A stretch of 64,000 bases of DNA, from positions 806,001 through 870,000 of the forward strand of contig NZ_LT632322.1 in the NCBI RefSeq assembly GCF_900119705.1, in the 5' to 3' direction. This stretch comes from Murdochiella vaginalis. Its GTDB lineage: Bacteria > Bacillota > Clostridia > Tissierellales > Peptoniphilaceae. Made by a program: the position numbers and the translations under genes. Below are positions 1-64,000 of the stretch, piece after piece. The stretch's first letter is position 1; each line of letters starts with the position of its first letter. Below the pieces are notes generated by a model. The model searched no databases and was not told the DNA's origin. It saw only the letters and a program-made list of their open reading frames with translations.

Positions 1-719
1 CCATGCTTCATCGTGCGCAAGAGAATTACCCGGTTATGGAACGTGTGAGTACCTTTCTTTTACGTTCTCCTCTGAACAAGGAGAATTATCCGGGCGGGAC
101 GCGGACGATTTCTTTTCGGGATTTGACGGTGTCCTTGGATCCTTCCTTTTCCACGCCGCTTTTTGATCGATTTAATCGCAACATTCGTCAGGGCAGTATG
201 GTGGCGGTCATCGGCCCTCCCGGATCGGGAAAGCGCACCCTTATGCAGACCATGATCGGTGCCCTTCGTCCGCAATCGGGACTGGTGACTTTTGATGGTC
301 ATGATGTGCGAGAGTATGAACAGGCATCCTTTTTACGAAAAGTGCGCTACGTACCGGAGAAGACGGTTTTCTTTGACGGTACGGTGGAAGAAAATATTCT
401 TCTTGGCCGTTCGCTCTCCGACTCCGAGTGGAAAGAATGGAGAACATTTTTCGGCTTCACCGAGGTGGAGCTTCATCAGGAGTTGTCCCCCAAGTCGCCG
501 CTCTCAACAAAAGAGCGTATGCGCATTGGCCTTTGCCGCGTAGTGGTGGATCACCCGGAAATTCTCATTTTTACGGATCCCTTCAGCGATCTCGATGCAC
601 AGACCACGGATGCGCTTCGCACGCGAATTCGTCGTCTTCCGGCAACAAAAATAATCCTCCTCCATGACGATACGGAGGAGGATCTCACCCTTTACGATCA
701 GATTATTCGCCTTTCATGA
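1..719 (+). CDS. ABC exporter, C-terminal nucleotide-binding domain (5' end outside window)
   Basis: This is the last ~238 residues of an ABC protein. The frame is open to the window edge, and the first visible residues look like the linker between membrane domain and ATPase domain of an exporter half-transporter, so the Met at position 3 is probably internal. The ATPase core is degenerate at several key sites: the P-loop reads GPPGSGKR, with Arg where Ser/Thr is usual; the LSGGQ signature is replaced by LSTKE; and the residue after the Walker B Asp is Pro (FTDPFSDLD), not the catalytic Glu. Families with this pattern are normally the non-hydrolysing partner in heterodimeric exporters, so the active partner is probably just upstream (inference). 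It ends 6 bp before the convergent pepT. Confidence 0.8.
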   Translation, partial: MLHRAQENYPVMERVSTFLLRSPLNKENYPGGTRTISFRDLTVSLDPSFSTPLFDRFNRNIRQGSMVAVIGPPGSGKRTLMQTMIGALRPQSGLVTFDGHDVREYEQASFLRKVRYVPEKTVFFDGTVEENILLGRSLSDSEWKEWRTFFGFTEVELHQELSPKSPLSTKERMRIGLCRVVVDHPEILIFTDPFSDLDAQTTDALRTRIRRLPATKIILLHDDTEEDLTLYDQIIRLS

Positions 720-725
720 GCTTCA

Positions 726-1964
726 TTATGGACGATCGTCTTCCTCGGCAAAACGGCGTGCGATTTCCACGATCAGTTTGACCGCTTTTTCCATCCATCC
801 CACGACGGCGAACTCATAGGGCCCATGGAAATTCATGCCGCCGACAAAGAGGTTGGGTGTCGGTAAACCCATGAACGATAACTGCGCGCCGTCGGTTCCG
901 CCGCGGGTCACCTCCACTTTTGCCGGGATGCCTAAGGCTTCCATCGAGGCAAGGGCAATGTCGACCAGTTCCGGATGCTGGTCAATTACCTCGCGCATAT
1001 TGTAATAGGAATCCTCCATCGTCAGCACAATGCGTTCACCGTATCGCTCGTTGAGATAGGCAACAATCTGACGCAACAGCTCTTTTTTCGCTTCAAATTT
1101 CTTTTTGTCATGATCACGAATAATATATTCCATCTCTGCATGGGCCAAATTGCCATTCAGTGCCTCCAGCATGAAGAACCCGTCACGTCCTTCCGTGTGT
1201 TCCGGACGCATATGTGCCGGGAGCATGGCATTTAATTCCATTGCCACCAGCAACGCATTGATCATGATGTCCTTTGCCGATCCGGGATGGATGCTTTCGC
1301 CATCGATCACGATTTTCGCGGAGGCCGCATTAAAGGTTTCCGCACTGAATTCACCGAGCACGCCGCCATCCATGGTATAGGCGACGTCCGCGCCGAACGC
1401 TTTGACGTCAAAGCGATGCGGCCCGCGCCCGATTTCCTCATCCGGAGTAAAGCCCACACGAATTTTTCCATGCGGAATGTCGGGATGCGCCAAAAGAAAT
1501 TCCATCGCAGATAGAATTTCGGCGATACCTGCCTTGTCGTCCGCACCGAGTAGGGTAGAGCCATCCGTTACCAGCAATTCTTCTCCGGCAAGCGAAGGCA
1601 GCATCGGGCAGATTTCTTTTGTCAGGATGCGGCCGTTTCCCAGCGGGATGGCGTTGCCGTCCGCTTTCACGATGCGCGTATTCTTGGCACCGCCGCGAAA
1701 ATCCGGCGCCGTATCCATGTGGGAAAGAAAGCCGAGCACCGGCACCGTTTTCGCCTGTTCTTCCGGCAGGGTAGACGGCAGCGTGCCGAAGAGATATCCG
1801 TTTTCATCCAGCGTGATATCCACAAGCCCCATGTCTTCCATTTCCTGTTTCAGCATCCTCGCCAGTACCCATTGTCCTTCCGTGCTGGGACAACTTTCCG
1901 AATCCGCATCCGATTGGGTATCCAACGCCGCATAGCGCTTCAGTTTTTCTACGACCGGTTCCAT
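726..1964 (-). CDS. pepT: Peptidase T (tripeptide aminopeptidase)
   Basis: A 412-residue M20 metallopeptidase that removes N-terminal residues from tripeptides in the cytoplasm, the last step of peptide use. Visible hallmarks are SHMDTAPDF (first zinc His and the Asp of the M20 motif), the LLGADDKAG bridging Asp, the TPDEEIGRGPHRFD Glu pair, and the C-terminal RGGTDGAQ and NFHGPYEF motifs (last zinc His). Length matches the PepT family (about 405-412). The ATG is preceded by AAGGAG on the minus strand, which supports the start. It is transcribed towards the ABC gene, and four 26-bp repeats lie just upstream of its start. Confidence 0.95.
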   Translation of the reverse strand: MEPVVEKLKRYAALDTQSDADSESCPSTEGQWVLARMLKQEMEDMGLVDITLDENGYLFGTLPSTLPEEQAKTVPVLGFLSHMDTAPDFRGGAKNTRIVKADGNAIPLGNGRILTKEICPMLPSLAGEELLVTDGSTLLGADDKAGIAEILSAMEFLLAHPDIPHGKIRVGFTPDEEIGRGPHRFDVKAFGADVAYTMDGGVLGEFSAETFNAASAKIVIDGESIHPGSAKDIMINALLVAMELNAMLPAHMRPEHTEGRDGFFMLEALNGNLAHAEMEYIIRDHDKKKFEAKKELLRQIVAYLNERYGERIVLTMEDSYYNMREVIDQHPELVDIALASMEALGIPAKVEVTRGGTDGAQLSFMGLPTPNLFVGGMNFHGPYEFAVVGWMEKAVKLIVEIARRFAEEDDRP

Positions 1965-1983
1965 TTTTTCTCCTTTTTATTCC

Positions 1984-2082
1984 AATTGTTTTCACCCGTT
2001 GTTTTTCCGAATTGTTTTCACCCGTTGTTTTTCCAAATGGTTTTTACACGTTTTTTTTCCAAACTGTTTTTACACGTTCCGG
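1984..2082. repeat. Four tandem copies of a 26-bp repeat overlapping the 3' end of a gene
   Basis: Units begin at 1984, 2010, 2036 and 2062 (the last is truncated). Each has the form AA(T/C)(T/G)GTTTT(C/T)AC(C/A)CGTT followed by a T-rich run ending CC(G/A). Copies 1 and 2 differ at one base; copies 3 and 4 share TTTTTACACGTT. On the minus strand the array covers the last codons and stop of the small acetyltransferase gene and the gap before pepT. Since 26 is not a multiple of three, the repeats change frame, so this looks like slippage-type expansion of a gene end, not a protein repeat. Confidence 0.8.
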
Positions 2083-2331
2083 GTCTGCTGCAAAGATCTT
2101 TTTCACATAGGAACAAACGGGACGCACGTGGATTTCCTGCCGCTTTGCTTCCTCGATGAGTGCATTCACCAGTTTTTTCGCCAATCCACGGCCCCCATAG
2201 GCTTCATCCACAACGGTATGCTCCGCAATCCAATCGCCATTCTCTTCGACATCATAAGACAGATGGCCGATTTCCTTTTCTCCATCGTAAAGAACGAAAC
2301 GATGGTCATTTTCTTTTTTCCGTATTTCCAT
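2044..2331 (-). CDS. Small GNAT-family N-acetyltransferase
   Basis: A 95-residue protein of the short YjdJ-like acetyltransferase family. It carries the compact GNAT core: a strand pair ending in a HTVVDEAYGGRGLAKKLV segment, where the Q/RxxGxG/A-type acetyl-CoA pyrophosphate loop is GGRGLA, followed by a helix and a short strand (HVRPVCSYVKKIF). The ATG at 2331 has AAGGGAAGG upstream and starts the typical MEIRKKEN strand; an in-frame upstream ATG would add 24 residues unlike the family. Substrate is unknown. The last ten codons (RVKTVWKKNV) lie inside a 26-bp tandem repeat, so the C-terminus may vary between strains. Confidence 0.8.
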   Translation of the reverse strand: MEIRKKENDHRFVLYDGEKEIGHLSYDVEENGDWIAEHTVVDEAYGGRGLAKKLVNALIEEAKRQEIHVRPVCSYVKKIFAADPERVKTVWKKNV

Positions 2332-2398
2332 GGTGCACCTTCCCTTTCGTTCGGCATGGTTATACCCAAAACGATCCGGTTTGCGCAAGGTGCTCGGG

Positions 2399-3324
2399 TG
2401 CATAGTCTGCCGGCCCTGGTAAACGGTGGATTTCGGCTTTCGTCAGGGTTCGCCGGCTTTGATAAACGCCGAATTTTGGCTTCCGTCAGGGTGCATCGCC
2501 CCTGATAAATGACGGATTTCGGATTTCGTCAGGGTTCGCCGACCCTGATAAACAACGAATTTTGGCTTCCGTCAGGGTGCATCGCCCCTGATAAATGACG
2601 GATTTCGGATTCCGTCAGGGTTCGCCGACCCTGATAAACGATAGATTTCCAATTTCGTCAGGGCCCGTCGCCCCTGATAAACAACGAAATTCGGCCTTCG
2701 TCAGGGTGGACCGCCCTGATAAACAACAGATTTCGGCTTTCGTCAGGGTTCAGCGCCCCTGACAAATGGCGAATTAAGGCTTTCGCCAGGGCCTATAGAC
2801 CCTGTTAAACGCCGAATTTCGGATTTCGTCAGGGCCCACCGCCCCTGTTAAACATCAAATTTTGGCTCCAGACAGGGTTCATCGCCCCTGACAAATGGCG
2901 GATTTCGACTTCCGTCAGGGTTCATCGGCCCTGTTAAACATCAAATTTTCGCTTCCGTCAGGGTCCGTCGACCCTGACAAACAAAGAATTTCGGCTTCCG
3001 TCAGGGTCTGTCGGCCCTGTTAAACATCAAATTTCCGCTTCCGTCAGGGTCCGTCGCCCCTGATAAACGACGGATTTAGGCTTCCGTCAGGGGCCGTCGC
3101 CCCTGATAAACGCCGGATTTCGGGCTCTATCAGGGTCCACCGCCCCTGAAAAACGACAGATTTCGGCTTCCGTCAGGGTGCATCGCCCCTGATAAATGAC
3201 GGATTCCGGCTTCCGTCAGGGTCCGCCGCCCCTGTTAAACATCAAATTTTCGCTCCAGACAGGGCCCACCGCCCCTGATAAACGCCGAATATCAGCTCCA
3301 GCCAGAGCCCGCCGCCTTCGATCC
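2399..3324. repeat. Array of about 21 imperfect 43-bp repeats, each carrying a palindrome
   Basis: From about 2399 to 3324 the sequence is a head-to-tail array with a 43-bp period. Unit starts are visible at 2442, 2485, 2528, 2571, 2614, 2657, 2700 and so on; one unit is 42 bp and both end units are degenerate. Every unit has (G)TCAGGG, a variable 8-nt centre usually containing CG, then CCCTGA(T/C)AAA, then a T-rich spacer (ATTTCGGCTTC). The best hairpin is TCAGGGT (2529-2535), loop TCGCCG, ACCCTGA (2542-2548). Many units also hold an overlapping second palindrome, e.g. TGACGGA (3197-3203) with TCCGTCA (3212-3218), which competes for the same TCA. Units alternate between two subtypes in the left part, giving an 86-bp higher-order repeat. 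No reading frame crosses it: TGATAAA/TGTTAAA stops recur and 43 is not divisible by three. It fills the gap between two divergent genes. Confidence 0.9.
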
Positions 3325-3340
3325 ATTTTGCACAACACCC

Positions 3341-3373
3341 TTGACAGTCATTAACTGTACATATACAATATAA
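3341..3373 (+). promoter_or_regulatory. Promoter and probable autoregulatory operator of the GntR-ABC operon
   Basis: TTGACA (3341-3346), a 17-bp spacer and TACAAT (3364-3369) form a near-consensus sigma-A promoter. The spacer and -10 contain the inverted repeat TGTA-CATA-TACA, placed where a bound GntR/YtrA-type repressor would block polymerase. That it is the operator is inference from position and symmetry. Confidence 0.75.
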
Positions 3374-3398
3374 ACACACAACGTTGTAGGAGGAAAAA

Positions 3399-3812
3399 GT
3401 GAATATTCAGATTAAAAATGCAAGCAATGAACCGATTTACTTGCAGATTAAAAAGCAACTTAAAGACGCCATCATCAGCGGAGAGCTGGAGGAAGATGCG
3501 CAGCTTCCTTCCATTCGCTTTTTGGCGAAGGAGCTTCGCGTAAGCGTCATTACGACCAAGCGGGCCTATGATGAGCTGGAGCGGGAAGGGTTTCTGCATT
3601 CCGTTCAGGGTAAGGGCAGCTTTGTCGCGGCGCAGAATCGGGCGTTGATGAAGGAAAACCTGTTACGAAAAATGGAAGCTTGTTTTGCGGAAGCATTGCA
3701 CTATGCAGATCTTGCGGATGTTTCCCGAGAGGAAGTCCATGAATTGTTGCGATTAGTGGAGGAAGACCATGACGGAAGCGATTTGTCTTCAGGACGTGGA
3801 AAAGAAATTTGA
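3399..3812 (+). CDS. GntR-family (YtrA subfamily) transcriptional regulator
   Basis: A 137-residue regulator with the GntR winged helix at about residues 10-75 (IYLQIKKQLKDAI, then LPSIRFLAKELRVS, then the recognition helix VITTKRAYDELEREGF and the wing GKGSFVA). A short helical C-terminal tail replaces a ligand domain, which is the YtrA layout. GTG start, with TAGGAGG 6 bases upstream. Its 3' end overlaps the ABC ATPase gene by 44 bp, so the two are co-transcribed. YtrA-type proteins usually repress their own operon encoding an ABC efflux pump and respond to cell-wall-active compounds; this role is by analogy. Confidence 0.9.
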   Translation: MNIQIKNASNEPIYLQIKKQLKDAIISGELEEDAQLPSIRFLAKELRVSVITTKRAYDELEREGFLHSVQGKGSFVAAQNRALMKENLLRKMEACFAEALHYADLADVSREEVHELLRLVEEDHDGSDLSSGRGKEI

Positions 3813-4620
3813 AGGATTTCATTTTGGACCGATCACGTTTTCGGTTCCGAAGGGATGTATCGTCGGTTATATCGGCGAAAACGGGGCGGGAAAGAGCACG
3901 ACGATCAAGCTGTTGCTGGGAATGATTCGAGCGGATGCCGGGAAAATCCGTCTTTTGGGCCGGGAAACGGCGCAAATGCTGAAAGAAGAAAAACAGCAGA
4001 TTGGCTGTGTATTTGATGATCTCTACCTTCCCGGGGAAATGACATTAAAAAATGCCGAAGTATTTCATCGCGGTCTCTATGGAGAAGCGTGGCAGAAAGA
4101 TACCTTTTATGCATTGGTGAAGCGCTTTCATTTGCCGGAAAATCGTACCATTCGGCAATACTCGCGCGGTATGCGGATGCAGCTCGGCATGGCACTTGCT
4201 CTTTCTCACGGAGCAAAACTGCTTCTCCTGGACGAAGCGACAAGCGGCTTGGATCCGGTGATTCGGGATGATGTTCTGGATCTCTTGTTGGATTTCATGC
4301 AACAGGAAGACCATACCGTGCTCATCTCCTCACACATTCTTTCCGACATTGAAAAAGTGGCAGATTATATTGCGTTCATTCACGAGGGAAGATTATTGTT
4401 TATGGAAGCAAAGGATGAACTGGAACAGCGTTACGGTGTGGCGACCGTCAGTTTGGAACAATTGGCGGGGCTGGACCCGGCTGCCATTGTCGGAAAGCGC
4501 ATCCATGCCTTCGGTGCGGATGTGTTGGTTGAGCGTGCGAGGGTGCCAAAGGATCTCGATGTGCAAAAGGCAAGCATTGAGGATATTATGGTGTACTGGA
4601 TTAAGGGGGCGCGGTCATGA
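3769..4620 (+). CDS. ABC transporter ATP-binding protein (YtrB/BcrA-like)
   Basis: A 283-residue ATPase subunit. It shows Walker A GENGAGKST at about residue 37, signature YSRGMRMQLG, Walker B LLLLDEATSGLD and a switch His in ISSHILSD; the last ~70 residues form the regulatory tail typical of antibiotic- or lipid-efflux ATPases. Translation probably starts at the ATG inside the GntR gene, and the stop overlaps the start of the permease gene (ATGA). It should energise the following membrane protein. The exported compound cannot be read from the sequence. Confidence 0.9.
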   Translation: MTEAICLQDVEKKFEGFHFGPITFSVPKGCIVGYIGENGAGKSTTIKLLLGMIRADAGKIRLLGRETAQMLKEEKQQIGCVFDDLYLPGEMTLKNAEVFHRGLYGEAWQKDTFYALVKRFHLPENRTIRQYSRGMRMQLGMALALSHGAKLLLLDEATSGLDPVIRDDVLDLLLDFMQQEDHTVLISSHILSDIEKVADYIAFIHEGRLLFMEAKDELEQRYGVATVSLEQLAGLDPAAIVGKRIHAFGADVLVERARVPKDLDVQKASIEDIMVYWIKGARS

Positions 4621-5246
4621 AAGCGTTGCTGTATAAGGATTTTCTCACGGTAAAAAGGGGAATGCTTCTCGTATCCTTTCTTGTCGCCATCATCGGCGGC
4701 TATTCGTTCATCGAGAAGAAACTGTTGACATTTCCCATGGTATTCGTACTACTTCCGATGATTCTGATTGGTATGCTCTTTGGAAACGATCGTCTCAACA
4801 AAATGGACGCGTATTTGGTTCCTACGCCGGTCTCTCGTAAGGTAATAGTGCTCAGTCGCTTTGCCTTTGTTTGGATGATCGCCGGCATCGGCGCGATTAT
4901 TTCGATTCTTCTTTCGATCTTCGCTCCGGAGCAGATGTTTTCGCTGCCGTGGCATCTGATTGTATCGATACTCCTTTTTCTGATTACGATCATTACCGCG
5001 ATTCAGTTGCCCCTTATGTATCGCTTTGATGAGGACAAAGCGCGCATTGTGTTTGTGATCCTCTATTTTCTGCTCTTCGCTTTCTTTTCCAGGGCAGGCC
5101 CAAAGATCCGCCCCTTCGCGTTATCCGAGCGCTTACAATCCATTCCTATCGCATGGATCAGCTTGGGCCTCTTTTTGGTGACCTTGCTATGCAATGCGCT
5201 TTCTTTTGGCATTTCGTATCGAATTTATGCACGTAGGGAATTTTAA
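4617..5246 (+). CDS. ABC-2 type permease subunit
   Basis: A 209-residue membrane protein with about six hydrophobic helices (for example around LLVSFLVAIIGGY, MVFVLLPMILIGMLFG and IVFVILYFLLFAFF). It overlaps the ATPase gene by 4 bp and completes a three-gene regulator-ATPase-permease operon. The segment FGNDRLNKMDAYLVPTPVSRK between helices 2 and 3 resembles the cytoplasmic coupling loop of the ABC-2 family. Only one permease gene is present, so the complex is probably a homodimer in the membrane. No terminator is obvious in the 100 bp that follow. Confidence 0.85.
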   Translation: MKALLYKDFLTVKRGMLLVSFLVAIIGGYSFIEKKLLTFPMVFVLLPMILIGMLFGNDRLNKMDAYLVPTPVSRKVIVLSRFAFVWMIAGIGAIISILLSIFAPEQMFSLPWHLIVSILLFLITIITAIQLPLMYRFDEDKARIVFVILYFLLFAFFSRAGPKIRPFALSERLQSIPIAWISLGLFLVTLLCNALSFGISYRIYARREF

Positions 5247-5345
5247 GGCTTCCATTAATGGCTTCATTAACGTTCCCACATATGAGAATCGCAACGGAAA
5301 GAGGAATTGTAATCCGGATGCATCCGGAAGAAACGGGAGAAAACG

Positions 5346-5978
5346 ATGGATCATCAACAGAAAATCATTGCCTATTTGAAAGAAAACTATGATCCGCTGA
5401 CTATAGCAGTCTATGGCTCTTATGCAGACGGAACAAACGATTCATACAGTGATTTCGATTGTCTTCTGATCGTCAAGAGCAAGGACAGAATGCATGATGA
5501 TATGATTATAGATGGCGTTTTGCTGGATTGCTTTCTTTATAGTGAACAAGAGATGGAGCAAGAAAATATTGAAACCTTTCTCCCGCTATATGAGGCAAAG
5601 CTGGTCTATGACACCGGCATGGGGCAGGCGGTTCAGTCAAGGGTTCGAAACTATGTACAGTCTCATACCGTGCATGATCCCGAAGAAAAGCGCTTTCTTG
5701 TTTCCTGGATAAGGAAAACTATGAAGCGAATGGAAAAAACGGATGAGGAAGGTCACTTTCGAGCGATTGCGTTTCTTGCGGAGAGCCTGGAGGATTACTG
5801 TATTCTGCGTGATCGCTTCTATTTCGGCAGCAAAAAGACAATTCGTTATCTTAAAGATAAAGATGAACAGGGCTTTCGTTTTTTTCAGAAAGCCATTACG
5901 GCTCGCTCGAATGAAACCATCAGGGAATGGGCGAAGTATATTCTACAGGTGCACCGGCTGAGTGCATCGGCAAAATGA
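5346..5978 (+). CDS. Nucleotidyltransferase-fold protein (aminoglycoside adenylyltransferase-like)
   Basis: A 210-residue protein. Residues ~15-45 contain the polymerase-beta-type motif VYGSYADGTNDSYSDFDCLL (GS...DxD), the metal-binding core of minimal nucleotidyltransferases. The C-terminal ~90 residues are all-helical and HEPN-like, as in kanamycin nucleotidyltransferase relatives. The ATG follows AAACGGGAGAAAACG. It precedes the zinc-ribbon membrane protein gene by 20 bp, so they may be co-transcribed. Substrate could be an antibiotic, a protein or a tRNA; nothing in the sequence decides. Confidence 0.7.
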   Translation: MDHQQKIIAYLKENYDPLTIAVYGSYADGTNDSYSDFDCLLIVKSKDRMHDDMIIDGVLLDCFLYSEQEMEQENIETFLPLYEAKLVYDTGMGQAVQSRVRNYVQSHTVHDPEEKRFLVSWIRKTMKRMEKTDEEGHFRAIAFLAESLEDYCILRDRFYFGSKKTIRYLKDKDEQGFRFFQKAITARSNETIREWAKYILQVHRLSASAK

Positions 5979-5998
5979 AAAACGTGTCAGGAGGACAT

Positions 5999-7177
5999 AT
6001 GCCGTTTGGAACATTGACTGAAGAATTTGATTCCTTGCAGTATCTTCCGGCGATACAGAGAATGTATGCGCAAAACAGCATAGAAGAAATAAAGGAATAT
6101 GCCAGCTTTTCACAAGTGGAGCGTTTTCGCTGCGAGCTGGAAACCCTCCGGAAATTCGGCTTACACAAGGAGCTTGAGATTCGGTTGGACGGAAGAGAGG
6201 ATGCGCGTCCATCCGGCCGCAAAATTTCCGACGGTAAAGTGGATACCATCTTTTCGGTAACCAAGGCGGCTGTTCGGGAGACCTATCGGGATTCAACCAA
6301 TAGAAAATATTATTGCCGTAAAATTAGAAATGCTTTTCTTGATAGCGCGGCGTGCAAAAGCAACGAACCGTTATCCTATGACGGGAACAATCCGCCACAC
6401 TGTTTAAATTGCGGCGGGCAACTCGAAATGGAAAGCGAAACCTATTTTTGTCCGTATTGCCGAAGCCGCTATAAAGCGGAAGCATACAGTTACCTTTTGA
6501 CCCGGTTCATCATTGAAGGCGCCCTGCGCAATCTGCCCTATCTCTTTTTTCTCTTTCTTCCCGCTCTGTTTCTTGCCATTTTGCAGGTCAAAGGTGTGAT
6601 CCATGAGGAACAAATGGAGACAATTGCGTATATCGGTGGTATTCTTTTGTCCTTTCTCCTTCTGTACGCCTTTGTTTTCGGTTGCTATATTTCGTTTCGT
6701 CATTGGAAGGTACTCAAGAATATTCGGGCTCACGATCCTCATTTTTCCGGCGAAATCTTCACTCAACGCCTGAATGATCTGCTAGTCATGTATCCTGAAG
6801 TTCTTATGCCGGATCAAAAATCCAAAGGCGGATACTGCGGCGTTATTTGCCGCAATGTTCTGCATCTGGTGTTTCATGATTATGAACGCATAGACGATGT
6901 AGAGATCATCGAATGTCGCGGGCAGGCAGATACGTTATGGCTACAGGGAAAACCGCATCATGTTCGCCTGCGGGATAAGCGTAAAAAATTCACGGTTCGC
7001 CTGGCCAGAGTGTACGGCACATTAACGCCGCTTCATTATCTGCCCGATCAGTTTACCTGTCCGCATTGCGGAAGTCATCAAATGGTGGAACAGGTTGATA
7101 AGCAAGTCTGTGCGTTTTGCCACACCGAACGTCCCATGGAAAGCGTAGATTGGGTGCTCTATGAAAATAGGAATTGA
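5999..7177 (+). CDS. Membrane protein with two zinc ribbons, function unknown
   Basis: A 392-residue protein I do not recognise as a named family. The first ~130 residues are charged and soluble. Next come a zinc ribbon (CLNCGG...CPYC, about residues 137-160), two membrane helices (PYLFFLFLPALFLAILQV and the IAYIGGILLSFLLLYAFVFGCYI region), a ~110-residue soluble domain, and a second zinc ribbon close to the C-terminus (CPHCGS...CAFC). The soluble domain after the helices somewhat resembles Tim44-like domains of other zinc-ribbon membrane proteins, but this is weak. I chose the ATG at 5999 because TCAGGAGG lies just upstream; the same frame opens earlier, at 5927, without a ribosome site. Confidence 0.7.
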   Translation: MPFGTLTEEFDSLQYLPAIQRMYAQNSIEEIKEYASFSQVERFRCELETLRKFGLHKELEIRLDGREDARPSGRKISDGKVDTIFSVTKAAVRETYRDSTNRKYYCRKIRNAFLDSAACKSNEPLSYDGNNPPHCLNCGGQLEMESETYFCPYCRSRYKAEAYSYLLTRFIIEGALRNLPYLFFLFLPALFLAILQVKGVIHEEQMETIAYIGGILLSFLLLYAFVFGCYISFRHWKVLKNIRAHDPHFSGEIFTQRLNDLLVMYPEVLMPDQKSKGGYCGVICRNVLHLVFHDYERIDDVEIIECRGQADTLWLQGKPHHVRLRDKRKKFTVRLARVYGTLTPLHYLPDQFTCPHCGSHQMVEQVDKQVCAFCHTERPMESVDWVLYENRN

Positions 7178-7274
7178 CATGATTATCGTAAAGTTCCCAC
7201 GAATCCTTTTCGGGATGAAAAGTGGCGCTATCTGCATCCTTGAGCTTTGCGGTCGACAATTTGCAGAGGGACAG

Positions 7275-7303
7275 TTGACAAGCTTGCTCTACTTGACTAA
7301 AAT
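7275..7303 (+). promoter_or_regulatory. tRNA operon promoter
   Basis: TTGACA (7275-7280), exactly 17 bp, then TAAAAT (7298-7303). Transcription would begin around 7310, about 30 bases before the mature tRNA-Thr. Confidence 0.85.
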
Positions 7304-7338
7304 AACTGTGTTACGCAAATGAAGCTATGGACGCAAGT

Positions 7339-7411
7339 GCTGTCTTAGCTCAGCAGGTAGAGCGCAGCCATGGTAAGGCTGAGGTCACCGGTTCAATCCC
7401 GGTAGACAGCT
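7339..7411 (+). tRNA. tRNA-Thr (GGT anticodon)
   Basis: Complete cloverleaf. The acceptor stem GCTGTCT pairs perfectly with AGACAGC. The D arm is GCTCAGCAGGTAGAGC, the anticodon stem CAGCC/GGCTG encloses the loop ATGGTAA (anticodon GGT, reading ACC/ACT), and the T arm is ACCGG-TTCAATC-CCGGT. The discriminator is T and no CCA is encoded. Confidence 0.95.
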
Positions 7412-7416
7412 TTCTA

Positions 7417-7438
7417 TGCACGCAACCCCTTGCGTGCA
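7417..7438 (+). other. Perfect hairpin between the two tRNAs
   Basis: TGCACGCAA, loop CCCC, TTGCGTGCA: nine perfect base pairs filling the 31-nt gap between the tRNA genes. No T-run follows, so it is more likely a processing or spacer structure in a dicistronic tRNA precursor than a terminator. Confidence 0.75.
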
Positions 7439-7442
7439 CTGA

Positions 7443-7515
7443 CTACCCTTAGCTCAGTTGGTAGAGCACCTGACTCTTAATCAGGGTGTCCAGGGTTCGA
7501 GTCCCTGAGGGTGGA
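7443..7515 (+). tRNA. tRNA-Lys (CTT anticodon)
   Basis: Cloverleaf with acceptor strands CTACCCT and AGGGTGG (one T-G pair), D arm AGCTCAGTTGGTAGAGC, anticodon stem CCTGA/TCAGG around the loop CTCTTAA (anticodon CTT, reading AAG), and T arm CAGGG-TTCGAGT-CCCTG. The first pair is C1-G72, not the commoner G1-C72 of lysine tRNAs. No CCA is encoded. Confidence 0.93.
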
Positions 7516-7523
7516 TAGCCTTG

Positions 7524-7564
7524 AAACCGTTGGAATCACTTGATTTCAACGGTTTTTATTTTTC
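7524..7564 (+). terminator. Rho-independent terminator of the tRNA operon
   Basis: AAACCGTTGGAATC (7524-7537) pairs with GATTTCAACGGTTT (7542-7555), one mismatch, and a T-rich tail follows directly after the tRNA-Lys gene. Confidence 0.9.
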
Positions 7565-7634
7565 TCAAAATTCTCATTTTTTGCATTGTATGGTGGTTTG
7601 CGTGCTGAACTTTTGTAATTCTGGCGAGGAAAAT

Positions 7635-7794
7635 GTGCCCGAAAATCGAATAGTTGAAAAAAAGGACACAGGTTTCAGTCGTTTGGAGCGGAAAAGTGTG
7701 TCCAAAAAAAGAAAACGCGAGAACGGGACACAAAATTCGGCTGTTTTGTGGAGTCAAGCGTGTCCGGAAAAGAGAAGTGCAAAAAAAAGGACAC
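7635..7794. repeat. Three-copy 62-63 bp repeat with GTGTCC/GGACAC arms
   Basis: The hexamer GTGTCC (first copy GTGCCC) occurs at 7635, 7698 and 7760, and its reverse complement GGACAC at 7664, 7726 and 7789. The pattern is therefore arm, 22-23 nt, arm, 28 nt, repeated three times with a period of 62-63 bp. The 22-23-nt inserts are A-rich on the plus strand (e.g. AAAAAAAGAAAACGCGAG); the 28-nt joins contain TTTCGG/TTTGTGGAG-like sequence. It lies in the otherwise gene-free 7565-7970 stretch between the tRNA terminator and the V-ATPase operon. No convincing coding frame is seen. Confidence 0.75.
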
Positions 7795-7974
7795 GATATA
7801 GTAAAAAAGGAGCCTAATTCGTTGATTTTGCAATGTTGACGCTCCTTTGCGCGCACCGGGACGGTCGCTGCCACACGTTTTTCCACTGCTTCTATGTGCC
7901 AAAACCGTCGTCTTCTGTGTCATGCTCCATGCCACCTCTTGTCCGGCAAGCGTTTTTTTTTACGCATTTTTCGT

Positions 7975-7980
7975 TATAAT
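7975..7980 (+). promoter_or_regulatory. Probable -10 box of the V-ATPase operon
   Basis: A perfect TATAAT ending 43 bp before the first V-ATPase start codon, within an AT-rich stretch. No good -35 hexamer is visible at 16-18 bp; a T-run (gtttttttttt) occupies that place, so the promoter may be weak or need an activator. Confidence 0.5.
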
Positions 7981-8023
7981 AGGGTATGACTGTAAAGACT
8001 ATTGTGAACGGGAAGGAGGGAAA

Positions 8024-8347
8024 ATGGCGAAAGAAGCGATTCAACAGATATTGGCTGCGGAAGAGGAAGCAGCGCGCCTCGTCGCGGAAGCGAAAAACGA
8101 GGCAAAAGTCATGCTGGATGAGGGACGCAGTGCCTATCGAGAAGAAGCCGAATCCCTGGTTGCTGAGGCAAAAGAACAGGCCGCTTCGTTGAAGAGGATG
8201 TATGAACAGGATGCGAGAGCTGCTTTGACAACAACGGCAGAACAAAATCACGCGCATTTGGAAGATATGCGGCGCAAAGATGCTGACTGGATCAATCGTA
8301 TGGCAGATCATATGGTAGAAGAGGTGTTGCGTTATGGCCATCGTTAA
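8024..8347 (+). CDS. V-type ATPase peripheral stalk subunit (G/H-like)
   Basis: A 107-residue coiled-coil protein rich in Ala, Glu and Lys (AAEEEAARLVAEAKNEAKVML). It matches the short stalk subunit that pairs with subunit E to hold the V1 head of A/V-type ATPases (NtpF in Enterococcus hirae, AhaH in archaea). The ATG at 8024 follows GGAAGGAGGG; the same frame opens upstream at 7847 but lacks a ribosome site there. It is the first gene of the operon and overlaps ntpI by 14 bp. Confidence 0.85.
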   Translation: MAKEAIQQILAAEEEAARLVAEAKNEAKVMLDEGRSAYREEAESLVAEAKEQAASLKRMYEQDARAALTTTAEQNHAHLEDMRRKDADWINRMADHMVEEVLRYGHR

Positions 8348-10277
8348 AATGTCCGCCTTTCAGCTCATCTTTTTTGCGTCCGAGCAGGATGCCTTGCTAC
8401 AGCGTTTGCAAACGTTTGACAGGGTACATATCGTCGAGCAGGGCGAACCGACCGTCGAAGGCATTCATGCCCTTCCCCTGGCGAAAGAACATAATGCCCT
8501 GCAAAGCCAGATTTCCCGCCTTGAGGAAGCTATAGAAACGTTGCGCTCCTATGTTCCTGTGCCGACTCGCTGGACGGAAAAGCTCGGCAATGCTCTTCCC
8601 CAAGCAACAGCGAACGTGGATATTCCCGTCGAAGAGGTGATCGACGAGGTTCACGACGAAACAGAAACTATGCATCGCGCTATCGAAAAGATCAAAGCCA
8701 ATGCTGAAAAAAAGCAGGAGCTTTCTCACTGGACAGCACTGGATGTTTCCAAAGAGCAACTTTCTTCCATGCGCAGTATCCAGGCAATGGTGGGCACGAT
8801 CCCGCAACGGTGGGCAGATGATGTGCGAAAATTCATTGCCGTCGAAGCAAAGGGGACGACAGTTGAATTTCTGGACGCGGATGCCAAGGTATACTATGTT
8901 CTTCTTCTTACCAACGGAAAGGACGAGGGCCTGAACGCAGTCCTCCGCGATGCGAGTTTCCAGCCGTTTCCGCTCGAAGAGGGCGGTACGATTGCGGAAC
9001 AACTGCAAGCACTGGATAAAGATACTATGGCGCAGGAAAAGACCATTGCAGATGGCAAAGTGCACCTGAAACGCCTGTGTGACAAATGGCTAACTTCTCT
9101 GGAAGTGGTGTATGAAGAAAAAGCCGAGCAATTTGCCCTTCTGAATGCGGAAGATCGCTTGCTGTATTCTAAAATGCTCAGCTTTATGAAGGGCTATGTC
9201 CCGACAGAAGAAGTGGACGCTTTTACGGAGGCCGTCGCCGGAAATATGGATCCGTCACGCTATCTGTTGGATATTGCGCCGGCGGCTCTGAACGACCCGG
9301 ATGTGCCCATTCTTCTGCAGAACAACGCCATCGCAAAACCGTTTGAAAACATTGTTAAGACCTATTCGCTACCGCTTTATAAAGAGATGGATCCCACCGG
9401 GCTGATCACGCCCTGGTATATTCTTTTTTTCAGCATCATGCTTGGCGATCTGGGCTATGGGGCGCTGCTTTTCCTGGGAACGACGCTTGCGTTACACTTT
9501 TTCGACTGGAAGCCCAATACGGCTATGTCGCTGCGTTTTTTTCAGGTGTTAAGCATTCCGACGATGGTGGTCGGTCTTTGCTTTGGCTCCCTGTTTGGCG
9601 GACTGATTCCTATTCCGGCGTTGGTGCTCGATCCCATGAAGGACTTTATGACCATGATCGTTGCATCCGTTGCCCTCGGTTTTATCCATTTGATGGTTGG
9701 CCTCGGATTAAAGGGTGTACAGCTGATGCGGGAAGGCAATCCCAAAGGGGTGGTCTATGACGTGTTTTCCTGGATGTTCATTCTCGTCGGTTTACTGATG
9801 GTCGCCCTAACGACGATTCTGAACGGCAATCCCTTGTTCAAAACCGTCGGGTTTGTTATGGCGATTGTCGGTGCCGCATTGGTGCTGCTGTTTTCCGCAC
9901 GAGACGAGAAAGGTATCGGCCGCTTTACGTGGGGCCTTTATAATCTCTATGGTGCCACGAGTTATATCGGCGACTTGGTCAGCTACACGCGTCTTACCGC
10001 AATCATGCTTGCTGGCGCATACATTGGCTATGCCATGAATATGATTGGGGGAATGCTCACCGGTCTCGGCGTACCGGGCTTTGTGCTCGCTGCCCTCATC
10101 ATTGTGGGCGCGCATCTGTTCAATTTGTTCTTGAGCTCGCTGTCGTCGTATGTCCATGCGATGCGCCTGATTTATGTGGAATTTTTTGGAAAGTTTTTTG
10201 AAGGGGGAGGCAAGCCGTTCCGCGGCATGCGCCCCGAACCCAAATATGTTGATTTGCAGTCGCCGCGTGAGCGTTAA
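8334..10277 (+). CDS. ntpI: V-type ATP synthase subunit I (a-subunit)
   Basis: A 647-residue membrane stator subunit that carries the ion half-channels facing the proteolipid ring. The N-terminal ~350 residues are soluble and partly coiled coil and form the cytoplasmic arm. The C-terminal half holds about seven or eight helices, starting near the conserved TPWYILFFSIMLGDLGYG motif and including SYTRLTAIMLAGAYIG, whose Arg is the conserved residue facing the ring Glu. Length is typical (about 640-665). Translation starts inside the preceding gene. Confidence 0.95.
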   Translation: MAIVKMSAFQLIFFASEQDALLQRLQTFDRVHIVEQGEPTVEGIHALPLAKEHNALQSQISRLEEAIETLRSYVPVPTRWTEKLGNALPQATANVDIPVEEVIDEVHDETETMHRAIEKIKANAEKKQELSHWTALDVSKEQLSSMRSIQAMVGTIPQRWADDVRKFIAVEAKGTTVEFLDADAKVYYVLLLTNGKDEGLNAVLRDASFQPFPLEEGGTIAEQLQALDKDTMAQEKTIADGKVHLKRLCDKWLTSLEVVYEEKAEQFALLNAEDRLLYSKMLSFMKGYVPTEEVDAFTEAVAGNMDPSRYLLDIAPAALNDPDVPILLQNNAIAKPFENIVKTYSLPLYKEMDPTGLITPWYILFFSIMLGDLGYGALLFLGTTLALHFFDWKPNTAMSLRFFQVLSIPTMVVGLCFGSLFGGLIPIPALVLDPMKDFMTMIVASVALGFIHLMVGLGLKGVQLMREGNPKGVVYDVFSWMFILVGLLMVALTTILNGNPLFKTVGFVMAIVGAALVLLFSARDEKGIGRFTWGLYNLYGATSYIGDLVSYTRLTAIMLAGAYIGYAMNMIGGMLTGLGVPGFVLAALIIVGAHLFNLFLSSLSSYVHAMRLIYVEFFGKFFEGGGKPFRGMRPEPKYVDLQSPRER

Positions 10278-10781
<504 letters not shown>

Positions 10782-10807
10782 TTTCTCCACAAAGAAAGGA
10801 GGAAGAC

Positions 10808-11362
10808 ATGGCCCAACTGGAACAACTGATTGAACAAATTCGCATGGATGCGAACGAACAGAAAACAAAATTGCTTGATGAAGCAAAGAAGCAGGTGCAA
10901 GAAGAAAGAGGCCGTGCACTTCAGGAAGCGCGTCTTGCGGCAGAGAATATTCTTGCTCATGCCGAACGTGAAAAAGCGGCGATCGTCGATCGCGTGCAGG
11001 CGGAAGAGGAACGTGACGATCGCAATGCGCGCCTGAGCGCGAAGCAGGAACTCGTGCAAAATGTTTTTGCCCTTGCGGAAGAGAAGCTGCGGCACTTGGA
11101 TCCGGCACGTTTGCAACAAGCATTGGATGCATATCTTGTAGCCCATCCTTTGGCAAAAGAGGCGGTTTTGGAATTGCCGCAGGAAAGTAGCCTACAAACG
11201 CCACCGGGCGTAAAGGTGGAACGATCCGATTCCTTCGTGAGCGGCTTTCGTGTTCGTCGTGCAGGCATGCGCGAAAATTTTGATTACATCGAGATCCTGC
11301 AGTATATGCGGCATGATCTGGAGCAGGAGGTCATTCGCGCAATGGCGGAAGGAGAGGAATGA
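10808..11362 (+). CDS. ntpE: V-type ATP synthase subunit E (peripheral stalk)
   Basis: A 184-residue stalk subunit. The first ~90 residues form a charged coiled coil (QIRMDANEQKTKLLDEAKKQV); the C-terminal globular part binds the top of the V1 head. The start at 10808 follows AAAGGAGGAAGAC; the same frame continues upstream without a better site. It overlaps ntpC through ATGA. It would pair with the product of the first gene of the operon. Confidence 0.9.
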   Translation: MAQLEQLIEQIRMDANEQKTKLLDEAKKQVQEERGRALQEARLAAENILAHAEREKAAIVDRVQAEEERDDRNARLSAKQELVQNVFALAEEKLRHLDPARLQQALDAYLVAHPLAKEAVLELPQESSLQTPPGVKVERSDSFVSGFRVRRAGMRENFDYIEILQYMRHDLEQEVIRAMAEGEE

Positions 11363-12426
11363 TGGATAATCAAGCCTTTGCTTCCATGCGCATTCACATG
11401 GCCGAAAAGGATCTGATCACGCCCGGACAATGGGATCGTATGCGGGAAGCGCCTGACTATGACGCTGCGATACAAGTGTTGAAAGAAACACGATATGGAG
11501 CGCTCTTCGCGGAAGGGGAGTCTCCCGTGCTTTCCGACGTGCTTAAAATCGAATTGCAGAAACAGGCGGATTTTATCCTTGATCTCGTGCGGGAGCCGGA
11601 ACTCAGGCGTTTGCTGTTTCTGCGCTACGATTACCACAATCTGAAGATTCTGGTCAAAGCATCAACCGAGCTCGAGCGTTTTGAGCCCTTACTGTTTCCA
11701 TTCGGCACGCTTTTTATACCGCGGATCAAGAAGCAGATCGCCGAGAAAAAAACCTTCGGCGTCGCCAACTTGGCGGAACAGACGGCGGTTGAGGCGGCCA
11801 AGGTTTGGGCAGAAACAGGCGATGCGCAGGAGGTGGATTTCCTGCTGGATCGTGCCTATTTTGCAGAATTGCATGCGTTAAGCAAGCAAACGAAGAGTGC
11901 GTTCTTTGCGCGTTATGCGCGAGAGATGACGGATTTTACCAATCTGCTTTCCTTTTTCCGTGCCCGCGTACAACAGCAACCCAAATCGTTTTTAACGCAT
12001 GTATTTTTACCGGGTGGCACCATTCGTATGGAAGATCTGCTGTCGCCGAAAGTATCCTCACCGGTGGTAGAAGACGGATCCAATGCCTTAAGCGGCGTGG
12101 ATCGCGAAAAACTCTGTGCGATGTTACATCGCGCCGGTGCATCCAACGAGACGGTAAACGCCTGGGAAGCCTTTGCGCAAACAGGAGATATGAACGAGGT
12201 GGAAAGGGTGCGCGACCATGTATCGCTCCTTTTGGCGGTAGAAGGCGGAAGAAAAGAATCCGGCTTGGCGTTACTCTTTTCCTATTTAGTCCGCGTGCGA
12301 ACGGAAATACAGGATGTGAACATCGTTCTGGGCGCAAAGCGCGTTGGCATTCCTGCGGAACAAATTGCGTCCTACATGCGTACGATAACGTCAGGAACGC
12401 AGGTGGAAAGGAGCCGTCATGCATAA
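11359..12426 (+). CDS. ntpC: V-type ATP synthase subunit C (ring-stalk connector)
   Basis: A 355-residue, largely helical protein corresponding to subunit C of bacterial A/V-ATPases (subunit d in eukaryotes), which caps the proteolipid ring and socks the central stalk onto it. Length and the motif DLVREPELRRLLFLRYDYHNLKILVKA are typical. The start ATGATG overlaps the ntpE stop. The 3' end overlaps the next gene by 8 bp. Confidence 0.9.
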   Translation: MMDNQAFASMRIHMAEKDLITPGQWDRMREAPDYDAAIQVLKETRYGALFAEGESPVLSDVLKIELQKQADFILDLVREPELRRLLFLRYDYHNLKILVKASTELERFEPLLFPFGTLFIPRIKKQIAEKKTFGVANLAEQTAVEAAKVWAETGDAQEVDFLLDRAYFAELHALSKQTKSAFFARYAREMTDFTNLLSFFRARVQQQPKSFLTHVFLPGGTIRMEDLLSPKVSSPVVEDGSNALSGVDREKLCAMLHRAGASNETVNAWEAFAQTGDMNEVERVRDHVSLLLAVEGGRKESGLALLFSYLVRVRTEIQDVNIVLGAKRVGIPAEQIASYMRTITSGTQVERSRHA

Positions 12427-12727
12427 AGTAGCAGTGATTGGCGATCGCCATTCGGTGCTGGCCTTTGAGGCGCTCGGTGTAGAAGTGTTTACGCCGACAG
12501 AGGACCATGAAATTCGCAATACCGTGGAACGTCTTGCCCGCGATGATTACGCCGTCATCTTTATGACGGAAGAGCTGGCGGAACGGGCGGAGGAGACGCT
12601 TTCCCATTACCAAAATGCGGCCGTTCCGGCCATTATTATGATTCCGAACAGCAGCGGCTCACAAGGCATCGGCATGCGAGAAATTGCAGCTAATGTTGAA
12701 AAAGCCGTGGGCATGAATATCTTTTAG
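12419..12727 (+). CDS. ntpG: V-type ATP synthase subunit F (central stalk)
   Basis: A 102-residue protein with the Rossmann-like fold of subunit [24 protein letters not shown], then [12 protein letters not shown], and [16 protein letters not shown]. It binds subunit D in the rotor and tunes ATPase activity. The symbol follows E. hirae usage, where subunit F is NtpG; other annotations use ntpF or atpF. Its position between C and A is the standard gene order. Confidence 0.9.
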
Positions 12728-12740
12728 ACGGGAGGGCACA

Positions 12741-14516
12741 TTGAAAGAAGGAACGATCATTAAAGTATCCGGACCGCTGGTTGAGGCCGGCGGAATGGAA
12801 GATGCCAATATTCAGGATGTGGTGGAAGTCTCGGATAAAGGGCTGATTGGCGAAATCATCGAGATGAAGGGCGACGTCGCCTTTATACAGGTCTATGAAG
12901 AGACCACGGGTATCGGACCGGGAGAACCCGTTACTTCGTTGGGGGCGCCGCTAAGCGTGGAGTTGGGGCCGGGATTGGTCGGTCAGATCTATGACGGTAT
13001 CCAGCGTCCACTCGATGATTTGGCGGAAAAAGCGGGCGACTTTTTGGAGCGTGGTGTTTCCGCGCCGGCCATTTCGCACGAAAAGAAATGGGACTTCGTT
13101 GCGACCGCAAAGGTTGGGGAGTTCGTTTCGGCAGGGGATGTTTTAGGCATCGTGCAGGAAACGGAAGTGCTCGAACATAAAATCATGGTTCCACCGAGAC
13201 AAAAGGGAAAGATTACCGCATTGGCCTCCGGCGCATACACGGTAGAAGACGTGATCGGTACATTAGAAGACGAAAACGGAGAGAAACAGGAGCTGCGTCT
13301 GGCGCAGAAATGGCCGGTTCGCCAGGCACGCCCGGTGGCACGAAAGATGGATCCGACGGTGCCACTCGTTACCGGACAGCGCGTCATTGATACGTTCTTC
13401 CCGGTGGCAAAAGGCGGAACAGCCGCTATCCCTGGCCCGTTCGGTTCCGGAAAAACGGTCATTCAGCATCAGCTGGCCAAGTGGGCGGATGCCGAGGTCA
13501 TTGTCTACGTCGGTTGCGGTGAACGCGGCAACGAGATGACCGACGTCTTGAATGAATTTCCGGAAATTATGGACCCGAACACGGGCAAGAGCCTGATGCA
13601 GAAGGTCATTTTGATCGCGAACACCTCTAACATGCCGGTGGCGGCACGTGAGGCGTCTATTTATACCGGCATGACCATTGCGGAATACTATCGCGACATG
13701 GGCTATTCCGTGGCGCTCATGGCCGACTCCACTTCGCGCTGGGCAGAGGCTCTGCGTGAGATGTCCGGTCGTCTGGAAGAAATGCCGGGCGATGAAGGTT
13801 ATCCTGCCTATTTGGCGTCGCGCATCGCGAGCTTTTATGAGCGCACCGGGATTGTGAAGTGCCTCGGCAGCGAGGATCGCGAAGGATCCCTTACCGCTAT
13901 CGGTGCAGTCTCTCCTCCGGGTGGCGACCTTTCCGAGCCGGTTACACAGTCGACTCTGCGTATTGTTAAAGTCTTCTGGGGACTGGATTACGATTTGTCC
14001 TATGCGCGTCATTTCCCGGCTATCAACTGGTTGAAGAGCTATTCCCTCTACCAAGATAAAATGGATGATTATTTCTGCGAAGCGGTGCATCCGCAATTTG
14101 CTGCGCATCGTCAACAGGCGATGGCACTTCTTACCGAAGAGCAGAGTTTGCAGGAGATCGTTCGTCTGGTCGGCAAAGATGCTCTTTCCCCGGAAGATCA
14201 GTTGAAACTTTTTACGGCAAAATCGTTGCGCGAAGATTTTCTGCAGCAGAACGCTTTCGATGATGTGGATACGTACTGTTCGGCGAAGAAACAATACGAG
14301 ATGTTGACCATCATTCTTGCTTTCCACGAAAAAGCGCAGGAAGCGCTGGCACATGGCGTGTATCTGCGAGAGATCGAGAGTATGCCCATCCGTCAACGCA
14401 TTGTGCGTATGCGTCAGATTCCCGAAGAGCAGTTGAATGAAATGGATTCCCTCCGTCAGGAGATGACAGCGGCATTCCAAACGCTGATGCAGGAGCAGGA
14501 GGTCGTCAATGATTAA
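12741..14516 (+). CDS. ntpA: V-type ATP synthase catalytic subunit A
   Basis: A 591-residue catalytic subunit. The nucleotide site shows the P-loop GPFGSGKTV at about residue 233 and the downstream [34 protein letters not shown] block, with the catalytic Glu in the GERG loop ([10 protein letters not shown]). The ~90-residue insert between the N-terminal barrel and the P-loop (the non-homologous region) distinguishes it from F-type beta. Start is TTG with GGGAGGG 6-7 bases upstream, the only ribosome-site-supported start. It overlaps ntpB by 8 bp. Confidence 0.97.
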
Positions 14517-15999
14517 GGATTATCAAACCGTTCGTGAGATTTCCGGCCCGATCATGCTGGTAACCGGCGTGGAGGGCGTGAAATACGAGGAACTGGTGGA
14601 AGTGCAGCTTCAGGATGGAACCACGCGACGCGGAAAGGTGTTGGAAGTCAGCGAAAAAGCAACCTTAGTGCAGCTTTTTGAAGGCTCTGCCGGCATCAAC
14701 ATGCGCGATACCTCGGTGCGCTTTTTAGGGCATCCGCAAGAGATTGGCGTATCCACCGATATGATCGGACGCGTTTTTAACGGCATGGGCGAGCCCATCG
14801 ATGACGGCCCGAAGCTGTTGCCGGAAAAACGACTGGACATCAACGGTTCCGCCATCAATCCCTATTCGCGCCTCTATCCGTCCGAATTCATTCAAACAGG
14901 CGTTTCGGCCATTGACGGCCTGAATACACTCGTTCGTGGACAAAAGCTGCCGATTTTCTCCGGCAACGGTCTTCCGCACAATCAGCTGGCGGCGCAAATT
15001 GCTCGTCAGGCGACCGTGCGCGGTACGGATGAAAAATTTGCCGTGGTGTTTGCTGCCATGGGCATTACGTTTGAAGAAGCGCAGTTTTTTATTAAAGATT
15101 TTCAGAAGACGGGCGCCATCAACCGTGCGGTGCTGTTTATGAACTTGGCGGACGATCCGACGATTGAGCGCATTTCCACACCGCGTATCGCCTTGACGGC
15201 AGCGGAGTATCTCGCCTTTGAGCAGGGAATGCACGTTTTGGTCATCATGACCGATATGACCAACTATGCCGAGGCCTTGCGTGAAGTTTCCGCTGCCCGA
15301 AAAGAAGTGCCGGGACGCCGTGGCTTCCCCGGTTATCTCTATACCGACCTTTCGCAGCTGTACGAGCGCGCCGGAAGAATTAAGGGACGTGAAGGCTCCA
15401 TCACGCAGCTTCCGATTCTTTCCATGCCGGAGGACGATATCACCCATCCGATTCCGGATTTGACCGGCTACATCACCGAAGGACAGATCATTCTGAACCG
15501 AAGCCTTTATAATCGCGGTATTTTCCCGCCCATCGATATTTTGCCATCCCTTTCACGTTTGAAGGATAAGGGGATTGGCGAAGGTAAGACGCGCAAAGAC
15601 CATGCGGCTACCATGAACCAGATTTATGCCGCCGTTGCGCGGGGACGTAACGCCAAGGAGCTTTCCACCATCCTCGGCGAAGCGGCTCTTTCCGATGCGG
15701 ATATCGCTTTTGCGCATTTTTCGGATGCGTTTGATCAGGAATACGTGAATCAGGGCTTTACTACCAACAGAACGATTGAGGAAACCTTGGATCTGGGCTG
15801 GAAACTGTTGCGCATGCTGCCGCGTGAGGAACTCAAGCGTATCAAGGATGACATGATTAATGAGCACTTTGGTCCGGAGGGAACGGGGGCTGAGTCGGAT
15901 GCTATTGCACGCGTGGCGATGATGAAGCAGAAACAGTTCCATCAGGAACAATCTGCACATGAAGAAAATCGTGGAAAGGGACAGGAGGAAGCGCAATGA
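14509..15999 (+). CDS. ntpB: V-type ATP synthase regulatory subunit B
   Basis: A 496-residue non-catalytic head subunit. It aligns with the A/V-type B family ([20 protein letters not shown] near the start; [20 protein letters not shown] replaces a P-loop; [29 protein letters not shown]). The C-terminal tail of ~35 residues is charged and longer than in many homologues (typically about 460). Start ATG overlaps ntpA. Confidence 0.96.
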
Positions 16000-16688
16000 C
16001 GCGCCTGAATGTCAACCCGACGCGAATGGTGATGACGGGCCTGAAAGATCGCCTGAAAACCGCCAAGCGCGGTCATAAGCTGCTAAAAGACAAACAGGAT
16101 GAGCTCATGCGCCGCTTTATCGCGTTGGCGAAGGAAAACCGCACGCTGCGCGAAGAGGTGGAAAAGGAGCTGCAAGAAGCTTTTCGCGCCTTTTCCATGG
16201 CCAGCGCTGTCATGTCCGACCCGATGCTTGAAAATGCGCTGTTAAGCTCTAAACAGCGCATGGGCGTGGACGTGCACGTAGAAAATATCATGAGCGTGCG
16301 CATTCCGGCGTTTACTTTTGTGCGCAGCGGTGTCGAGGAGGGGAAAGAAGCGAATATCTATCCCTATGGCTTCGCACAAACCTCGGTTGAATTGGATGTG
16401 GCATTGAAAAAACTAAATGGCGCTATGGATCGTCTGTTGAAACTGGCCAAGCTGGAAAAAAGCTGTCAGCTGATGGCCAAGGAGATCGAATCCACACGGC
16501 GGCGCGTCAATGCACTGGAGTATCGGACGATTCCGGATCTCGAGGAAACCATCACCTATATCCGCATGAAATTGGAAGAAGAAGATCGGGCGACGATCAC
16601 CCGCCTGTTAAAGATCAAGGATCTTATCTCCCAGGCGCGGGAAGAAGGCCGCCACGATATTGAAGTGCTTTTACAAACCAATCAGTAG
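15996..16688 (+). CDS. ntpD: V-type ATP synthase subunit D (central rotor shaft)
   Basis: A 230-residue, mostly coiled-coil shaft subunit ([33 protein letters not shown] at the start and a long C-terminal helix). It rotates inside the A3B3 head with subunit F. It overlaps ntpB by 4 bp and ends the nine-gene operon. No terminator hairpin is visible in the following 100 bp. Confidence 0.95.
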
Positions 16689-16791
16689 CGCAGAGTGAAA
16701 AAGGCAATTCTCCTTCATGCACCCTTCATAATTCCGTGGTATAGTATGGACGATTCGGCAGAGCCTCTGCCGACATTGGAAAGGACAGAAG

Positions 16792-17676
16792 ATGAGAATT
16801 GCCTGCATCGGTGATGTGCACTATACCTCCATGCTCCTGCATGGATCCGCCAAACGAAACTTGAATCGACAATTTTATACCAACTTCTTTCGTACCTTCT
16901 TTTCCATCGAGGCGGATCGCTATGTCTGCTTGGGAGACTTGACCCACTTTGGTACAAAACGACAGCTTCGCGAGATCTTTTCGATTATCAACGAAACGAA
17001 ACGAGAAGATCAGCGTTTTGAGCCGGTTATTGGCAACCACGATATCCTTTTTGGCGGAAAAGAAACCTTCCGGGAAATTAGCGGTTTGCGCTGGCTCTAT
17101 CGTGCAGACGATCAGGAAGATGTGCGTTTGCTGTATTTGGACACCGCACGCGTTGCGGCCTTTCGCAAGAATTCATCCTACATGGGAATCGAACAGTCCC
17201 GTTGGATTTGCGACCAACTGCTCAGTGCCGGTTCAAAACCGGTGGTGGTGTTCGCGCATCATCCATGTAATCATGTTCGTATGACGGACAGTCAAGGTCG
17301 TTATCTCACACACATGTCACTGGACGATGTGCTGGAACTCAAGAGCGGTACGGCGATTTATATTAATGGCCACAAGCATAAAGACTGCTACCATGTGGAT
17401 AAGAACTGGGCGTTTTTGCAATTCAGCGATATTTTGGATGAGCCCGTGATTCGTGTGCTCACGCTGGAAGAAGGCAATCTCAGCATGGAATCTGTGGCGA
17501 TCACCGATCCGGAGATGCTGCATTCCGCAAAAGTGATTATTCGTTCGGTAGGCACTTTTATGCGCAAGAAGAATGACCAACAATTTGCTGAGGTGGAGGA
17601 TTTAACTCTGCAGCAAAATGCGGATGAAAGCAGTTTTCAACTGGAATTTTCACCGCGTCCGGCCGCGAGAGCATAA
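16792..17676 (+). CDS. Calcineurin-like metallophosphoesterase
   Basis: A 294-residue cytoplasmic protein with the full two-metal phosphoesterase set: GDVHY near the N-terminus, CLGDLTHFG, VIGNHD, FAHHPCNH and NGHKHKD. The substrate could be a nucleotide, cyclic nucleotide or protein phosphate; neighbours do not tell. It has its own region upstream (TATAGT at 16740-16745 could be a -10) and a terminator downstream, so it is probably monocistronic. Confidence 0.85.
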   Translation: MRIACIGDVHYTSMLLHGSAKRNLNRQFYTNFFRTFFSIEADRYVCLGDLTHFGTKRQLREIFSIINETKREDQRFEPVIGNHDILFGGKETFREISGLRWLYRADDQEDVRLLYLDTARVAAFRKNSSYMGIEQSRWICDQLLSAGSKPVVVFAHHPCNHVRMTDSQGRYLTHMSLDDVLELKSGTAIYINGHKHKDCYHVDKNWAFLQFSDILDEPVIRVLTLEEGNLSMESVAITDPEMLHSAKVIIRSVGTFMRKKNDQQFAEVEDLTLQQNADESSFQLEFSPRPAARA

Positions 17677-17699
17677 GGCCTGGAGGAGACAAAAACAAT

Positions 17700-17722
17700 T
17701 CGCGCGTCGGCGCGATTTTTTT
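17700..17722 (+). terminator. Rho-independent terminator after the phosphoesterase gene
   Basis: TCGCGC (17700-17705), a short loop, GCGCGA (17710-17715), then seven T residues. Confidence 0.85.
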
Positions 17723-17874
17723 CAGGTTGCAAGAAAACGTTATCCGACCATCCGTTTCGGGGTATATGGATAGCGGTAGTCAAGGAGAGACGAACGGCCC
17801 GGAGAAAGGAGCCGATCGGACAGAAAAAACAACTTTCATGAAACGGCATCATTTTTGTGATACAAGGAGAGAAG

Positions 17875-18672
17875 ATGAAACAGAAAGATATAAACGTTTC
17901 GGAGCAGGCGCAGCAAATCGATGTGTTGGCGTTTCAGCGGCAACATCGTACCATTCGCCAATTTACCGACGAGCCGATCACGGAAGCACAGCTTGCAAAA
18001 ATTAAGGAGATAGCCGATCGCACCGCAAGCGCCATGGGCCTGCAGACGGCTTCCGTGCTTCGTGTCACAGAAGATTCTTTGCGAAAAGTCTTCGGTGAGG
18101 TGACAGGGCAACCCTATGTTGCCGATGCTCCGGAGCTTTGGGTGTTCGTTGCCGATCTGCATCGCAACGCAACCATCGTGGAACAAAAAACGGGTGAGAA
18201 GCCCGTCATCGGCATGGGGAAATTTATGTCCGCCTACGCGGATGCGCTGCTCATGGCGCAAAATGTCATGAACGCCGTGGAAGCGTTGGGGCTTGGAGGC
18301 GCCTTCATCGGCAGCATCGCGAATGATCCGCCGCATATTCGCCAGGCGCTTCATTTACCGACCGGCACGTATGCGGCAATCGCAGTGATTTTTGGCCATC
18401 CGGGCGAAACGCCGCAACAAAAACCGCGAATGCCACAGACGATGCGCTTTTTCGAAAACACGTATCCCACGGATAACGCGTATTTGGATCCGTTGGATGC
18501 CTATGATGCGCAAATGCAAACCTATACGGATCTTCGTCATCCGGACAAAACGCTTCCCTCGTTCACGGAGCAGGTTCTTCGAAGCTTTTCAGGCGCGGCG
18601 GACGGCCGTGATCACTTGATTTCATTTTTATCCGATTCCGGATTTCATGTATCGCCGGAAGAAAATCGATGA
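17875..18672 (+). CDS. Nitroreductase-family NAD(P)H:FMN oxidoreductase
   Basis: A 265-residue FMN enzyme of the NfsA/FRP type. Residues ~20-35 hold the phosphate-binding HRTIRQFTDEPI; the middle has the AYADALLMAQNVMNAVEALGLGGAFIGSI segment; then TGTYAAIAVIFGHPGETPQQKPRMP is the typical C-terminal arm. The start at 17875 follows AAGGAGAGAAG; a GTG six codons earlier lacks a ribosome site. Likely reduces quinones, flavins or nitro compounds in the cytosol. Confidence 0.88.
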   Translation: MKQKDINVSEQAQQIDVLAFQRQHRTIRQFTDEPITEAQLAKIKEIADRTASAMGLQTASVLRVTEDSLRKVFGEVTGQPYVADAPELWVFVADLHRNATIVEQKTGEKPVIGMGKFMSAYADALLMAQNVMNAVEALGLGGAFIGSIANDPPHIRQALHLPTGTYAAIAVIFGHPGETPQQKPRMPQTMRFFENTYPTDNAYLDPLDAYDAQMQTYTDLRHPDKTLPSFTEQVLRSFSGAADGRDHLISFLSDSGFHVSPEENR

Positions 18673-18695
18673 TTCGAATTGTAGGGCAGTGCAGG

Positions 18696-18719
18696 CACAG
18701 CCGATACGGAAGGGCTGTG
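18696..18719 (+). other. Short hairpin before the RelA/SpoT-like gene
   Basis: CACAGCC (18696-18702) and GGCTGTG (18713-18719) form seven perfect pairs, 7 bases before the AGGACAAAGGAG ribosome site. No T-run follows. It could affect translation or mRNA ends. Confidence 0.4.
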
Positions 18720-18738
18720 GAGGACAAAGGAGAATTTC

Positions 18739-20136
18739 GTGAAAATACCTCTTTTTTCTTATATTGATGAAGCGATTGACCTCAAACATTCGTTGCGTTT
18801 TGAAATTGAGGAAGCGCAGCAGGCCATTGACTCGTTTTTTGAGCAGAGCTTTGGTCATTTAGACAGCTTTGTCAATTACACCTCGCGCGTGAAGGCGGAT
18901 GACAGCTTAAAAGAAAAGATTATTCGTCAAAATTTGTTACATACCGTTTCCGCCGAGCAGCTGTTCGGCCATATTTCCGATCTGATCGGCAGCCGCATCG
19001 AATGCCGATTTATCCGCGACGAAGAACAGATTTACCGTGCCTTGTTCAAGCTCTTTCCCACAAAGCGTTCGGATGGCTTTTATCAATGTGATCGCGATCC
19101 GCGCATCGAATTGCGCTTAGATGAACCACAGCCTAAAAATCAGAAAAACGGGTATCGTTCTTATCGCATCGACGGCCATTTTTTGGGCCAACAAGTGCTG
19201 AATTTTGAGCTGCAGATCAAGAGCATTGTCAACGTTTTTTGGAATGAAATTGACCATAAAATCCTGTATAAAAATTACAATTATGTGCTGACAGAAAAAT
19301 TTGTGCATGACATCATGGACTCCATCATGGGCGACCTGATTATTATCGACCGGCAAATGGAGATGCTCTACGATCAGCTCGGTACACTCGATGCGCCGGA
19401 CCAGTTTCAGGCGCGTGAGCAGCTGAAAACCATGATCGGTCGTTTGGTGCAGGACGCGTATCTCCTGCCCTTACGGGAACAGTTTCACGTCAGCTTTGAT
19501 TTTCGTTTGGCGATTGATCTGATTACCGACTTTCTTTTTGCGCGGGTGGAGTACGAATCACGCGAACAGTACGCGACGGAGTTTTTGCGCATCATGGATG
19601 ATGCGTTCAGCGGGCAACGGGTGCTGGAGCTTTTCGGAGAGCGCATTGTCTTTGATCCGCCGATTCATTACCATGATCCTATGACCGCTTCCTTTGGCGT
19701 ACGGCTGGAAAAAATTGCGAACGAAGATATTCTCTGGAACCTTCTGGTGCATATTCTTTTCGACCTTAATACGCACATGAAACCGCGCAACTTGTTTCGC
19801 ACCTTTGTAGACTATCTGTATTTTCGTGTGATTAACGCCATTCGCGAGGCCTATCGTGAAGAAGGCCGGGATTGGGAGGACGCCGAAGATCTGATTGATG
19901 CCATGACCGAGGGGTATTTGCAGCATGCAACGATGACTCGACTTCTTCCAAAGGATTTTATTCGCTCCGGGACCGCTTCGCTGAAGCGTAACGTCTCGGT
20001 GACACTGCGAACGGAGGATCCACACGATAAAGAAGCGATCATGGCACATTTTCGGCGTTTTTATCCGTTGCGTGCGCCGGAATCGTTCGAATCGGAAGCG
20101 TTAGAAAATGAGGAAAAACATGCGAACGGTGATTAA
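18739..20136 (+). CDS. RelA/SpoT-domain (alarmone synthetase-like) protein with extra C-terminal domain
   Basis: A 465-residue protein. Residues ~20-185 match the (p)ppGpp synthetase fold: SFVNYTSRVKADDSLKEKI (the RxKxxxS-type nucleotide motif), HISDLIGSRIECRF (D...G.R) and FELQIKSIVNVFWNEIDHKILYK (ExQI and W..I(E/D)HKxxYK). No HD hydrolase, TGS or ACT domain is present. The ~270 residues after the synthetase fold are helical and are not part of small alarmone synthetases; I do not recognise them. Start GTG, with AAAGGAG upstream. It probably makes or binds alarmones, but activity is unproven. Confidence 0.75.
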   Translation: MKIPLFSYIDEAIDLKHSLRFEIEEAQQAIDSFFEQSFGHLDSFVNYTSRVKADDSLKEKIIRQNLLHTVSAEQLFGHISDLIGSRIECRFIRDEEQIYRALFKLFPTKRSDGFYQCDRDPRIELRLDEPQPKNQKNGYRSYRIDGHFLGQQVLNFELQIKSIVNVFWNEIDHKILYKNYNYVLTEKFVHDIMDSIMGDLIIIDRQMEMLYDQLGTLDAPDQFQAREQLKTMIGRLVQDAYLLPLREQFHVSFDFRLAIDLITDFLFARVEYESREQYATEFLRIMDDAFSGQRVLELFGERIVFDPPIHYHDPMTASFGVRLEKIANEDILWNLLVHILFDLNTHMKPRNLFRTFVDYLYFRVINAIREAYREEGRDWEDAEDLIDAMTEGYLQHATMTRLLPKDFIRSGTASLKRNVSVTLRTEDPHDKEAIMAHFRRFYPLRAPESFESEALENEEKHANGD

Positions 20137-21454
20137 AAATGCAACCGTCGTGACCATGAACGATGCGCGAGATATTCTTCGCGAGGCCACGGTATGTATC
20201 GAAGACGGGCGCATTGTCGATATCTTCTCGACGTGTTCCCCTGGCCGTGCGTTGCAGCGTGACGGCGAACCAAACGATCACACTGTCGAAGAGAACGTGA
20301 TCGATGCCCAAGGGGATGTGCTTCTTCCGGGCCTGATCAATGCCCATACGCACCTGGCCATGAGCCTTTTTCGCAACTACGGAAACGACGTAGCCTTAAA
20401 AGAATGGCTTGAGGACTATATTTGGCCGCTCGAGGCGCATCTGACGCGTGAAGAGATTGTTGCCGGAGCAAAGCTGAGTATTCTGGAAATGCTGCGCGGA
20501 GGAACCACGACATTTGCGGACATGTACATGGAGGAAGATGCCATTGCCGAGGCCGTCACGCAAATGGGGATACGTGCGCTGCTGTGTTCCGCCTTTACGG
20601 ATGGTAGCGTCGCCACGCGGCCGGGAGAGGTTCGACGCCTTGCAGCATATCAAACGGCTAATGGGCGCATTCGCATGCGCTTGGCGCCTCATGCGGTTTA
20701 CACCTGCTCGCCGGAGACCTTGCAAAAAGTAAAAGCGCTGGGCGAAAAGTGGGGAATCGGCTTTCACCTGCACCTTGCGGAAACGCGCGAAGAAGACGAA
20801 CAGTGTCGAAAAACCTATGGCATATCACCTACGATGCTGTTGGATCGTGCCGGCCTTTTGGGGCCGAATACGATGCTGGCGCATGCGGTTTGGCTGGATG
20901 ACGACGATATTGCCTGTATTGCGGCGCGCGGCGCCAGTTGCGTCTATAATCCGGTGAGCAATATGAAGCTGGCAAGCGGCTTTATGCCATTGGGAAAATT
21001 ACGTCAGGCGGGCGTGCCGATTGCGCTCGGTACGGATGGCCCCAGCTCCAACAACGCGCAGGACATGTTTCGCGAAATGCTCGTGGGCTCGCTCATCCAA
21101 AAAGGACATAGCCTCGATCCGACGGCTGCCAATGCGCATACCATGCTGTGGATGGCCACACGTGGCGGTGCACGAGCCATCGGACAGGAGAAAGAGCTGG
21201 GTAGTATTGAAATCGGGAAGAAAGCGGATCTGATCCTGGTGGACTTCCGTCACGTTCGGCATACGCCGAAACCCGAGGATATCGAAGCGGCGCTGGTCTA
21301 TGCGACGTCTTCGGACGACGTGCGGCTGACCATGATAGACGGCATAATTCGGATGCAGGACGGTCGCTTTCCGGGACAAAACGAAGAAGCCATTTGTCAG
21401 GAGGCGGAGCGCGCCTGGCGTACGCTTCACAAACAGAAGGGACAACGCGCATGA
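20120..21454 (+). CDS. mtaD: 5-methylthioadenosine/S-adenosylhomocysteine deaminase
   Basis: A 444-residue amidohydrolase of the MtaD/SsnA group. The zinc site is seen as INAHTHLAMSLFR, GFHLHLAETREE, LAHAVWLDDDD and LGTDGPSSNN (HxH, E, H, D). These enzymes deaminate MTA, SAH or adenosine in methionine salvage. I chose the second ATG (20120) because GAGG sits 5-6 bases upstream; the first (20108) has none. The gene overlaps the RelA/SpoT-like gene by 17 bp and the acpS-nnrD gene by 4 bp, so it sits mid-operon. Confidence 0.88.
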   Translation: MRTVIKNATVVTMNDARDILREATVCIEDGRIVDIFSTCSPGRALQRDGEPNDHTVEENVIDAQGDVLLPGLINAHTHLAMSLFRNYGNDVALKEWLEDYIWPLEAHLTREEIVAGAKLSILEMLRGGTTTFADMYMEEDAIAEAVTQMGIRALLCSAFTDGSVATRPGEVRRLAAYQTANGRIRMRLAPHAVYTCSPETLQKVKALGEKWGIGFHLHLAETREEDEQCRKTYGISPTMLLDRAGLLGPNTMLAHAVWLDDDDIACIAARGASCVYNPVSNMKLASGFMPLGKLRQAGVPIALGTDGPSSNNAQDMFREMLVGSLIQKGHSLDPTAANAHTMLWMATRGGARAIGQEKELGSIEIGKKADLILVDFRHVRHTPKPEDIEAALVYATSSDDVRLTMIDGIIRMQDGRFPGQNEEAICQEAERAWRTLHKQKGQRA

Positions 21455-22836
21455 TAGGCATCGATGTCGTGGAGATTGCACGTTTCGCCACCGGAAAACA
21501 AGGGCCTTCCTTTATGCGTCGCGTTTTTACCGAAGAGGAGCGCCGTTATTTGGAAAACAGTCCGCATCCCGTGGAAACCATGGCAGGACTGTACGCGGCA
21601 AAAGAAGCCGTTTTTAAGGCTTTGGGAGTGGGCATCGGAAGGATTCCGTTTCAATCCGTGGAAATCACGCATGAGGCGTCCGGACGTCCGGAGGTGCAGC
21701 TTTACGAGGAAGCGTTGGTGTTGCTGCAACATCTTTCTGCGAATCGTGCCGAAATCAGCATCACGCACGATGCCGGTGTCGCTGTAGCCGTATGCGTTTT
21801 CCTGCCAGATCCAATCGCAGATTTATCTTTAGCCGTGGAATCGTCCCTTTCTGCAAACCGGTTGTCGTCTTCATCCGCATGGCCTTCGGCGCGTGCTTTG
21901 GCGTTGCTACAGGAGTCGGGAAGACAGCATCGCGAGCTTGCCGACTCTCTGTTGCGGCGTGATCGGGCGGGCTATAAAACGCAATACGGAAAGGTTGCCA
22001 TCGTCGGTGGATCTCAGGGGATGGTCGGTTCGGTGTGCCTTGCAGCACAAGCAGCGCTTCGCAGCGGTGCCGGGCTCGTTTATGCCGTCGTGCCGGAAAG
22101 TATCGCTTCGGCGGTGCAGAATAAGTTGTTGGAAGCCATCGTTCGTCCGATACCGGATGATGGATGCGGCCACTTTACGATGGCACGTTTGCCGGAGGTG
22201 ATGGACGCGGTCTCGGATTGTTCCTGCATGGCCATCGGTCCGGGTATGGGCCGTTTTTCCGAAGCGGCGTCTTTTGTATCCGGCGTGTTGGAACGCCTTT
22301 CCCTTCCCTGTATCATCGATGCGGACGCCATCAATGCGCTCGCTTCTTGTCCCGAGCGTTTAAAAACGCTTCAACAGGATGTGATTCTCACGCCTCATGA
22401 AATGGAAATGAGCCGACTCAGCGCCACCCCGTTGGAGGTCGTTCGCGCGCATCGTAAAGAAACGGCGGAGCGATTTGCATTGGACCATCGTGCTCTTGTA
22501 GTATTGAAAGGTGCGGATACCGTCATCACGGACGGAAGAAACACAACCTGTAATCCCAGCGGAACGCCGGGCATGGCGACGGCCGGATCGGGTGACGTCC
22601 TGACAGGCATGGTTGCCGCATTCTTAGCGGCAGGCTATCCGGCGCGAATGGCAGCACGTCTGGCCTGCGATCTACATGGTCTGGCAGGCGAATTCGCCTG
22701 CGAAGCGTTGGAAGAAGAGTGCATGATTGCTTCCGATTTGCTAATGTATTTACCGAAGGCATTTCGGCTGTTCCATGTTTTGCGCGAGCAGGAAGAGGAC
22801 GAGCAAGGAGAGAGGGGAAACGCATGCAAAAGGTGA
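21451..22836 (+). CDS. Fused holo-ACP synthase and NAD(P)H-hydrate dehydratase
   Basis: A 461-residue two-domain enzyme. Residues 1-~118 are Acp[10 protein letters not shown] (Mg-binding D5) and [15 protein letters not shown] (E52), which transfers phosphopantetheine from CoA to acyl carrier protein. A low-complexity Ser/Ala linker (about residues 120-165) joins it to an NnrD domain (ADP-dependent NAD(P)HX dehydratase): [45 protein letters not shown] and the [14 protein letters not shown] anion hole. NnrD is usually fused to the epimerase NnrE; here it is fused to AcpS and no epimerase domain is visible. Start ATG at 21451 overlaps the mtaD stop. Confidence 0.9.
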
Positions 22837-23198
22837 CCAGGGGCGATCTTTTTTTTGCCGACTTGGATCCGGTACAGGGGTCCGAACAGGGCGGCGTGCG
22901 TCCCGTGGTCGTTTTACAAAACAATGTCGGCAACAAATACAGTCCGACCATTATTGTTGCAGCCATCACTTCCCGACGGAGCAAGAACCAAATGCCCACC
23001 CATGTTCCCGTTTCGCACCGGAGCGATCTCCCCAAAGATTCCATGGTGCTGCTGGAGCAGCTGCGAACGATTGATAAAAAGCGCCTGCAAATGAAAATTG
23101 GCGCTCTCGACGAGGAGATCATGGCGCGTATTGATGAAGCGCTAGGTATTTCCGTCGGTCTCCTGTCGATACGGAAAAAGAAAAGAGAAAACGAATGA
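22824..23198 (+). CDS. mazF: MazF/NdoA-family endoribonuclease toxin
   Basis: A 124-residue type II toxin of the PemK/MazF fold, an mRNA-cleaving ribonuclease. It shows [21 protein letters not shown] (conserved Arg near residue 28), [15 protein letters not shown] (catalytic Ser/Thr region) and the C-terminal [13 protein letters not shown]. Start ATG follows AAGGAGAGAGGGG and overlaps the nnrD end by 13 bp; the stop overlaps map (ATGA). In Bacillus the gene sits downstream of acpS behind the ndoAI antitoxin gene. Here no antitoxin frame is seen between nnrD and this gene. Confidence 0.92.
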
Positions 23199-23995
23199 TT
23201 ACGATTAAAACGGAAGAACAAATTCAAGGCATGAAGGCAGCCGGCGAGATTCTATGTAAAACGCATCTGGCGATCCGTCGCATCCTTCGCCCCGGCCTCA
23301 CGACGTTATCGGTCGATGCTTTTGCCGAAGCGTTCATGCACTATAAGGATGCGACGCCGGAACAGAAGGGCTATCAGGGCTTTCCGTTCGCCTTGTGCAT
23401 GAGCGTGAACGACGAAGTTTGTCACGGTTTTCCCGGCGAGCGGAAATTGGAAGAAGGGGATATTCTGTCGATTGATAATGTTGTACGTTATCATGATTAT
23501 TTGGCGGATTCCTGTTGGAGCTATGCCATCGGCACGCTGTCGCCGGAGGATCAGAAGCTGATGGACGTGACGAAGGAGGCGCTCTATCGGGGCGTGGATG
23601 CTGTGCGTGTGGGAAATCGTCTGGTAGCCATCGGAGAGGCAATCCAGCCCTTCGTCGAGGCGCAGGGGTTCTCGGTGGTACGCGACTTTATCGGACACGG
23701 CATCGGCAAGGAAATGCACGAGGATCCGCAAGTTTTACACTATGTCACCAAGCAGCGTGGCATTCGATTGCGTGAAAACATGGTACTTACCGTTGAGCCC
23801 ATGATCAATGCGGGAGACTGGCCGGTTGTGCTGGATTCTAACGGTTGGACAGCCCGCACAAGGGATGGCAAGAAGTCCTGCCAATATGAGCATACGATCG
23901 CCGTGCGCCCGGATGGCCCGGAAGTGTTGACGGAACAGAAGAATACGTCCCTGACGAATGAGGAGATCGCTTGGATCGACTCCTATGTTTTTTAA
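23195..23995 (+). CDS. map: Methionine aminopeptidase, type I
   Basis: A 266-residue enzyme that removes the initiator Met. The five metal ligands are visible: Asp in LSIDNVV, Asp in YLADSC (11 residues later), His in [10 protein letters not shown], Glu in TVEPMIN, and Glu in QYEHTIAV. It is the last gene of the run mtaD-acpS/nnrD-mazF-map, followed by a strong terminator. The [15 protein letters not shown] variant is also seen in other Firmicute type I enzymes. Confidence 0.95.
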
Positions 23996-24003
23996 GAGCA
24001 GCA

Positions 24004-24040
24004 AAAGCCCATCCGCAGCAGTGCGAGGATGGGCTTTTTT
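24004..24040 (+). terminator. Terminator after map (may also end the convergent Mga-like gene)
   Basis: AAAGCCCATCC (24004-24014) and GGATGGGCTTT (24027-24037) pair perfectly over 11 bp and a T-run follows. The A-run at the other end would allow function from both strands. Confidence 0.9.
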
Positions 24041-24070
24041 AAAGGTTGATTGACGAAATCGAAGGAGAGA

Positions 24071-25645
24071 TTAAAACAAGAGTTTTTTTCTTCCGGAACA
24101 AAGCGAAAGACTTTTCTCCGCACCTTGAAATCCACAGAACATATTTAGGAAGGTGTCAATATTGACCGTCAGTTCATTTTTCTCATCATAGATCGCTTGG
24201 ATCATGTCGCCGATTTCAAAGAGCGCATTACTGCTTAGAAAACTATCCCGAACGCGGAGAATCTGCCCGACCTCATCTCCATCCAAGTTGGGCGTGAGAA
24301 GATTCGTGATGAGCAAATGAATCGGTTCCATGGGCGTTTTCGCGGTTTTCGCTTCCGTATGGGAAGTAAAGCTGGCGAAGACATTAAAAATGGAGGAGAG
24401 CATTTCCTTCATGAAGGCTTCATGGGATGGGCCGAAATGACTTTCCACTTTTATATTCAAGCGCGCGTATTGTCGGCGAAGGCTGTTCAATAATCCCGTC
24501 CAATATTGGTGAAGGATATAAAAGAGATGGATGGTATTTGCAAAAGTGGCTGTTCCGCAAATATTCTTTTGCATGCTATGCAGTTCCTTCATGGCATCAA
24601 CGGTGAAGTCGTAGTGATTGATGTATGCACTCATGCAGAGAATGGCGGCGGAGTTGAAGATGATCATGGGGTGAAAACAGTCGCGTCGAGCTAAGAAAAA
24701 CGCATTGTTCAGATGGAATGCAAGGCGCAGACTATCATCCAGCTCAATGGTATGGCGCTTGGCCAATGCTGTAAGCGATTTTTCCACGATGCGATCTTCT
24801 TCAGTCGCCTTTTCCGGTGAAAAGGATAAACGATATCCTTGTTCGGGAAGAGGGTAGAGCAGATCAAAGAGAGCATCTTGATCCAGAGGAAAACCGAAGA
24901 CTTCACTATAGTATTCACAATTTTTGATAAAACTATTTTCTTTTGCACATTGTTCATAAAGAGCGCAAAAGTCTTCCGAAAAGGCAAAGTTTTCTTTGCG
25001 GTGCCCCTGACGATACCGGGTGGCCCCAATGGCGATGAGCAACACAAAAGTCTCCAATGGGAAAAGCGTCGTCATTTGGTTGAAAAACGGGGCAAAATCA
25101 CGCACAAAGTTTCGACAATTTTGCATGAAATCCGCAGAAAACGGCTGATATTTTCCGGGATACAGTTCCAGGAAAAAATCTCGATAGAATGCTCGAACGG
25201 CTTCTTCTTTCCCAACGATGTGGCAGGGGCTGCTTTCGATTTGCAAGTGATATTGCTCTTTGGCAATGGCATTGAATTCATGCACCAGTCGATACGCGGA
25301 GGAAACGGAAGCATGTTCCTGTGCCGCCAAGGTGGTCAATGCCAGATCCTCTTCAAAAAAGATGCGGCGCACAAGGCGGAAAATTAACTTATTGTGCGTA
25401 ATCGGCACATAGATTTCAGCCGGTTGAAACGTGGGGGAAAACGAGGCATTTAAATAGCCGTCGGAAATACGCAGGCTTAACCCCGGATACATTGCTTTCA
25501 TCTTTTCCACATCAGCAATCAGGGTGCTATCTGTCATATGCAGTGTTTTCTTGAGATCGTCCAGTGATACACGGGGATTACCGTAGATAAAATATTCTAA
25601 AATGAACAGCCGCCGATTTTCGGCATTGGAAATAAGTTCGCGCAT
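24071..25645 (-). CDS. Mga-like transcriptional regulator
   Basis: A 524-residue protein with the layout of Mga/AtxA-type regulators. Two N-terminal helix-turn-helix segments lie at about residues 10-60 (NPRVSLDDLKKTLHMTDSTLIADVEKMK) and 95-140 (LTTLAAQEHASVSSAYRLVHEFN). Long helical PRD-like domains follow, and the C-terminal ~90 residues resemble the EIIB-like end of the family. Such regulators are activators, often controlled by PTS phosphorylation. ATG start with GAGGAAAG upstream. It is divergent from the allose operon, which it may or may not control. Confidence 0.75.
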   Translation of the reverse strand: MRELISNAENRRLFILEYFIYGNPRVSLDDLKKTLHMTDSTLIADVEKMKAMYPGLSLRISDGYLNASFSPTFQPAEIYVPITHNKLIFRLVRRIFFEEDLALTTLAAQEHASVSSAYRLVHEFNAIAKEQYHLQIESSPCHIVGKEEAVRAFYRDFFLELYPGKYQPFSADFMQNCRNFVRDFAPFFNQMTTLFPLETFVLLIAIGATRYRQGHRKENFAFSEDFCALYEQCAKENSFIKNCEYYSEVFGFPLDQDALFDLLYPLPEQGYRLSFSPEKATEEDRIVEKSLTALAKRHTIELDDSLRLAFHLNNAFFLARRDCFHPMIIFNSAAILCMSAYINHYDFTVDAMKELHSMQKNICGTATFANTIHLFYILHQYWTGLLNSLRRQYARLNIKVESHFGPSHEAFMKEMLSSIFNVFASFTSHTEAKTAKTPMEPIHLLITNLLTPNLDGDEVGQILRVRDSFLSSNALFEIGDMIQAIYDEKNELTVNIDTFLNMFCGFQGAEKSLSLCSGRKKLLF

Positions 25646-25798
25646 GGCTTTCCTCTTTCTATTCTCCTTTTCAGGTAGAGAACTTCTTTCGTTAACGTAT
25701 TATATTATATTACAAATTTCTTGTCTTTAGCGCATTCTTTTTTTGTAGTCAAGGAAAAGTGTGCTTTGACATGTGCCTTGACATATGAAAACATTTCC

Positions 25799-25827
25799 TT
25801 GACGTGTATCGAAACCGTGTTTATAAT
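25799..25827 (+). promoter_or_regulatory. Promoter of the allose operon
   Basis: TTGACG (25799-25804), 17 bp, TATAAT (25822-25827). Two further TTGAC hexamers lie just upstream (25766 and 25778). The start point falls about 20 bases ahead of the operator palindrome. Confidence 0.9.
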
Positions 25828-25852
25828 AAATTTAATTCATAGGAGTGGCAAA

Positions 25853-25876
25853 CGTTACGTAAACGTTTACGTAACG
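25853..25876. promoter_or_regulatory. Perfect 24-bp LacI-type operator
   Basis: CGTTACGTAAAC is followed directly by its exact reverse complement. The core GTAAACGTTTAC is the classic LacI/GalR half-site pair with central CG. Centred about 38 bp after the -10 box, it would act as a roadblock or sit under the initiating polymerase. The LacI-type regulator encoded 85 bp downstream is the obvious ligand. Confidence 0.9.
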
Positions 25877-25960
25877 AAAAACGAGATAACTTCTCTACTC
25901 GCAACCGAAATATAGGCGCAAAATCCTTAGCGTATCGGGAAAGTAGAAAACGAGGCAGGC

Positions 25961-26965
25961 GTGCAACCAACCATAAAGGATATTGCAAATAAGGCAAACG
26001 TTTCGATTGCCACCGTTTCGCGTGTGCTCAATCAAAAAGGAGGATATTCACAAGAGACCTATCGTCATGTGCAACACGTGATTGAAGAAACGGGGTTTTC
26101 CAGCAATTCGCTGGCAAGAGCGTTTCGCACCGGCCAAACCCGCACTGTCGGCTTGCTCGTCCCGGATATCTGTAACGAGTTCTTTGCGCGCATTGCGCGA
26201 CAAATTAGCCTCTGGTTTTTGGAGCGAAACTATGTCACGTTGATTTGCGCATCGGATGAGAGCCAAAAGATCGAAGGCGGATATTTGCGGGAGCTGCAAA
26301 ACCGAAGTGTGGATGGCCTGCTTTATATACAGGGACGAAAGCAGGGCGTCAAAACGGCTTTTGAAAAGAACGTGCCCATCGTCTATATTGACCGCTATTC
26401 CGAGGAAAGTGGACCCTGTGTTGTTTCCGACAATACAAGCGGCGGGAAAATAGCAGCCGAAGCGCTACTCCATAGGGGCCGAAGTCAACCGCTCCTTATT
26501 CGTGATGTTTGTGAGACGAGTGCCGTAAAAGGGAGATGCACCGGTTTTCTGGAAACGATGTTCAAAAACAATGTAACCGTGTTGGTGCATTCGGTGGCAT
26601 CTCCGATCAGTTCGGCCGGCTATCAATGTATGAAAGAGGTGTTGCAGAAAAAAGAAGAATTTGACAGCGTATTTTGTACCAATGATCCATTGGCGATGGG
26701 CGTGAGTCAAGCTCTGCTTTCCGCGGGACGACGCATACCGCAGGATGTCACTGTCATCGGCTTTGATGGCAACGCCAGTATTCGTCAAGCCTTTCCATTT
26801 GTTTTGACCATTCGTCAGGACACAACACAACTGGTGAACATTGCATGTTCCACGCTTTTGCGCATGATGGAAGGAAAAAGCATTGCTTGGGCAAGCAAAA
26901 TTGTTCCGGTTCAACTGGTGGACTATGGAAAAGAGGGAGACAATGAACGCAATTATTCAGACTAA
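25961..26965 (+). CDS. LacI-family repressor of the allose operon
   Basis: A 334-residue regulator with an N-terminal LacI helix-turn-helix (TIKDIANKANVSIATVSRVLN, with the hinge helix ending SNSLARAFRTGQT) followed by a periplasmic-binding-protein-like sugar domain (VGLLVPDICNEFF, DGLLYIQGR, VTVIGFDGN). GTG start with a weak GAGG-type ribosome site, which suits low repressor levels. It overlaps the ABC ATPase gene by 23 bp, making it the first gene of the operon it should control. E. coli controls its als genes with an RpiR-type repressor, so this is a different solution. Confidence 0.9.
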   Translation: MQPTIKDIANKANVSIATVSRVLNQKGGYSQETYRHVQHVIEETGFSSNSLARAFRTGQTRTVGLLVPDICNEFFARIARQISLWFLERNYVTLICASDESQKIEGGYLRELQNRSVDGLLYIQGRKQGVKTAFEKNVPIVYIDRYSEESGPCVVSDNTSGGKIAAEALLHRGRSQPLLIRDVCETSAVKGRCTGFLETMFKNNVTVLVHSVASPISSAGYQCMKEVLQKKEEFDSVFCTNDPLAMGVSQALLSAGRRIPQDVTVIGFDGNASIRQAFPFVLTIRQDTTQLVNIACSTLLRMMEGKSIAWASKIVPVQLVDYGKEGDNERNYSD

Positions 26966-28460
26966 GAATATCGTGAAAAAATTTCCCGGCGTGGTCGCAT
27001 TATCCAATATCAATTTGTCGTTTTATCCAGGCGAAGTGCACATTTTGCTTGGCGAAAACGGTGCGGGAAAGTCCACGCTAATGAAAATTCTAAGCGGGGT
27101 TTATCAGCCAACCGAAGGCGAGCTGATCATTCGCGGGAAGACGTATTCGGCGATGACGCCGAATGAGTCAAAAGCAAACGGTATCGCCATTATCTATCAG
27201 GAACTCAGTGTCATCAATGAATTGTCCATCTTGGAAAATCTGTATCTCGGGCGCTTGAAGACGAAGAATAGAATGGGCCTTTCCGTAGTCGATTATGCTG
27301 CGATGCGCAAAGAAGCAGAGGAACTTTTAAAACGAGTCGGGGTTCGTCGCTCTCTAGACACTCCCGTAGAAGATTTGAGCATCGGAGAAAAACAGTTGGT
27401 GGAAATTTCTCGTGCGCTGTTAACCAATGCGGACGTCATCATCATGGACGAGCCGACAACGTCGCTGACTGAAAACGAGGTGGATACCTTATTCACCTTG
27501 GTAGAGCAGCTGAAAAAAGAGGGGAAAGCGATTGTCTACATCACGCATAAAATGCGTGAAATTAAGATGATTGGCGATAGGGTTTCTGTACTGAAGGATG
27601 GCACCTTTGTGGGGACCAAGATGGTTAAGGACGTGGAAATCGCAGACCTCATCTCGATGATGGTGGGTCGCGAGTTGGATGAAACCCATCGAGCGAATCG
27701 CAAACACGATTTTTCCGATGCCGAAATCATGCTGGAGGCAAAGAACCTTTCTCGTACGGATGGCATGGTTAAAAACGTATCGTTCAAATTACGCCGTGGC
27801 GAAGTACTTGGCTTTTCGGGCTTGGTCGGTGCCGGACGAACGGAGTTGATGAATCTTATTTTCGGCATTGACAAACCGAGTGAAGGCAGCCTGCTGTATA
27901 AAGGAAGACCCATCCAGAACAGCGATAGCTATTTGGCGATCAAGAATGGCTTTGCCATGGTGACGGAAGATCGTCGAAAGCTGGGCTTTTTAGACAACTT
28001 TGATTTAAAACAAAATATTTCCATTGCGTCATTCATCAAAAATTCGCGCGGCAAAGGGGTTCTCGGAAAACTGAACTTTGCCGAGGAACGCAAATGGGCT
28101 GAGGAACAATTAACCGGTTTGCGAGTCAAATGTCGTTCGATGGATCAAAATATCACCGAATTATCCGGCGGAAACCAGCAGAAGGTTATTTTAGGGAAGT
28201 GGCTAGCCGCGGACTCGGAACTGATCATTTTTGATGAGCCGACCAAGGGAATCGATGTGGGGTCAAAAGCGGAGATCTACCAATTAATATTTGCATTAGC
28301 GGATAGTGGCAAAGGTGTTTTGGTGGTCTCCTCCGAATTGCCGGAATTGCTGTCGGTATGTGATCGCATTATTGTCATGCATGAAGGCAAGGCGGAAGCA
28401 GAATTTACCATTGAAGAAGCCACGGAAGAAAAAATTATCAAAGCTGCCACGGGGGCATAA
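26943..28460 (+). CDS. alsA: D-allose/ribose-type ABC importer ATP-binding protein
   Basis: A 505-residue double ATPase of the RbsA/AlsA family. The first half has a canonical P-loop GENGAGKST and LSIGEKQLVEI/IIMDEPTTSL; the second has the characteristic degenerate P-loop GLVGAGRTE with LSGGNQQKVILGKWL and IIFDEPTKGIDVG. Start ATG at 26943 follows GAGGGAGACA; the same frame continues upstream inside lacI. It drives the AlsC/AlsB importer. Confidence 0.92.
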   Translation: MNAIIQTKNIVKKFPGVVALSNINLSFYPGEVHILLGENGAGKSTLMKILSGVYQPTEGELIIRGKTYSAMTPNESKANGIAIIYQELSVINELSILENLYLGRLKTKNRMGLSVVDYAAMRKEAEELLKRVGVRRSLDTPVEDLSIGEKQLVEISRALLTNADVIIMDEPTTSLTENEVDTLFTLVEQLKKEGKAIVYITHKMREIKMIGDRVSVLKDGTFVGTKMVKDVEIADLISMMVGRELDETHRANRKHDFSDAEIMLEAKNLSRTDGMVKNVSFKLRRGEVLGFSGLVGAGRTELMNLIFGIDKPSEGSLLYKGRPIQNSDSYLAIKNGFAMVTEDRRKLGFLDNFDLKQNISIASFIKNSRGKGVLGKLNFAEERKWAEEQLTGLRVKCRSMDQNITELSGGNQQKVILGKWLAADSELIIFDEPTKGIDVGSKAEIYQLIFALADSGKGVLVVSSELPELLSVCDRIIVMHEGKAEAEFTIEEATEEKIIKAATGA

Positions 28461-28473
28461 GAGGGAGGAAACT

Positions 28474-29424
28474 ATGAAGGAACGTCGCTCGTTTCAAACG
28501 ATGTGGAGCAAGTACGGGACGATAGGTATTTTCTGCATCCTATTGTTGATTCTTATGATCTTGCGTCCGAGTGCTATTTTTAATCCATCCAGTATTCCGC
28601 AGATTTTGGCGCAAAGCTCCGTCAACATTCTGCTGGCCGTGGGCGAGTTTTTTGCGATTTTAATCGCCGGCATTGACTTGTCCATCGGATCCATTGCCGC
28701 GTTTACCGGCTTTGTCGTGGCAAAGCTCATGATCATGGAAGTTCCTATTGTACTAGCGGTTTTTCTCGGCATCCTTATCGCTACGTTACTTGGTGCGATG
28801 AATGGCTTTTTAGTGAACAAAACCGGGCTGCATCCCTTTATCATTACATTGGGCACACAAACGATCTTTCGAGGCATCACCTTGATCGGCACTAATGCTC
28901 GTTCGGTATTTGGGTTTTCCGGTGCTTTTTCAAGCTTTATGTCCGCTCGCATCTTTGTCATTCCGGTGACCGCCATTATTGCGCTTCTTGTTGCCGGATT
29001 TTTCTGGTACTTCACGACGCGTCTGAAAGTGGGCCGCAACATCTATGCCGTAGGTGGCAACAAAGAGGCGGCTTGGTATTCCGGCATTAACGTTTCCTTG
29101 CATACCCTGATCGTGTTTATTATCTCCGGCTTTTGTGCCGGTGTGGCAGGCATCGTTCTTCTTGGCCGTGTTGGCGCTGCAGAGCCAGCGGCTGCAAGCG
29201 GCTTTGAAACATATGCCATTGCAGCGGCTATCATTGGCGGAACCAGTTTCTTCGGTGGCAAGGGCAAAATTCCCGGTGTCGTCGTCGGTGGTCTTATTAT
29301 CGGATTAATCAACTATGCCATGACCGTCATGACCGTTCCCAGCAGCTATCAACAGATTGTCATGGGCTCGCTCATCATTATTTCGGTTACGCTGGACCGT
29401 ATCATCGGAACGAAAAAAGCATAA
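28474..29424 (+). CDS. alsC: Sugar ABC importer permease (AlsC/RbsC family)
   Basis: A 316-residue membrane protein with about eight to ten helices and the family signature GIDLSIGSIAAFTGFV plus ALNGFLV-like AMNGFLVNKTGLHPFIITLGT and AIAAAIIGGTSFFGGKG. Start ATG follows GAGGGAGGAAAC, 13 bp after alsA. It forms the membrane channel, probably as a homodimer, for the sugar bound by AlsB. Confidence 0.92.
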   Translation: MKERRSFQTMWSKYGTIGIFCILLLILMILRPSAIFNPSSIPQILAQSSVNILLAVGEFFAILIAGIDLSIGSIAAFTGFVVAKLMIMEVPIVLAVFLGILIATLLGAMNGFLVNKTGLHPFIITLGTQTIFRGITLIGTNARSVFGFSGAFSSFMSARIFVIPVTAIIALLVAGFFWYFTTRLKVGRNIYAVGGNKEAAWYSGINVSLHTLIVFIISGFCAGVAGIVLLGRVGAAEPAAASGFETYAIAAAIIGGTSFFGGKGKIPGVVVGGLIIGLINYAMTVMTVPSSYQQIVMGSLIIISVTLDRIIGTKKA

Positions 29425-29515
29425 TAAGCTAAGGGCAGAACACCGTGTGTCGTAGAAAAAATTTCGTAACCCTTGCATTTCCGAACGGAATGGGAATGCG
29501 TAGAAAGGCAAAACC

Positions 29516-30208
29516 ATGAAAGTACAATTTTCTCCTTCCTTGATGTGCATGGATTTTTTGCATCTGCAGGAGCAAATCACCTGTCTCAACACTCGTGCGG
29601 ATTATTTTCACATTGATATTATGGATGGCCATTTCGTCAAAAACCTTGCCCTATCAACGGACTTCGTGAAGGCCATTGCACCTGTTGCGAAACTCCCCTT
29701 GGACTGCCACTTGATGGTCACCGATCCGGCAGACTATGTCGATACTCTCATCGATGCGGGAGTGGAATGGATTTGTATGCAATCGGAAACCATTGTTGCG
29801 CAAGCGTTTCGTCTCATTGATCATATTCATTCTCGTGGAAAAAAAGCGGGGGTTGTGCTCAGTCCGGAAACGCCTTTTGATGCGATCCGTCACTACGTGA
29901 ATAAGGTGGACAAAATCACCGTCATGACGGTCGATCCCGGCTTTGCAGGCCAAAAATTTATAGAAGAAATGTTGGATAAGATTGCCGAAATTCGTGCATA
30001 TAAAGAAAAAACAGGGGCCAAGTTTCTCATTGAAGTGGACGGATCCTGTAATAAAAACACCTATCAGCGTCTCCGTACTGCCGGAGCGGAAATTCTCATT
30101 GTTGGCAGCAGCGGCCTGTTCGGTCTCGACCAAGACTTGGAAAAAGCCTGGGAGAAGATGGAACGGATCTATGAGGAAGAAACGGGTGAATCATTATGCG
30201 TAAAGTAA
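29516..30208 (+). CDS. alsE: D-allulose-6-phosphate 3-epimerase
   Basis: A 230-residue (beta/alpha)8 epimerase of the ribulose-phosphate 3-epimerase superfamily. Metal and acid-base residues are visible: SPSLMCMDF, HIDIMDGHF, LDCHLMV, TVDPGFAGQ, EVDGSC. The MCMDFL start, the LSPETP loop and the FGLDQDLEKAW tail match E. coli AlsE, not the RPE of the pentose pathway. It converts allulose 6-phosphate to fructose 6-phosphate. It overlaps alsK by 13 bp. Confidence 0.93.
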   Translation: MKVQFSPSLMCMDFLHLQEQITCLNTRADYFHIDIMDGHFVKNLALSTDFVKAIAPVAKLPLDCHLMVTDPADYVDTLIDAGVEWICMQSETIVAQAFRLIDHIHSRGKKAGVVLSPETPFDAIRHYVNKVDKITVMTVDPGFAGQKFIEEMLDKIAEIRAYKEKTGAKFLIEVDGSCNKNTYQRLRTAGAEILIVGSSGLFGLDQDLEKAWEKMERIYEEETGESLCVK

Positions 30209-31107
30209 TCGGAATCGATATCGGGGGCACGAATATTCGCCTGGGTGTCGTGGACGAGAAATTGCATCTTTCGCATTTCGAGAAGTCTTCCAGTGCCTTT
30301 CTTCGTGAGCCGGATTCCTCAGAAAAACTGGTGGATTTTCTTCGGAACTATATGGAACGGTATGCTCTTACCGATATCGAGGCAATTCGTATTGGCGTTC
30401 CTTCCATGGTGGACCGTGATCGCGATTATGTGTATCGTGCACCAAACCTGGGTGGTTTAGTGGAGTTGAAATTGGCTACCTTGCTTCGTGAAGCGCTGCA
30501 TTTACCGGTTGCCGTCGATCGTGATGTCAACCACCTCCTGCTTTATGATATTCACGAATTGGGGCTGGATCCGAAGAGAACGAAAACGATTCTGGGGTTT
30601 TATATTGGCACGGGTTTAGGAAATCCTATTTGGCTCAACGGAGAAATTTTCCGCGGGAAACATGGGGTCGCCGGAGAATTGGCACATATTCCGCTTTACG
30701 GGGAAGACATTGCCTGCCCGTGCGGAGGAAAGGGGTGCGTGGAAATGCTTGCCTCCGGTCGTGCACTGGAGCGTATCCAGCAACGGTATTTTCCGGACAC
30801 GTCCATTGGCGACGTTTTTACCCTTCACAGAGACACCGAGCCGATACGGCACTTTATCGAGACATTGAGTTATCCACTGGCTACGGAAATTACGCTTTTG
30901 GATCCGGATTTGATTGTTTTATCCAGTGGTGTAGTGGGCATGAACGATTTTCCAAAAGAGCAGCTTATAAAGGAGGTGACGAAGCGTGTAAAGCATCCTG
31001 TTCCCGCAGAGGACTTGGAATATATTTTCCCGGAAACAGGACATGAAAATGGGGTTATCGGTGCAGCAATTGCAAGATTCTTTTATGATGAGGAAAGTGA
31101 AAAATAG
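30196..31107 (+). CDS. alsK: D-allose kinase (ROK family)
   Basis: A 303-residue ROK sugar kinase: ATP motif GIDIGGTNIRLG, sugar-site HGVAGELAHIPL, and zinc motif CPCGGKGCVE (ROK signature). AlsK-like features are DRDVNHLLLYDI and GTGLGNPIWLNGEIFRGKHG. It phosphorylates incoming allose at C6. Place in the operon directly after alsE supports the assignment over a generic glucokinase. Confidence 0.88.
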   Translation: MRKVIGIDIGGTNIRLGVVDEKLHLSHFEKSSSAFLREPDSSEKLVDFLRNYMERYALTDIEAIRIGVPSMVDRDRDYVYRAPNLGGLVELKLATLLREALHLPVAVDRDVNHLLLYDIHELGLDPKRTKTILGFYIGTGLGNPIWLNGEIFRGKHGVAGELAHIPLYGEDIACPCGGKGCVEMLASGRALERIQQRYFPDTSIGDVFTLHRDTEPIRHFIETLSYPLATEITLLDPDLIVLSSGVVGMNDFPKEQLIKEVTKRVKHPVPAEDLEYIFPETGHENGVIGAAIARFFYDEESEK

Positions 31108-31131
31108 TCTGTAATGGAAAAGGAGAAGATC

Positions 31132-32139
31132 ATGAAAAAACGTGTATTGTTGATGCTACTTTGTCTCGTTACGGTCTTTGGACTGGCCGCTTGCGGTAAG
31201 AGCAACGAGGGCAAAGAACCTGCTTCGTCCGCCGAGGAATCACAAAGTGCGCAAGCCACGGACTCGAAAGAGAGTGGAAATGCGGAGTATGCGGTGATCT
31301 TGAAAACCCAGGCTTCCGACTTTTGGGTCAAGATGAAGGAAGGCGTGGAAGAGGAAGCGAAAGAACTGGGAATTAAAGTCGATATTTTCTCCGCGCAGAG
31401 TGAAGAAAATACGGAAGAGCAGCTGAACATTTTACAGAATGCGGTGAACAAGGGCTATAAAGCGATCGGAATTGCACCGCTTTCACCGGTTAACGCCGTA
31501 TCGGCCGTTGCCGAAGCGTATAAGAAGGGCATCTATGTCATGAACATCGACGAGAAGTTGGACATGGATCAACTGAAACAACAGGGTGGCGCGGTTATCG
31601 GCTTTGCGACGACGGACAACGTGGCCGTTGGTAAAAAAGCGGCGGACTTCATCATTGGAAAAATCCAAAAAGGCGACAAGGTTGCCATTGTGGAAGGAAA
31701 AGCGGGCAATGTTTCCGGAGAAGATCGTAAAAATGGTGCACAAAAAGCGTTTGAAGAGGCCGGAATGACAGTGGTCGGCTCTCTTCCTGCCGACTGGGAT
31801 CGTCAAAAAGCATTGGACGTTGCGAACAGCTTTATTCAACAGAATGCGGACCTAAAAGCGATCTATTGCTGCAACGACGGCATGGCCTTAGGTGCTTTGC
31901 AGGCGGTTATGAATGCGAATAAATTAGGGGAAATCCTGGTTGTTGGTACGGACGGCGATGCGGAAGCCGTTGCTTCTATTGAAAAAGGCGAATTGTCCGC
32001 TACCGTTGCACAGGATCCCGCGGGGATCGGCCGCACCTCTCTGCGTGAGATGGTAGAGGCTGTGAAGAACAAGATCACGGTTGACCCGAATGCAGAAGCG
32101 AAGGTATTGCCGGTTGAATCCAAGCTGATCACGAAGTAA
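31132..32139 (+). CDS. alsB: D-allose-binding lipoprotein
   Basis: A 335-residue extracytoplasmic binding protein. It has a lipoprotein signal peptide with lipobox LAAC (Cys ~21), then an acidic Ser-rich spacer, then a type I sugar-binding fold that closely follows E. coli AlsB (EYAVILKTQASDFWVKMKEG, NIDEKLDMDQL, VTTDNVAVG-like ATTDNVAVGKKA, VEGKAGNVSGEDRKNGA, PADWDRQKALDVA). Start ATG at 31132 follows AAGGAGAAGATC. Unlike the E. coli order, it lies after the kinase gene. Confidence 0.92.
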   Translation: MKKRVLLMLLCLVTVFGLAACGKSNEGKEPASSAEESQSAQATDSKESGNAEYAVILKTQASDFWVKMKEGVEEEAKELGIKVDIFSAQSEENTEEQLNILQNAVNKGYKAIGIAPLSPVNAVSAVAEAYKKGIYVMNIDEKLDMDQLKQQGGAVIGFATTDNVAVGKKAADFIIGKIQKGDKVAIVEGKAGNVSGEDRKNGAQKAFEEAGMTVVGSLPADWDRQKALDVANSFIQQNADLKAIYCCNDGMALGALQAVMNANKLGEILVVGTDGDAEAVASIEKGELSATVAQDPAGIGRTSLREMVEAVKNKITVDPNAEAKVLPVESKLITK

Positions 32140-32181
32140 ACTATTTCCGAAGGGCGTTTCGGTACGGAAAGAAGGAACAGA

Positions 32182-32616
32182 ATGAAAATTGGATTTGGCT
32201 GTGATCACGTCGGCGTGGACTTAAAACACGCGCTGATGGCACACTTGGAAGAAAAAGGCTACGAGTGCATTGACTATGGAACGGATGAGGGCGTACGTGT
32301 AGATTATCCGGATTATGGTCATATTGTCGCCCATAAAGTGGCGGAAGGCGAAGTGGATAAAGGCGTGCTCATTTGCGGTACGGGTATTGGCATTTCGCTG
32401 GCAGCCAATAAAGTTCCGGGCATTCGTGCCGCAGTATGTTCCGAGCCGTATTCGGCCGCGATGGCAGTACGGCATAATAACGCGCAAATTATCGCCATGG
32501 GCGCGCGCGTCGTAGGCGAGGAATTGGCAAAATGCATCGTGGACGCCTTCTTTGATGCGGAATTTGAAGGTGGAAGACATGCGCGTCGCGTCGAGAAGAT
32601 TGAGGAAGTCTGCTAG
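32182..32616 (+). CDS. rpiB: Ribose-5-phosphate / allose-6-phosphate isomerase B
   Basis: A 144-residue RpiB-family isomerase: GCDHVGVDLK at the N-terminus, VDYPDYGHIVAHKV, the active-site Cys in LICGTGIGISLAANK, and RHNNAQIIAMGARVVG. In this operon it should turn allose 6-phosphate into allulose 6-phosphate, the missing step between AlsK and AlsE (known activity of E. coli RpiB). It is last in the operon and is followed by a terminator. Confidence 0.93.
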   Translation: MKIGFGCDHVGVDLKHALMAHLEEKGYECIDYGTDEGVRVDYPDYGHIVAHKVAEGEVDKGVLICGTGIGISLAANKVPGIRAAVCSEPYSAAMAVRHNNAQIIAMGARVVGEELAKCIVDAFFDAEFEGGRHARRVEKIEEVC

Positions 32617-32644
32617 ACGAATGCGATGATGCCTGCAAGCTCGG

Positions 32645-32682
32645 AAAAGCCTGAGGGAAGAGGAATCTGCTCTCAGGCTTTT
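32645..32682 (+). terminator. Terminator of the allose operon
   Basis: AAAAGCCTGAG (32645-32655) pairs with CTCAGGCTTTT (32672-32682). Confidence 0.85.
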
Positions 32683-32709
32683 GCTCTTGCAGAGAGGACG
32701 GGAGGAACC

Positions 32710-33645
32710 ATGTATAAAAATTTGGGCGTAAAGCCCTATCTCATGCCCATGCCGGTGCTGATTATCGGCACATACAATGAAGACGGAACACCCAATGCGA
32801 TGAATGCCGCGTATGGATGCATGCGGGATAGCGAAACGGTTTCGCTGTATCTGAGCAGCGAACATAAAACGGTGGAGAATCTTTTGCGGACGAAAGCATT
32901 TACGATCCATCTGGCGGATGCAGAACATCGACTGGAAGCGGATTTCGTCGGCTGCGTTTCCGGCAAGACGGTTGCGGATAAAGTGGAGCAAACCGGTTGG
33001 TCGGTTACCAAAAGCGAGCACGTGGATGCCCCGGTGTTTGCCGGCTTTCCCTTGGTCATGGCATGCACACTGCTCACCTATGATGCGGCCGATGGGCATT
33101 TGGTGGGCGAGGTGCAAAATATGGCGGCCGAGGAAACCTTTCTGGATTCCTCCGGGCAACTGCACGTAGAGGAAATGGAGTTACTCACCTATAATCCCAT
33201 CGAAAACGCCTATCATATTGTGGACGATCGTGTCGGAGAAGCCTTTGCGACCGGCCCAAACGAGGAGGAAGATTCCGAAGAGCCGGAGGAGTCTTCGGAG
33301 TCGATGGAGGAAGAGAAAAGGGAGATTCTTTCTCAAAACCGTGCGGAGCGCATCGCCCGTGTCCAACGGATGGAAAAGGTCATGAACGAACTGGCCTCCC
33401 TGCAGGCAGAGCTCAATCAGGCGCTGGATCATTTCGAAGCCTTTAAAGAGCAGAGCGACGCATTTGATGCATATTACTCTTCGCGAGACTGGATGGATGA
33501 CTATGAGGCTTCCTCACTCGGCATCATTCCGGAAGAGATCGACCAAGGTGTGCTGACGGAAGATTTGCCCTATGATGTGCTTTGTGAAAAGGATGCGCTG
33601 GCAAGACGCATGCGTGCTTTGGCCCGTGCCTTGCTGATCCGGTAA
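32710..33645 (+). CDS. Flavin reductase-like split-barrel protein fused to DUF4298
   Basis: A 311-residue two-part protein. Residues 1-~185 are the FMN-binding split barrel of flavoredoxin-like reductases (PMPVLIIGTYNEDGTPNAMNAAYG, SLYLSSEHKTVENL, FAGFPLVMACTL). A very acidic linker (EEEDSEEPEESSESMEEEKRE) leads to a C-terminal ~95 residues that look like DUF4298: RAERIARVQRMEKVMNEL, a coiled coil, AYYSSRDWMDDYEASSLGIIPEEI and VLTEDLPYDVL. DUF4298 normally occurs as a small stand-alone protein. ATG start follows GGGAGGAACC. The enzyme would act on flavin or an unknown acceptor; DUF4298 has no known role. Confidence 0.8.
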   Translation: MYKNLGVKPYLMPMPVLIIGTYNEDGTPNAMNAAYGCMRDSETVSLYLSSEHKTVENLLRTKAFTIHLADAEHRLEADFVGCVSGKTVADKVEQTGWSVTKSEHVDAPVFAGFPLVMACTLLTYDAADGHLVGEVQNMAAEETFLDSSGQLHVEEMELLTYNPIENAYHIVDDRVGEAFATGPNEEEDSEEPEESSESMEEEKREILSQNRAERIARVQRMEKVMNELASLQAELNQALDHFEAFKEQSDAFDAYYSSRDWMDDYEASSLGIIPEEIDQGVLTEDLPYDVLCEKDALARRMRALARALLIR

Positions 33646-33690
33646 CGCTCCGCTTTTTTCATCGTGTAACGCTGTGTTTCTCTTGTTCTC

Positions 33691-33719
33691 TTGACAAGCA
33701 TATCGATAGGATCTAAAAT
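33691..33719 (+). promoter_or_regulatory. Promoter of the TetR operon
   Basis: TTGACA (33691-33696), 17 bp, TAAAAT (33714-33719). The -10 box overlaps the first operator palindrome. Confidence 0.85.
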
Positions 33720-33754
33720 GACACCGTGTCATAAATGACACGGTGTCATTTTTT
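33715..33754. promoter_or_regulatory. Two tandem palindromic operators forming one large inverted repeat
   Basis: ATGACACCGTGTCAT (33718-33732) and ATGACACGGTGTCAT (33735-33749) are each self-complementary 15-mers, and together they form an 18-bp perfect inverted repeat (33715-33732 with 33735-33752, two-base loop), followed by more T residues. Overlap with the -10 box and start point suggests binding sites of the TetR repressor encoded next; the T-run also allows a terminator role for the upstream gene. Confidence 0.8.
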
Positions 33755-33845
33755 GTGTTGTTTCATGAAAGCCATATGTTCCGTGTTTCGAATAGGGAAA
33801 AAGGCGTTTTTTCGAAGCCGTGCGGGTGATCAAAAAGGAGAGAGT

Positions 33846-34439
33846 ATGCCGACAGGAACCTATTTTCGCTTGGGGGATGACAAGCGTAAGGCAATTTACT
33901 GTGTGCTGGTTGATGAATTTAAGTCCCTTCCGTTAGAGGAGATTACGGTAAAGAGAATTGTGGAACGCTTGCATCTTCCGCGCGGCAGTTTCTATCAATA
34001 TTTTTCCTCGTTAAATGATTGCTACTTCTACGTATTGGATCAGGAGCTGACAGAGGTGCATTCCCTCTTTGCCCGCCTCATTGCCGAGACAAAGGGCAAC
34101 CTTTTTGCGGCCCTGGATGCTTTCGGCGATGCGGCGGCGGAGCTTTTGTACGATCCCGAGCACTATGGTCTGTATCGGCAACGCTATCTGTTTATGAACG
34201 CCGCCTTGGAGCGTGAATGGCGCCGTTACCGTGAAGAGAGCGAGGACTATACCCGCGACATCGAACAGTGGGTGGATCCGGAGAAAGTGGATTATCTGCG
34301 CGCCGTGGTGCATCACCTGATTCGGCGTTTATTTTCCGAAGAGTGGAGCCGGGAGGAATTCCTTTCGCAGTATCGTCGTTATCTTGGTTGGCTGAAGGGA
34401 GGCTTGCAAAATGATGAATCTGATGGAACCGTTCTTTGA
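33846..34439 (+). CDS. TetR-family transcriptional regulator
   Basis: A 197-residue regulator. The helix-turn-helix is at about residues 24-50 (EITVKRIVERLHLPRGSFYQYFSS, the hallmark Y-F-x-S end of helix 3). The helical C-terminal domain is the ligand and dimer part. ATG start with AAAGGAGAGAGT upstream. It overlaps the DUF2871 membrane protein gene by 29 bp, so it presumably represses its own operon through the palindromes upstream. Confidence 0.88.
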   Translation: MPTGTYFRLGDDKRKAIYCVLVDEFKSLPLEEITVKRIVERLHLPRGSFYQYFSSLNDCYFYVLDQELTEVHSLFARLIAETKGNLFAALDAFGDAAAELLYDPEHYGLYRQRYLFMNAALEREWRRYREESEDYTRDIEQWVDPEKVDYLRAVVHHLIRRLFSEEWSREEFLSQYRRYLGWLKGGLQNDESDGTVL

Positions 34440-35487
34440 TATTGCCTACTTGGGCGTGGTCCTCAGCATGGGGATTCGCCTTTTAATGGAAGATGGAAGA
34501 GACGCTAAAACATTCGGGCTGATGGCTGTTTTGCTCGGCCTCGGGGACGCTTTTCACCTGCTTCCGCGCGTGATGAGCAATCTTACACAGGATGGCTTCC
34601 ATCGCTATATTCCTCTGCTTTCCTGGGGAGAATTTGTTACCAGTATCACGATGACCATCTTTTATCTCCTCTTTTATCGCTACTATCAGAGCATGAGCGG
34701 CGACAACGATAAACGAAAGACCAACTTGGTGTATATTCTCGTCGCACTTCGACTTCTTCTTGTCCTTCTGCCGCAAAACGAGTGGGGAACGGAAGGCAAT
34801 TATTTCTTCGGCCTTCTTCGTAACGTTCCCTTCGCTCTTCTCGGCCTGGCGCTCGTGGTCTGGACGGCTAAGGCGAACGAGAAACCGGGTCTGAAGCATA
34901 CCGCTCTTTTGATTGCCGCCAGTTTTTTGTTCTATGCGCCCGTTGTCATCGGGGCCCGCTTTGCTCCCCTTCTTGGCCTTCTGATGATTCCGAAAACCGT
35001 TGCCTATGTGCTTTTGGTTCGCGTAGGGTATCGTCACTTTATTCCGACGTTTCATCCGACAGCACTTCTCAAGCAGGCCATCACGTTTTTAATGCTTGGC
35101 CTTTGCGGAGGTGTCTTTTATCGTGAATTTACTAAGGCTTTTGGATGGACGATGTATTCCGCGCTGCGCGTCGTGCATGTCCATCTCTTGGTCTTAGGAT
35201 TCCTGTTTTTCCTGTTGTTTTTTGCCCTCTTGCAGCAGGAGAAGGCGCTGAAAAGCTATGCTCGGCCGCTTGGAGTCTACGTCATTGGCCTCACCTGGAC
35301 GGTCGTTGCCTTTATGGTACGCGGCATATATACTATTACGGCGGAAGGAGCGGTTCTCTTTCCGGACGCTATGCTTTCCGGCATGGCCGGAATCGGTCAT
35401 ATTCTCTTAGGCATCGGCGTGGTTTGGACGATGCTTTCTCTGTTGAAAGAGAAAACGCATAAATTGCCACAGGAGGAATCAATTTGA
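34411..35487 (+). CDS. Polytopic membrane protein with C-terminal DUF2871-like domain
   Basis: A 358-residue membrane protein with about ten helices. The last ~140 residues match DUF2871 (GVFYREFTKAFGWTMYSALRVVHVHLLVLGFLFFLLF...MVRGIYTI...LSGMAGIGHILLGIG), normally a free-standing small membrane protein. The N-terminal ~210 residues add five or six helices that I do not recognise (GLMAVLLGLGDAFHLLPRVMS, WGEFVTSITMTIFYLLFYRYYQ). The HVH and GIGHILLG histidines could bind metal or haem (inference). Start ATGATG lies inside the tetR gene. Confidence 0.75.
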   Translation: MMNLMEPFFDIAYLGVVLSMGIRLLMEDGRDAKTFGLMAVLLGLGDAFHLLPRVMSNLTQDGFHRYIPLLSWGEFVTSITMTIFYLLFYRYYQSMSGDNDKRKTNLVYILVALRLLLVLLPQNEWGTEGNYFFGLLRNVPFALLGLALVVWTAKANEKPGLKHTALLIAASFLFYAPVVIGARFAPLLGLLMIPKTVAYVLLVRVGYRHFIPTFHPTALLKQAITFLMLGLCGGVFYREFTKAFGWTMYSALRVVHVHLLVLGFLFFLLFFALLQQEKALKSYARPLGVYVIGLTWTVVAFMVRGIYTITAEGAVLFPDAMLSGMAGIGHILLGIGVVWTMLSLLKEKTHKLPQEESI

Positions 35488-35900
35488 AAGACTTCTTCGG
35501 ACGCGTACGTGTCCGTTTGCAACGTGCCCTGATCGGACGAAATGGGCTCGACATGCTAGCCCGTGTACTGTATTTTTTCGGGTTGGGACTGCTCATCGTG
35601 CAATGGTTCGTCCCTCGCCGAGCGCTGTATTATCTTGGTCTGCTATTGCTCGCTTACAGTCTGTTTCGTGTATTTTCACGCAATGTTGCCGCAAGACAGC
35701 GCGAAAATGCTGCCTTTTTGCGCGCAACCGCCGGGATTCGCTCCCGCCTTCGTCTCTTCGGGCGCAAATGGCGTGACCGTAAAACACACCGCTACTTCCG
35801 CTGCCCGCAATGTCGAAAAACCGTGCGCATTCCCAAAACGGTCGGCAAGGTGAAGATTCATTGTCCGAGCTGTGGGCATTCCTTTATTGTACGCATGTGA
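35484..35900 (+). CDS. Small membrane protein with C-terminal zinc ribbon
   Basis: A 138-residue protein. It has a basic N-terminus, two adjacent membrane helices (ARVLYFFGLGLLIVQWF and ALYYLGLLLLAYSLFRVF), a strongly basic linker, then a zinc ribbon CPQCRK...CPSCGH. TTG start with AGGAGG 6 bases upstream, overlapping the stop of the previous gene. Last gene of the tetR operon. Function unknown. Confidence 0.75.
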   Translation: MKDFFGRVRVRLQRALIGRNGLDMLARVLYFFGLGLLIVQWFVPRRALYYLGLLLLAYSLFRVFSRNVAARQRENAAFLRATAGIRSRLRLFGRKWRDRKTHRYFRCPQCRKTVRIPKTVGKVKIHCPSCGHSFIVRM

Positions 35901-35901
35901 G

Positions 35902-36010
35902 ACAAAACCCCGGCCTTGCCCCGTCGCTCGCTTCTCCTCGTCCCTTCGCTGCTTTCTTTTCAGCGGTCGGGACTCGTCGAAGAGGCGACGGGGCAAGGCC
36001 GGGGTTTTGT
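35902..36010. repeat. Structured inverted-repeat element, copy A
   Basis: Outer arms of 26 bp match perfectly: ACAAAACCCCGGCCTTGCCC plus CGTCGC (35902-35927) with the complement at 35985-36010. Inside, GTCCC/GGGAC and CGCTG/CAGCG make further stems around CTTTCTTTT, leaving an internal loop. On the minus strand the loop strands read CTCTTCGACGAG and GACGAGGAGAAGCGAGCG. The same two strings occur in a second element at 46334-46474. TTTTG at the outer right end could serve termination, but size and conserved internal loops suggest more than a terminator. Confidence 0.8.
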
Positions 36011-36465
36011 GGTGCGTAAAGGCCAAGAAAACGATGAAGCCTAAGGTGGCGCTTAGCGCGGGGGAGTCAGGTGGTGCGCCGCTGGAAATGTTTTAGCAAC
36101 GCAGTTGCGAGAGGAGCGCCGTTGGAAATAATGTTGACCGCTCGTTCATAGTTTGAACAATCTGTAAGGCGCTGGCTGAGTGCAAGATAGTGCATTTGTC
36201 AGGGCCGATTTTTGTACAGACCTTGCAAGAGAGATAAAAACTTGCTAGTTAGGGCTTTATTTTTTGGCTATCTGCAGATACGTAAGTTAGCCAGATTTCA
36301 GCCACTATTTATAAAATAAACTATTAAGAAAGACATTTGTGCGTTAAGATAAAGGGGAAATCGGGGAAGAGAATGTGACGTCCATTATGGCCGCTATATA
36401 AAGGTTATGATTGTGCAGTTGAATCTCCTTTTGCTACTTTTCGACTTGGAATGGAAAGAGATTGT
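36011..36465. other. 455-bp gene-free stretch before the RpiR gene
   Basis: No frame with a ribosome site is convincing here. GC falls abruptly near 36.15 kb, which may mark the left edge of the transferred segment. AT-rich -10-like strings (e.g. TATAAA at 36310-36315 and near 36400) occur, but I could not pick a clear promoter for the RpiR gene. Confidence 0.5.
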
Positions 36466-37323
36466 ATGATGAACAGTTTGACTGTGAAAGAAAAGATTAG
36501 CCTCCAATATCGCTCATTGACGCGTACAGAACAAAAACTGGCTAAGTTTGTTCTCGAAAATGCGGATATGATCTTGAAATCAAGCATTTCGGAATGCGCG
36601 ACAATGTCTGGTGTTTCCGAAGCCAGCATTGTTCGTTTTTCTAAAAGTCTCGGTTACAAAGGCTTTTTGGATATGAAAATCAACTTAGCAAAGGAAGTTT
36701 CGCCAAAGAGCCTAGATATCTCTCCAATTATCGAGCGCGATGATTCAAATCAAACGATATTTGAAAAAATATTCACGTCGAACATGACCGTTTTGAAGTC
36801 GACGTTTTTACACCTGCAATATGAGACGATTCAGGAAGTTATCAATCTCCTCGTCTCGGCCAAACGTATTTTTCTTTTTGGCACTGGTGGGAGTCAAAAG
36901 GTCGTGAGTGATGCGCAGCACAAATTCCTCAAAGTCGGAATCCATGCGATTGCATACGATGATATCGATCTTCAATTTATGGCATCTTCACTAACGACAA
37001 CGCAAGATTTGGTTATTGCGGTTTCCTTTTCTGGTGCAAACTATAATACGATGAAATGCTTGGAAATCGCGAAGGCGAATGGAACGAAAATCGTGTCAAT
37101 TACGAGTAACGAGAGTTCACCCATTCAAAAAATTTCGGATTATACCATTTTTTCGGCTTCGGATGAAACAGCGTTTCAATCGGACTCCGTTAGTACTCGA
37201 ATAGTTCAATTGACTATATTGGATTGTTTGGTTACTTGTATGGCTATGCATAAGAATAATTATATGGCTTCGAAAGAAGCGATTATGCGAACGCGAGAGG
37301 CAACATCGAACAACAAATATTAA
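36466..37323 (+). CDS. RpiR/MurR-family transcriptional regulator
   Basis: A 285-residue regulator. The N-terminal helix-turn-helix domain (LTRTEQKLAKFVLENADMILKSSISECATMSGVSEASIVRFSKSLGYKGF) is the RpiR signature, and the C-terminal SIS domain begins with KRIFLFGTGGSQKVVSDAQHKF and AVSFSGANYNTM and binds a phosphosugar. I prefer the ATG at 36466 (GGAAAGAG upstream); an in-frame ATG at 36451 lacks a ribosome site. It ends with its own terminator, so it is separate from the catabolic operon it should control. Confidence 0.9.
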   Translation: MMNSLTVKEKISLQYRSLTRTEQKLAKFVLENADMILKSSISECATMSGVSEASIVRFSKSLGYKGFLDMKINLAKEVSPKSLDISPIIERDDSNQTIFEKIFTSNMTVLKSTFLHLQYETIQEVINLLVSAKRIFLFGTGGSQKVVSDAQHKFLKVGIHAIAYDDIDLQFMASSLTTTQDLVIAVSFSGANYNTMKCLEIAKANGTKIVSITSNESSPIQKISDYTIFSASDETAFQSDSVSTRIVQLTILDCLVTCMAMHKNNYMASKEAIMRTREATSNNKY

Positions 37324-37341
37324 AGTCGTTTGCATGCGAGC

Positions 37342-37372
37342 AACTCCTTATTCTTGAATAAGGAGTTTTTTC
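37342..37372 (+). terminator. Terminator of the RpiR gene
   Basis: AACTCCTTATTC (37342-37353), TT loop, GAATAAGGAGTT (37356-37367), then a T-run. Perfect 12-bp stem. Confidence 0.95.
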
Positions 37373-37423
37373 TATCCTAAAAATGAAGGAAAATTTTATA
37401 TTTTGATAAATAATAACAAATAC

Positions 37424-37452
37424 TTGAAACAAATTTTCATAAATGGTATGAT
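37424..37452 (+). promoter_or_regulatory. Promoter and candidate RpiR operator of the catabolic operon
   Basis: TTGAAA (37424-37429), 17 bp, TATGAT (37447-37452). The 15-bp palindrome TGAAA-CAAAT-TTTCA (37425-37439) overlaps the -35 box and is well placed for an RpiR-family repressor. The assignment is by position and symmetry only. Confidence 0.75.
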
Positions 37453-37490
37453 CAAGTAAATCGATTTCACGTGTAATGAAGGGAGGATGA

Positions 37491-38552
37491 ATGAAAGCGG
37501 TAGTTTTACATGGCCCTAAGAATTATCCAAACAACTATGAGGTAATGGAGGTTGAAAAACCAACTTGTGGCCCGGGCGATATTTTACTTCTGATGAAAGC
37601 GGCGGCTTTATGTGGTACGGATAAACGCATCTTCACCGGTGCTAAAACCAAGGGGGTTCGCAAGGATTCTATTGTCGGGCATGAGATCAGTGGTCGAATT
37701 GTTGAAACTGGGAATCAGGTGACTTCTTTTTCCGTAGGGGATCGTGTAGCGGTTGCAAATGTAATTCCTTGTGGCAATTGTCCAGCATGCTTAGATGGCC
37801 GAGAAAATGCGTGTCTGAACCGTCAAGCGATCGGCTACGAATTTAACGGAGGATTTGCGGAGTACATTTTAATTCCTGAGATTGCTATTGAACGAGGTAA
37901 TGTCGTGAAACTTCCGGATGACGTCACCTATGCCTCAGGCGCATTGATTGAGCCACTTGCCTGCTGTATCAGAGGACTTAAAAATGTCGGCACGCAGTTT
38001 GCAGATACGGTTGTCATTATCGGGGCAGGCCCGATAGGGCTGATGCATGTGCAACTATCTAAAGCGGTTGGTGCCAGCCGGATCATCGTCAGCGAGTTTG
38101 ACGCTGATAAACGCAAGAGAGCTTTAGAGGTCGGCGCAACAGCGGTAATCAATCCACAAGACGAAAATTTGGTTGATCGTGTTCTTGCTGAGACGAATGG
38201 TTTAGGTGCTGATCGTGTGATTATGGCCATAGGCGTGAACCAGCTGGTTCAGGATGCTCTGCGCATAACAAGGAAAGGTGGAACCCTGAATTTATTTGCC
38301 GGTTTCGCCAAAGGTGCTCTGGCCGAAATTGATCCGAGCATTATCCATTATAACGAGATTACGGTTACGGGCAGTACTGCTTATACACGTAAAGACTACC
38401 ATGAGTCGGCGGAAATGGTTTTTTCCAAGCGCATTGATCTGGACGCTTTAGTTTCCAAGACCTATACGTTGGATGACTTTCGTCAAGCCTTAGAAGATCA
38501 CATGTCAGGGAAATATTTGAAAATCGTTATTTTGAATGAGAAGGAGGAGTAG
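37491..38552 (+). CDS. Zinc-dependent medium-chain alcohol/polyol dehydrogenase
   Basis: A 353-residue MDR enzyme. Catalytic zinc ligands are in CGTDKRIF and GHEISGRIV, the structural zinc motif is CGNCPACLDGRENAC, and the NAD(P) fold is VVIIGAGPIGLMHVQLSKAVGASRIIVSEFD; the Glu after the glycine motif region suggests NAD. Sorbitol, threonine and L-idonate 5-dehydrogenases share this layout. As first gene of the operon it probably oxidises a secondary alcohol of the imported substrate. ATG follows GAAGGGAGG. Confidence 0.88.
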   Translation: MKAVVLHGPKNYPNNYEVMEVEKPTCGPGDILLLMKAAALCGTDKRIFTGAKTKGVRKDSIVGHEISGRIVETGNQVTSFSVGDRVAVANVIPCGNCPACLDGRENACLNRQAIGYEFNGGFAEYILIPEIAIERGNVVKLPDDVTYASGALIEPLACCIRGLKNVGTQFADTVVIIGAGPIGLMHVQLSKAVGASRIIVSEFDADKRKRALEVGATAVINPQDENLVDRVLAETNGLGADRVIMAIGVNQLVQDALRITRKGGTLNLFAGFAKGALAEIDPSIIHYNEITVTGSTAYTRKDYHESAEMVFSKRIDLDALVSKTYTLDDFRQALEDHMSGKYLKIVILNEKEE

Positions 38553-38554
38553 AA

Positions 38555-39442
38555 ATGGGAAATGAAGCTTTAGCGTTGGGAAAAAGGGTCCGTCTTTCAC
38601 GAATGGTTAATCCGGAAAGCAATAAGATGATGGCCATTACCGTGGATCATGCGATTTCTCGTGGGATTGCGCAGCTTACCGGAATTCATGATATTCAAGG
38701 AACGATTGACAAAATTGTTGCTGGTCATCCGGATGCTATCACGATGACCGGGGGAATTCAAAAGCGCTGTTGGGGAAAACATGCAGGAAGCGGCATTTCC
38801 ATTTTGCATAAAATTTCCAATTATGCTCCTACTTCTCCAACGAATGACATTGTTTTTGGAAGCGTAAATGCCGCCATTCGCATGGGTGCCGATGCGGTAT
38901 CCCTTGGTGCCATGACACTTGGGGATTTTCAGAATGAGCAGTTTAAAGAAATTGGGGAAATTTCGGAAGTTTGCGATGTTTTAGGTATGCCTTTGATTGG
39001 TCACATCTACCCGAAGGGGGAGAGTGTGCCGGCTGATAAGAGAACGGCATGGGAGAATATTGCATATTGTGTTCGTAGCGCTTGCGAGTTGGGATTAGAT
39101 GTCATCAAAACAACCTATACAGGCGATCCGGAGAGTATGGCGAAGGTGATTTCGGTTGTTCCCTCCTCGTTCCGTGTGGTCATTCAAGGTGGTGACCCGC
39201 CGGCGGAACTTACCGGTGAAAAGAGACTGGAATATTACCTCACGATGACGCGAGAAGCGTTGGATAGCGGTGTCGGCGGCGTCACGATGGGACGTTGGGT
39301 GTGGGAATACCAAGATGTGACGGCCCTTGTTATTGCCCTTCGTCGCTTGATTCACAAAAATTATTCCGTAAAGGAAACCATGGAATTGTTAAAACAGGTG
39401 GAGCACGATAAGAACTACGAAGACTATCAAAGTTTAACGTGA
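38555..39442 (+). CDS. Class I aldolase of the DeoC/LsrF/FbaB family
   Basis: A 295-residue (beta/alpha)8 aldolase. Family marks are MMAITVDHAISRG near the N-terminus, the Schiff-base lysine K185 in LGLDVIKTTYTGD, and the phosphate-binding end VIQGGDPP...GVGGVTMGRWVWEY. Related proteins include LsrF, archaeal-type FBP aldolase FbaB and aminodideoxyheptulosonate synthase. Next to a sugar kinase it should cleave or process a phosphorylated keto-sugar (acid). AAGGAGGAG lies immediately upstream. Confidence 0.85.
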   Translation: MGNEALALGKRVRLSRMVNPESNKMMAITVDHAISRGIAQLTGIHDIQGTIDKIVAGHPDAITMTGGIQKRCWGKHAGSGISILHKISNYAPTSPTNDIVFGSVNAAIRMGADAVSLGAMTLGDFQNEQFKEIGEISEVCDVLGMPLIGHIYPKGESVPADKRTAWENIAYCVRSACELGLDVIKTTYTGDPESMAKVISVVPSSFRVVIQGGDPPAELTGEKRLEYYLTMTREALDSGVGGVTMGRWVWEYQDVTALVIALRRLIHKNYSVKETMELLKQVEHDKNYEDYQSLT

Positions 39443-39458
39443 ACTAAAGGAGGACAAA

Positions 39459-40994
39459 ATGAGGACGCTTATCGGTATTGATGTGGGAACAAGCGGCCTT
39501 AAAGTCATTATTCTTGAAGATTCCGGAACGATTAAGGCCGCACAAAAAGCATCATACCGCATGGTAGTCAACAATGAAAAAGAAGCGCAAATTAATGGAT
39601 CGAGTTTATGGGAAGCGTTACAAAAGGCCCTGTATCAAATTGGAAAAAAAGATCGCACCTTGCTAGAAAGTGTTAAGGGAATTGGCATTTCCACACTTTG
39701 TCCGGGGCTGGTTGCTTTTGACCAAGAAGATAACCTTTTGATTGATCCAATTATCTATTCCGATCGTCGAAGCATGAAGGAAGCGCAGGAGATTTTGGAC
39801 GCGGTAGGAAAAGAAAAGCTTTTCCAATGGACGGCAAACGGATCGATGGCCGGTTCTTACTCCGGCTCAACGATGCTCTGGATTCGAAAGAATTGGCCTG
39901 AAAAATATGACCGAATTAAGTACTTCGGACACATCAATACGTTTCTTGCCCATGCCATGACCGGAGAATACGCCATCGATTATTCCAATGCATCCTACAC
40001 AAACCTATTTAATACCACGGGCGTTGCCGGTGAAAAAACATGGAATGTTGAACTTTGCGAGAAATTGGGTTTGGACAGAGAAAAGCTTCCTCCACTTAGA
40101 GAATCGTCTTCTGTTGTGGGGCCGCTACGGGCAAAAGACTTAATTGACTTGGGCATTCCTAAGGGCACACCTGTAGTCATTGGTGGTGCGGATACGCCCT
40201 GCTCAGCCCTAGCAACACGAACGATTCATCACGGTGACTTATGTGAATCGGCAGGAACGACAAATGTTCTGAATGTTTGTGTAGAAAAACCGATTTTCGA
40301 TCCTCGCTTCATCAATCGGTATCATGTTGTTCCGAACCGCTGGATATGGCAGGGGGCGATGTCTTTCACGGGCGTAGCAAATGAGTGGTTTATTCGTCAT
40401 TTCGTCATAGGGCAAACGAACCAGGAATTAACGAGTGAAGAAGCGCTGTTGGCCTTCAATGCGGAGGCCGCAGGCTCACTCCCTGGAAGCAACGGTGTGA
40501 TTTTTTTACCGTATTTGCTAGGCGAACGCAGCCCTATTTGGGATGCCTACGCGAGGAGCGTGTTTTTTGGTATGTCCATTACGACAGAAAGAAAAGATCT
40601 TGCGCGAGCTATCCTAGAAGCATGCGGCTATGGCCTTCGTCAACTGATCGAAATCGCAGAGCAAACGCTTCAGCAACGTTATACGCATTTTATTTCTATC
40701 GGTGGGGGTTCACAAAGCGACCTGTGGTCACAGATTAAGTCAGATATTACAGGAAAGGAGATTCGTATTCCAAAAGTGCATGACTTTGCACCGATCGGTG
40801 CAGCCTTATTGGCAGGAATAGGAGCTTCTGTTTATGCAGATGAAAACGTTGCCGCAAATACGATCAGTATTGAGGCAAGCAGGCGCTTTATTCCCAATGA
40901 AGGCAATGCACCAATCTATTCGAAGCGGTTTGAGGTATATCGCAAACTGTATCCGGCTTTACGCGAACTGTACAGAGAGAACTTTGATCATTAA
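39459..40994 (+). CDS. FGGY-family carbohydrate kinase
   Basis: A 511-residue kinase related to xylulokinase, gluconokinase and LsrK. It has the N-terminal ATPase motif IGIDVGTSGLKVII, YSDRRSMKEA (substrate loop), GGADTPCSALATRT and the C-terminal SIGGGSQSDLWSQIKSDITGKEI with the FAPIGAALLAG end. The substrate cannot be fixed from motifs; context (dehydrogenase, aldolase) suggests a keto-aldonate or ketose. AAAGGAGG precedes the ATG. Confidence 0.88.
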   Translation: MRTLIGIDVGTSGLKVIILEDSGTIKAAQKASYRMVVNNEKEAQINGSSLWEALQKALYQIGKKDRTLLESVKGIGISTLCPGLVAFDQEDNLLIDPIIYSDRRSMKEAQEILDAVGKEKLFQWTANGSMAGSYSGSTMLWIRKNWPEKYDRIKYFGHINTFLAHAMTGEYAIDYSNASYTNLFNTTGVAGEKTWNVELCEKLGLDREKLPPLRESSSVVGPLRAKDLIDLGIPKGTPVVIGGADTPCSALATRTIHHGDLCESAGTTNVLNVCVEKPIFDPRFINRYHVVPNRWIWQGAMSFTGVANEWFIRHFVIGQTNQELTSEEALLAFNAEAAGSLPGSNGVIFLPYLLGERSPIWDAYARSVFFGMSITTERKDLARAILEACGYGLRQLIEIAEQTLQQRYTHFISIGGGSQSDLWSQIKSDITGKEIRIPKVHDFAPIGAALLAGIGASVYADENVAANTISIEASRRFIPNEGNAPIYSKRFEVYRKLYPALRELYRENFDH

Positions 40995-41016
40995 TAAAAA
41001 CGAGAAGGAGTCGATC

Positions 41017-42066
41017 ATGAAAAAAAGAGCATTACTTTTCCTACTGACTTTGTGCATTACGGTTTTAACCGCCTGTGGCGGAAAAGGTGCAAATACACCG
41101 GATGCCAGTAACGCAGAAAAACCGACAGGTGAAACAACAAAAATCACGGTAGCGATCCCGGATCCGCAAAATTCGTATATTGCAGCGGCGGCCGAAGAAT
41201 TCAAAAAGCGTGCTGAGGAATATTCGAACGGAAGCCTTAGTATTTCTATTGCACCGAACGGATCTTTGTATGGAGGTGATACAGCCGCCGGAATTAAGCA
41301 ATTGTCTGCTGGTTCTTTAGATATGCTGATTTTAGCCACTTCTGTTTATTCAAACTTTGAGCCGGGCTTTAATGTTATATCGGTTCCCTATATGTTTGAT
41401 GATCAAAAGCAACTGCTTTCTTTCTTAAATTCGAACATTGCAGACGGACTGTTTAGTCGCTTAGAAAATATGAATATTAAATCGGTTGGACGATGGACAC
41501 GTTCTTTCCGCCAGATTACCAACTCGAAGCGCCCGATTACCTGTGCTAAAGATTTGGAAGGGTTGGTATTACGTGTTCCGAATAACTCACTTTACGTAGA
41601 ATTCTTTAGCTCGTTAGGGACAGTCACCACCCCGATGAATTTTTCAGAAGTGTACAATGCTCTTCAATTGCAGACGTTGGATGGACAAGAGAATCCTGTG
41701 GATGTTCCTCTGTCCAATAACTTTTATGAAGTGCAGAAATACATTTCCTTTACAAACCATATGGCAGATGCCTGGGTAGTTGGCATCAACTTGGATTTTT
41801 ACAACAAGCTTACGAAAGAACAACAGGATGCCATCGCCAAGGCCGGAGATGAAGTACAACAATGGAATGTTGATATGATGGCAGAACGTGATGGAAACGC
41901 TTTGAAACAGCTGGAAGAAAAAGGAATGAAATCTAACGTGCTGACCAGCGAAGCGGCCCAAGAATTAGTTGATGCTTCAAAGAAGCTATTCCCGAAATTT
42001 AAAGAATTGATCAAAGATGACAAACTGTTTGAAGAAACCATCCAGTTTACAGGACGAAACGAATAG
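41017..42066 (+). CDS. dctP: TRAP transporter solute-binding lipoprotein (DctP family)
   Basis: A 349-residue extracytoplasmic receptor. It has a signal peptide with lipobox LTAC (Cys ~22), then the DctP fold with FKKRAEEYSNGSLSISIAPNGSLYGGD, the carboxylate-binding Arg in DLEGLVLRVPNN, and NALQLQTLDGQENPVDV. DctP proteins bind organic acids, mostly sugar acids in this subfamily. Start ATG at 41017 follows GAAGGAGTCGATC. Confidence 0.93.
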   Translation: MKKRALLFLLTLCITVLTACGGKGANTPDASNAEKPTGETTKITVAIPDPQNSYIAAAAEEFKKRAEEYSNGSLSISIAPNGSLYGGDTAAGIKQLSAGSLDMLILATSVYSNFEPGFNVISVPYMFDDQKQLLSFLNSNIADGLFSRLENMNIKSVGRWTRSFRQITNSKRPITCAKDLEGLVLRVPNNSLYVEFFSSLGTVTTPMNFSEVYNALQLQTLDGQENPVDVPLSNNFYEVQKYISFTNHMADAWVVGINLDFYNKLTKEQQDAIAKAGDEVQQWNVDMMAERDGNALKQLEEKGMKSNVLTSEAAQELVDASKKLFPKFKELIKDDKLFEETIQFTGRNE

Positions 42067-42076
42067 GTGGCAAACG

Positions 42077-42628
42077 ATGAAATCCAAAAACACGTTGAAG
42101 AAATTTTTCTACGCCGTCAATAAAGTAGAAGATTTCCTGCTCGTTGTCTTTGTTGTGGGGATGATATTGACGATTTTGATTCAAATCATCGGTCGAGCGG
42201 TGGGGAAGCCGTTTCCATGGACGGAAGAGGTAAGTCGTTACCTCTTCCTATGGATGATGTTTATTGCTCTAGCTGCCGGTTTCAATCGAGTGGAATCCTC
42301 ACGAGTGACGATTTTTATAAAAAAGCTTCCTTTCGCCATTCGTCATTTCATTCCTTGGATCTACGGACTTTTTGTTACCGGCATTTTTGCCTTTATGGTA
42401 ATTTACGGTAGTCAAGTAGTTATGCAACAGGTTCAATTGAATGAAATGGGGACCGCAGTTCAGATTCCTATGGCTCTTATCGGCATTTGTCAGCCTGTGG
42501 CGGGAGTTTTAGGAATCATCGGCGTCGTACAAAGTTTCCTTGAATATCCGGAACGAGTGGCAGCTATTGACGATCGGGATCAAGAGCTACGTGAGTTGGA
42601 AGAAACTAATGAAGGAGGGAACCAATGA
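42077..42628 (+). CDS. dctQ: TRAP transporter small permease (DctQ family)
   Basis: A 183-residue protein with four membrane helices and the DctQ motif PFPWTEEVSRYLFLWMMFIALAAGF. The start at 42077 follows GGTGG and gives the usual length. It overlaps dctM by 4 bp. Together with DctM it forms the Na+-coupled membrane unit. Confidence 0.92.
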   Translation: MKSKNTLKKFFYAVNKVEDFLLVVFVVGMILTILIQIIGRAVGKPFPWTEEVSRYLFLWMMFIALAAGFNRVESSRVTIFIKKLPFAIRHFIPWIYGLFVTGIFAFMVIYGSQVVMQQVQLNEMGTAVQIPMALIGICQPVAGVLGIIGVVQSFLEYPERVAAIDDRDQELRELEETNEGGNQ

Positions 42629-43914
42629 GTATTGCAATCATGTTACTCTTTTTGCTTCTCATGTTTTTAGGTGTACCCATCGCTGTAGCCCTCGGCGCTT
42701 CTTCTATCGGTGTCATGGCAACTATGAGCAATCTGCCCTTGAATATGGCTGCACAATCCATGTTTACTGCGATGAATTCCTTTATCATGGTGGCGGTTCC
42801 ATTATTCATTCTATGTGGCTCATTAATGGACGAAGGAGGAATTGCTGATCGTATTTATGAATTGGCGGAAGCCTTGGTCGGATGGATTTATGGTGGGCTA
42901 GGGCACGTTTCGGTTGTTGTAAACATGATCTTTGCAGGTATGTCCGGCTCATCGGTAGCTGCGATTGCCTCTATTGGGAAAATGTCCATCAATGCGTTAG
43001 AGAAAAAAAACTATCCAAAAGATTATGCGACAGCGATCAATCTAGCTGGCTCTATGTTGGCCTCGGTTATTCCGCCCAGTGTATTGATGATTAATGCGGC
43101 GGCAATTGGCGGCGTTTCCATTGGTCAGGCGCTATTGGCAGGATTTATTCCGGGGATTATCATCGGAATCATCTTCATGATCTACAACTATTATTATTGT
43201 AAAAAGCATGGGATCGGTGATAGAGTCAAGTTTCAGCCGAAAAAGCTGGGAACTGCTTTTGTGCGTGCTATCCCTGCTTTGTTAACGCCGGTAATTCTTC
43301 TCGGCGGCGTGTACACAGGAATTTATACGCCGACAGAAGGTGCTGCCATTGCTGTTGTGTATACCATTTTGGTATCCATTTATTTGTACAAAAACTTGAC
43401 ATGGAAGGATATTCCACGAATCATTGCCAAGAATGCTCGTTCTACAGGAGTTATTCTATTCGTTGCGATTGCAGCGAAGCCGGCATCTCTTCTTTTTGAA
43501 ATCGATGGGTTACCGATGACTGTGGCAAATTTAATTGCCGGTATTTCCAGTAGCCGAATCATTATCCTACTGGTTCTATATGCCTTTCTGATTCTTGTTG
43601 GCATGTTCATGGATGCCACAGCAGCCATATTCATCTTAGTACCGATTTTGTTGCCGGCCGTGACAAAGGTAGGAGTATCACCTCTATTCTTTGTTGTGTT
43701 CTTGGTTATTACGCTATCCTTCGGTCTCATTACGCCACCCGTCGGAGTATGCCTTTATGCAGCAGAGAGTGTAACGAAGTTGCCGATAGAGAAGATTATT
43801 AAAGCGTCCATTCCATGGATCCTTTTGATTGCGGCAAGCCTGTTGATTTTCATCCTTCTCCCTCAAATTATTGAAGCACCGGTTTCCTGGGTATTTCCCG
43901 AAATTGCAGGTTAA
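42625..43914 (+). CDS. dctM: TRAP transporter large permease (DctM family)
   Basis: A 429-residue elevator-type transporter with about eleven or twelve helices. Family marks are FLGVPIAVALGASS, SMFTAMNSFIMVAVPLFILCG, GMSGSSVAAIASIG, VIPPSVLMI and LITPPVGVCLYAA. It carries the substrate delivered by DctP, driven by Na+, which would link with the Na+-type V-ATPase of this genome. Confidence 0.95.
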   Translation: MSIAIMLLFLLLMFLGVPIAVALGASSIGVMATMSNLPLNMAAQSMFTAMNSFIMVAVPLFILCGSLMDEGGIADRIYELAEALVGWIYGGLGHVSVVVNMIFAGMSGSSVAAIASIGKMSINALEKKNYPKDYATAINLAGSMLASVIPPSVLMINAAAIGGVSIGQALLAGFIPGIIIGIIFMIYNYYYCKKHGIGDRVKFQPKKLGTAFVRAIPALLTPVILLGGVYTGIYTPTEGAAIAVVYTILVSIYLYKNLTWKDIPRIIAKNARSTGVILFVAIAAKPASLLFEIDGLPMTVANLIAGISSSRIIILLVLYAFLILVGMFMDATAAIFILVPILLPAVTKVGVSPLFFVVFLVITLSFGLITPPVGVCLYAAESVTKLPIEKIIKASIPWILLIAASLLIFILLPQIIEAPVSWVFPEIAG

Positions 43915-43925
43915 TCGTAATATGT

Positions 43926-43968
43926 TTGCAACGCTACGCTTTTCACTGATTTCAACGTAGCGTTGCAA
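43926..43968 (+). other. Perfect hairpin between dctM and the hydroxyacid dehydrogenase gene
   Basis: TTGCAACGCTACG (43926-43938) and CGTAGCGTTGCAA (43956-43968), 13 bp perfect with a 17-nt loop. No T-run follows, so it may be an mRNA stability or processing element that separates expression of transport genes from downstream enzymes. Confidence 0.6.
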
Positions 43969-44010
43969 CAATTATATAGAGGTATCGGCCACAAATAGAA
44001 AGGACTTACT

Positions 44011-44991
44011 ATGGAAGAACTACAGAGAAGTGCAGTTGTTCTGGATGGATATACGCTTAATCCGGGAGACCTTTCCTGGAAAAATTTAGAAGACGTAGCT
44101 ATAACAAAAGTATTTGAACGTACTCCAAAAGAAGAGACTTCTCGGCGGATGCAAGGTGCAACGGCTGTCTTTACAAATAAAACCGAGATCACACGTCAAT
44201 GTATGGAAGAAAATCCACAACTTCAATATATCGGTGTGCTGGCGACAGGATATGATGTTGTTGATATAAAAGCAGCAAAAGAGCGGGGAATCGTGGTAAC
44301 GAATATTCCTAGTTATGGAACAGAATCTGTGGCACAACATGCTATAGCTCTCCTTTTGGAGCTGACGAATCGTGTCGGGCATCACGATTGTGCTGTAAAA
44401 AGAGGAAAATGGAGCAACAATCCGGATTGGACATTCTGGGACTTTCCATTGACAGAGTTAGCCGGTAAAACCATGGGAATTATCGGATTTGGTCGGATTG
44501 GACAACAAACAGGGAATATAGCACGTGCTTTACAAATGAAGGTCATTGTCAATGATCCATACAAAAATCCTTCAATGATGGAACAAGGCTATGAATACGT
44601 TGAACTGGAAGAATTGTATGCTTCTAGTGATGTTATTGTTCTTCATTGCAATTTGACGCCGGAAAATCATGGTTTAATCAATGAAGCCTCTATTGAAAAA
44701 ATGGCAAAGAAGCCATTCATAATTAATAACAGTCGTGGGGGGCTTATAGAGGAAAAGGCATTGGTCAAAGCGTTGAAAAATGGACAATTGCGTGGTGCCG
44801 GTCTTGATGTCTTGGAAATAGAACCACCAGTGGAAAAGAATCCGCTGTTTTCTATGAATAAATGCATCATTACACCACATTTGAGCTGGGCGCCCATGGA
44901 ATCCCGAAAGAGGTTGTTAGATCAAGCGATTTTGAATTATCAAGCTTTTTTAAAGGACGACATAATTAACGCAGTATACGAAATCAAATAA
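44011..44991 (+). CDS. D-2-hydroxyacid dehydrogenase (glycerate dehydrogenase/hydroxypyruvate reductase type)
   Basis: A 326-residue NAD(P)H enzyme. It shows the Rossmann motif GIIGFGRIGQQTGNIARA, the catalytic Arg in INNSRGGLIEE, the Glu in DVLEIEPP and His in ITPHLSWAPMESR. The PHLSWAPMESR ending is the form seen in hydroxypyruvate reductases of Firmicutes. It would make glycerate (or another D-hydroxyacid) that feeds the kinase encoded next. Confidence 0.9.
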   Translation: MEELQRSAVVLDGYTLNPGDLSWKNLEDVAITKVFERTPKEETSRRMQGATAVFTNKTEITRQCMEENPQLQYIGVLATGYDVVDIKAAKERGIVVTNIPSYGTESVAQHAIALLLELTNRVGHHDCAVKRGKWSNNPDWTFWDFPLTELAGKTMGIIGFGRIGQQTGNIARALQMKVIVNDPYKNPSMMEQGYEYVELEELYASSDVIVLHCNLTPENHGLINEASIEKMAKKPFIINNSRGGLIEEKALVKALKNGQLRGAGLDVLEIEPPVEKNPLFSMNKCIITPHLSWAPMESRKRLLDQAILNYQAFLKDDIINAVYEIK

Positions 44992-45052
44992 GCGTTTTTA
45001 ATAGCGGATAAAATGGGCTCTATGCTAGGGCGCTGGATACAGATCAGGAGGA

Positions 45053-46282
45053 ATGATGACGTTACGCATTGATGCAGAGACGATTATCCATGAGGCAATC
45101 GCATCACAGCGACCGGAAGAATCTGTAAAAAACGAACTCTACAAAATTATTGAGAAGATGCGTTCGGTATTTATTGTTGCTGTAGGTAAGGCGGCTTGGT
45201 CTATGGCCAGCTCTGCGGCAGAAGTTATTGGAGATCGCCTTATAGCGGGAATCGTTATCACTAAATATGGTCATATTGAAGGTCAAATCCCAAAGATTAC
45301 ATGCTATGAAGCTGGACATCCCATACTTGATCAGAATGGCTTATATGCTACACAGAAAGCCATCAATCTAGTAAGTGATCTTCACGAGGAGGATCATGTT
45401 GTCTTCCTGCTTTCAGGAGGAGCATCAGCATTATTTGAAAAGCCCCTCATATCCCTTGAAGAATTGAACGAAGTTAACAGACAGCTTTTAGCTTCCGGCG
45501 CAAGCATTCAAGAAATAAATACGATTCGCAAGCGTCTTTCCGGCGTGAAAGGCGGACGGTTTGCCAAATTGTGTGAACCTGCGAAAGTGACATCCATCAT
45601 TTTGAGTGATGTTCTCGGTGATCGACCGGATATGATTGGATCAGGTCCTACAATCCAGGACGAATCAACTTCGGATGAGGCGAAGAAAATTGCAGATCGC
45701 CTCCACTTGAACTTATCTTTGGAGGCCCGCCAATTGCTTGAATGCGAAATACCAAAACAATTTTCGAATGTATCTAATATTGTCATCGGCTCGGTATCTT
45801 CTCTTGTAAACAAAGCGATTACAGTCGCTTCAAATCTTGGGTATGAGCTCGTCCTACTTTCGGATTGTTTTGATGTGGAAGCTAAGGAATTGGGGAGAGT
45901 ACTTGGCTGTATTGCTCGAAGCAATCAGAAGAAATCCAACGTTGCATTTATATCCGGTGGAGAAACGATTGTTCATCTTACGGGTAACGGAAAAGGTGGA
46001 CGAAACCAAGAAGTAGCACTTAGTGCAGCGCAAAAGATTGCTGGCATGAAAAATGTTCTCATATTTAGTGTCGGATCCGACGGAACCGATGGCCCTACCG
46101 ATGCAGCCGGCGGAATGGTTGACGGTACAACAGCCCTAATGCTTCACAAAAAAGGAATTTCAATTTCGGATAGTTTAGAAAATAATGATGCATATCATGC
46201 TTTGAAAGCAGTAAATGGACTCATTATGACTGGTCCCACAGGAACCAATGTGAATGATCTAGCAGTAATTTTGATGGGATAG
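45053..46282 (+). CDS. Glycerate 2-kinase (MOFRL/GckA family)
   Basis: A 409-residue kinase. The N-terminal DUF4147 half has VFIVAVGKAAWSMASSAAEV and VFLLSGGASALFEKPL; the C-terminal MOFRL half has GKGGRNQEVALSAA and SVGSDGTDGPTDAAGGMVD. It converts glycerate to 2-phosphoglycerate, bringing carbon into lower glycolysis. ATGATG start with AGGAGG before it. It is the last gene before the second structured element. Confidence 0.92.
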   Translation: MMTLRIDAETIIHEAIASQRPEESVKNELYKIIEKMRSVFIVAVGKAAWSMASSAAEVIGDRLIAGIVITKYGHIEGQIPKITCYEAGHPILDQNGLYATQKAINLVSDLHEEDHVVFLLSGGASALFEKPLISLEELNEVNRQLLASGASIQEINTIRKRLSGVKGGRFAKLCEPAKVTSIILSDVLGDRPDMIGSGPTIQDESTSDEAKKIADRLHLNLSLEARQLLECEIPKQFSNVSNIVIGSVSSLVNKAITVASNLGYELVLLSDCFDVEAKELGRVLGCIARSNQKKSNVAFISGGETIVHLTGNGKGGRNQEVALSAAQKIAGMKNVLIFSVGSDGTDGPTDAAGGMVDGTTALMLHKKGISISDSLENNDAYHALKAVNGLIMTGPTGTNVNDLAVILMG

Positions 46283-46333
46283 GATGGAAGTTGGTTAATG
46301 GAGCTATTGCCCCGGTCCACCCTCTTTCCACAA

Positions 46334-46474
46334 CAAAGCCACCCCATCCGCTAGCCGCCTCTTCGACGAGCCACTACCACACTATCAGAACCGTAGCGAC
46401 GAGGAGAAGCGAGCGGATGGGGTTGCTTTGTCTGGACGAGGAGAAGTAAGCGGCAAGCTAACGGGGTGGCTTTG
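46334..46474. repeat. Structured inverted-repeat element, copy B (composite)
   Basis: A left arm CAAAGCCACCCC plus ATCCGCT (46334-46352) has two possible right arms: AGCGGATGGGGTTGCTTTG (46412-46430, perfect for AGCGGATGGGG and GCTTTG) and GGGGTGGCTTTG (46463-46474, perfect over 12 bp, with GCGGCAAGC at 46450 against GCTAGCCGC at 46350). Between lie CTCTTCGACGAG and two copies of GACGAGGAGAAG (first copy continuing GCGAGCG), the strings shared with copy A; the inner stem differs (CTAC/GTAG). It sits between two convergent genes and may also terminate both. Confidence 0.75.
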
Positions 46475-46501
46475 CCTATCGAATGTCAGGAACGTCCTTT
46501 A

Positions 46502-47428
46502 TTAGGGCAAGATTTTTCCGGAGGCTAAATACAGTTCGTACCACTCCTGATGCGTGAGGCGGATGTTCATGGCCTCTGCGGATTCTTTGAGGTGTTCGGG
46601 ATTCATGGTGCCAACGATGACTTGCATATTTGCGGGATGGCGTAAAATCCAGGCGAGGGCAATGGCGGCTTTGGTAACGTGATAGCGGTCCGCCAGCTTC
46701 GCAAGGGCGGCATTGAGTTCCGGATAATCGGGATGATCCAGGAAGCATCCGCCGATCATACCGTATTGCAGGGGCGACCATGCCTGAATGGTGATGTCGT
46801 GCAGGCGGCAATAATCCAACAGACCGTTATCGCGATCGATGGAACGATCCGTGGAAAGATTGTTGAGATAAAGCGACTGGTCGATGAGCTGCGATTGCTC
46901 CAGCGATAATTGCAGCTGGTTAATAATCAGCGGTTGACGGACTGTTTTACGAAGCACTTCCAGCGTCATCGGCGGGACATTGCTCACACCGAAATGGCGC
47001 ACTTTGCCGGATTCCGATAGAAGATCAAAGGCTTCAGCGATTTCTTCGGGATCATAGAGCAGATCCGGGCGATGCAGAAGCAAAATGTCCAGATAGTCCA
47101 GCTGCATGCGACGCAGACTGTCCTCCACGCTTTCCAGAATGTTCTCCTTCGTCCAGTCGAATTCATTGCGCTCGAAGCAGAGTCCACATTTAGTCTGAAT
47201 CAAGAGCTCTTCCCGAGAAAGACCGGAAGCCTTTAAAGCCTCGCCGAAGCGCGTTTCGGCAACTCCCTGGGTATAGCAGGTGGCGTTGTCGAAGAAGTTG
47301 ATACCTAGGTCCACAGCCGTTTGTAGCATCGTCGCTGCCTTTTGTACGGACAGATCCGGCATGCGCATACAGCCGAGAATCATGCGAACGGCATTTTGCG
47401 GGCCATTTTTAATTTGGATGGTACGCAT
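46502..47428 (-). CDS. Aldo/keto reductase (YdhF-like)
   Basis: A 308-residue NADPH enzyme with the (beta/alpha)8 fold. The catalytic tetrad is visible: Asp and Tyr in INFFDNATCYTQG, Lys in IQTKCG, His in LLLHRPD. GVSNVPP and the C-terminal VIVGTMNPEHL are the cofactor segments. ATG start with AAAGAAAGGAAG upstream on the minus strand. Substrate unknown; GC content is that of the main chromosome, unlike the cluster before it. Confidence 0.92.
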   Translation of the reverse strand: MRTIQIKNGPQNAVRMILGCMRMPDLSVQKAATMLQTAVDLGINFFDNATCYTQGVAETRFGEALKASGLSREELLIQTKCGLCFERNEFDWTKENILESVEDSLRRMQLDYLDILLLHRPDLLYDPEEIAEAFDLLSESGKVRHFGVSNVPPMTLEVLRKTVRQPLIINQLQLSLEQSQLIDQSLYLNNLSTDRSIDRDNGLLDYCRLHDITIQAWSPLQYGMIGGCFLDHPDYPELNAALAKLADRYHVTKAAIALAWILRHPANMQVIVGTMNPEHLKESAEAMNIRLTHQEWYELYLASGKILP

Positions 47429-47549
47429 CGTTTTCTTCCTTTCTTTTTCGCACAGTAAGCGGGCTTTCCGCTTTGTGCTGACGACTGTCTATTACCCTAT
47501 TTTCCGAGCATGCGCACTCTCCTTTCGGCAAGGATGCGAGAGAAGTTGA

Positions 47550-50497
<2,948 letters not shown>

Positions 50498-50650
50498 AAT
50501 AGCGCTTTTCATGTTCCCTTATGCGTCGAATGGGTAAGAGTACACTGCAAATGAATTGGCAGAAGAAGGTCGATGGGAAAAGGAAATTTTTGCAGAGTCT
50601 CTTTTTGGATGAGATGTATCGTTTCCAATAAATGGAAGAAAGGAACCATC

Positions 50651-51202
50651 ATGAAAGCAGAAGACTATATTATTGAGCAAGTACCAAAGCTGTATACCAT
50701 TATTGCCTTAAAGGTTTTTCGTCATACCCCGAATGTTGTGTTTGACGTGATGCCGACGAAGCTCATTCCACGCGTTGACGGCTTGGATCGTGTGATTCAC
50801 ACGGGGCCGGCGATCAGTCCGGGATCGGTCGGCGATGTTAAGCGTCCGTGGTATATGCATCCGGCGCAGTGGGACAACCTCTTTGTTCTCTATGGAGAGC
50901 GTCATGTGGAGTTATATACGCCGGAACATGGTAAGGTGGAAGACTTCATTGTCACGCCGGACTATATTGAGCATAACGGTAAGCGCGTGCTGGATGGCGG
51001 CGGCATCCTGATCTGGCCGACCTATGTATTTCACCGTGTTCAATCCGGACCGGAAGGCTCACGCTCGATCAACCTCGCCACGCGCGAAGAGGGAATCGAT
51101 ATGCGCAATAATTTCGATATTTACGATCTGAACGTGGAGACAGGCGAGTACCGTGTCATTCGGGAAGGATACAAAGATCAGAACATGGATGGCGTGCAGT
51201 AG
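50651..51202 (+). CDS. Cupin-like protein of unknown function
   Basis: A 183-residue protein with beta-rich sequence and a probable cupin barrel: WYMHPAQWDNLFVLYGERHVELYTPEHGK (His pair) and GGGILIWPTYVFHRVQSGPEGSRSINLATR (second motif with His). A metal site formed by these histidines is plausible. ATG start with AAAGGAACC upstream. No signal peptide. No operon partner. I do not recognise a named family. Confidence 0.6.
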   Translation: MKAEDYIIEQVPKLYTIIALKVFRHTPNVVFDVMPTKLIPRVDGLDRVIHTGPAISPGSVGDVKRPWYMHPAQWDNLFVLYGERHVELYTPEHGKVEDFIVTPDYIEHNGKRVLDGGGILIWPTYVFHRVQSGPEGSRSINLATREEGIDMRNNFDIYDLNVETGEYRVIREGYKDQNMDGVQ

Positions 51203-51248
51203 TAAGCGGCAATCTTTAAAAACGCATTGTGCGCGAAAAGGATATGGT

Positions 51249-51291
51249 AAAAGCAGCTCCACAGAAATGTTACAGAGGGGGCTGCTTTTTT
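51249..51291 (+). terminator. Terminator after the cupin-like gene
   Basis: AAAAGCAGCTCC (51249-51260) pairs with GG(G)GGCTGCTTTT before a T6 run. Confidence 0.88.
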
Positions 51292-51330
51292 CATAGAAAG
51301 TTTTATACTGTCCTACAGGAGGATTGTATC

Positions 51331-52293
51331 GTGAAGAAAAATTGGTTTGTTGTGTTGCTCATCGCGGGATTATCCATGCTGGCCGTTCGCATGGTCGGTG
51401 AGCCGGTAGTGTACACGGGCCTGATTGCAGCATATTTTGGCGTCCTGTTAAGCGGCATGCTGTCCAACCGCTTCATTGGCGCAATAACCGGGGGCGCAAC
51501 CATTGGACTCGGCCTTCTCGTCCGTCGATTTTGGCAAGAAATTCCCACGTTCAAGCCAAAGAAAATGGCCACTTGGACAGCGAATAATGAACAGTTCACG
51601 GCATTCATCGGCCAGTATTGGTGGGTGCTCCTACTTGGCGGTTTCGCCTTGGGCTTTCTGGCGGGATTCTTGGGTGAAGCGCTGGAGCGGCGGGGAAGGA
51701 TGCCGCAGCATAAGGATGAGGACGAAATTACAAAGCCTCTTTCTGCGGCGCAGTATTTTACTCCGAAGCACATTGCGCAAATGTCCATTTTTATCGCCAT
51801 CGGCGTCGTCATCAATTCCATGCGTGTCGGCTTTTTGAGCTTTGGCGGATTGCCGATTGTACTTTCGGGCTATATTTTTGGCCCTGTCGGCGGCTTTATC
51901 ATTGGCGGAGTCACGGATTTGGTGGCCTTTTTGGTTCGCCCCTCTTCCTACGGCTTTAATTTAGCTTTTACGCTGACCTCAGCGCTGACCGGTGCGATTC
52001 CGGTACTGGTGACGGACGCATTGGGCGGAAAAAAGGTCCTTACGTTCTGGCGCGTGCTGGTTGGCGTCGTGATTGGTCAGTTCCTGACCTCTGTTATTTT
52101 GGTGCCTCTTTTCATGTCCCTTTTCATAGGAGAAGCGGCGGCCAAGGCGACTTTCTTCCGTGCGCTTGTCAAGCAGACATTCAGCGCACCGGTCTATGCG
52201 GTATTGGTTTTGTCGTTGATGCAGGCGCTCGCTAAATCCGGCCGAATGCGTACCTATTCGTCGCGACTGGCGCCATTACGGAAGAACATATAG
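51331..52293 (+). CDS. folT: ECF transporter S component, folate family
   Basis: A 320-residue membrane protein. The C-terminal ~170 residues match FolT-type S components (IAIGVVINSMRVGFLSFGGLPIVLSGYIFGPVGGFIIGGVTDLVAFLVRP). The N-terminal ~130 residues add about four helices and a charged loop, longer than most FolT proteins (about 170-200). GTG start with AGGAGGA 7 bases upstream. It needs the shared EcfAA'T module, encoded elsewhere. Folate as substrate follows from the family. Confidence 0.82.
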   Translation: MKKNWFVVLLIAGLSMLAVRMVGEPVVYTGLIAAYFGVLLSGMLSNRFIGAITGGATIGLGLLVRRFWQEIPTFKPKKMATWTANNEQFTAFIGQYWWVLLLGGFALGFLAGFLGEALERRGRMPQHKDEDEITKPLSAAQYFTPKHIAQMSIFIAIGVVINSMRVGFLSFGGLPIVLSGYIFGPVGGFIIGGVTDLVAFLVRPSSYGFNLAFTLTSALTGAIPVLVTDALGGKKVLTFWRVLVGVVIGQFLTSVILVPLFMSLFIGEAAAKATFFRALVKQTFSAPVYAVLVLSLMQALAKSGRMRTYSSRLAPLRKNI

Positions 52294-52302
52294 GAGAAAA
52301 TA

Positions 52303-52986
52303 TTGAAAGAAATGCAGATGTCCGAATCCATGCGCGCGGGGTTGCTGTTGGCGCTTGCCGGCGGAGCCATGGATGCCCATTCGTATCTGTTTCGCGGCAA
52401 TGTGTTTTCCAATGCACAGACGGGCAATGTCCTTCTGTTTGGCGTGCATGCGGCGCAAGGAGAATTTTCGCTTGCATTGGCACATCTTTGGCCCATCTTA
52501 GCTTTTGTGACGGGGATTTTTTTGGCGGATCACATTCGCCATCGTTGGTCATTTTCCCGTCTCCATTGGCGACAGTGGGCGTTGACGGTTGAAATAGTGT
52601 TGCTTTTTATCGTAAGCAATATGTCCAACGCCTGGGATTCGCTTGCCAATGCCTTGTTATCGCTAGCATGCGGCATTCAGGTGGAAAGCTTCCGCTCGAT
52701 CCATGGCCGTTCGGTCGCGACTACCATGCTCATTGGCAATCTTCGCAGCTTTACCGCTGCACTCGAGACGTTTTTTCGCGAGCGCTCGCAAGACGCGTTA
52801 CGGCACATGGGACTCTATAGTGGCTTAATTATCAGCTTTGTGTTGGGTGCCATTATCGAAAGCCGACTCATTGACAGGCTCGGTGCGCCATCCATCCTTT
52901 TTTGCGTCATTCTTTTGGGCATTGTTTTCCGCTTGTTGTCGGATAAGCGGGAACAAGAAACCTTTGCGGAGGAGAATCGCAAATGA
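52303..52986 (+). CDS. DUF1275 (YoaK-like) membrane protein
   Basis: A 227-residue membrane protein with about six helices. Family marks are AGGAMDAHSYLFRGNVFSNAQTGNVLLF and LSLACGIQVESFRSIHGRSVATTMLIGNLRS. Function of DUF1275 proteins is not established. Start TTG at 52303 is 7 bases after AGGAG, although the ATGs at 52312 and 52318 are also possible. It follows folT by 9 bp and may be co-transcribed. Confidence 0.85.
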   Translation: MKEMQMSESMRAGLLLALAGGAMDAHSYLFRGNVFSNAQTGNVLLFGVHAAQGEFSLALAHLWPILAFVTGIFLADHIRHRWSFSRLHWRQWALTVEIVLLFIVSNMSNAWDSLANALLSLACGIQVESFRSIHGRSVATTMLIGNLRSFTAALETFFRERSQDALRHMGLYSGLIISFVLGAIIESRLIDRLGAPSILFCVILLGIVFRLLSDKREQETFAEENRK

Positions 52987-53045
52987 GCGAAGCATAACGC
53001 ACGACGTATTGAAAACGAAAACGATAGAAAATAGAAAGAGAAACC

Positions 53046-53828
53046 ATGACAGAACAAGTGCTTTTAGGAATTTTGATTCCTTTTATAGGAACCACGCTCG
53101 GCTCCGCATGTGTCTATTTTATGCGAGGAGAAATGAACCGAAAGGTAGAGCGCGCGCTGCAGGGCTTTGCTGCCGGCATCATGATCGCCGCTTCGGTTTG
53201 GAGCCTGCTCATTCCGGCGATGGAGCAATCGGAGGCCCTTGGAAAATGGGCTTTTGTTCCGGCCGTCGTCGGGCTGATGGCGGGCGTGTTGTTCCTTCTT
53301 CTATTGGATCACGTTATTCCGCATCAACACTTAAACAGCGATGCGCCGGAAGGCCCCAATGTCCCCTTGGCCAAAAACAAAAAAATGTTCTTAGCCGTTA
53401 CCTTGCATAATATTCCGGAAGGAATGGCGGTAGGCGTTGTATTGGCAGGTTTGCTGGCGGGCGTGGAAGGTATTACTGCGAGTGGGGCATTGGCGCTGGC
53501 ACTTGGCATCGCGATTCAGAATTTTCCCGAAGGCGCCATCATCTCGATGCCGCTGCATGCCGGGGGCATGAAACGCCATCATGCGTTTTGGTACGGTACA
53601 CTTTCCGGCGCCGTTGAGCCGCTGGGCGCGGCATTGACCCTTTTTGCCACCGGGCTGGTCGTACCCATTTTGCCTTATCTGTTAAGCTTTGCGGCCGGAG
53701 CGATGCTCTATGTGGTCGTCGAAGAATTGATTCCGGAAATGAGCGAAGGGGAACATTCCAACATCGGCCCCATCGCCTTCGCCGTGGGCTTTGCCGTGAT
53801 GATGGCCTTGGATGTGGCACTCGGGTAA
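53046..53828 (+). CDS. ZIP-family metal transporter
   Basis: A 260-residue membrane protein with eight helices. The binuclear metal site is visible as TLHNIPEGMAVG (helix 4) and IQNFPEGAIISMP (helix 5). A His-containing loop (HVIPHQHLNSD) lies between helices 3 and 4. GufA/ZupT-type proteins import Zn2+, Fe2+ or Mn2+. ATG start with AAAGAGAAACC upstream. Confidence 0.92.
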   Translation: MTEQVLLGILIPFIGTTLGSACVYFMRGEMNRKVERALQGFAAGIMIAASVWSLLIPAMEQSEALGKWAFVPAVVGLMAGVLFLLLLDHVIPHQHLNSDAPEGPNVPLAKNKKMFLAVTLHNIPEGMAVGVVLAGLLAGVEGITASGALALALGIAIQNFPEGAIISMPLHAGGMKRHHAFWYGTLSGAVEPLGAALTLFATGLVVPILPYLLSFAAGAMLYVVVEELIPEMSEGEHSNIGPIAFAVGFAVMMALDVALG

Positions 53829-53859
53829 AACGAAAAACGAGAGGAACAGAATAACATTG

Positions 53860-53901
53860 AAAAAGGCGACATCGAAATTTCCACTTCGATGTCGCCTTTT
53901 G
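53860..53901 (+). terminator. Terminator between convergent ZIP and hydrolase genes
   Basis: AAAAGGCGACATCGAA and TTCGATGTCGCCTTTT form 16 perfect pairs around an 8-nt loop; A/T ends allow use from both strands. Confidence 0.95.
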
Positions 53902-53928
53902 TAATCGAGTGAAAGGAGAGGGTGGCAA

Positions 53929-55029
53929 TTACTGCGAAACGGGATTTGTTAACGGGAGAAGAAACGCCAGCGCCGCCGCGTTGCTCTTTGCGACGACTTC
54001 CTTGTAGGGTGCCGTATCCAAGAAACCGTCGAGCATCTTGGTGCCGATAGGGGACACGTTGCGAAGATCGGAAAGCCCCAGATGGCCGGCACCTTCGATG
54101 TGCACCGAAACCCACTTTTCTGAGGGATGGTTGAGCATTTTAACATTCGTATCGTATTCTGTTCCGGCCATGTTGGGAAGCCGCGGCCAAAGGGCATCCG
54201 AGTAAATATTTAAGACCGGGAGGGGATAGTCCTCTTGCACATAGCGGAATTGATTGTCATTGACGTCCAGGATATCGCAGAAATAGGGCGATTCCAGAGC
54301 GATGACGCCTTTCAAATCGGAAGCACGCTTGCGTCCGATTTCCAGCGCTGCTGCCCCGCCAAGGGAATGGCCGCTAAGAAAAATCTGCCGGGCATCGATA
54401 TTTTTTTGCACCGCTTCCGGTAAGGCTCCGTTCTGTAGAGCATCGAGTAGAAACGTCATGTCCCCAACCTGCATCCCGACCCAGGTGCGAAAGCGAGACA
54501 ACTGGGCGGAACGCGGAAGGTCATGGGGATTGGTCATCACGTCTTTCATAAAGGTGAGATCGATAGGGATGGATCGACCATCGGAGAGTTTGGTGGAAAT
54601 ACTGTGATAGGGATGGGACATCGCCAAGACCATATAACCATTAGAGGCTATGGTTTCGCACAGAATCGTATTGGCATTTTCACCGCCAAAGGCGCCGGGA
54701 GAATAGAGCACGACGGGCAGGGGAGTTGAAGGGAGTGTTTTCGGCATCCACACGCAAACCGGAAATTCGCGAAGGCCGGATTCGGTTTGTTCCGCCGGTT
54801 CCGTACAGGGGCGCTTCAAAAAGAAGCGTGTGGTTTGCACTTGGTCTTCAACGCCGGAGGAAATTTGCCCAAACGGGGGAAAGAGAAATAGACCCAAGAA
54901 GATCATTTGTAAAAAGATTGTACCGAGAAGGAGCACAAGTTTCTTCAGCCATGGTCGGATTCGCTTCCGGATGACGACGACCATGGCTACTAACGCAAGA
55001 AGCAAAAAGATGAAAAAAAAGATGAGCAT
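53929..55029 (-). CDS. Membrane-anchored alpha/beta hydrolase (PAF-acetylhydrolase/lipase-like)
   Basis: A 366-residue protein. The N-terminus has two membrane helices (LIFFFIFLLLALVAMVVVI and LVLLLGTIFLQMIFLGLFLF). The hydrolase domain follows, with the nucleophile elbow FLSGHSLGGAAAL (Ser), VIALESPYF, and a late catalytic His in VHIEGAGHLGLSD. The Gly-rich PVVLYSPGAFGG forms the oxyanion loop. ATG at 55029 follows AAGGAG; 23 further in-frame upstream codons lack a ribosome site. Probably a lipid or ester hydrolase acting outside the membrane. Confidence 0.82.
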   Translation of the reverse strand: MLIFFFIFLLLALVAMVVVIRKRIRPWLKKLVLLLGTIFLQMIFLGLFLFPPFGQISSGVEDQVQTTRFFLKRPCTEPAEQTESGLREFPVCVWMPKTLPSTPLPVVLYSPGAFGGENANTILCETIASNGYMVLAMSHPYHSISTKLSDGRSIPIDLTFMKDVMTNPHDLPRSAQLSRFRTWVGMQVGDMTFLLDALQNGALPEAVQKNIDARQIFLSGHSLGGAAALEIGRKRASDLKGVIALESPYFCDILDVNDNQFRYVQEDYPLPVLNIYSDALWPRLPNMAGTEYDTNVKMLNHPSEKWVSVHIEGAGHLGLSDLRNVSPIGTKMLDGFLDTAPYKEVVAKSNAAALAFLLPLTNPVSQ

Positions 55030-55123
55030 ACAAATCTCCTTATGATTCCTGTTTTCTAGCGTCAGTCTATCTTTTTCGTAGCCGAAGCAACCGTCCATGG
55101 CAGGTTGTCTTTATTGCAACGCA

Positions 55124-57100
55124 TTAAGGGCGAAAAGTCTCCTTTGTGCGAGGCAGGCTCTCTTTCATTTCCCCGCGCTTGTACGCACGAATGAGTTCAT
55201 GCAGATGGTCGATCAACTTCTGGTCGGCTTTTCCCTTGTCCGTATCACCGATGAGGAAACGGCGCTCATAGCGATCGACGGTTTCCACATGGGGAGAATA
55301 GGTTTCCAAGCCATTGGTCAGCCCGTCGAAATCCTGATGTTCGGCTAAGGCAATATGGTGCGAGTTGAAGATTAGTGTATAGCCGGCGATGCCGGTTTTG
55401 GAATGATACGATTTCGCAATGCCACCGTCGATTACAAAGAGCTTGTTATTAGCTTTTTTCGGGCTCTGGCCCTCTTTGCTTTTAACCGGCACGTGGCCGT
55501 TGATGATATGCGCATGCGGATGGCTCATATCGAACGCCTCCAACAGATAGTCCGCAACGTCTTCATTATCGCAGAGGGAATAGTACGGATTCATCTTTTC
55601 TTTGCCCAGCGTTTTGTCTCCGACAAAGTAGTTTTCGAAGGTGGCCATTTTGCTTTTACCGAACATGGGACTTTTCGGACCGCACCAGAGATACCAAGTA
55701 AAATCGATGGCACTTTTCGTCTTTTCCTTGTCCCGTTCGCCGTAATACGCGGTGGTCATCATGTAGTCCACGTAATCCATCAGCTCTTTGCCGGCATAAG
55801 GATGTTCATCAATGACGAGCGAATCGAAGGTGGCATCTTCTTTTAAAGGCAAGCATCCATGGTAGAGTAAATTTCCGTTGTAACAGAGGTAACTCGACCC
55901 CTTTTGGAAGAGAAAACCGATATGGCGCGCCAAGCGCTCGCTGTGCATGAAGGAAGCGCGTAAATTGAAAACCAGATCCTCTTCTTCTTTGGTCAGTTTG
56001 AGGGGGTCTTCAGGATCTACGGTGGGGAAGTTCGTGTCGCGCAGAGGATAGCGCGTGCCATCCGTATCGACGTATTCCATCGTTTTCCAGTCCACTTTTT
56101 TTAATACAATACGCTCATTCATAGCATACTCGGGATGGCGCTCTAAAAGCTGTCCTTCCAGCTTGTTTTCCAATATGGCCACCGCTTTGTGCATTTGCGC
56201 CGCGCGTTCGATGGACCAGATATTATACACGTTCTCATCAAAAATCTTCGGCTGGAAATAGGTGCAGGGATCATCGCCATATACCGTCATCGCAAAATCG
56301 TTCAAAGCGCGAAGGTGAATGCCGTACCCGTCTTCCAGTACGTCAAACGTGTTGTAGCGGATGGCATTGCGCAGAACCGCCATCATGCAGGCTTCGTTAC
56401 CCAGTTGGGCACCCATCCAGACCACGTCATGGTTTCCCCACTGAATATCGACATTACGAAAAGCTATGAGTTCCTCGATAATTTTATCCGGGCCCGGTCC
56501 GCGATCAAAAATGTCACCGACGACGTGGATGTGGTTCACGCAGATGCGCTGAATGGTGTAGGAAAGGGCGCAGAGAAAATCATAGGCATCTTGTTCTTCG
56601 ATGATCGCATCGATGAGGGAGTAGTAATAGCTGCGGCGATCAATTTCCCCGTCGTTAATTTCGAGAAGTTCTTCGATAAGTGTCTTGTACTCGTCCGGAA
56701 GCTTTTGACGAATTTGTTCTCGCGGATATTTTGAGGCGATAAAGCGCGCCACTTCAATCAGTTCCAAAATGATTTTTCGCACCCAACGCTCGTCATCCAG
56801 ACGATCGATCTTTTTTTGTAGCGTTAATTCCGGATAATAAATCATTTCCGCAATTTCATTTTGATCGTCTTCGGAAAGGCGTGTCCGATAGACATCCCGT
56901 ATCTTTCGGCGAATATTGCCGGATGCGGAACGCAACAAATGAATAAAGGCGCGATCTTCCCCGTGCACGTCGCTGAAAAAGTATTCCGTTCCTTTCGGCA
57001 ACAGCATTTCTGTCTTGAGCCGAACAATCTCCCCCATTGCTGCCCGCCGATTCGGAAACTGTTTGGCCAGCATTCGCATCAGCATATTCTGCTTCACCAC
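55124..57100 (-). CDS. fbp: Fructose-1,6-bisphosphatase class III
   Basis: A 658-residue Firmicute-type FBPase of the metallophosphatase superfamily. The metal motifs are visible: FFSDVHGEDRAF, HVVGDIFDRGPGPD, IQWGNHDVVWMGA, and the late NGHVPVK. It carries out the key gluconeogenic step fructose 1,6-bisphosphate to fructose 6-phosphate. The start is GTG (tandem GTGGTG at 57100/57097) with AAGGAGTCTT upstream. Length compares with about 640-670 in the family. Confidence 0.95.
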   Translation of the reverse strand: MVKQNMLMRMLAKQFPNRRAAMGEIVRLKTEMLLPKGTEYFFSDVHGEDRAFIHLLRSASGNIRRKIRDVYRTRLSEDDQNEIAEMIYYPELTLQKKIDRLDDERWVRKIILELIEVARFIASKYPREQIRQKLPDEYKTLIEELLEINDGEIDRRSYYYSLIDAIIEEQDAYDFLCALSYTIQRICVNHIHVVGDIFDRGPGPDKIIEELIAFRNVDIQWGNHDVVWMGAQLGNEACMMAVLRNAIRYNTFDVLEDGYGIHLRALNDFAMTVYGDDPCTYFQPKIFDENVYNIWSIERAAQMHKAVAILENKLEGQLLERHPEYAMNERIVLKKVDWKTMEYVDTDGTRYPLRDTNFPTVDPEDPLKLTKEEEDLVFNLRASFMHSERLARHIGFLFQKGSSYLCYNGNLLYHGCLPLKEDATFDSLVIDEHPYAGKELMDYVDYMMTTAYYGERDKEKTKSAIDFTWYLWCGPKSPMFGKSKMATFENYFVGDKTLGKEKMNPYYSLCDNEDVADYLLEAFDMSHPHAHIINGHVPVKSKEGQSPKKANNKLFVIDGGIAKSYHSKTGIAGYTLIFNSHHIALAEHQDFDGLTNGLETYSPHVETVDRYERRFLIGDTDKGKADQKLIDHLHELIRAYKRGEMKESLPRTKETFRP

Positions 57101-57325
57101 AAGACTCCTTTCACTGCGACAGCTTTTCGGGCTTTTGAAATCCCATCCCGAAAAGCAAGCGCATTCTTCTCCTATCCAAAGTATAGCAAAAGCGAGCGTA
57201 TCTGCGCAGAAAATGCCGAAACGAGATACTGAAAGAGGATCGTAACCAACGGAAAAGTCGAGAGCGTAGATAGAGAGTTATAAGCACAGAGAAAAAAACG
57301 GATTTTGCAATGAAAAACAATAAAT

Positions 57326-57354
57326 TTGACAAACACAACACGTCCCGCTATACT
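57326..57354 (+). promoter_or_regulatory. Promoter of the lysine-riboswitch transporter operon
   Basis: TTGACA (57326-57331), 17 bp, TATACT (57349-57354). Transcription would start about 25 bases before the aptamer. Confidence 0.9.
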
Positions 57355-57384
57355 GATACGAAATTGAACTCCTTAATAATAAAA

Positions 57385-57548
57385 GGGGTAGAGGCGCGGG
57401 AGCGATGAGTATTTTCCGGAGGCGGTAGCCCGGGAAGGAAGAGAAAGGCAATCTCGCCGAAACGATGAAGCGGACACGTGACATTGTTGGGGCGGCATCA
57501 AACAGGTGTCGCACTGTCACCGAACAACGGTGGTGCGCTATCGGATTC
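57385..57548 (+). ncRNA. Lysine riboswitch (L box)
   Basis: The segment carries the L-box landmarks in order: P1 GGTAG with CTATC (57538-57542); GTAGAGGCGCG and ATGAGTA just after P1; the GGGAAGG and GAAAGG blocks; TCGCCGAA; and GTCGCACTGTCACC ahead of the P1 3' strand. A strong terminator follows, so lysine should switch transcription off. It sits in the 5' leader of an amino-acid ABC transporter operon. Confidence 0.9.
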
Positions 57549-57557
57549 GAGAGGGAT

Positions 57558-57582
57558 GAGAAGGCGCAGCCTTCTCTTTTTT
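57558..57582 (+). terminator. Riboswitch-controlled terminator
   Basis: GAGAAGGC, GCA loop, GCCTTCTC (57569-57576), then T6. It is directly downstream of the lysine aptamer. Confidence 0.9.
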
Positions 57583-57639
57583 CTTTTCGGGTCCTAATGG
57601 CTGTCGAATGGGAGAAAGAAACGACAGAAGGAGGAGATC

Positions 57640-59202
57640 ATGAAAACAGGAAAAAAACTGGGCTTATTGCTATTGGTACTCTGTTTGCTCTTGCCCCTTC
57701 CGGTGGAGGCAAGCGGAGAAACCGAAACCTTTATCGTGGGCATGGAGGTAAACTATGCGCCGTTTAACTGGTCGCAGACGACCGATGCCGATGGGGCGGT
57801 TCCGGTGGAAAACAGTCCGGGCGAGTATGCAAACGGCTATGACGTGTGGATGGCAAAACGCCTTGCGGAAGGCTTGGGCAAAACGCTGGTCATCCGCAAG
57901 ATTGAATGGGATGGCCTGCCTCCTGCTTTAACGTCAGGAAAGATTGATGCCATTATCGCCGGCATGAGCCCGACGCCCGAACGCAAGAAAGAAGTCGATT
58001 TTACCGAGCAATACTATGCTTCGGATTTGGTGATGGTGGTTCGAAAAGACGGGAAATATGCAAATGCGAAAGCACTTGCCGATTTTCGTGGCGCTAAAAT
58101 TACCGGACAGCTCAACACCTTTCATTATGAGGTGATCGATCAGATTGAAGGCGTAGCGAAACAGGCGCCGCTTGATACATTTTCCACGATGATTACGGCA
58201 TTGAATGCCGGATCCATTGACGGCTATGTTTCAGAACGGCCGGGCGCGTTAGCGGCGGTTATGGCGAATCCGAATTTAGCCATGGTCGTTTTTGCTCCGG
58301 GGAAGGGCTTCGTCGCAGATCCCGAAAATACCACCATTGCAGTGGGCGTACGCAAAGGCGACGCTTTAAAAGAACAAATCAACCATATTCTTGCGGAAAT
58401 ACCGGAGGAAGAACGCCAACAGGCCATGGATGCCATGGTCACCCTGCAGAATCGCGGCGAAAGCGGAAGTACCTCTTTTCTCGATGAGGTGCGCGCTATT
58501 TGGGATACCTATTCTTCTCTTTTCCTGCGCGGCACGGGCGTAACGCTTCTGATCTCGTTTCTGGGAACGGCATTCGGTCTCGGCATCGGCTTTGTTGTCC
58601 AGGTCATCCGCACCATTCCGACCAAAAAGAAAAGAGGCGTGAACAAAGTGCTGATTCGCCTGCTGCAGCTTTTGGGTACGGCGTATGTCGAGGTGTTTCG
58701 TTCGACACCCATGATTGTACAGGCCATGCTCATTTTCTACGGTAGCAAACAGTTTTTCCACGTAGATATGGACCCGCTCTTTGCAGCTTGCCTGATCGTA
58801 TCGATTAATACAGGCGCCTATCTTGCGGAAACCATTCGCGGAGGCATTGATTCCGTGGATGTCGGGCAATTTGAAGCGGCGCGGGCCATTGGCCTCGGCC
58901 ATGGACAGATGATGATCCATGTGATTTTGCCACAAGCCATGCGTGCGATTTTACCGTCCATCGGCAATGAGCTGGTTGTAAACATTAAAGACACATCCGT
59001 CTTAAACGTCATTTCCGTAACGGAACTCTTCTTTGTGACCAAGAGCGTTGCGGGATCCACGTTCCAGATTTTTCAGGCGTATTTTATCGTAGCCCTCATC
59101 TACTTTGTGTTGACGCGCCTGGCCAACTTTATCATTCGGACCCTCAGCCGGAAATTCAGTCCGGATGTGCCTTTTACCATCAAGAGTGCAACGGAGGCGT
59201 AA
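57640..59202 (+). CDS. Fused amino-acid-binding protein and permease of an ABC importer (probably lysine)
   Basis: A 520-residue fusion. Residues 1-25 are a signal sequence. Residues ~28-270 form a family 3 binding domain (FIVGMEVNYAPFNW, YDVWMAKRLAEGLGKTLV, SGKIDAIIAGMSPTPERKKEVDFT). The rest is a His/Gln/Arg-type permease (EVFRSTPMIVQAMLIFYG, TGAYLAETIRGGIDSVDVGQFEAARAIGL, VNIKDTSVLNVI). The binding domain is thus tethered to the channel outside the membrane. The lysine riboswitch in the leader indicates lysine import; motifs alone would not separate it from arginine. ATG follows GAAGGAGGAGATC. Confidence 0.92.
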   Translation: MKTGKKLGLLLLVLCLLLPLPVEASGETETFIVGMEVNYAPFNWSQTTDADGAVPVENSPGEYANGYDVWMAKRLAEGLGKTLVIRKIEWDGLPPALTSGKIDAIIAGMSPTPERKKEVDFTEQYYASDLVMVVRKDGKYANAKALADFRGAKITGQLNTFHYEVIDQIEGVAKQAPLDTFSTMITALNAGSIDGYVSERPGALAAVMANPNLAMVVFAPGKGFVADPENTTIAVGVRKGDALKEQINHILAEIPEEERQQAMDAMVTLQNRGESGSTSFLDEVRAIWDTYSSLFLRGTGVTLLISFLGTAFGLGIGFVVQVIRTIPTKKKRGVNKVLIRLLQLLGTAYVEVFRSTPMIVQAMLIFYGSKQFFHVDMDPLFAACLIVSINTGAYLAETIRGGIDSVDVGQFEAARAIGLGHGQMMIHVILPQAMRAILPSIGNELVVNIKDTSVLNVISVTELFFVTKSVAGSTFQIFQAYFIVALIYFVLTRLANFIIRTLSRKFSPDVPFTIKSATEA

Positions 59203-59203
59203 T

Positions 59204-59941
59204 ATGGAAAAGCAAGCTATTCTTACGATTGAACACCTGCAAAAATCCTTTGGGGAAGAAGTGGTTTTAAAAGATCTTTCGCTTTCTCTGTATGCCGGGG
59301 AAGTCGTATCGCTTATCGGCCCGTCCGGCGCGGGGAAATCAACCTTTCTACGTTGCGTGAATCTGTTGGAAGAACCGACGGCCGGGCAAATTCTATTTCA
59401 CGGCTGCTCCATTCTGGATCCGACCTTTGATCTGCTTCGCTATCATGCCAAGGTGGGCATGGTCTTTCAACAGTTTAATCTGTTTCGAAATTTGAGCGTG
59501 ATGGAAAACTGCACGCTTGCGCAGATGAAAGTATTGCATCGCGCAAAAAAACAAGCGCAGGACGTGGCCATGAAAAACCTGCAACGCGTGGGCATGGCAG
59601 AGTATGTGCAAGCGAAGCCCGCACAATTATCCGGCGGGCAGCAGCAGCGTGTTGCGATTGCACGTGCTCTTTCGATGGATCCGGAAGTGCTTCTGTTTGA
59701 TGAACCGACATCCGCCTTAGATCCGCAAAATGTGGGGGAGGTGCTCAGCATTATTGAGGATTTAGCAAAGGGCGGTATGACCATGATGGTTGTTTCCCAT
59801 GACATCTCTTTTGCGCGCCGGATCGCCCATCGCATAGCCTTTTTACGCGATGGCTATATTGAAGAAATCGGAAGCCCGGAAGAAATTTTTACGCATCCCA
59901 AGAGCGAAGCGTTGAAGCAGTTTGTGCAGCAACAGGAATGA
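59204..59941 (+). CDS. Amino-acid ABC transporter ATP-binding protein
   Basis: A 245-residue ATPase of the GlnQ/HisP group: GPSGAGKST, LSGGQQQRVAIARAL, VLLFDEPTSALDPQNVGEV and the switch His in VVSHDIS. Start ATG at 59204 lies 2 bases after the previous stop and 7 after GGAGG. It powers the fused importer and is the last gene of the riboswitch operon. Confidence 0.94.
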   Translation: MEKQAILTIEHLQKSFGEEVVLKDLSLSLYAGEVVSLIGPSGAGKSTFLRCVNLLEEPTAGQILFHGCSILDPTFDLLRYHAKVGMVFQQFNLFRNLSVMENCTLAQMKVLHRAKKQAQDVAMKNLQRVGMAEYVQAKPAQLSGGQQQRVAIARALSMDPEVLLFDEPTSALDPQNVGEVLSIIEDLAKGGMTMMVVSHDISFARRIAHRIAFLRDGYIEEIGSPEEIFTHPKSEALKQFVQQQE

Positions 59942-60009
59942 TCGGAAATTCTCACGTGGCCTTTGTGGTTTTCCATGCATCGGTTTTGTCTTTCTATTCT
60001 TTGAAGAAA

Positions 60010-60041
60010 AAAATTCTGATCCCAAGATCGGAATTTTTTTT
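60010..60041 (+). terminator. Terminator of the lysine transporter operon
   Basis: AAATTCTGATC and GATCGGAATTT form a hairpin (one T-G pair) with CCAA loop, followed by eight T residues. Confidence 0.9.
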
Positions 60042-60051
60042 GCATTTTGAC

Positions 60052-60080
60052 TTGCCAAAGGGATAAATGTTGTGTAGAAT
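60052..60080 (+). promoter_or_regulatory. Candidate promoter of the S10 operon
   Basis: TTGCCA (60052-60057), 17 bp, TAGAAT (60075-60080). It would give a leader of about 300 nt. Confidence 0.65.
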
Positions 60081-60390
60081 AATCGAGTGTCCAGAAATAC
60101 GGGCGATGAAGCGAGAGGTTGCTCGAACGTCCAAGGACCTCTAAAGGCGTTGCAATACAGCGTACTAGAGGAAAAGACGTAGGTCGAGGGAATTTTCGTG
60201 GAGCAGTTCGATACCATTCGAACGACGGAAAACCGGTATTTCTTTTTTTAGGCGGGCATAGGACACGCCCGGCTCAGTGTATCGGCGAACCGGCGTAAAC
60301 CTTCCTTAATAAAGGACAGAGCAATAGAATTCCTTGGAAATCCATCGAAATCCTGTTCTGCCGGAAGGAGCGCAAAACCAAGGAGGAAAA
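60081..60390 (+). other. Long 5' leader of the S10 operon
   Basis: About 310 nt without a coding frame separate the promoter from rpsJ. It contains the hairpin GTTCGA-TACCAT-TCGAAC (60207-60224), which shares bases with an alternative pairing of ATACC (60212-60216) and GGTAT that leads into TTCTTTTTTTA near 60240-60250. This is an attenuator-like arrangement. S10 leaders are targets of L4 autoregulation in several bacteria; whether that applies here is unknown. Confidence 0.5.
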
Positions 60391-60699
60391 ATGGCGAATC
60401 AGAAGATCAGAATCCGGCTTCGTGCGTATGATCATGAAGTCATCGACGCGTCAGCGGCGAAAATTGTCGAAGCGTGCAAGCGTTCCGGTGCAGACGTATC
60501 CGGACCGATTCCACTGCCGACGGACAAAGAAGTCATCACCATTCTGCGCGCTGTCCATAAATATAAGGACTCGCGTGAACAGTTCGAGCAAAGAACGCAT
60601 AAGCGCTTAATCGATATCGTTAATCCCAATGTCAAGACATTGGAAGCACTTAAAAAGCTGAACTTGCCGGCTGGTGTGGACATCGAGATCAAACTGTAA
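60391..60699 (+). CDS. rpsJ: Ribosomal protein S10
   Basis: 102 residues, full length: [61 protein letters not shown]. Small-subunit protein, also NusE in antitermination. ATG follows AGGAGGAAAA. First gene of the operon. Confidence 0.98.
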
Positions 60700-60746
60700 C
60701 CCCATTAGAATGATCGCGAAAGCGATCCGCTGTAAAGGAGGAACTC

Positions 60747-61382
60747 GTGAAGAGTATATTGGGCAAGAAGATCGGGATGACCCAGATCTTCGACGAAGAC
60801 GGCATTGTCACGCCGGTGACGGTCGTGCAGGCCGGACCCCTGGTGGTAACCCAGGTCAAAACGACGGAAAAAGATGGCTACAACGCCATTCAGGTCGGCT
60901 ACGGCGAAGAGAAAGAAAAGCATCTTACGAAGCCGCTGAAGGGACATTTTCATAAAGCGAATGTCGCCTATAAAAAGACGCTGCGCGAAATTCGCGTAGA
61001 CGAGGGCGAAACATTCGAACCGGGTCAGGAAATTACCGTTTCCCTGTTCGCAGCCGGTGATGTGGTCGATGTGATCGGCACATCCAAAGGGAAGGGCACA
61101 CAAGGCGCCATCCGCCGCTGGAATTATGGTCGCGGCCCGATGGGACACGGCTCCAAGTCCCACCGCGTTGGCGGAGCACGTGCGGCTGGATCGTATCCGG
61201 CGCGTGTTTTCCCGGGAACAAAGGGATCCGGAAAAATGGGACATGATCGGGTAACGGTACAGAATTTGACTGTAGTGCGCGTTGACGAGGAAAACAACAT
61301 GATCCTCATCAAAGGTGCACTGCCTGGCCCCAAGGGCAGTCTGGTCACAATTCGTGCGGCCAAGAAAGCCCGGACCAAGTAA
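60747..61382 (+). CDS. rplC: Ribosomal protein L3
   Basis: 211 residues with the L3 landmarks [18 protein letters not shown] and [30 protein letters not shown]. Large-subunit protein near the peptidyl-transferase centre. GTG start with AAAGGAGG upstream. Confidence 0.98.
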
Positions 61383-61393
61383 GGAGGACGGAA

Positions 61394-62017
61394 ATGCCAA
61401 AAGTGAATGTAGTAAAGCAGACCGGTGAAGTCGTCGGCGAACTGGAGCTGGCTCCGGAGCTGTTTGATGTTGACGTCAACGAGCATACCGTCTACACCGT
61501 CGTGAAGAATTTGCTGGCGAACAGACGCCAGGGAACACAGTCGGCCAAAACGCGCGCCGAAGTTCGTGGCGGTGGCCGCAAGCCATATCGCCAAAAGGGA
61601 ACCGGACGTGCCCGTGCCGGCTCGAGAACCCAGCCGAACTGGCGTGGCGGCGGCATGGTCTTCGCCGTCAAACCGCGCAGCTATCGTTATACGACGCCGA
61701 AGAAGATTCGTCGCATAGCGCTGAAATCGGTATTGACAGCCAAGGTTCGTGCAGACGAGCTCATCGTGTTGGATGCTCTAAAGCTGGATGCGTTCAGTAC
61801 GAAACAGGCCGCAGCGGTACTTCAAGCGATCCATGCCGACAAAAAAGCCTACATCGTTGTTCATGAGGCGGATGAGCAGTTGATCCGCTCTTTCCGCAAC
61901 ATCCCGACGGTGGAAACCGTTGAGGTGGACAGCATCAACGTTTACGATCTCATGCGTTTCAACTCGCTGATCATGACGAAAGATGCCGTGAAAAAGGCAG
62001 AGGAGGTCTTTCAATAA
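61394..62017 (+). CDS. rplD: Ribosomal protein L4
   Basis: 207 residues: [25 protein letters not shown] is the conserved basic loop lining the exit tunnel. In some bacteria L4 represses its own operon at the S10 leader. Its stop shares one base with the rplW start (TAATG). Confidence 0.98.
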
Positions 62018-62310
62018 TGAAAACTCCATTTGATATCATCATCGCTCCGGTCATCACGGAGAAATCCATGGCGGATATGGCGGAACATAAATACACCTTC
62101 CGCGTCGATGCTAAGAGCAACAAAGCGGAAATTCGCCATGCTGTCGAAGAAGCCTTTGATGGCGTCACGGTTAAGCGTGTCAACACGATTACCATGAAAG
62201 GCAAAACCAAGCGCGTGGGGAACCACAAGACGAAGAGCTCCGATTGGAAAAAAGCCATCGTCACCCTCACGGAAGACTCGAAGGAAATCGAGTTCTTCGA
62301 AGGAATGTAA
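62017..62310 (+). CDS. rplW: Ribosomal protein L23
   Basis: 97 residues ([39 protein letters not shown]). Sits at the tunnel exit and docks trigger factor and SRP. GGAGGTC lies upstream inside rplD. Confidence 0.98.
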
Positions 62311-62325
62311 TCGAGGAGGGATGCA

Positions 62326-63153
62326 ATGGGAATCAGAAGATATAAACCAACCTCGGCAGGCCGTCGCGTTATGCGCGTACTGACCTTTGAGGAAATTACG
62401 AAATCCACCCCGGAAAAATCGCTGACGGTCAACCTGAAGCGTTCGGGCGGGCGCACGAATAACGGGCGCACAACGCTGCGTTTCCGTGGAGGCGGCGCAA
62501 AGCGCCGTTATCGCATCATCGACTTTAAGCGCAACAAGGACAACATCCCGGCGACCGTTTCGTCGATCGAATACGATCCGAACCGTTCCGCCAACATTGC
62601 GCTCTTGGTCTATGCCGACGGTGAAAAGCGCTACATTTTAGCACCGCGCGGACTGCAAGTCGGTCAGCACGTGGAATCCGGCGATAACGTGGATATTACG
62701 GTCGGCAATGCTTTACCGCTTCGTTTCATCCCGGTTGGCCAGACGATTCACAATATCGAGATGAAGCCGGGCAAAGGTGCACAGCTGGTTCGTACGGCCG
62801 GTGCCGAAGCTCAGTTAATGGCGAAGGAAGGCAAGTATGCACAGCTTCGCATGCCCTCCGGCGAGTATCGCTTGATTTCGCTGGACTGCAAAGCGACGAT
62901 CGGCGCGGTCGGGAACCCGGATCACGGCCTGGTACGTCTTGGTAAAGCCGGTAAAAAACGCTATCTCGGCCGCAAGCCTCATGTTCGCGGTTCGGCGATG
63001 AACCCGGTAGACCATCCGCACGGCGGTGGTGAGGGACGCGCTCCGGTAGGCCGTCCGGCACCGATGACCCCGTGGGGCAAAAAATCACGTGGCGTGAAGA
63101 CCCGCACAGCGAAACAATCCGACAAGATGATTGTTCGCCGTCGCACGAAGTAA
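62326..63153 (+). CDS. rplB: Ribosomal protein L2
   Basis: 275 residues: [13 protein letters not shown] start, [18 protein letters not shown], and the conserved [18 protein letters not shown] with the His needed for peptidyl transfer support. ATG follows GGAGGGATGCA. Confidence 0.98.
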
Positions 63154-63165
63154 CAGGAGGATGGC

Positions 63166-63450
63166 ATGAGCAGATCTTTGAAGAAAGGGCCTTTTGTAGA
63201 TGACCACCTGATGAAAAAGGTGGAGGCTCTTAATGAATCCAATAAGAAAATGGTGATCAAGACGTGGTCCCGTCGCTCGACGATCTTCCCGCAATTTGTG
63301 GGCCACACGATCGCTGTGCACGATGGAAGAAAACACGTACCCATCTATATCACAGAAGATATGGTCGGACATAAACTCGGCGAGTTTGTCCCCACCCGTA
63401 CATTCAGAGGACATGCCGGGAAAGCGGATAAGCAGAGTGGCGTACGCTAG
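63166..63450 (+). CDS. rpsS: Ribosomal protein S19
   Basis: 94 residues: [18 protein letters not shown] and the C-terminal [21 protein letters not shown] follows AGGAGGATGGC. Confidence 0.98.
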
Positions 63451-63460
63451 GAGGTAGGAC

Positions 63461-63808
63461 ATGGAAGCAAGAGCAGAAGCAAAATATGTTCGCGTCTCTC
63501 CCCGCAAGGTGAACTACATCTGCAAAGAGATTCGCGGCAAACAAGTGGATGAAGCGCTGACCATTCTGCATTTCACCCCGAAAAAAGGCGCGGAAGTGCT
63601 GGAAAAAGTTCTGCGTTCGGCCATTGCCAATGCGGAAAACAACCTGAGCCTGGATCGCGAAGGGCTGGTGGTTCGTCAGGCATGGGCCAATGACGGCCCG
63701 ACCATGAAGCGTTGGCATCCGAAAGCGAAAGGTGCAGCATATCCGATTCTCAAGAGAACGTCGCACATCGGCGTTGTGGTCAGTGAAAAAGAGGAGGAAG
63801 AGCGCTAA
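63461..63808 (+). CDS. rplV: Ribosomal protein L22
   Basis: 115 residues: [19 protein letters not shown] and the tunnel loop APRAKGRA-like [25 protein letters not shown] follows AGGAGGTAGGAC. The stop shares one base with rpsC. Confidence 0.98.
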
Positions 63809-64000
63809 TGGGTCAAAAGGTACATCCGAAGGGAATGCGCGTCGGCGTCATCAAGGATTGGGATTCCAATTGGTTTGCCGGCAGCGCACAGTTTCCGAAG
63901 TTGATTAAAGAGGATCATGAGATCCGCAAGATGGTCAAGAAAGAGTTGTTCGAGGCTGGCATCTCCGATATAAAAATCGAACGCACCATGGGTCGTGTAC
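63808..64000 (+). CDS. rpsC: Ribosomal protein S3 (3' end outside window)
   Basis: The first 64 residues are visible: [23 protein letters not shown] and the following KH-domain start (EHEIRK-like [25 protein letters not shown]). The start overlaps the rplV stop (TAATG), with GAGGAGGAAGAG upstream. Confidence 0.96.

Follow-up and report, generated by a model that had tools for sequence, protein, structure and literature searches.

What kind of element is an array of about 22 palindromic units, repeated every 42–43 bp in the non-coding DNA between two bacterial genes: a row of hairpins, a satellite spread by copying, a block of operators or a platform for protein? The question is raised by positions 2399–3324 of the window, the whole stretch of 64,000 nucleotides analysed here, which corresponds to positions 806001–870000 of the 1,671,491-bp chromosome of the anaerobe Murdochiella vaginalis (genome G000).

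The array and its neighbours

TRF places the array at 2414–3297 with a period of 43, 20.6 copies and a score of 774; together with a unit count of 19 exact and three decayed copies, this bears out the location and the roughly 21 units given in the first-pass annotation. The exact units (CAGGG-N7/8-CCCTG) span 2487–3277, each lying 25 bp from the next, and no Rfam match above the gathering score was found in the array region. The features of the locus are listed below; the array and its units have no strand.

2044–2331, minus strand: neighbouring gene for a GNAT-family acetyltransferase (Acetyltransf_CG), start codon at 2331 picked by eye
2399–3324: whole array, ~22 dyad units of 42–43 bp, intergenic and non-coding
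2401–2418: decayed terminal unit, 2 arm mismatches
2444–2461: decayed unit, 2 arm mismatches
2487–2504: exact dyad unit, CAGGG-N8-CCCTG
2530–2547: exact dyad unit
2573–2590: exact dyad unit
2616–2633: exact dyad unit
2659–2676: exact dyad unit
2702–2718: exact dyad unit, centre 7 bp
2744–2761: exact dyad unit
2787–2804: exact dyad unit
2830–2847: exact dyad unit
2873–2890: exact dyad unit
2916–2933: exact dyad unit
2959–2976: exact dyad unit
3002–3019: exact dyad unit
3045–3062: exact dyad unit
3088–3105: exact dyad unit
3131–3148: exact dyad unit
3174–3191: exact dyad unit
3217–3234: exact dyad unit
3260–3277: exact dyad unit
3303–3318: decayed terminal unit, 3 arm mismatches
3341–3369, plus strand: predicted gntR promoter TTGACA-17-TACAAT, directly outside the array
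3399–3812, plus strand: gene for a GntR/YtrA-like regulator, then ABC transporter genes, named from sequence and relatives

The GNAT and gntR genes do diverge from the array, as first described, but this setting is incidental, since arrays elsewhere are bordered by tandem or convergent gene pairs. Gene orientation at the M. vaginalis arrays is tandem in about seven cases, convergent in about three and divergent in about one (the window array only), a tally that is approximate because Pfam gives no match for a few of the flanking ORFs. The flanking genes themselves are unrelated (GNAT, FeoB, SSB, NUDIX, D-Ala-D-Ala carboxypeptidase and others). A specificity of the arrays for divergent promoters is thereby ruled out by the other loci, and no gene-orientation rule takes its place. 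No sigma70-type promoter was found inside the window array, and the predicted gntR promoter sits outside it.

The window also holds a shorter tandem repeat downstream of the GNAT gene (1980–2078; 26 bp, 3.8 copies, TTCCAAATTGTTTTCACACGTTGTTT), and M. massiliensis has a related 25-bp repeat at the matching place (L009 3622–3754). A near-perfect palindrome at 33716–33752, AAATGACACCGTGTCAT-AA-ATGACACGGTGTCATTT followed by a T-rich stretch, stands just before a TetR-like ORF and could be an operator or a terminator.

Distribution and helical phasing of the family

The window array belongs to a set of 11 related arrays in the M. vaginalis genome, comprising 163 exact units; arrays beyond that of the window are found by blastn. 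The motif CAGGG-N7-20-CCCTG occurs 172 times in this genome, compared with 12 for a reversed control, nearly all within the 11 arrays; solitary units outside them are at about chance level. For two units joined by a 25-bp spacer the counts are 135 in M. vaginalis, 190 and 180 in the congeners G003 and G004, and 52, 92 and 30 in the three species sampled from a second genus; the reversed control gives 0. The array thus stands far above chance, and the search of related genomes for its consensus yields CAGGG arrays in two congeners and throughout the sampled species of the second genus. A 10.4-kb match at 100% identity identifies G003 as Murdochiella massiliensis SIT12, and several arrays occupy corresponding places in three species.

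Beyond these six species of two genera, which have the CAGGG motif in common, the two-unit pattern is at 0 in the other 124 genomes of the family (Peptoniphilaceae). Order-wide, only six of 249 genomes are positive for the CAGGG motif, and among 399 genomes from across the phylum it was found only in M. vaginalis and as one single chance match. In samples of G006 and G008 (20-kb pieces, 200 kb each), no non-coding tandem array with three or more units scored above the cut-off. A phage or plasmid origin was considered and rejected: viral contigs gave 16 single dimers and no array, and blastn gave no match in phages and plasmids. Two further tandem arrays came to light on the way. One, in M. vaginalis (L112 8018–8409; 55 bp, 7 copies, 93% matching), has another dyad half-site, CCACCATCA/TGATGGTGG, and is possibly a second array family; the other, in a further genus of the family (G007, L269 2699–3132; 53 bp, 8 copies), is non-palindromic and apparently non-coding.

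The geometry of the family was taken from 42 arrays with 464 units in four genomes, and from a separate unbiased scan of gaps up to 35 bp. Of 374 pairs of adjacent exact units, 359 have a 25-bp spacer; in the unbiased scan the spacer is 25 bp in 458 of 491 cases, the rest being 24 bp (7), 26 bp (20), 35 bp (4, equal to 25 bp plus about one turn) and two stray values between. Additional loci of G003, G004, G117 and G118 have the 25-bp spacer in 78 of 81 cases. Centre lengths, also from the unbiased scan, fall into two groups, 6–10 bp (422 cases) and 17–20 bp (41 cases), with none at 11–16 bp; the second class of unit, with its 18–19 bp centre, is one helical turn longer than the short class. 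A 25-bp spacer combined with centres that differ by one turn results in a period of 42.8 or 53.4 bp, that is, four or five turns: mean unit spacing is 42.82 bp between short units (n=334; 4.00 turns of 10.7 bp) and 53.39 bp between long ones (n=18; 4.99 turns). Where short and long units are neighbours, the distance between unit centres is 47.9 bp, out of phase by half a turn, and only the half-sites keep phase, because the extra turn lies within the centre. In the long-centre units the half-site is often extended (AGCCAGGGT), and they may for this reason be a subfamily rather than the outcome of a simple one-turn insertion. The distances are the same in the second genus, where loop and spacer sequences mostly differ and centres are often A/T-rich rather than G/C-rich.

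Since the distances come in whole turns, all half-sites of one orientation lie on one side of the helix. The earlier suggestion that 43 bp, close to four turns, sets the palindromes on one DNA face as in a cooperative protein-binding array gains strong support from evidence outside the window, namely the constant spacer, the turn-quantised centres, the two periods and the half-site conservation described below; the binder itself is putative. The array may also be a nucleoid or partition site, as was likewise suggested. Intrinsic phased curvature is not supported, the A/T harmonics (half-sites masked) peaking mostly at 1, 3 and 5 and not at the helical harmonic 4, and wrapping or bending is therefore unsupported.

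Conservation of half-sites and the competing explanations

Among 37 decayed units in the four genomes, one arm has changed in 35 and both in two, and none is compensated. In the window, the outermost arm pair of the 19 exact units is T-A in only 12, T-T in four, A-A in two and C-T in one. The view that the arms change together does not survive these counts. Covariation is weak, with scores of 0.60 across the loop (0.56 shuffled) and 0.65 across the spacer (0.57 shuffled), and a second, spacer-spanning palindrome, also proposed at first pass, is geometrically able to pair but is not accompanied by strong covariation either. Substitutions between the orthologous arrays of G003 and G004 affect 15 of 849 half-site positions (1.8%), compared with 114 of 661 in loops (17%), 249 of 2025 in spacers (12%) and 789 of 24919 in flanking sequence. 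For half-sites versus loops and spacers the odds ratio is 0.115 (p = 9e-29), array positions being not independent and the choice of units by motif likeness in G003 somewhat favouring the half-sites. With half-site substitutions this rare and decayed units uncompensated, it is the half-sites and their distances that are held, and not the pairing. Homogenisation within arrays could preserve half-sites without selection, though loops and spacers would then have to escape it.

Arrays as a whole turn over fast, at ~71% identity compared with 86% for the adjacent gntR-ABC genes. Between G003 and G004, the divergence of all but two of the arrays exceeds that of their flanks several-fold. Two orthologous arrays (L119 5701–6520 and L142 5700–6400, each against L125) are nearly unchanged, with 1 and 0 substitutions and flanks 1–2% different; judged from sequence, such near-identical arrays amid diverged others may reflect recent exchange or conversion.

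We consider it fairly probable that the array is a set of helically phased inverted half-sites for a putative sequence-specific, oligomerising protein that binds double-stranded DNA, and the evidence favours a phased protein–DNA array over RNA hairpins, cruciforms or junk. The rigid spacer fixes two half-sites 30 bp apart, centre to centre, while across the unit centre half-sites are ~1.2 turns apart, or ~2.2 turns in the long class; a whole turn can be inserted in the centre and leave the face unchanged. A one-sided protein filament or cluster might then form over 0.4–1 kb, with a role in nucleoid organisation, by anchoring or bridging arrays, rather than in the regulation of single genes. 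The role is probably structural because the arrays are intergenic, scattered and unrelated to the kind of gene beside them.

A neutral or selfish satellite, in which a fortuitous palindromic unit is spread by unequal crossing-over and slippage and the constant period is mere copying, would account for the fast turnover and for the higher-order periods of 86, 128 and 214 bp, which point to block duplication within the arrays. Against it stand half-sites and a 25-bp gap that persist despite diverging loops and spacers, a geometry common to two genera, the lack of units at off-phase lengths and the near absence of solitary units, and we regard it as unlikely. Less probable again are transcribed hairpins, that is, RNA stem-loops acting as small RNAs, a protein or RNA sponge, mRNA stabilisers or attenuators, even if the arms are able to pair in RNA and 52-nt arrays of Bacillus coagulans, for which such a role has been proposed, are transcribed (PMC8625621; PMC8161180). 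The compensatory base-pair changes of an RNA hairpin family are missing from all 37 decayed units, seven of the 19 window units have a mismatched outer pair, quantisation by turns of the DNA helix has no obvious reason in RNA, and both genes point away from a window array in which no promoter was found. The hairpin array offered as one option in the first-pass annotation is thus not supported: half-sites are conserved, pairing is not.

Local regulation, in which the array would serve the divergent GNAT and gntR-ABC genes as an insulator or as an upstream region with multiple operators, agrees with an array that takes up the intergenic DNA as far as the predicted gntR promoter, and one G002 array is likewise found just upstream of a gntR-ABC operon; ten other arrays adjoin unrelated genes in all orientations, which makes this reading very improbable. 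We attach the lowest probability to target arrays for recombination or mobile elements. Their model would be the dRS3 repeats of Neisseria (ATTCCC-N8-GGGAAT), which number hundreds per genome, form intergenic NIME arrays of 200–2700 bp with RS spacers of 30–160 bp, and are a phage integrase target (PMC3898611). The short inverted repeats, the 8-bp variable centre and the intergenic arrays are shared, and the 6-8-6 layout is strikingly similar, yet the likeness is one of the single unit and not of the array: the half-site differs, and the long, variable dRS3 spacers lack a fixed period where the Murdochiella spacer is rigid. Moreover, no transposase or integrase was seen among the scanned flanking genes, several arrays hold corresponding places in three species, and phages, plasmids and viral contigs yielded no array.

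Known repeat systems and a change of motif

Clustered intergenic palindromic repeats are familiar from enterobacteria as REP/BIME, where REPs also occur singly and in alternating orientation, whereas the Murdochiella units lie almost all in exact-period arrays. Cooperative binding of SeqA in Escherichia coli needs methylation-dependent GATC pairs a whole number of turns apart on one face; the analogy is one of working only, SeqA sites being GATC pairs and not long palindromic arrays. The repeat-spacer appearance recalls CRISPR, but here the 25-bp 'spacer' is semi-conserved, the palindromic units are only 17–19 bp long, and the region has no match in Rfam.

The closest known kind is that of Subirana and Messeguer, whose bacterial non-coding tandem repeats in Bacillus and Paenibacillus have a constant size (20–21 or 52 nt) and variable sequence; short motifs often occur with their reverse, sequences are species-specific and a genome holds several families, and as to function the authors propose either a protein that polymerises on the DNA or a part played as small RNAs (PMC8161180). 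Such repeats of fixed length and unfixed sequence have been called enigmatic. Both systems consist of non-coding arrays of at least four units, with a fixed unit length that approximates a whole number of helical turns and several sequence families that share short motifs; the 11 M. vaginalis arrays share CAGGG/CCCTG and otherwise differ. Unit length, by contrast, is 42–44 bp in most arrays, with 53–54 bp confined to the long class and to G002, instead of 52 or 20–21 nt, the only non-coding classes given in PMC8161180; a half-site common to two genera, an invariant 25-bp spacer and one-turn jumps of the centre are absent from the text of that paper. Dyad symmetry is common in the 52-nt class too, an inverted repeat being significant (p<0.05, shuffling) in 15 of its 27 published consensus units. 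The array is therefore 'undescribed' in the sense that the literature searched holds neither the 43-bp family nor a paper linking Murdochiella with tandem repeats, but not as a kind; the 43-bp class, the whole-turn quantisation and the half-site switch extend the known one.

The switch is seen in G002, a Murdochiella congener that has no CAGGG arrays but 53-bp dyad arrays with the half-site ACAGTACT. TRF finds such an array, ACAGTACTTT...AAAGTACTGT, upstream of its gntR-ABC operon, and genome-wide the dyad motif has 23 exact units at about nine places (control 0), spaced at 53 bp (24 cases), 54 bp (2) or with a skipped unit (3). It was not found in seven other genomes, M. vaginalis included. 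A second dyad family of G002 is a 54-bp array with arms TTACGGCGGC/GCCGCCGTAA (L221 149–405). The layout, dyads at a whole number of turns, outlasts a complete change of motif.

It is tempting, if rather doubtful at present, to see in Peptoniphilaceae and in the 52-nt repeats of Bacillus one general chromosome-organising system, in which arrays of dyad half-sites would be read by a fast-evolving protein, the target motif being replaced between sister species and the whole-turn geometry kept; if true, this would parallel, in bacteria, the way in which centromere satellites co-evolve with the proteins that bind them. A single family that holds four-turn and five-turn units, built from common half-sites and a common spacer, shows which parts are constant (the spacer and the helical face) and which are free to vary (the length of the centre, in whole turns, and the sequence of loop and spacer), and makes the idea of a protein platform testable with phase-shifted probes. 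The differing half-site of G002 offers a route to the putative binding protein. The gntR promoters contain ACAGT...ACTGT dyads (window 3343–3358; L163 ~1427–1453; ACAGTCATTAACTGT; ACAGTGTATACTGT) that resemble the G002 half-site ACAGTACT, and two arrays of this kind flank the G002 gntR-ABC operon; this likeness, one of sequence, may be a lead towards a GntR-type binder.
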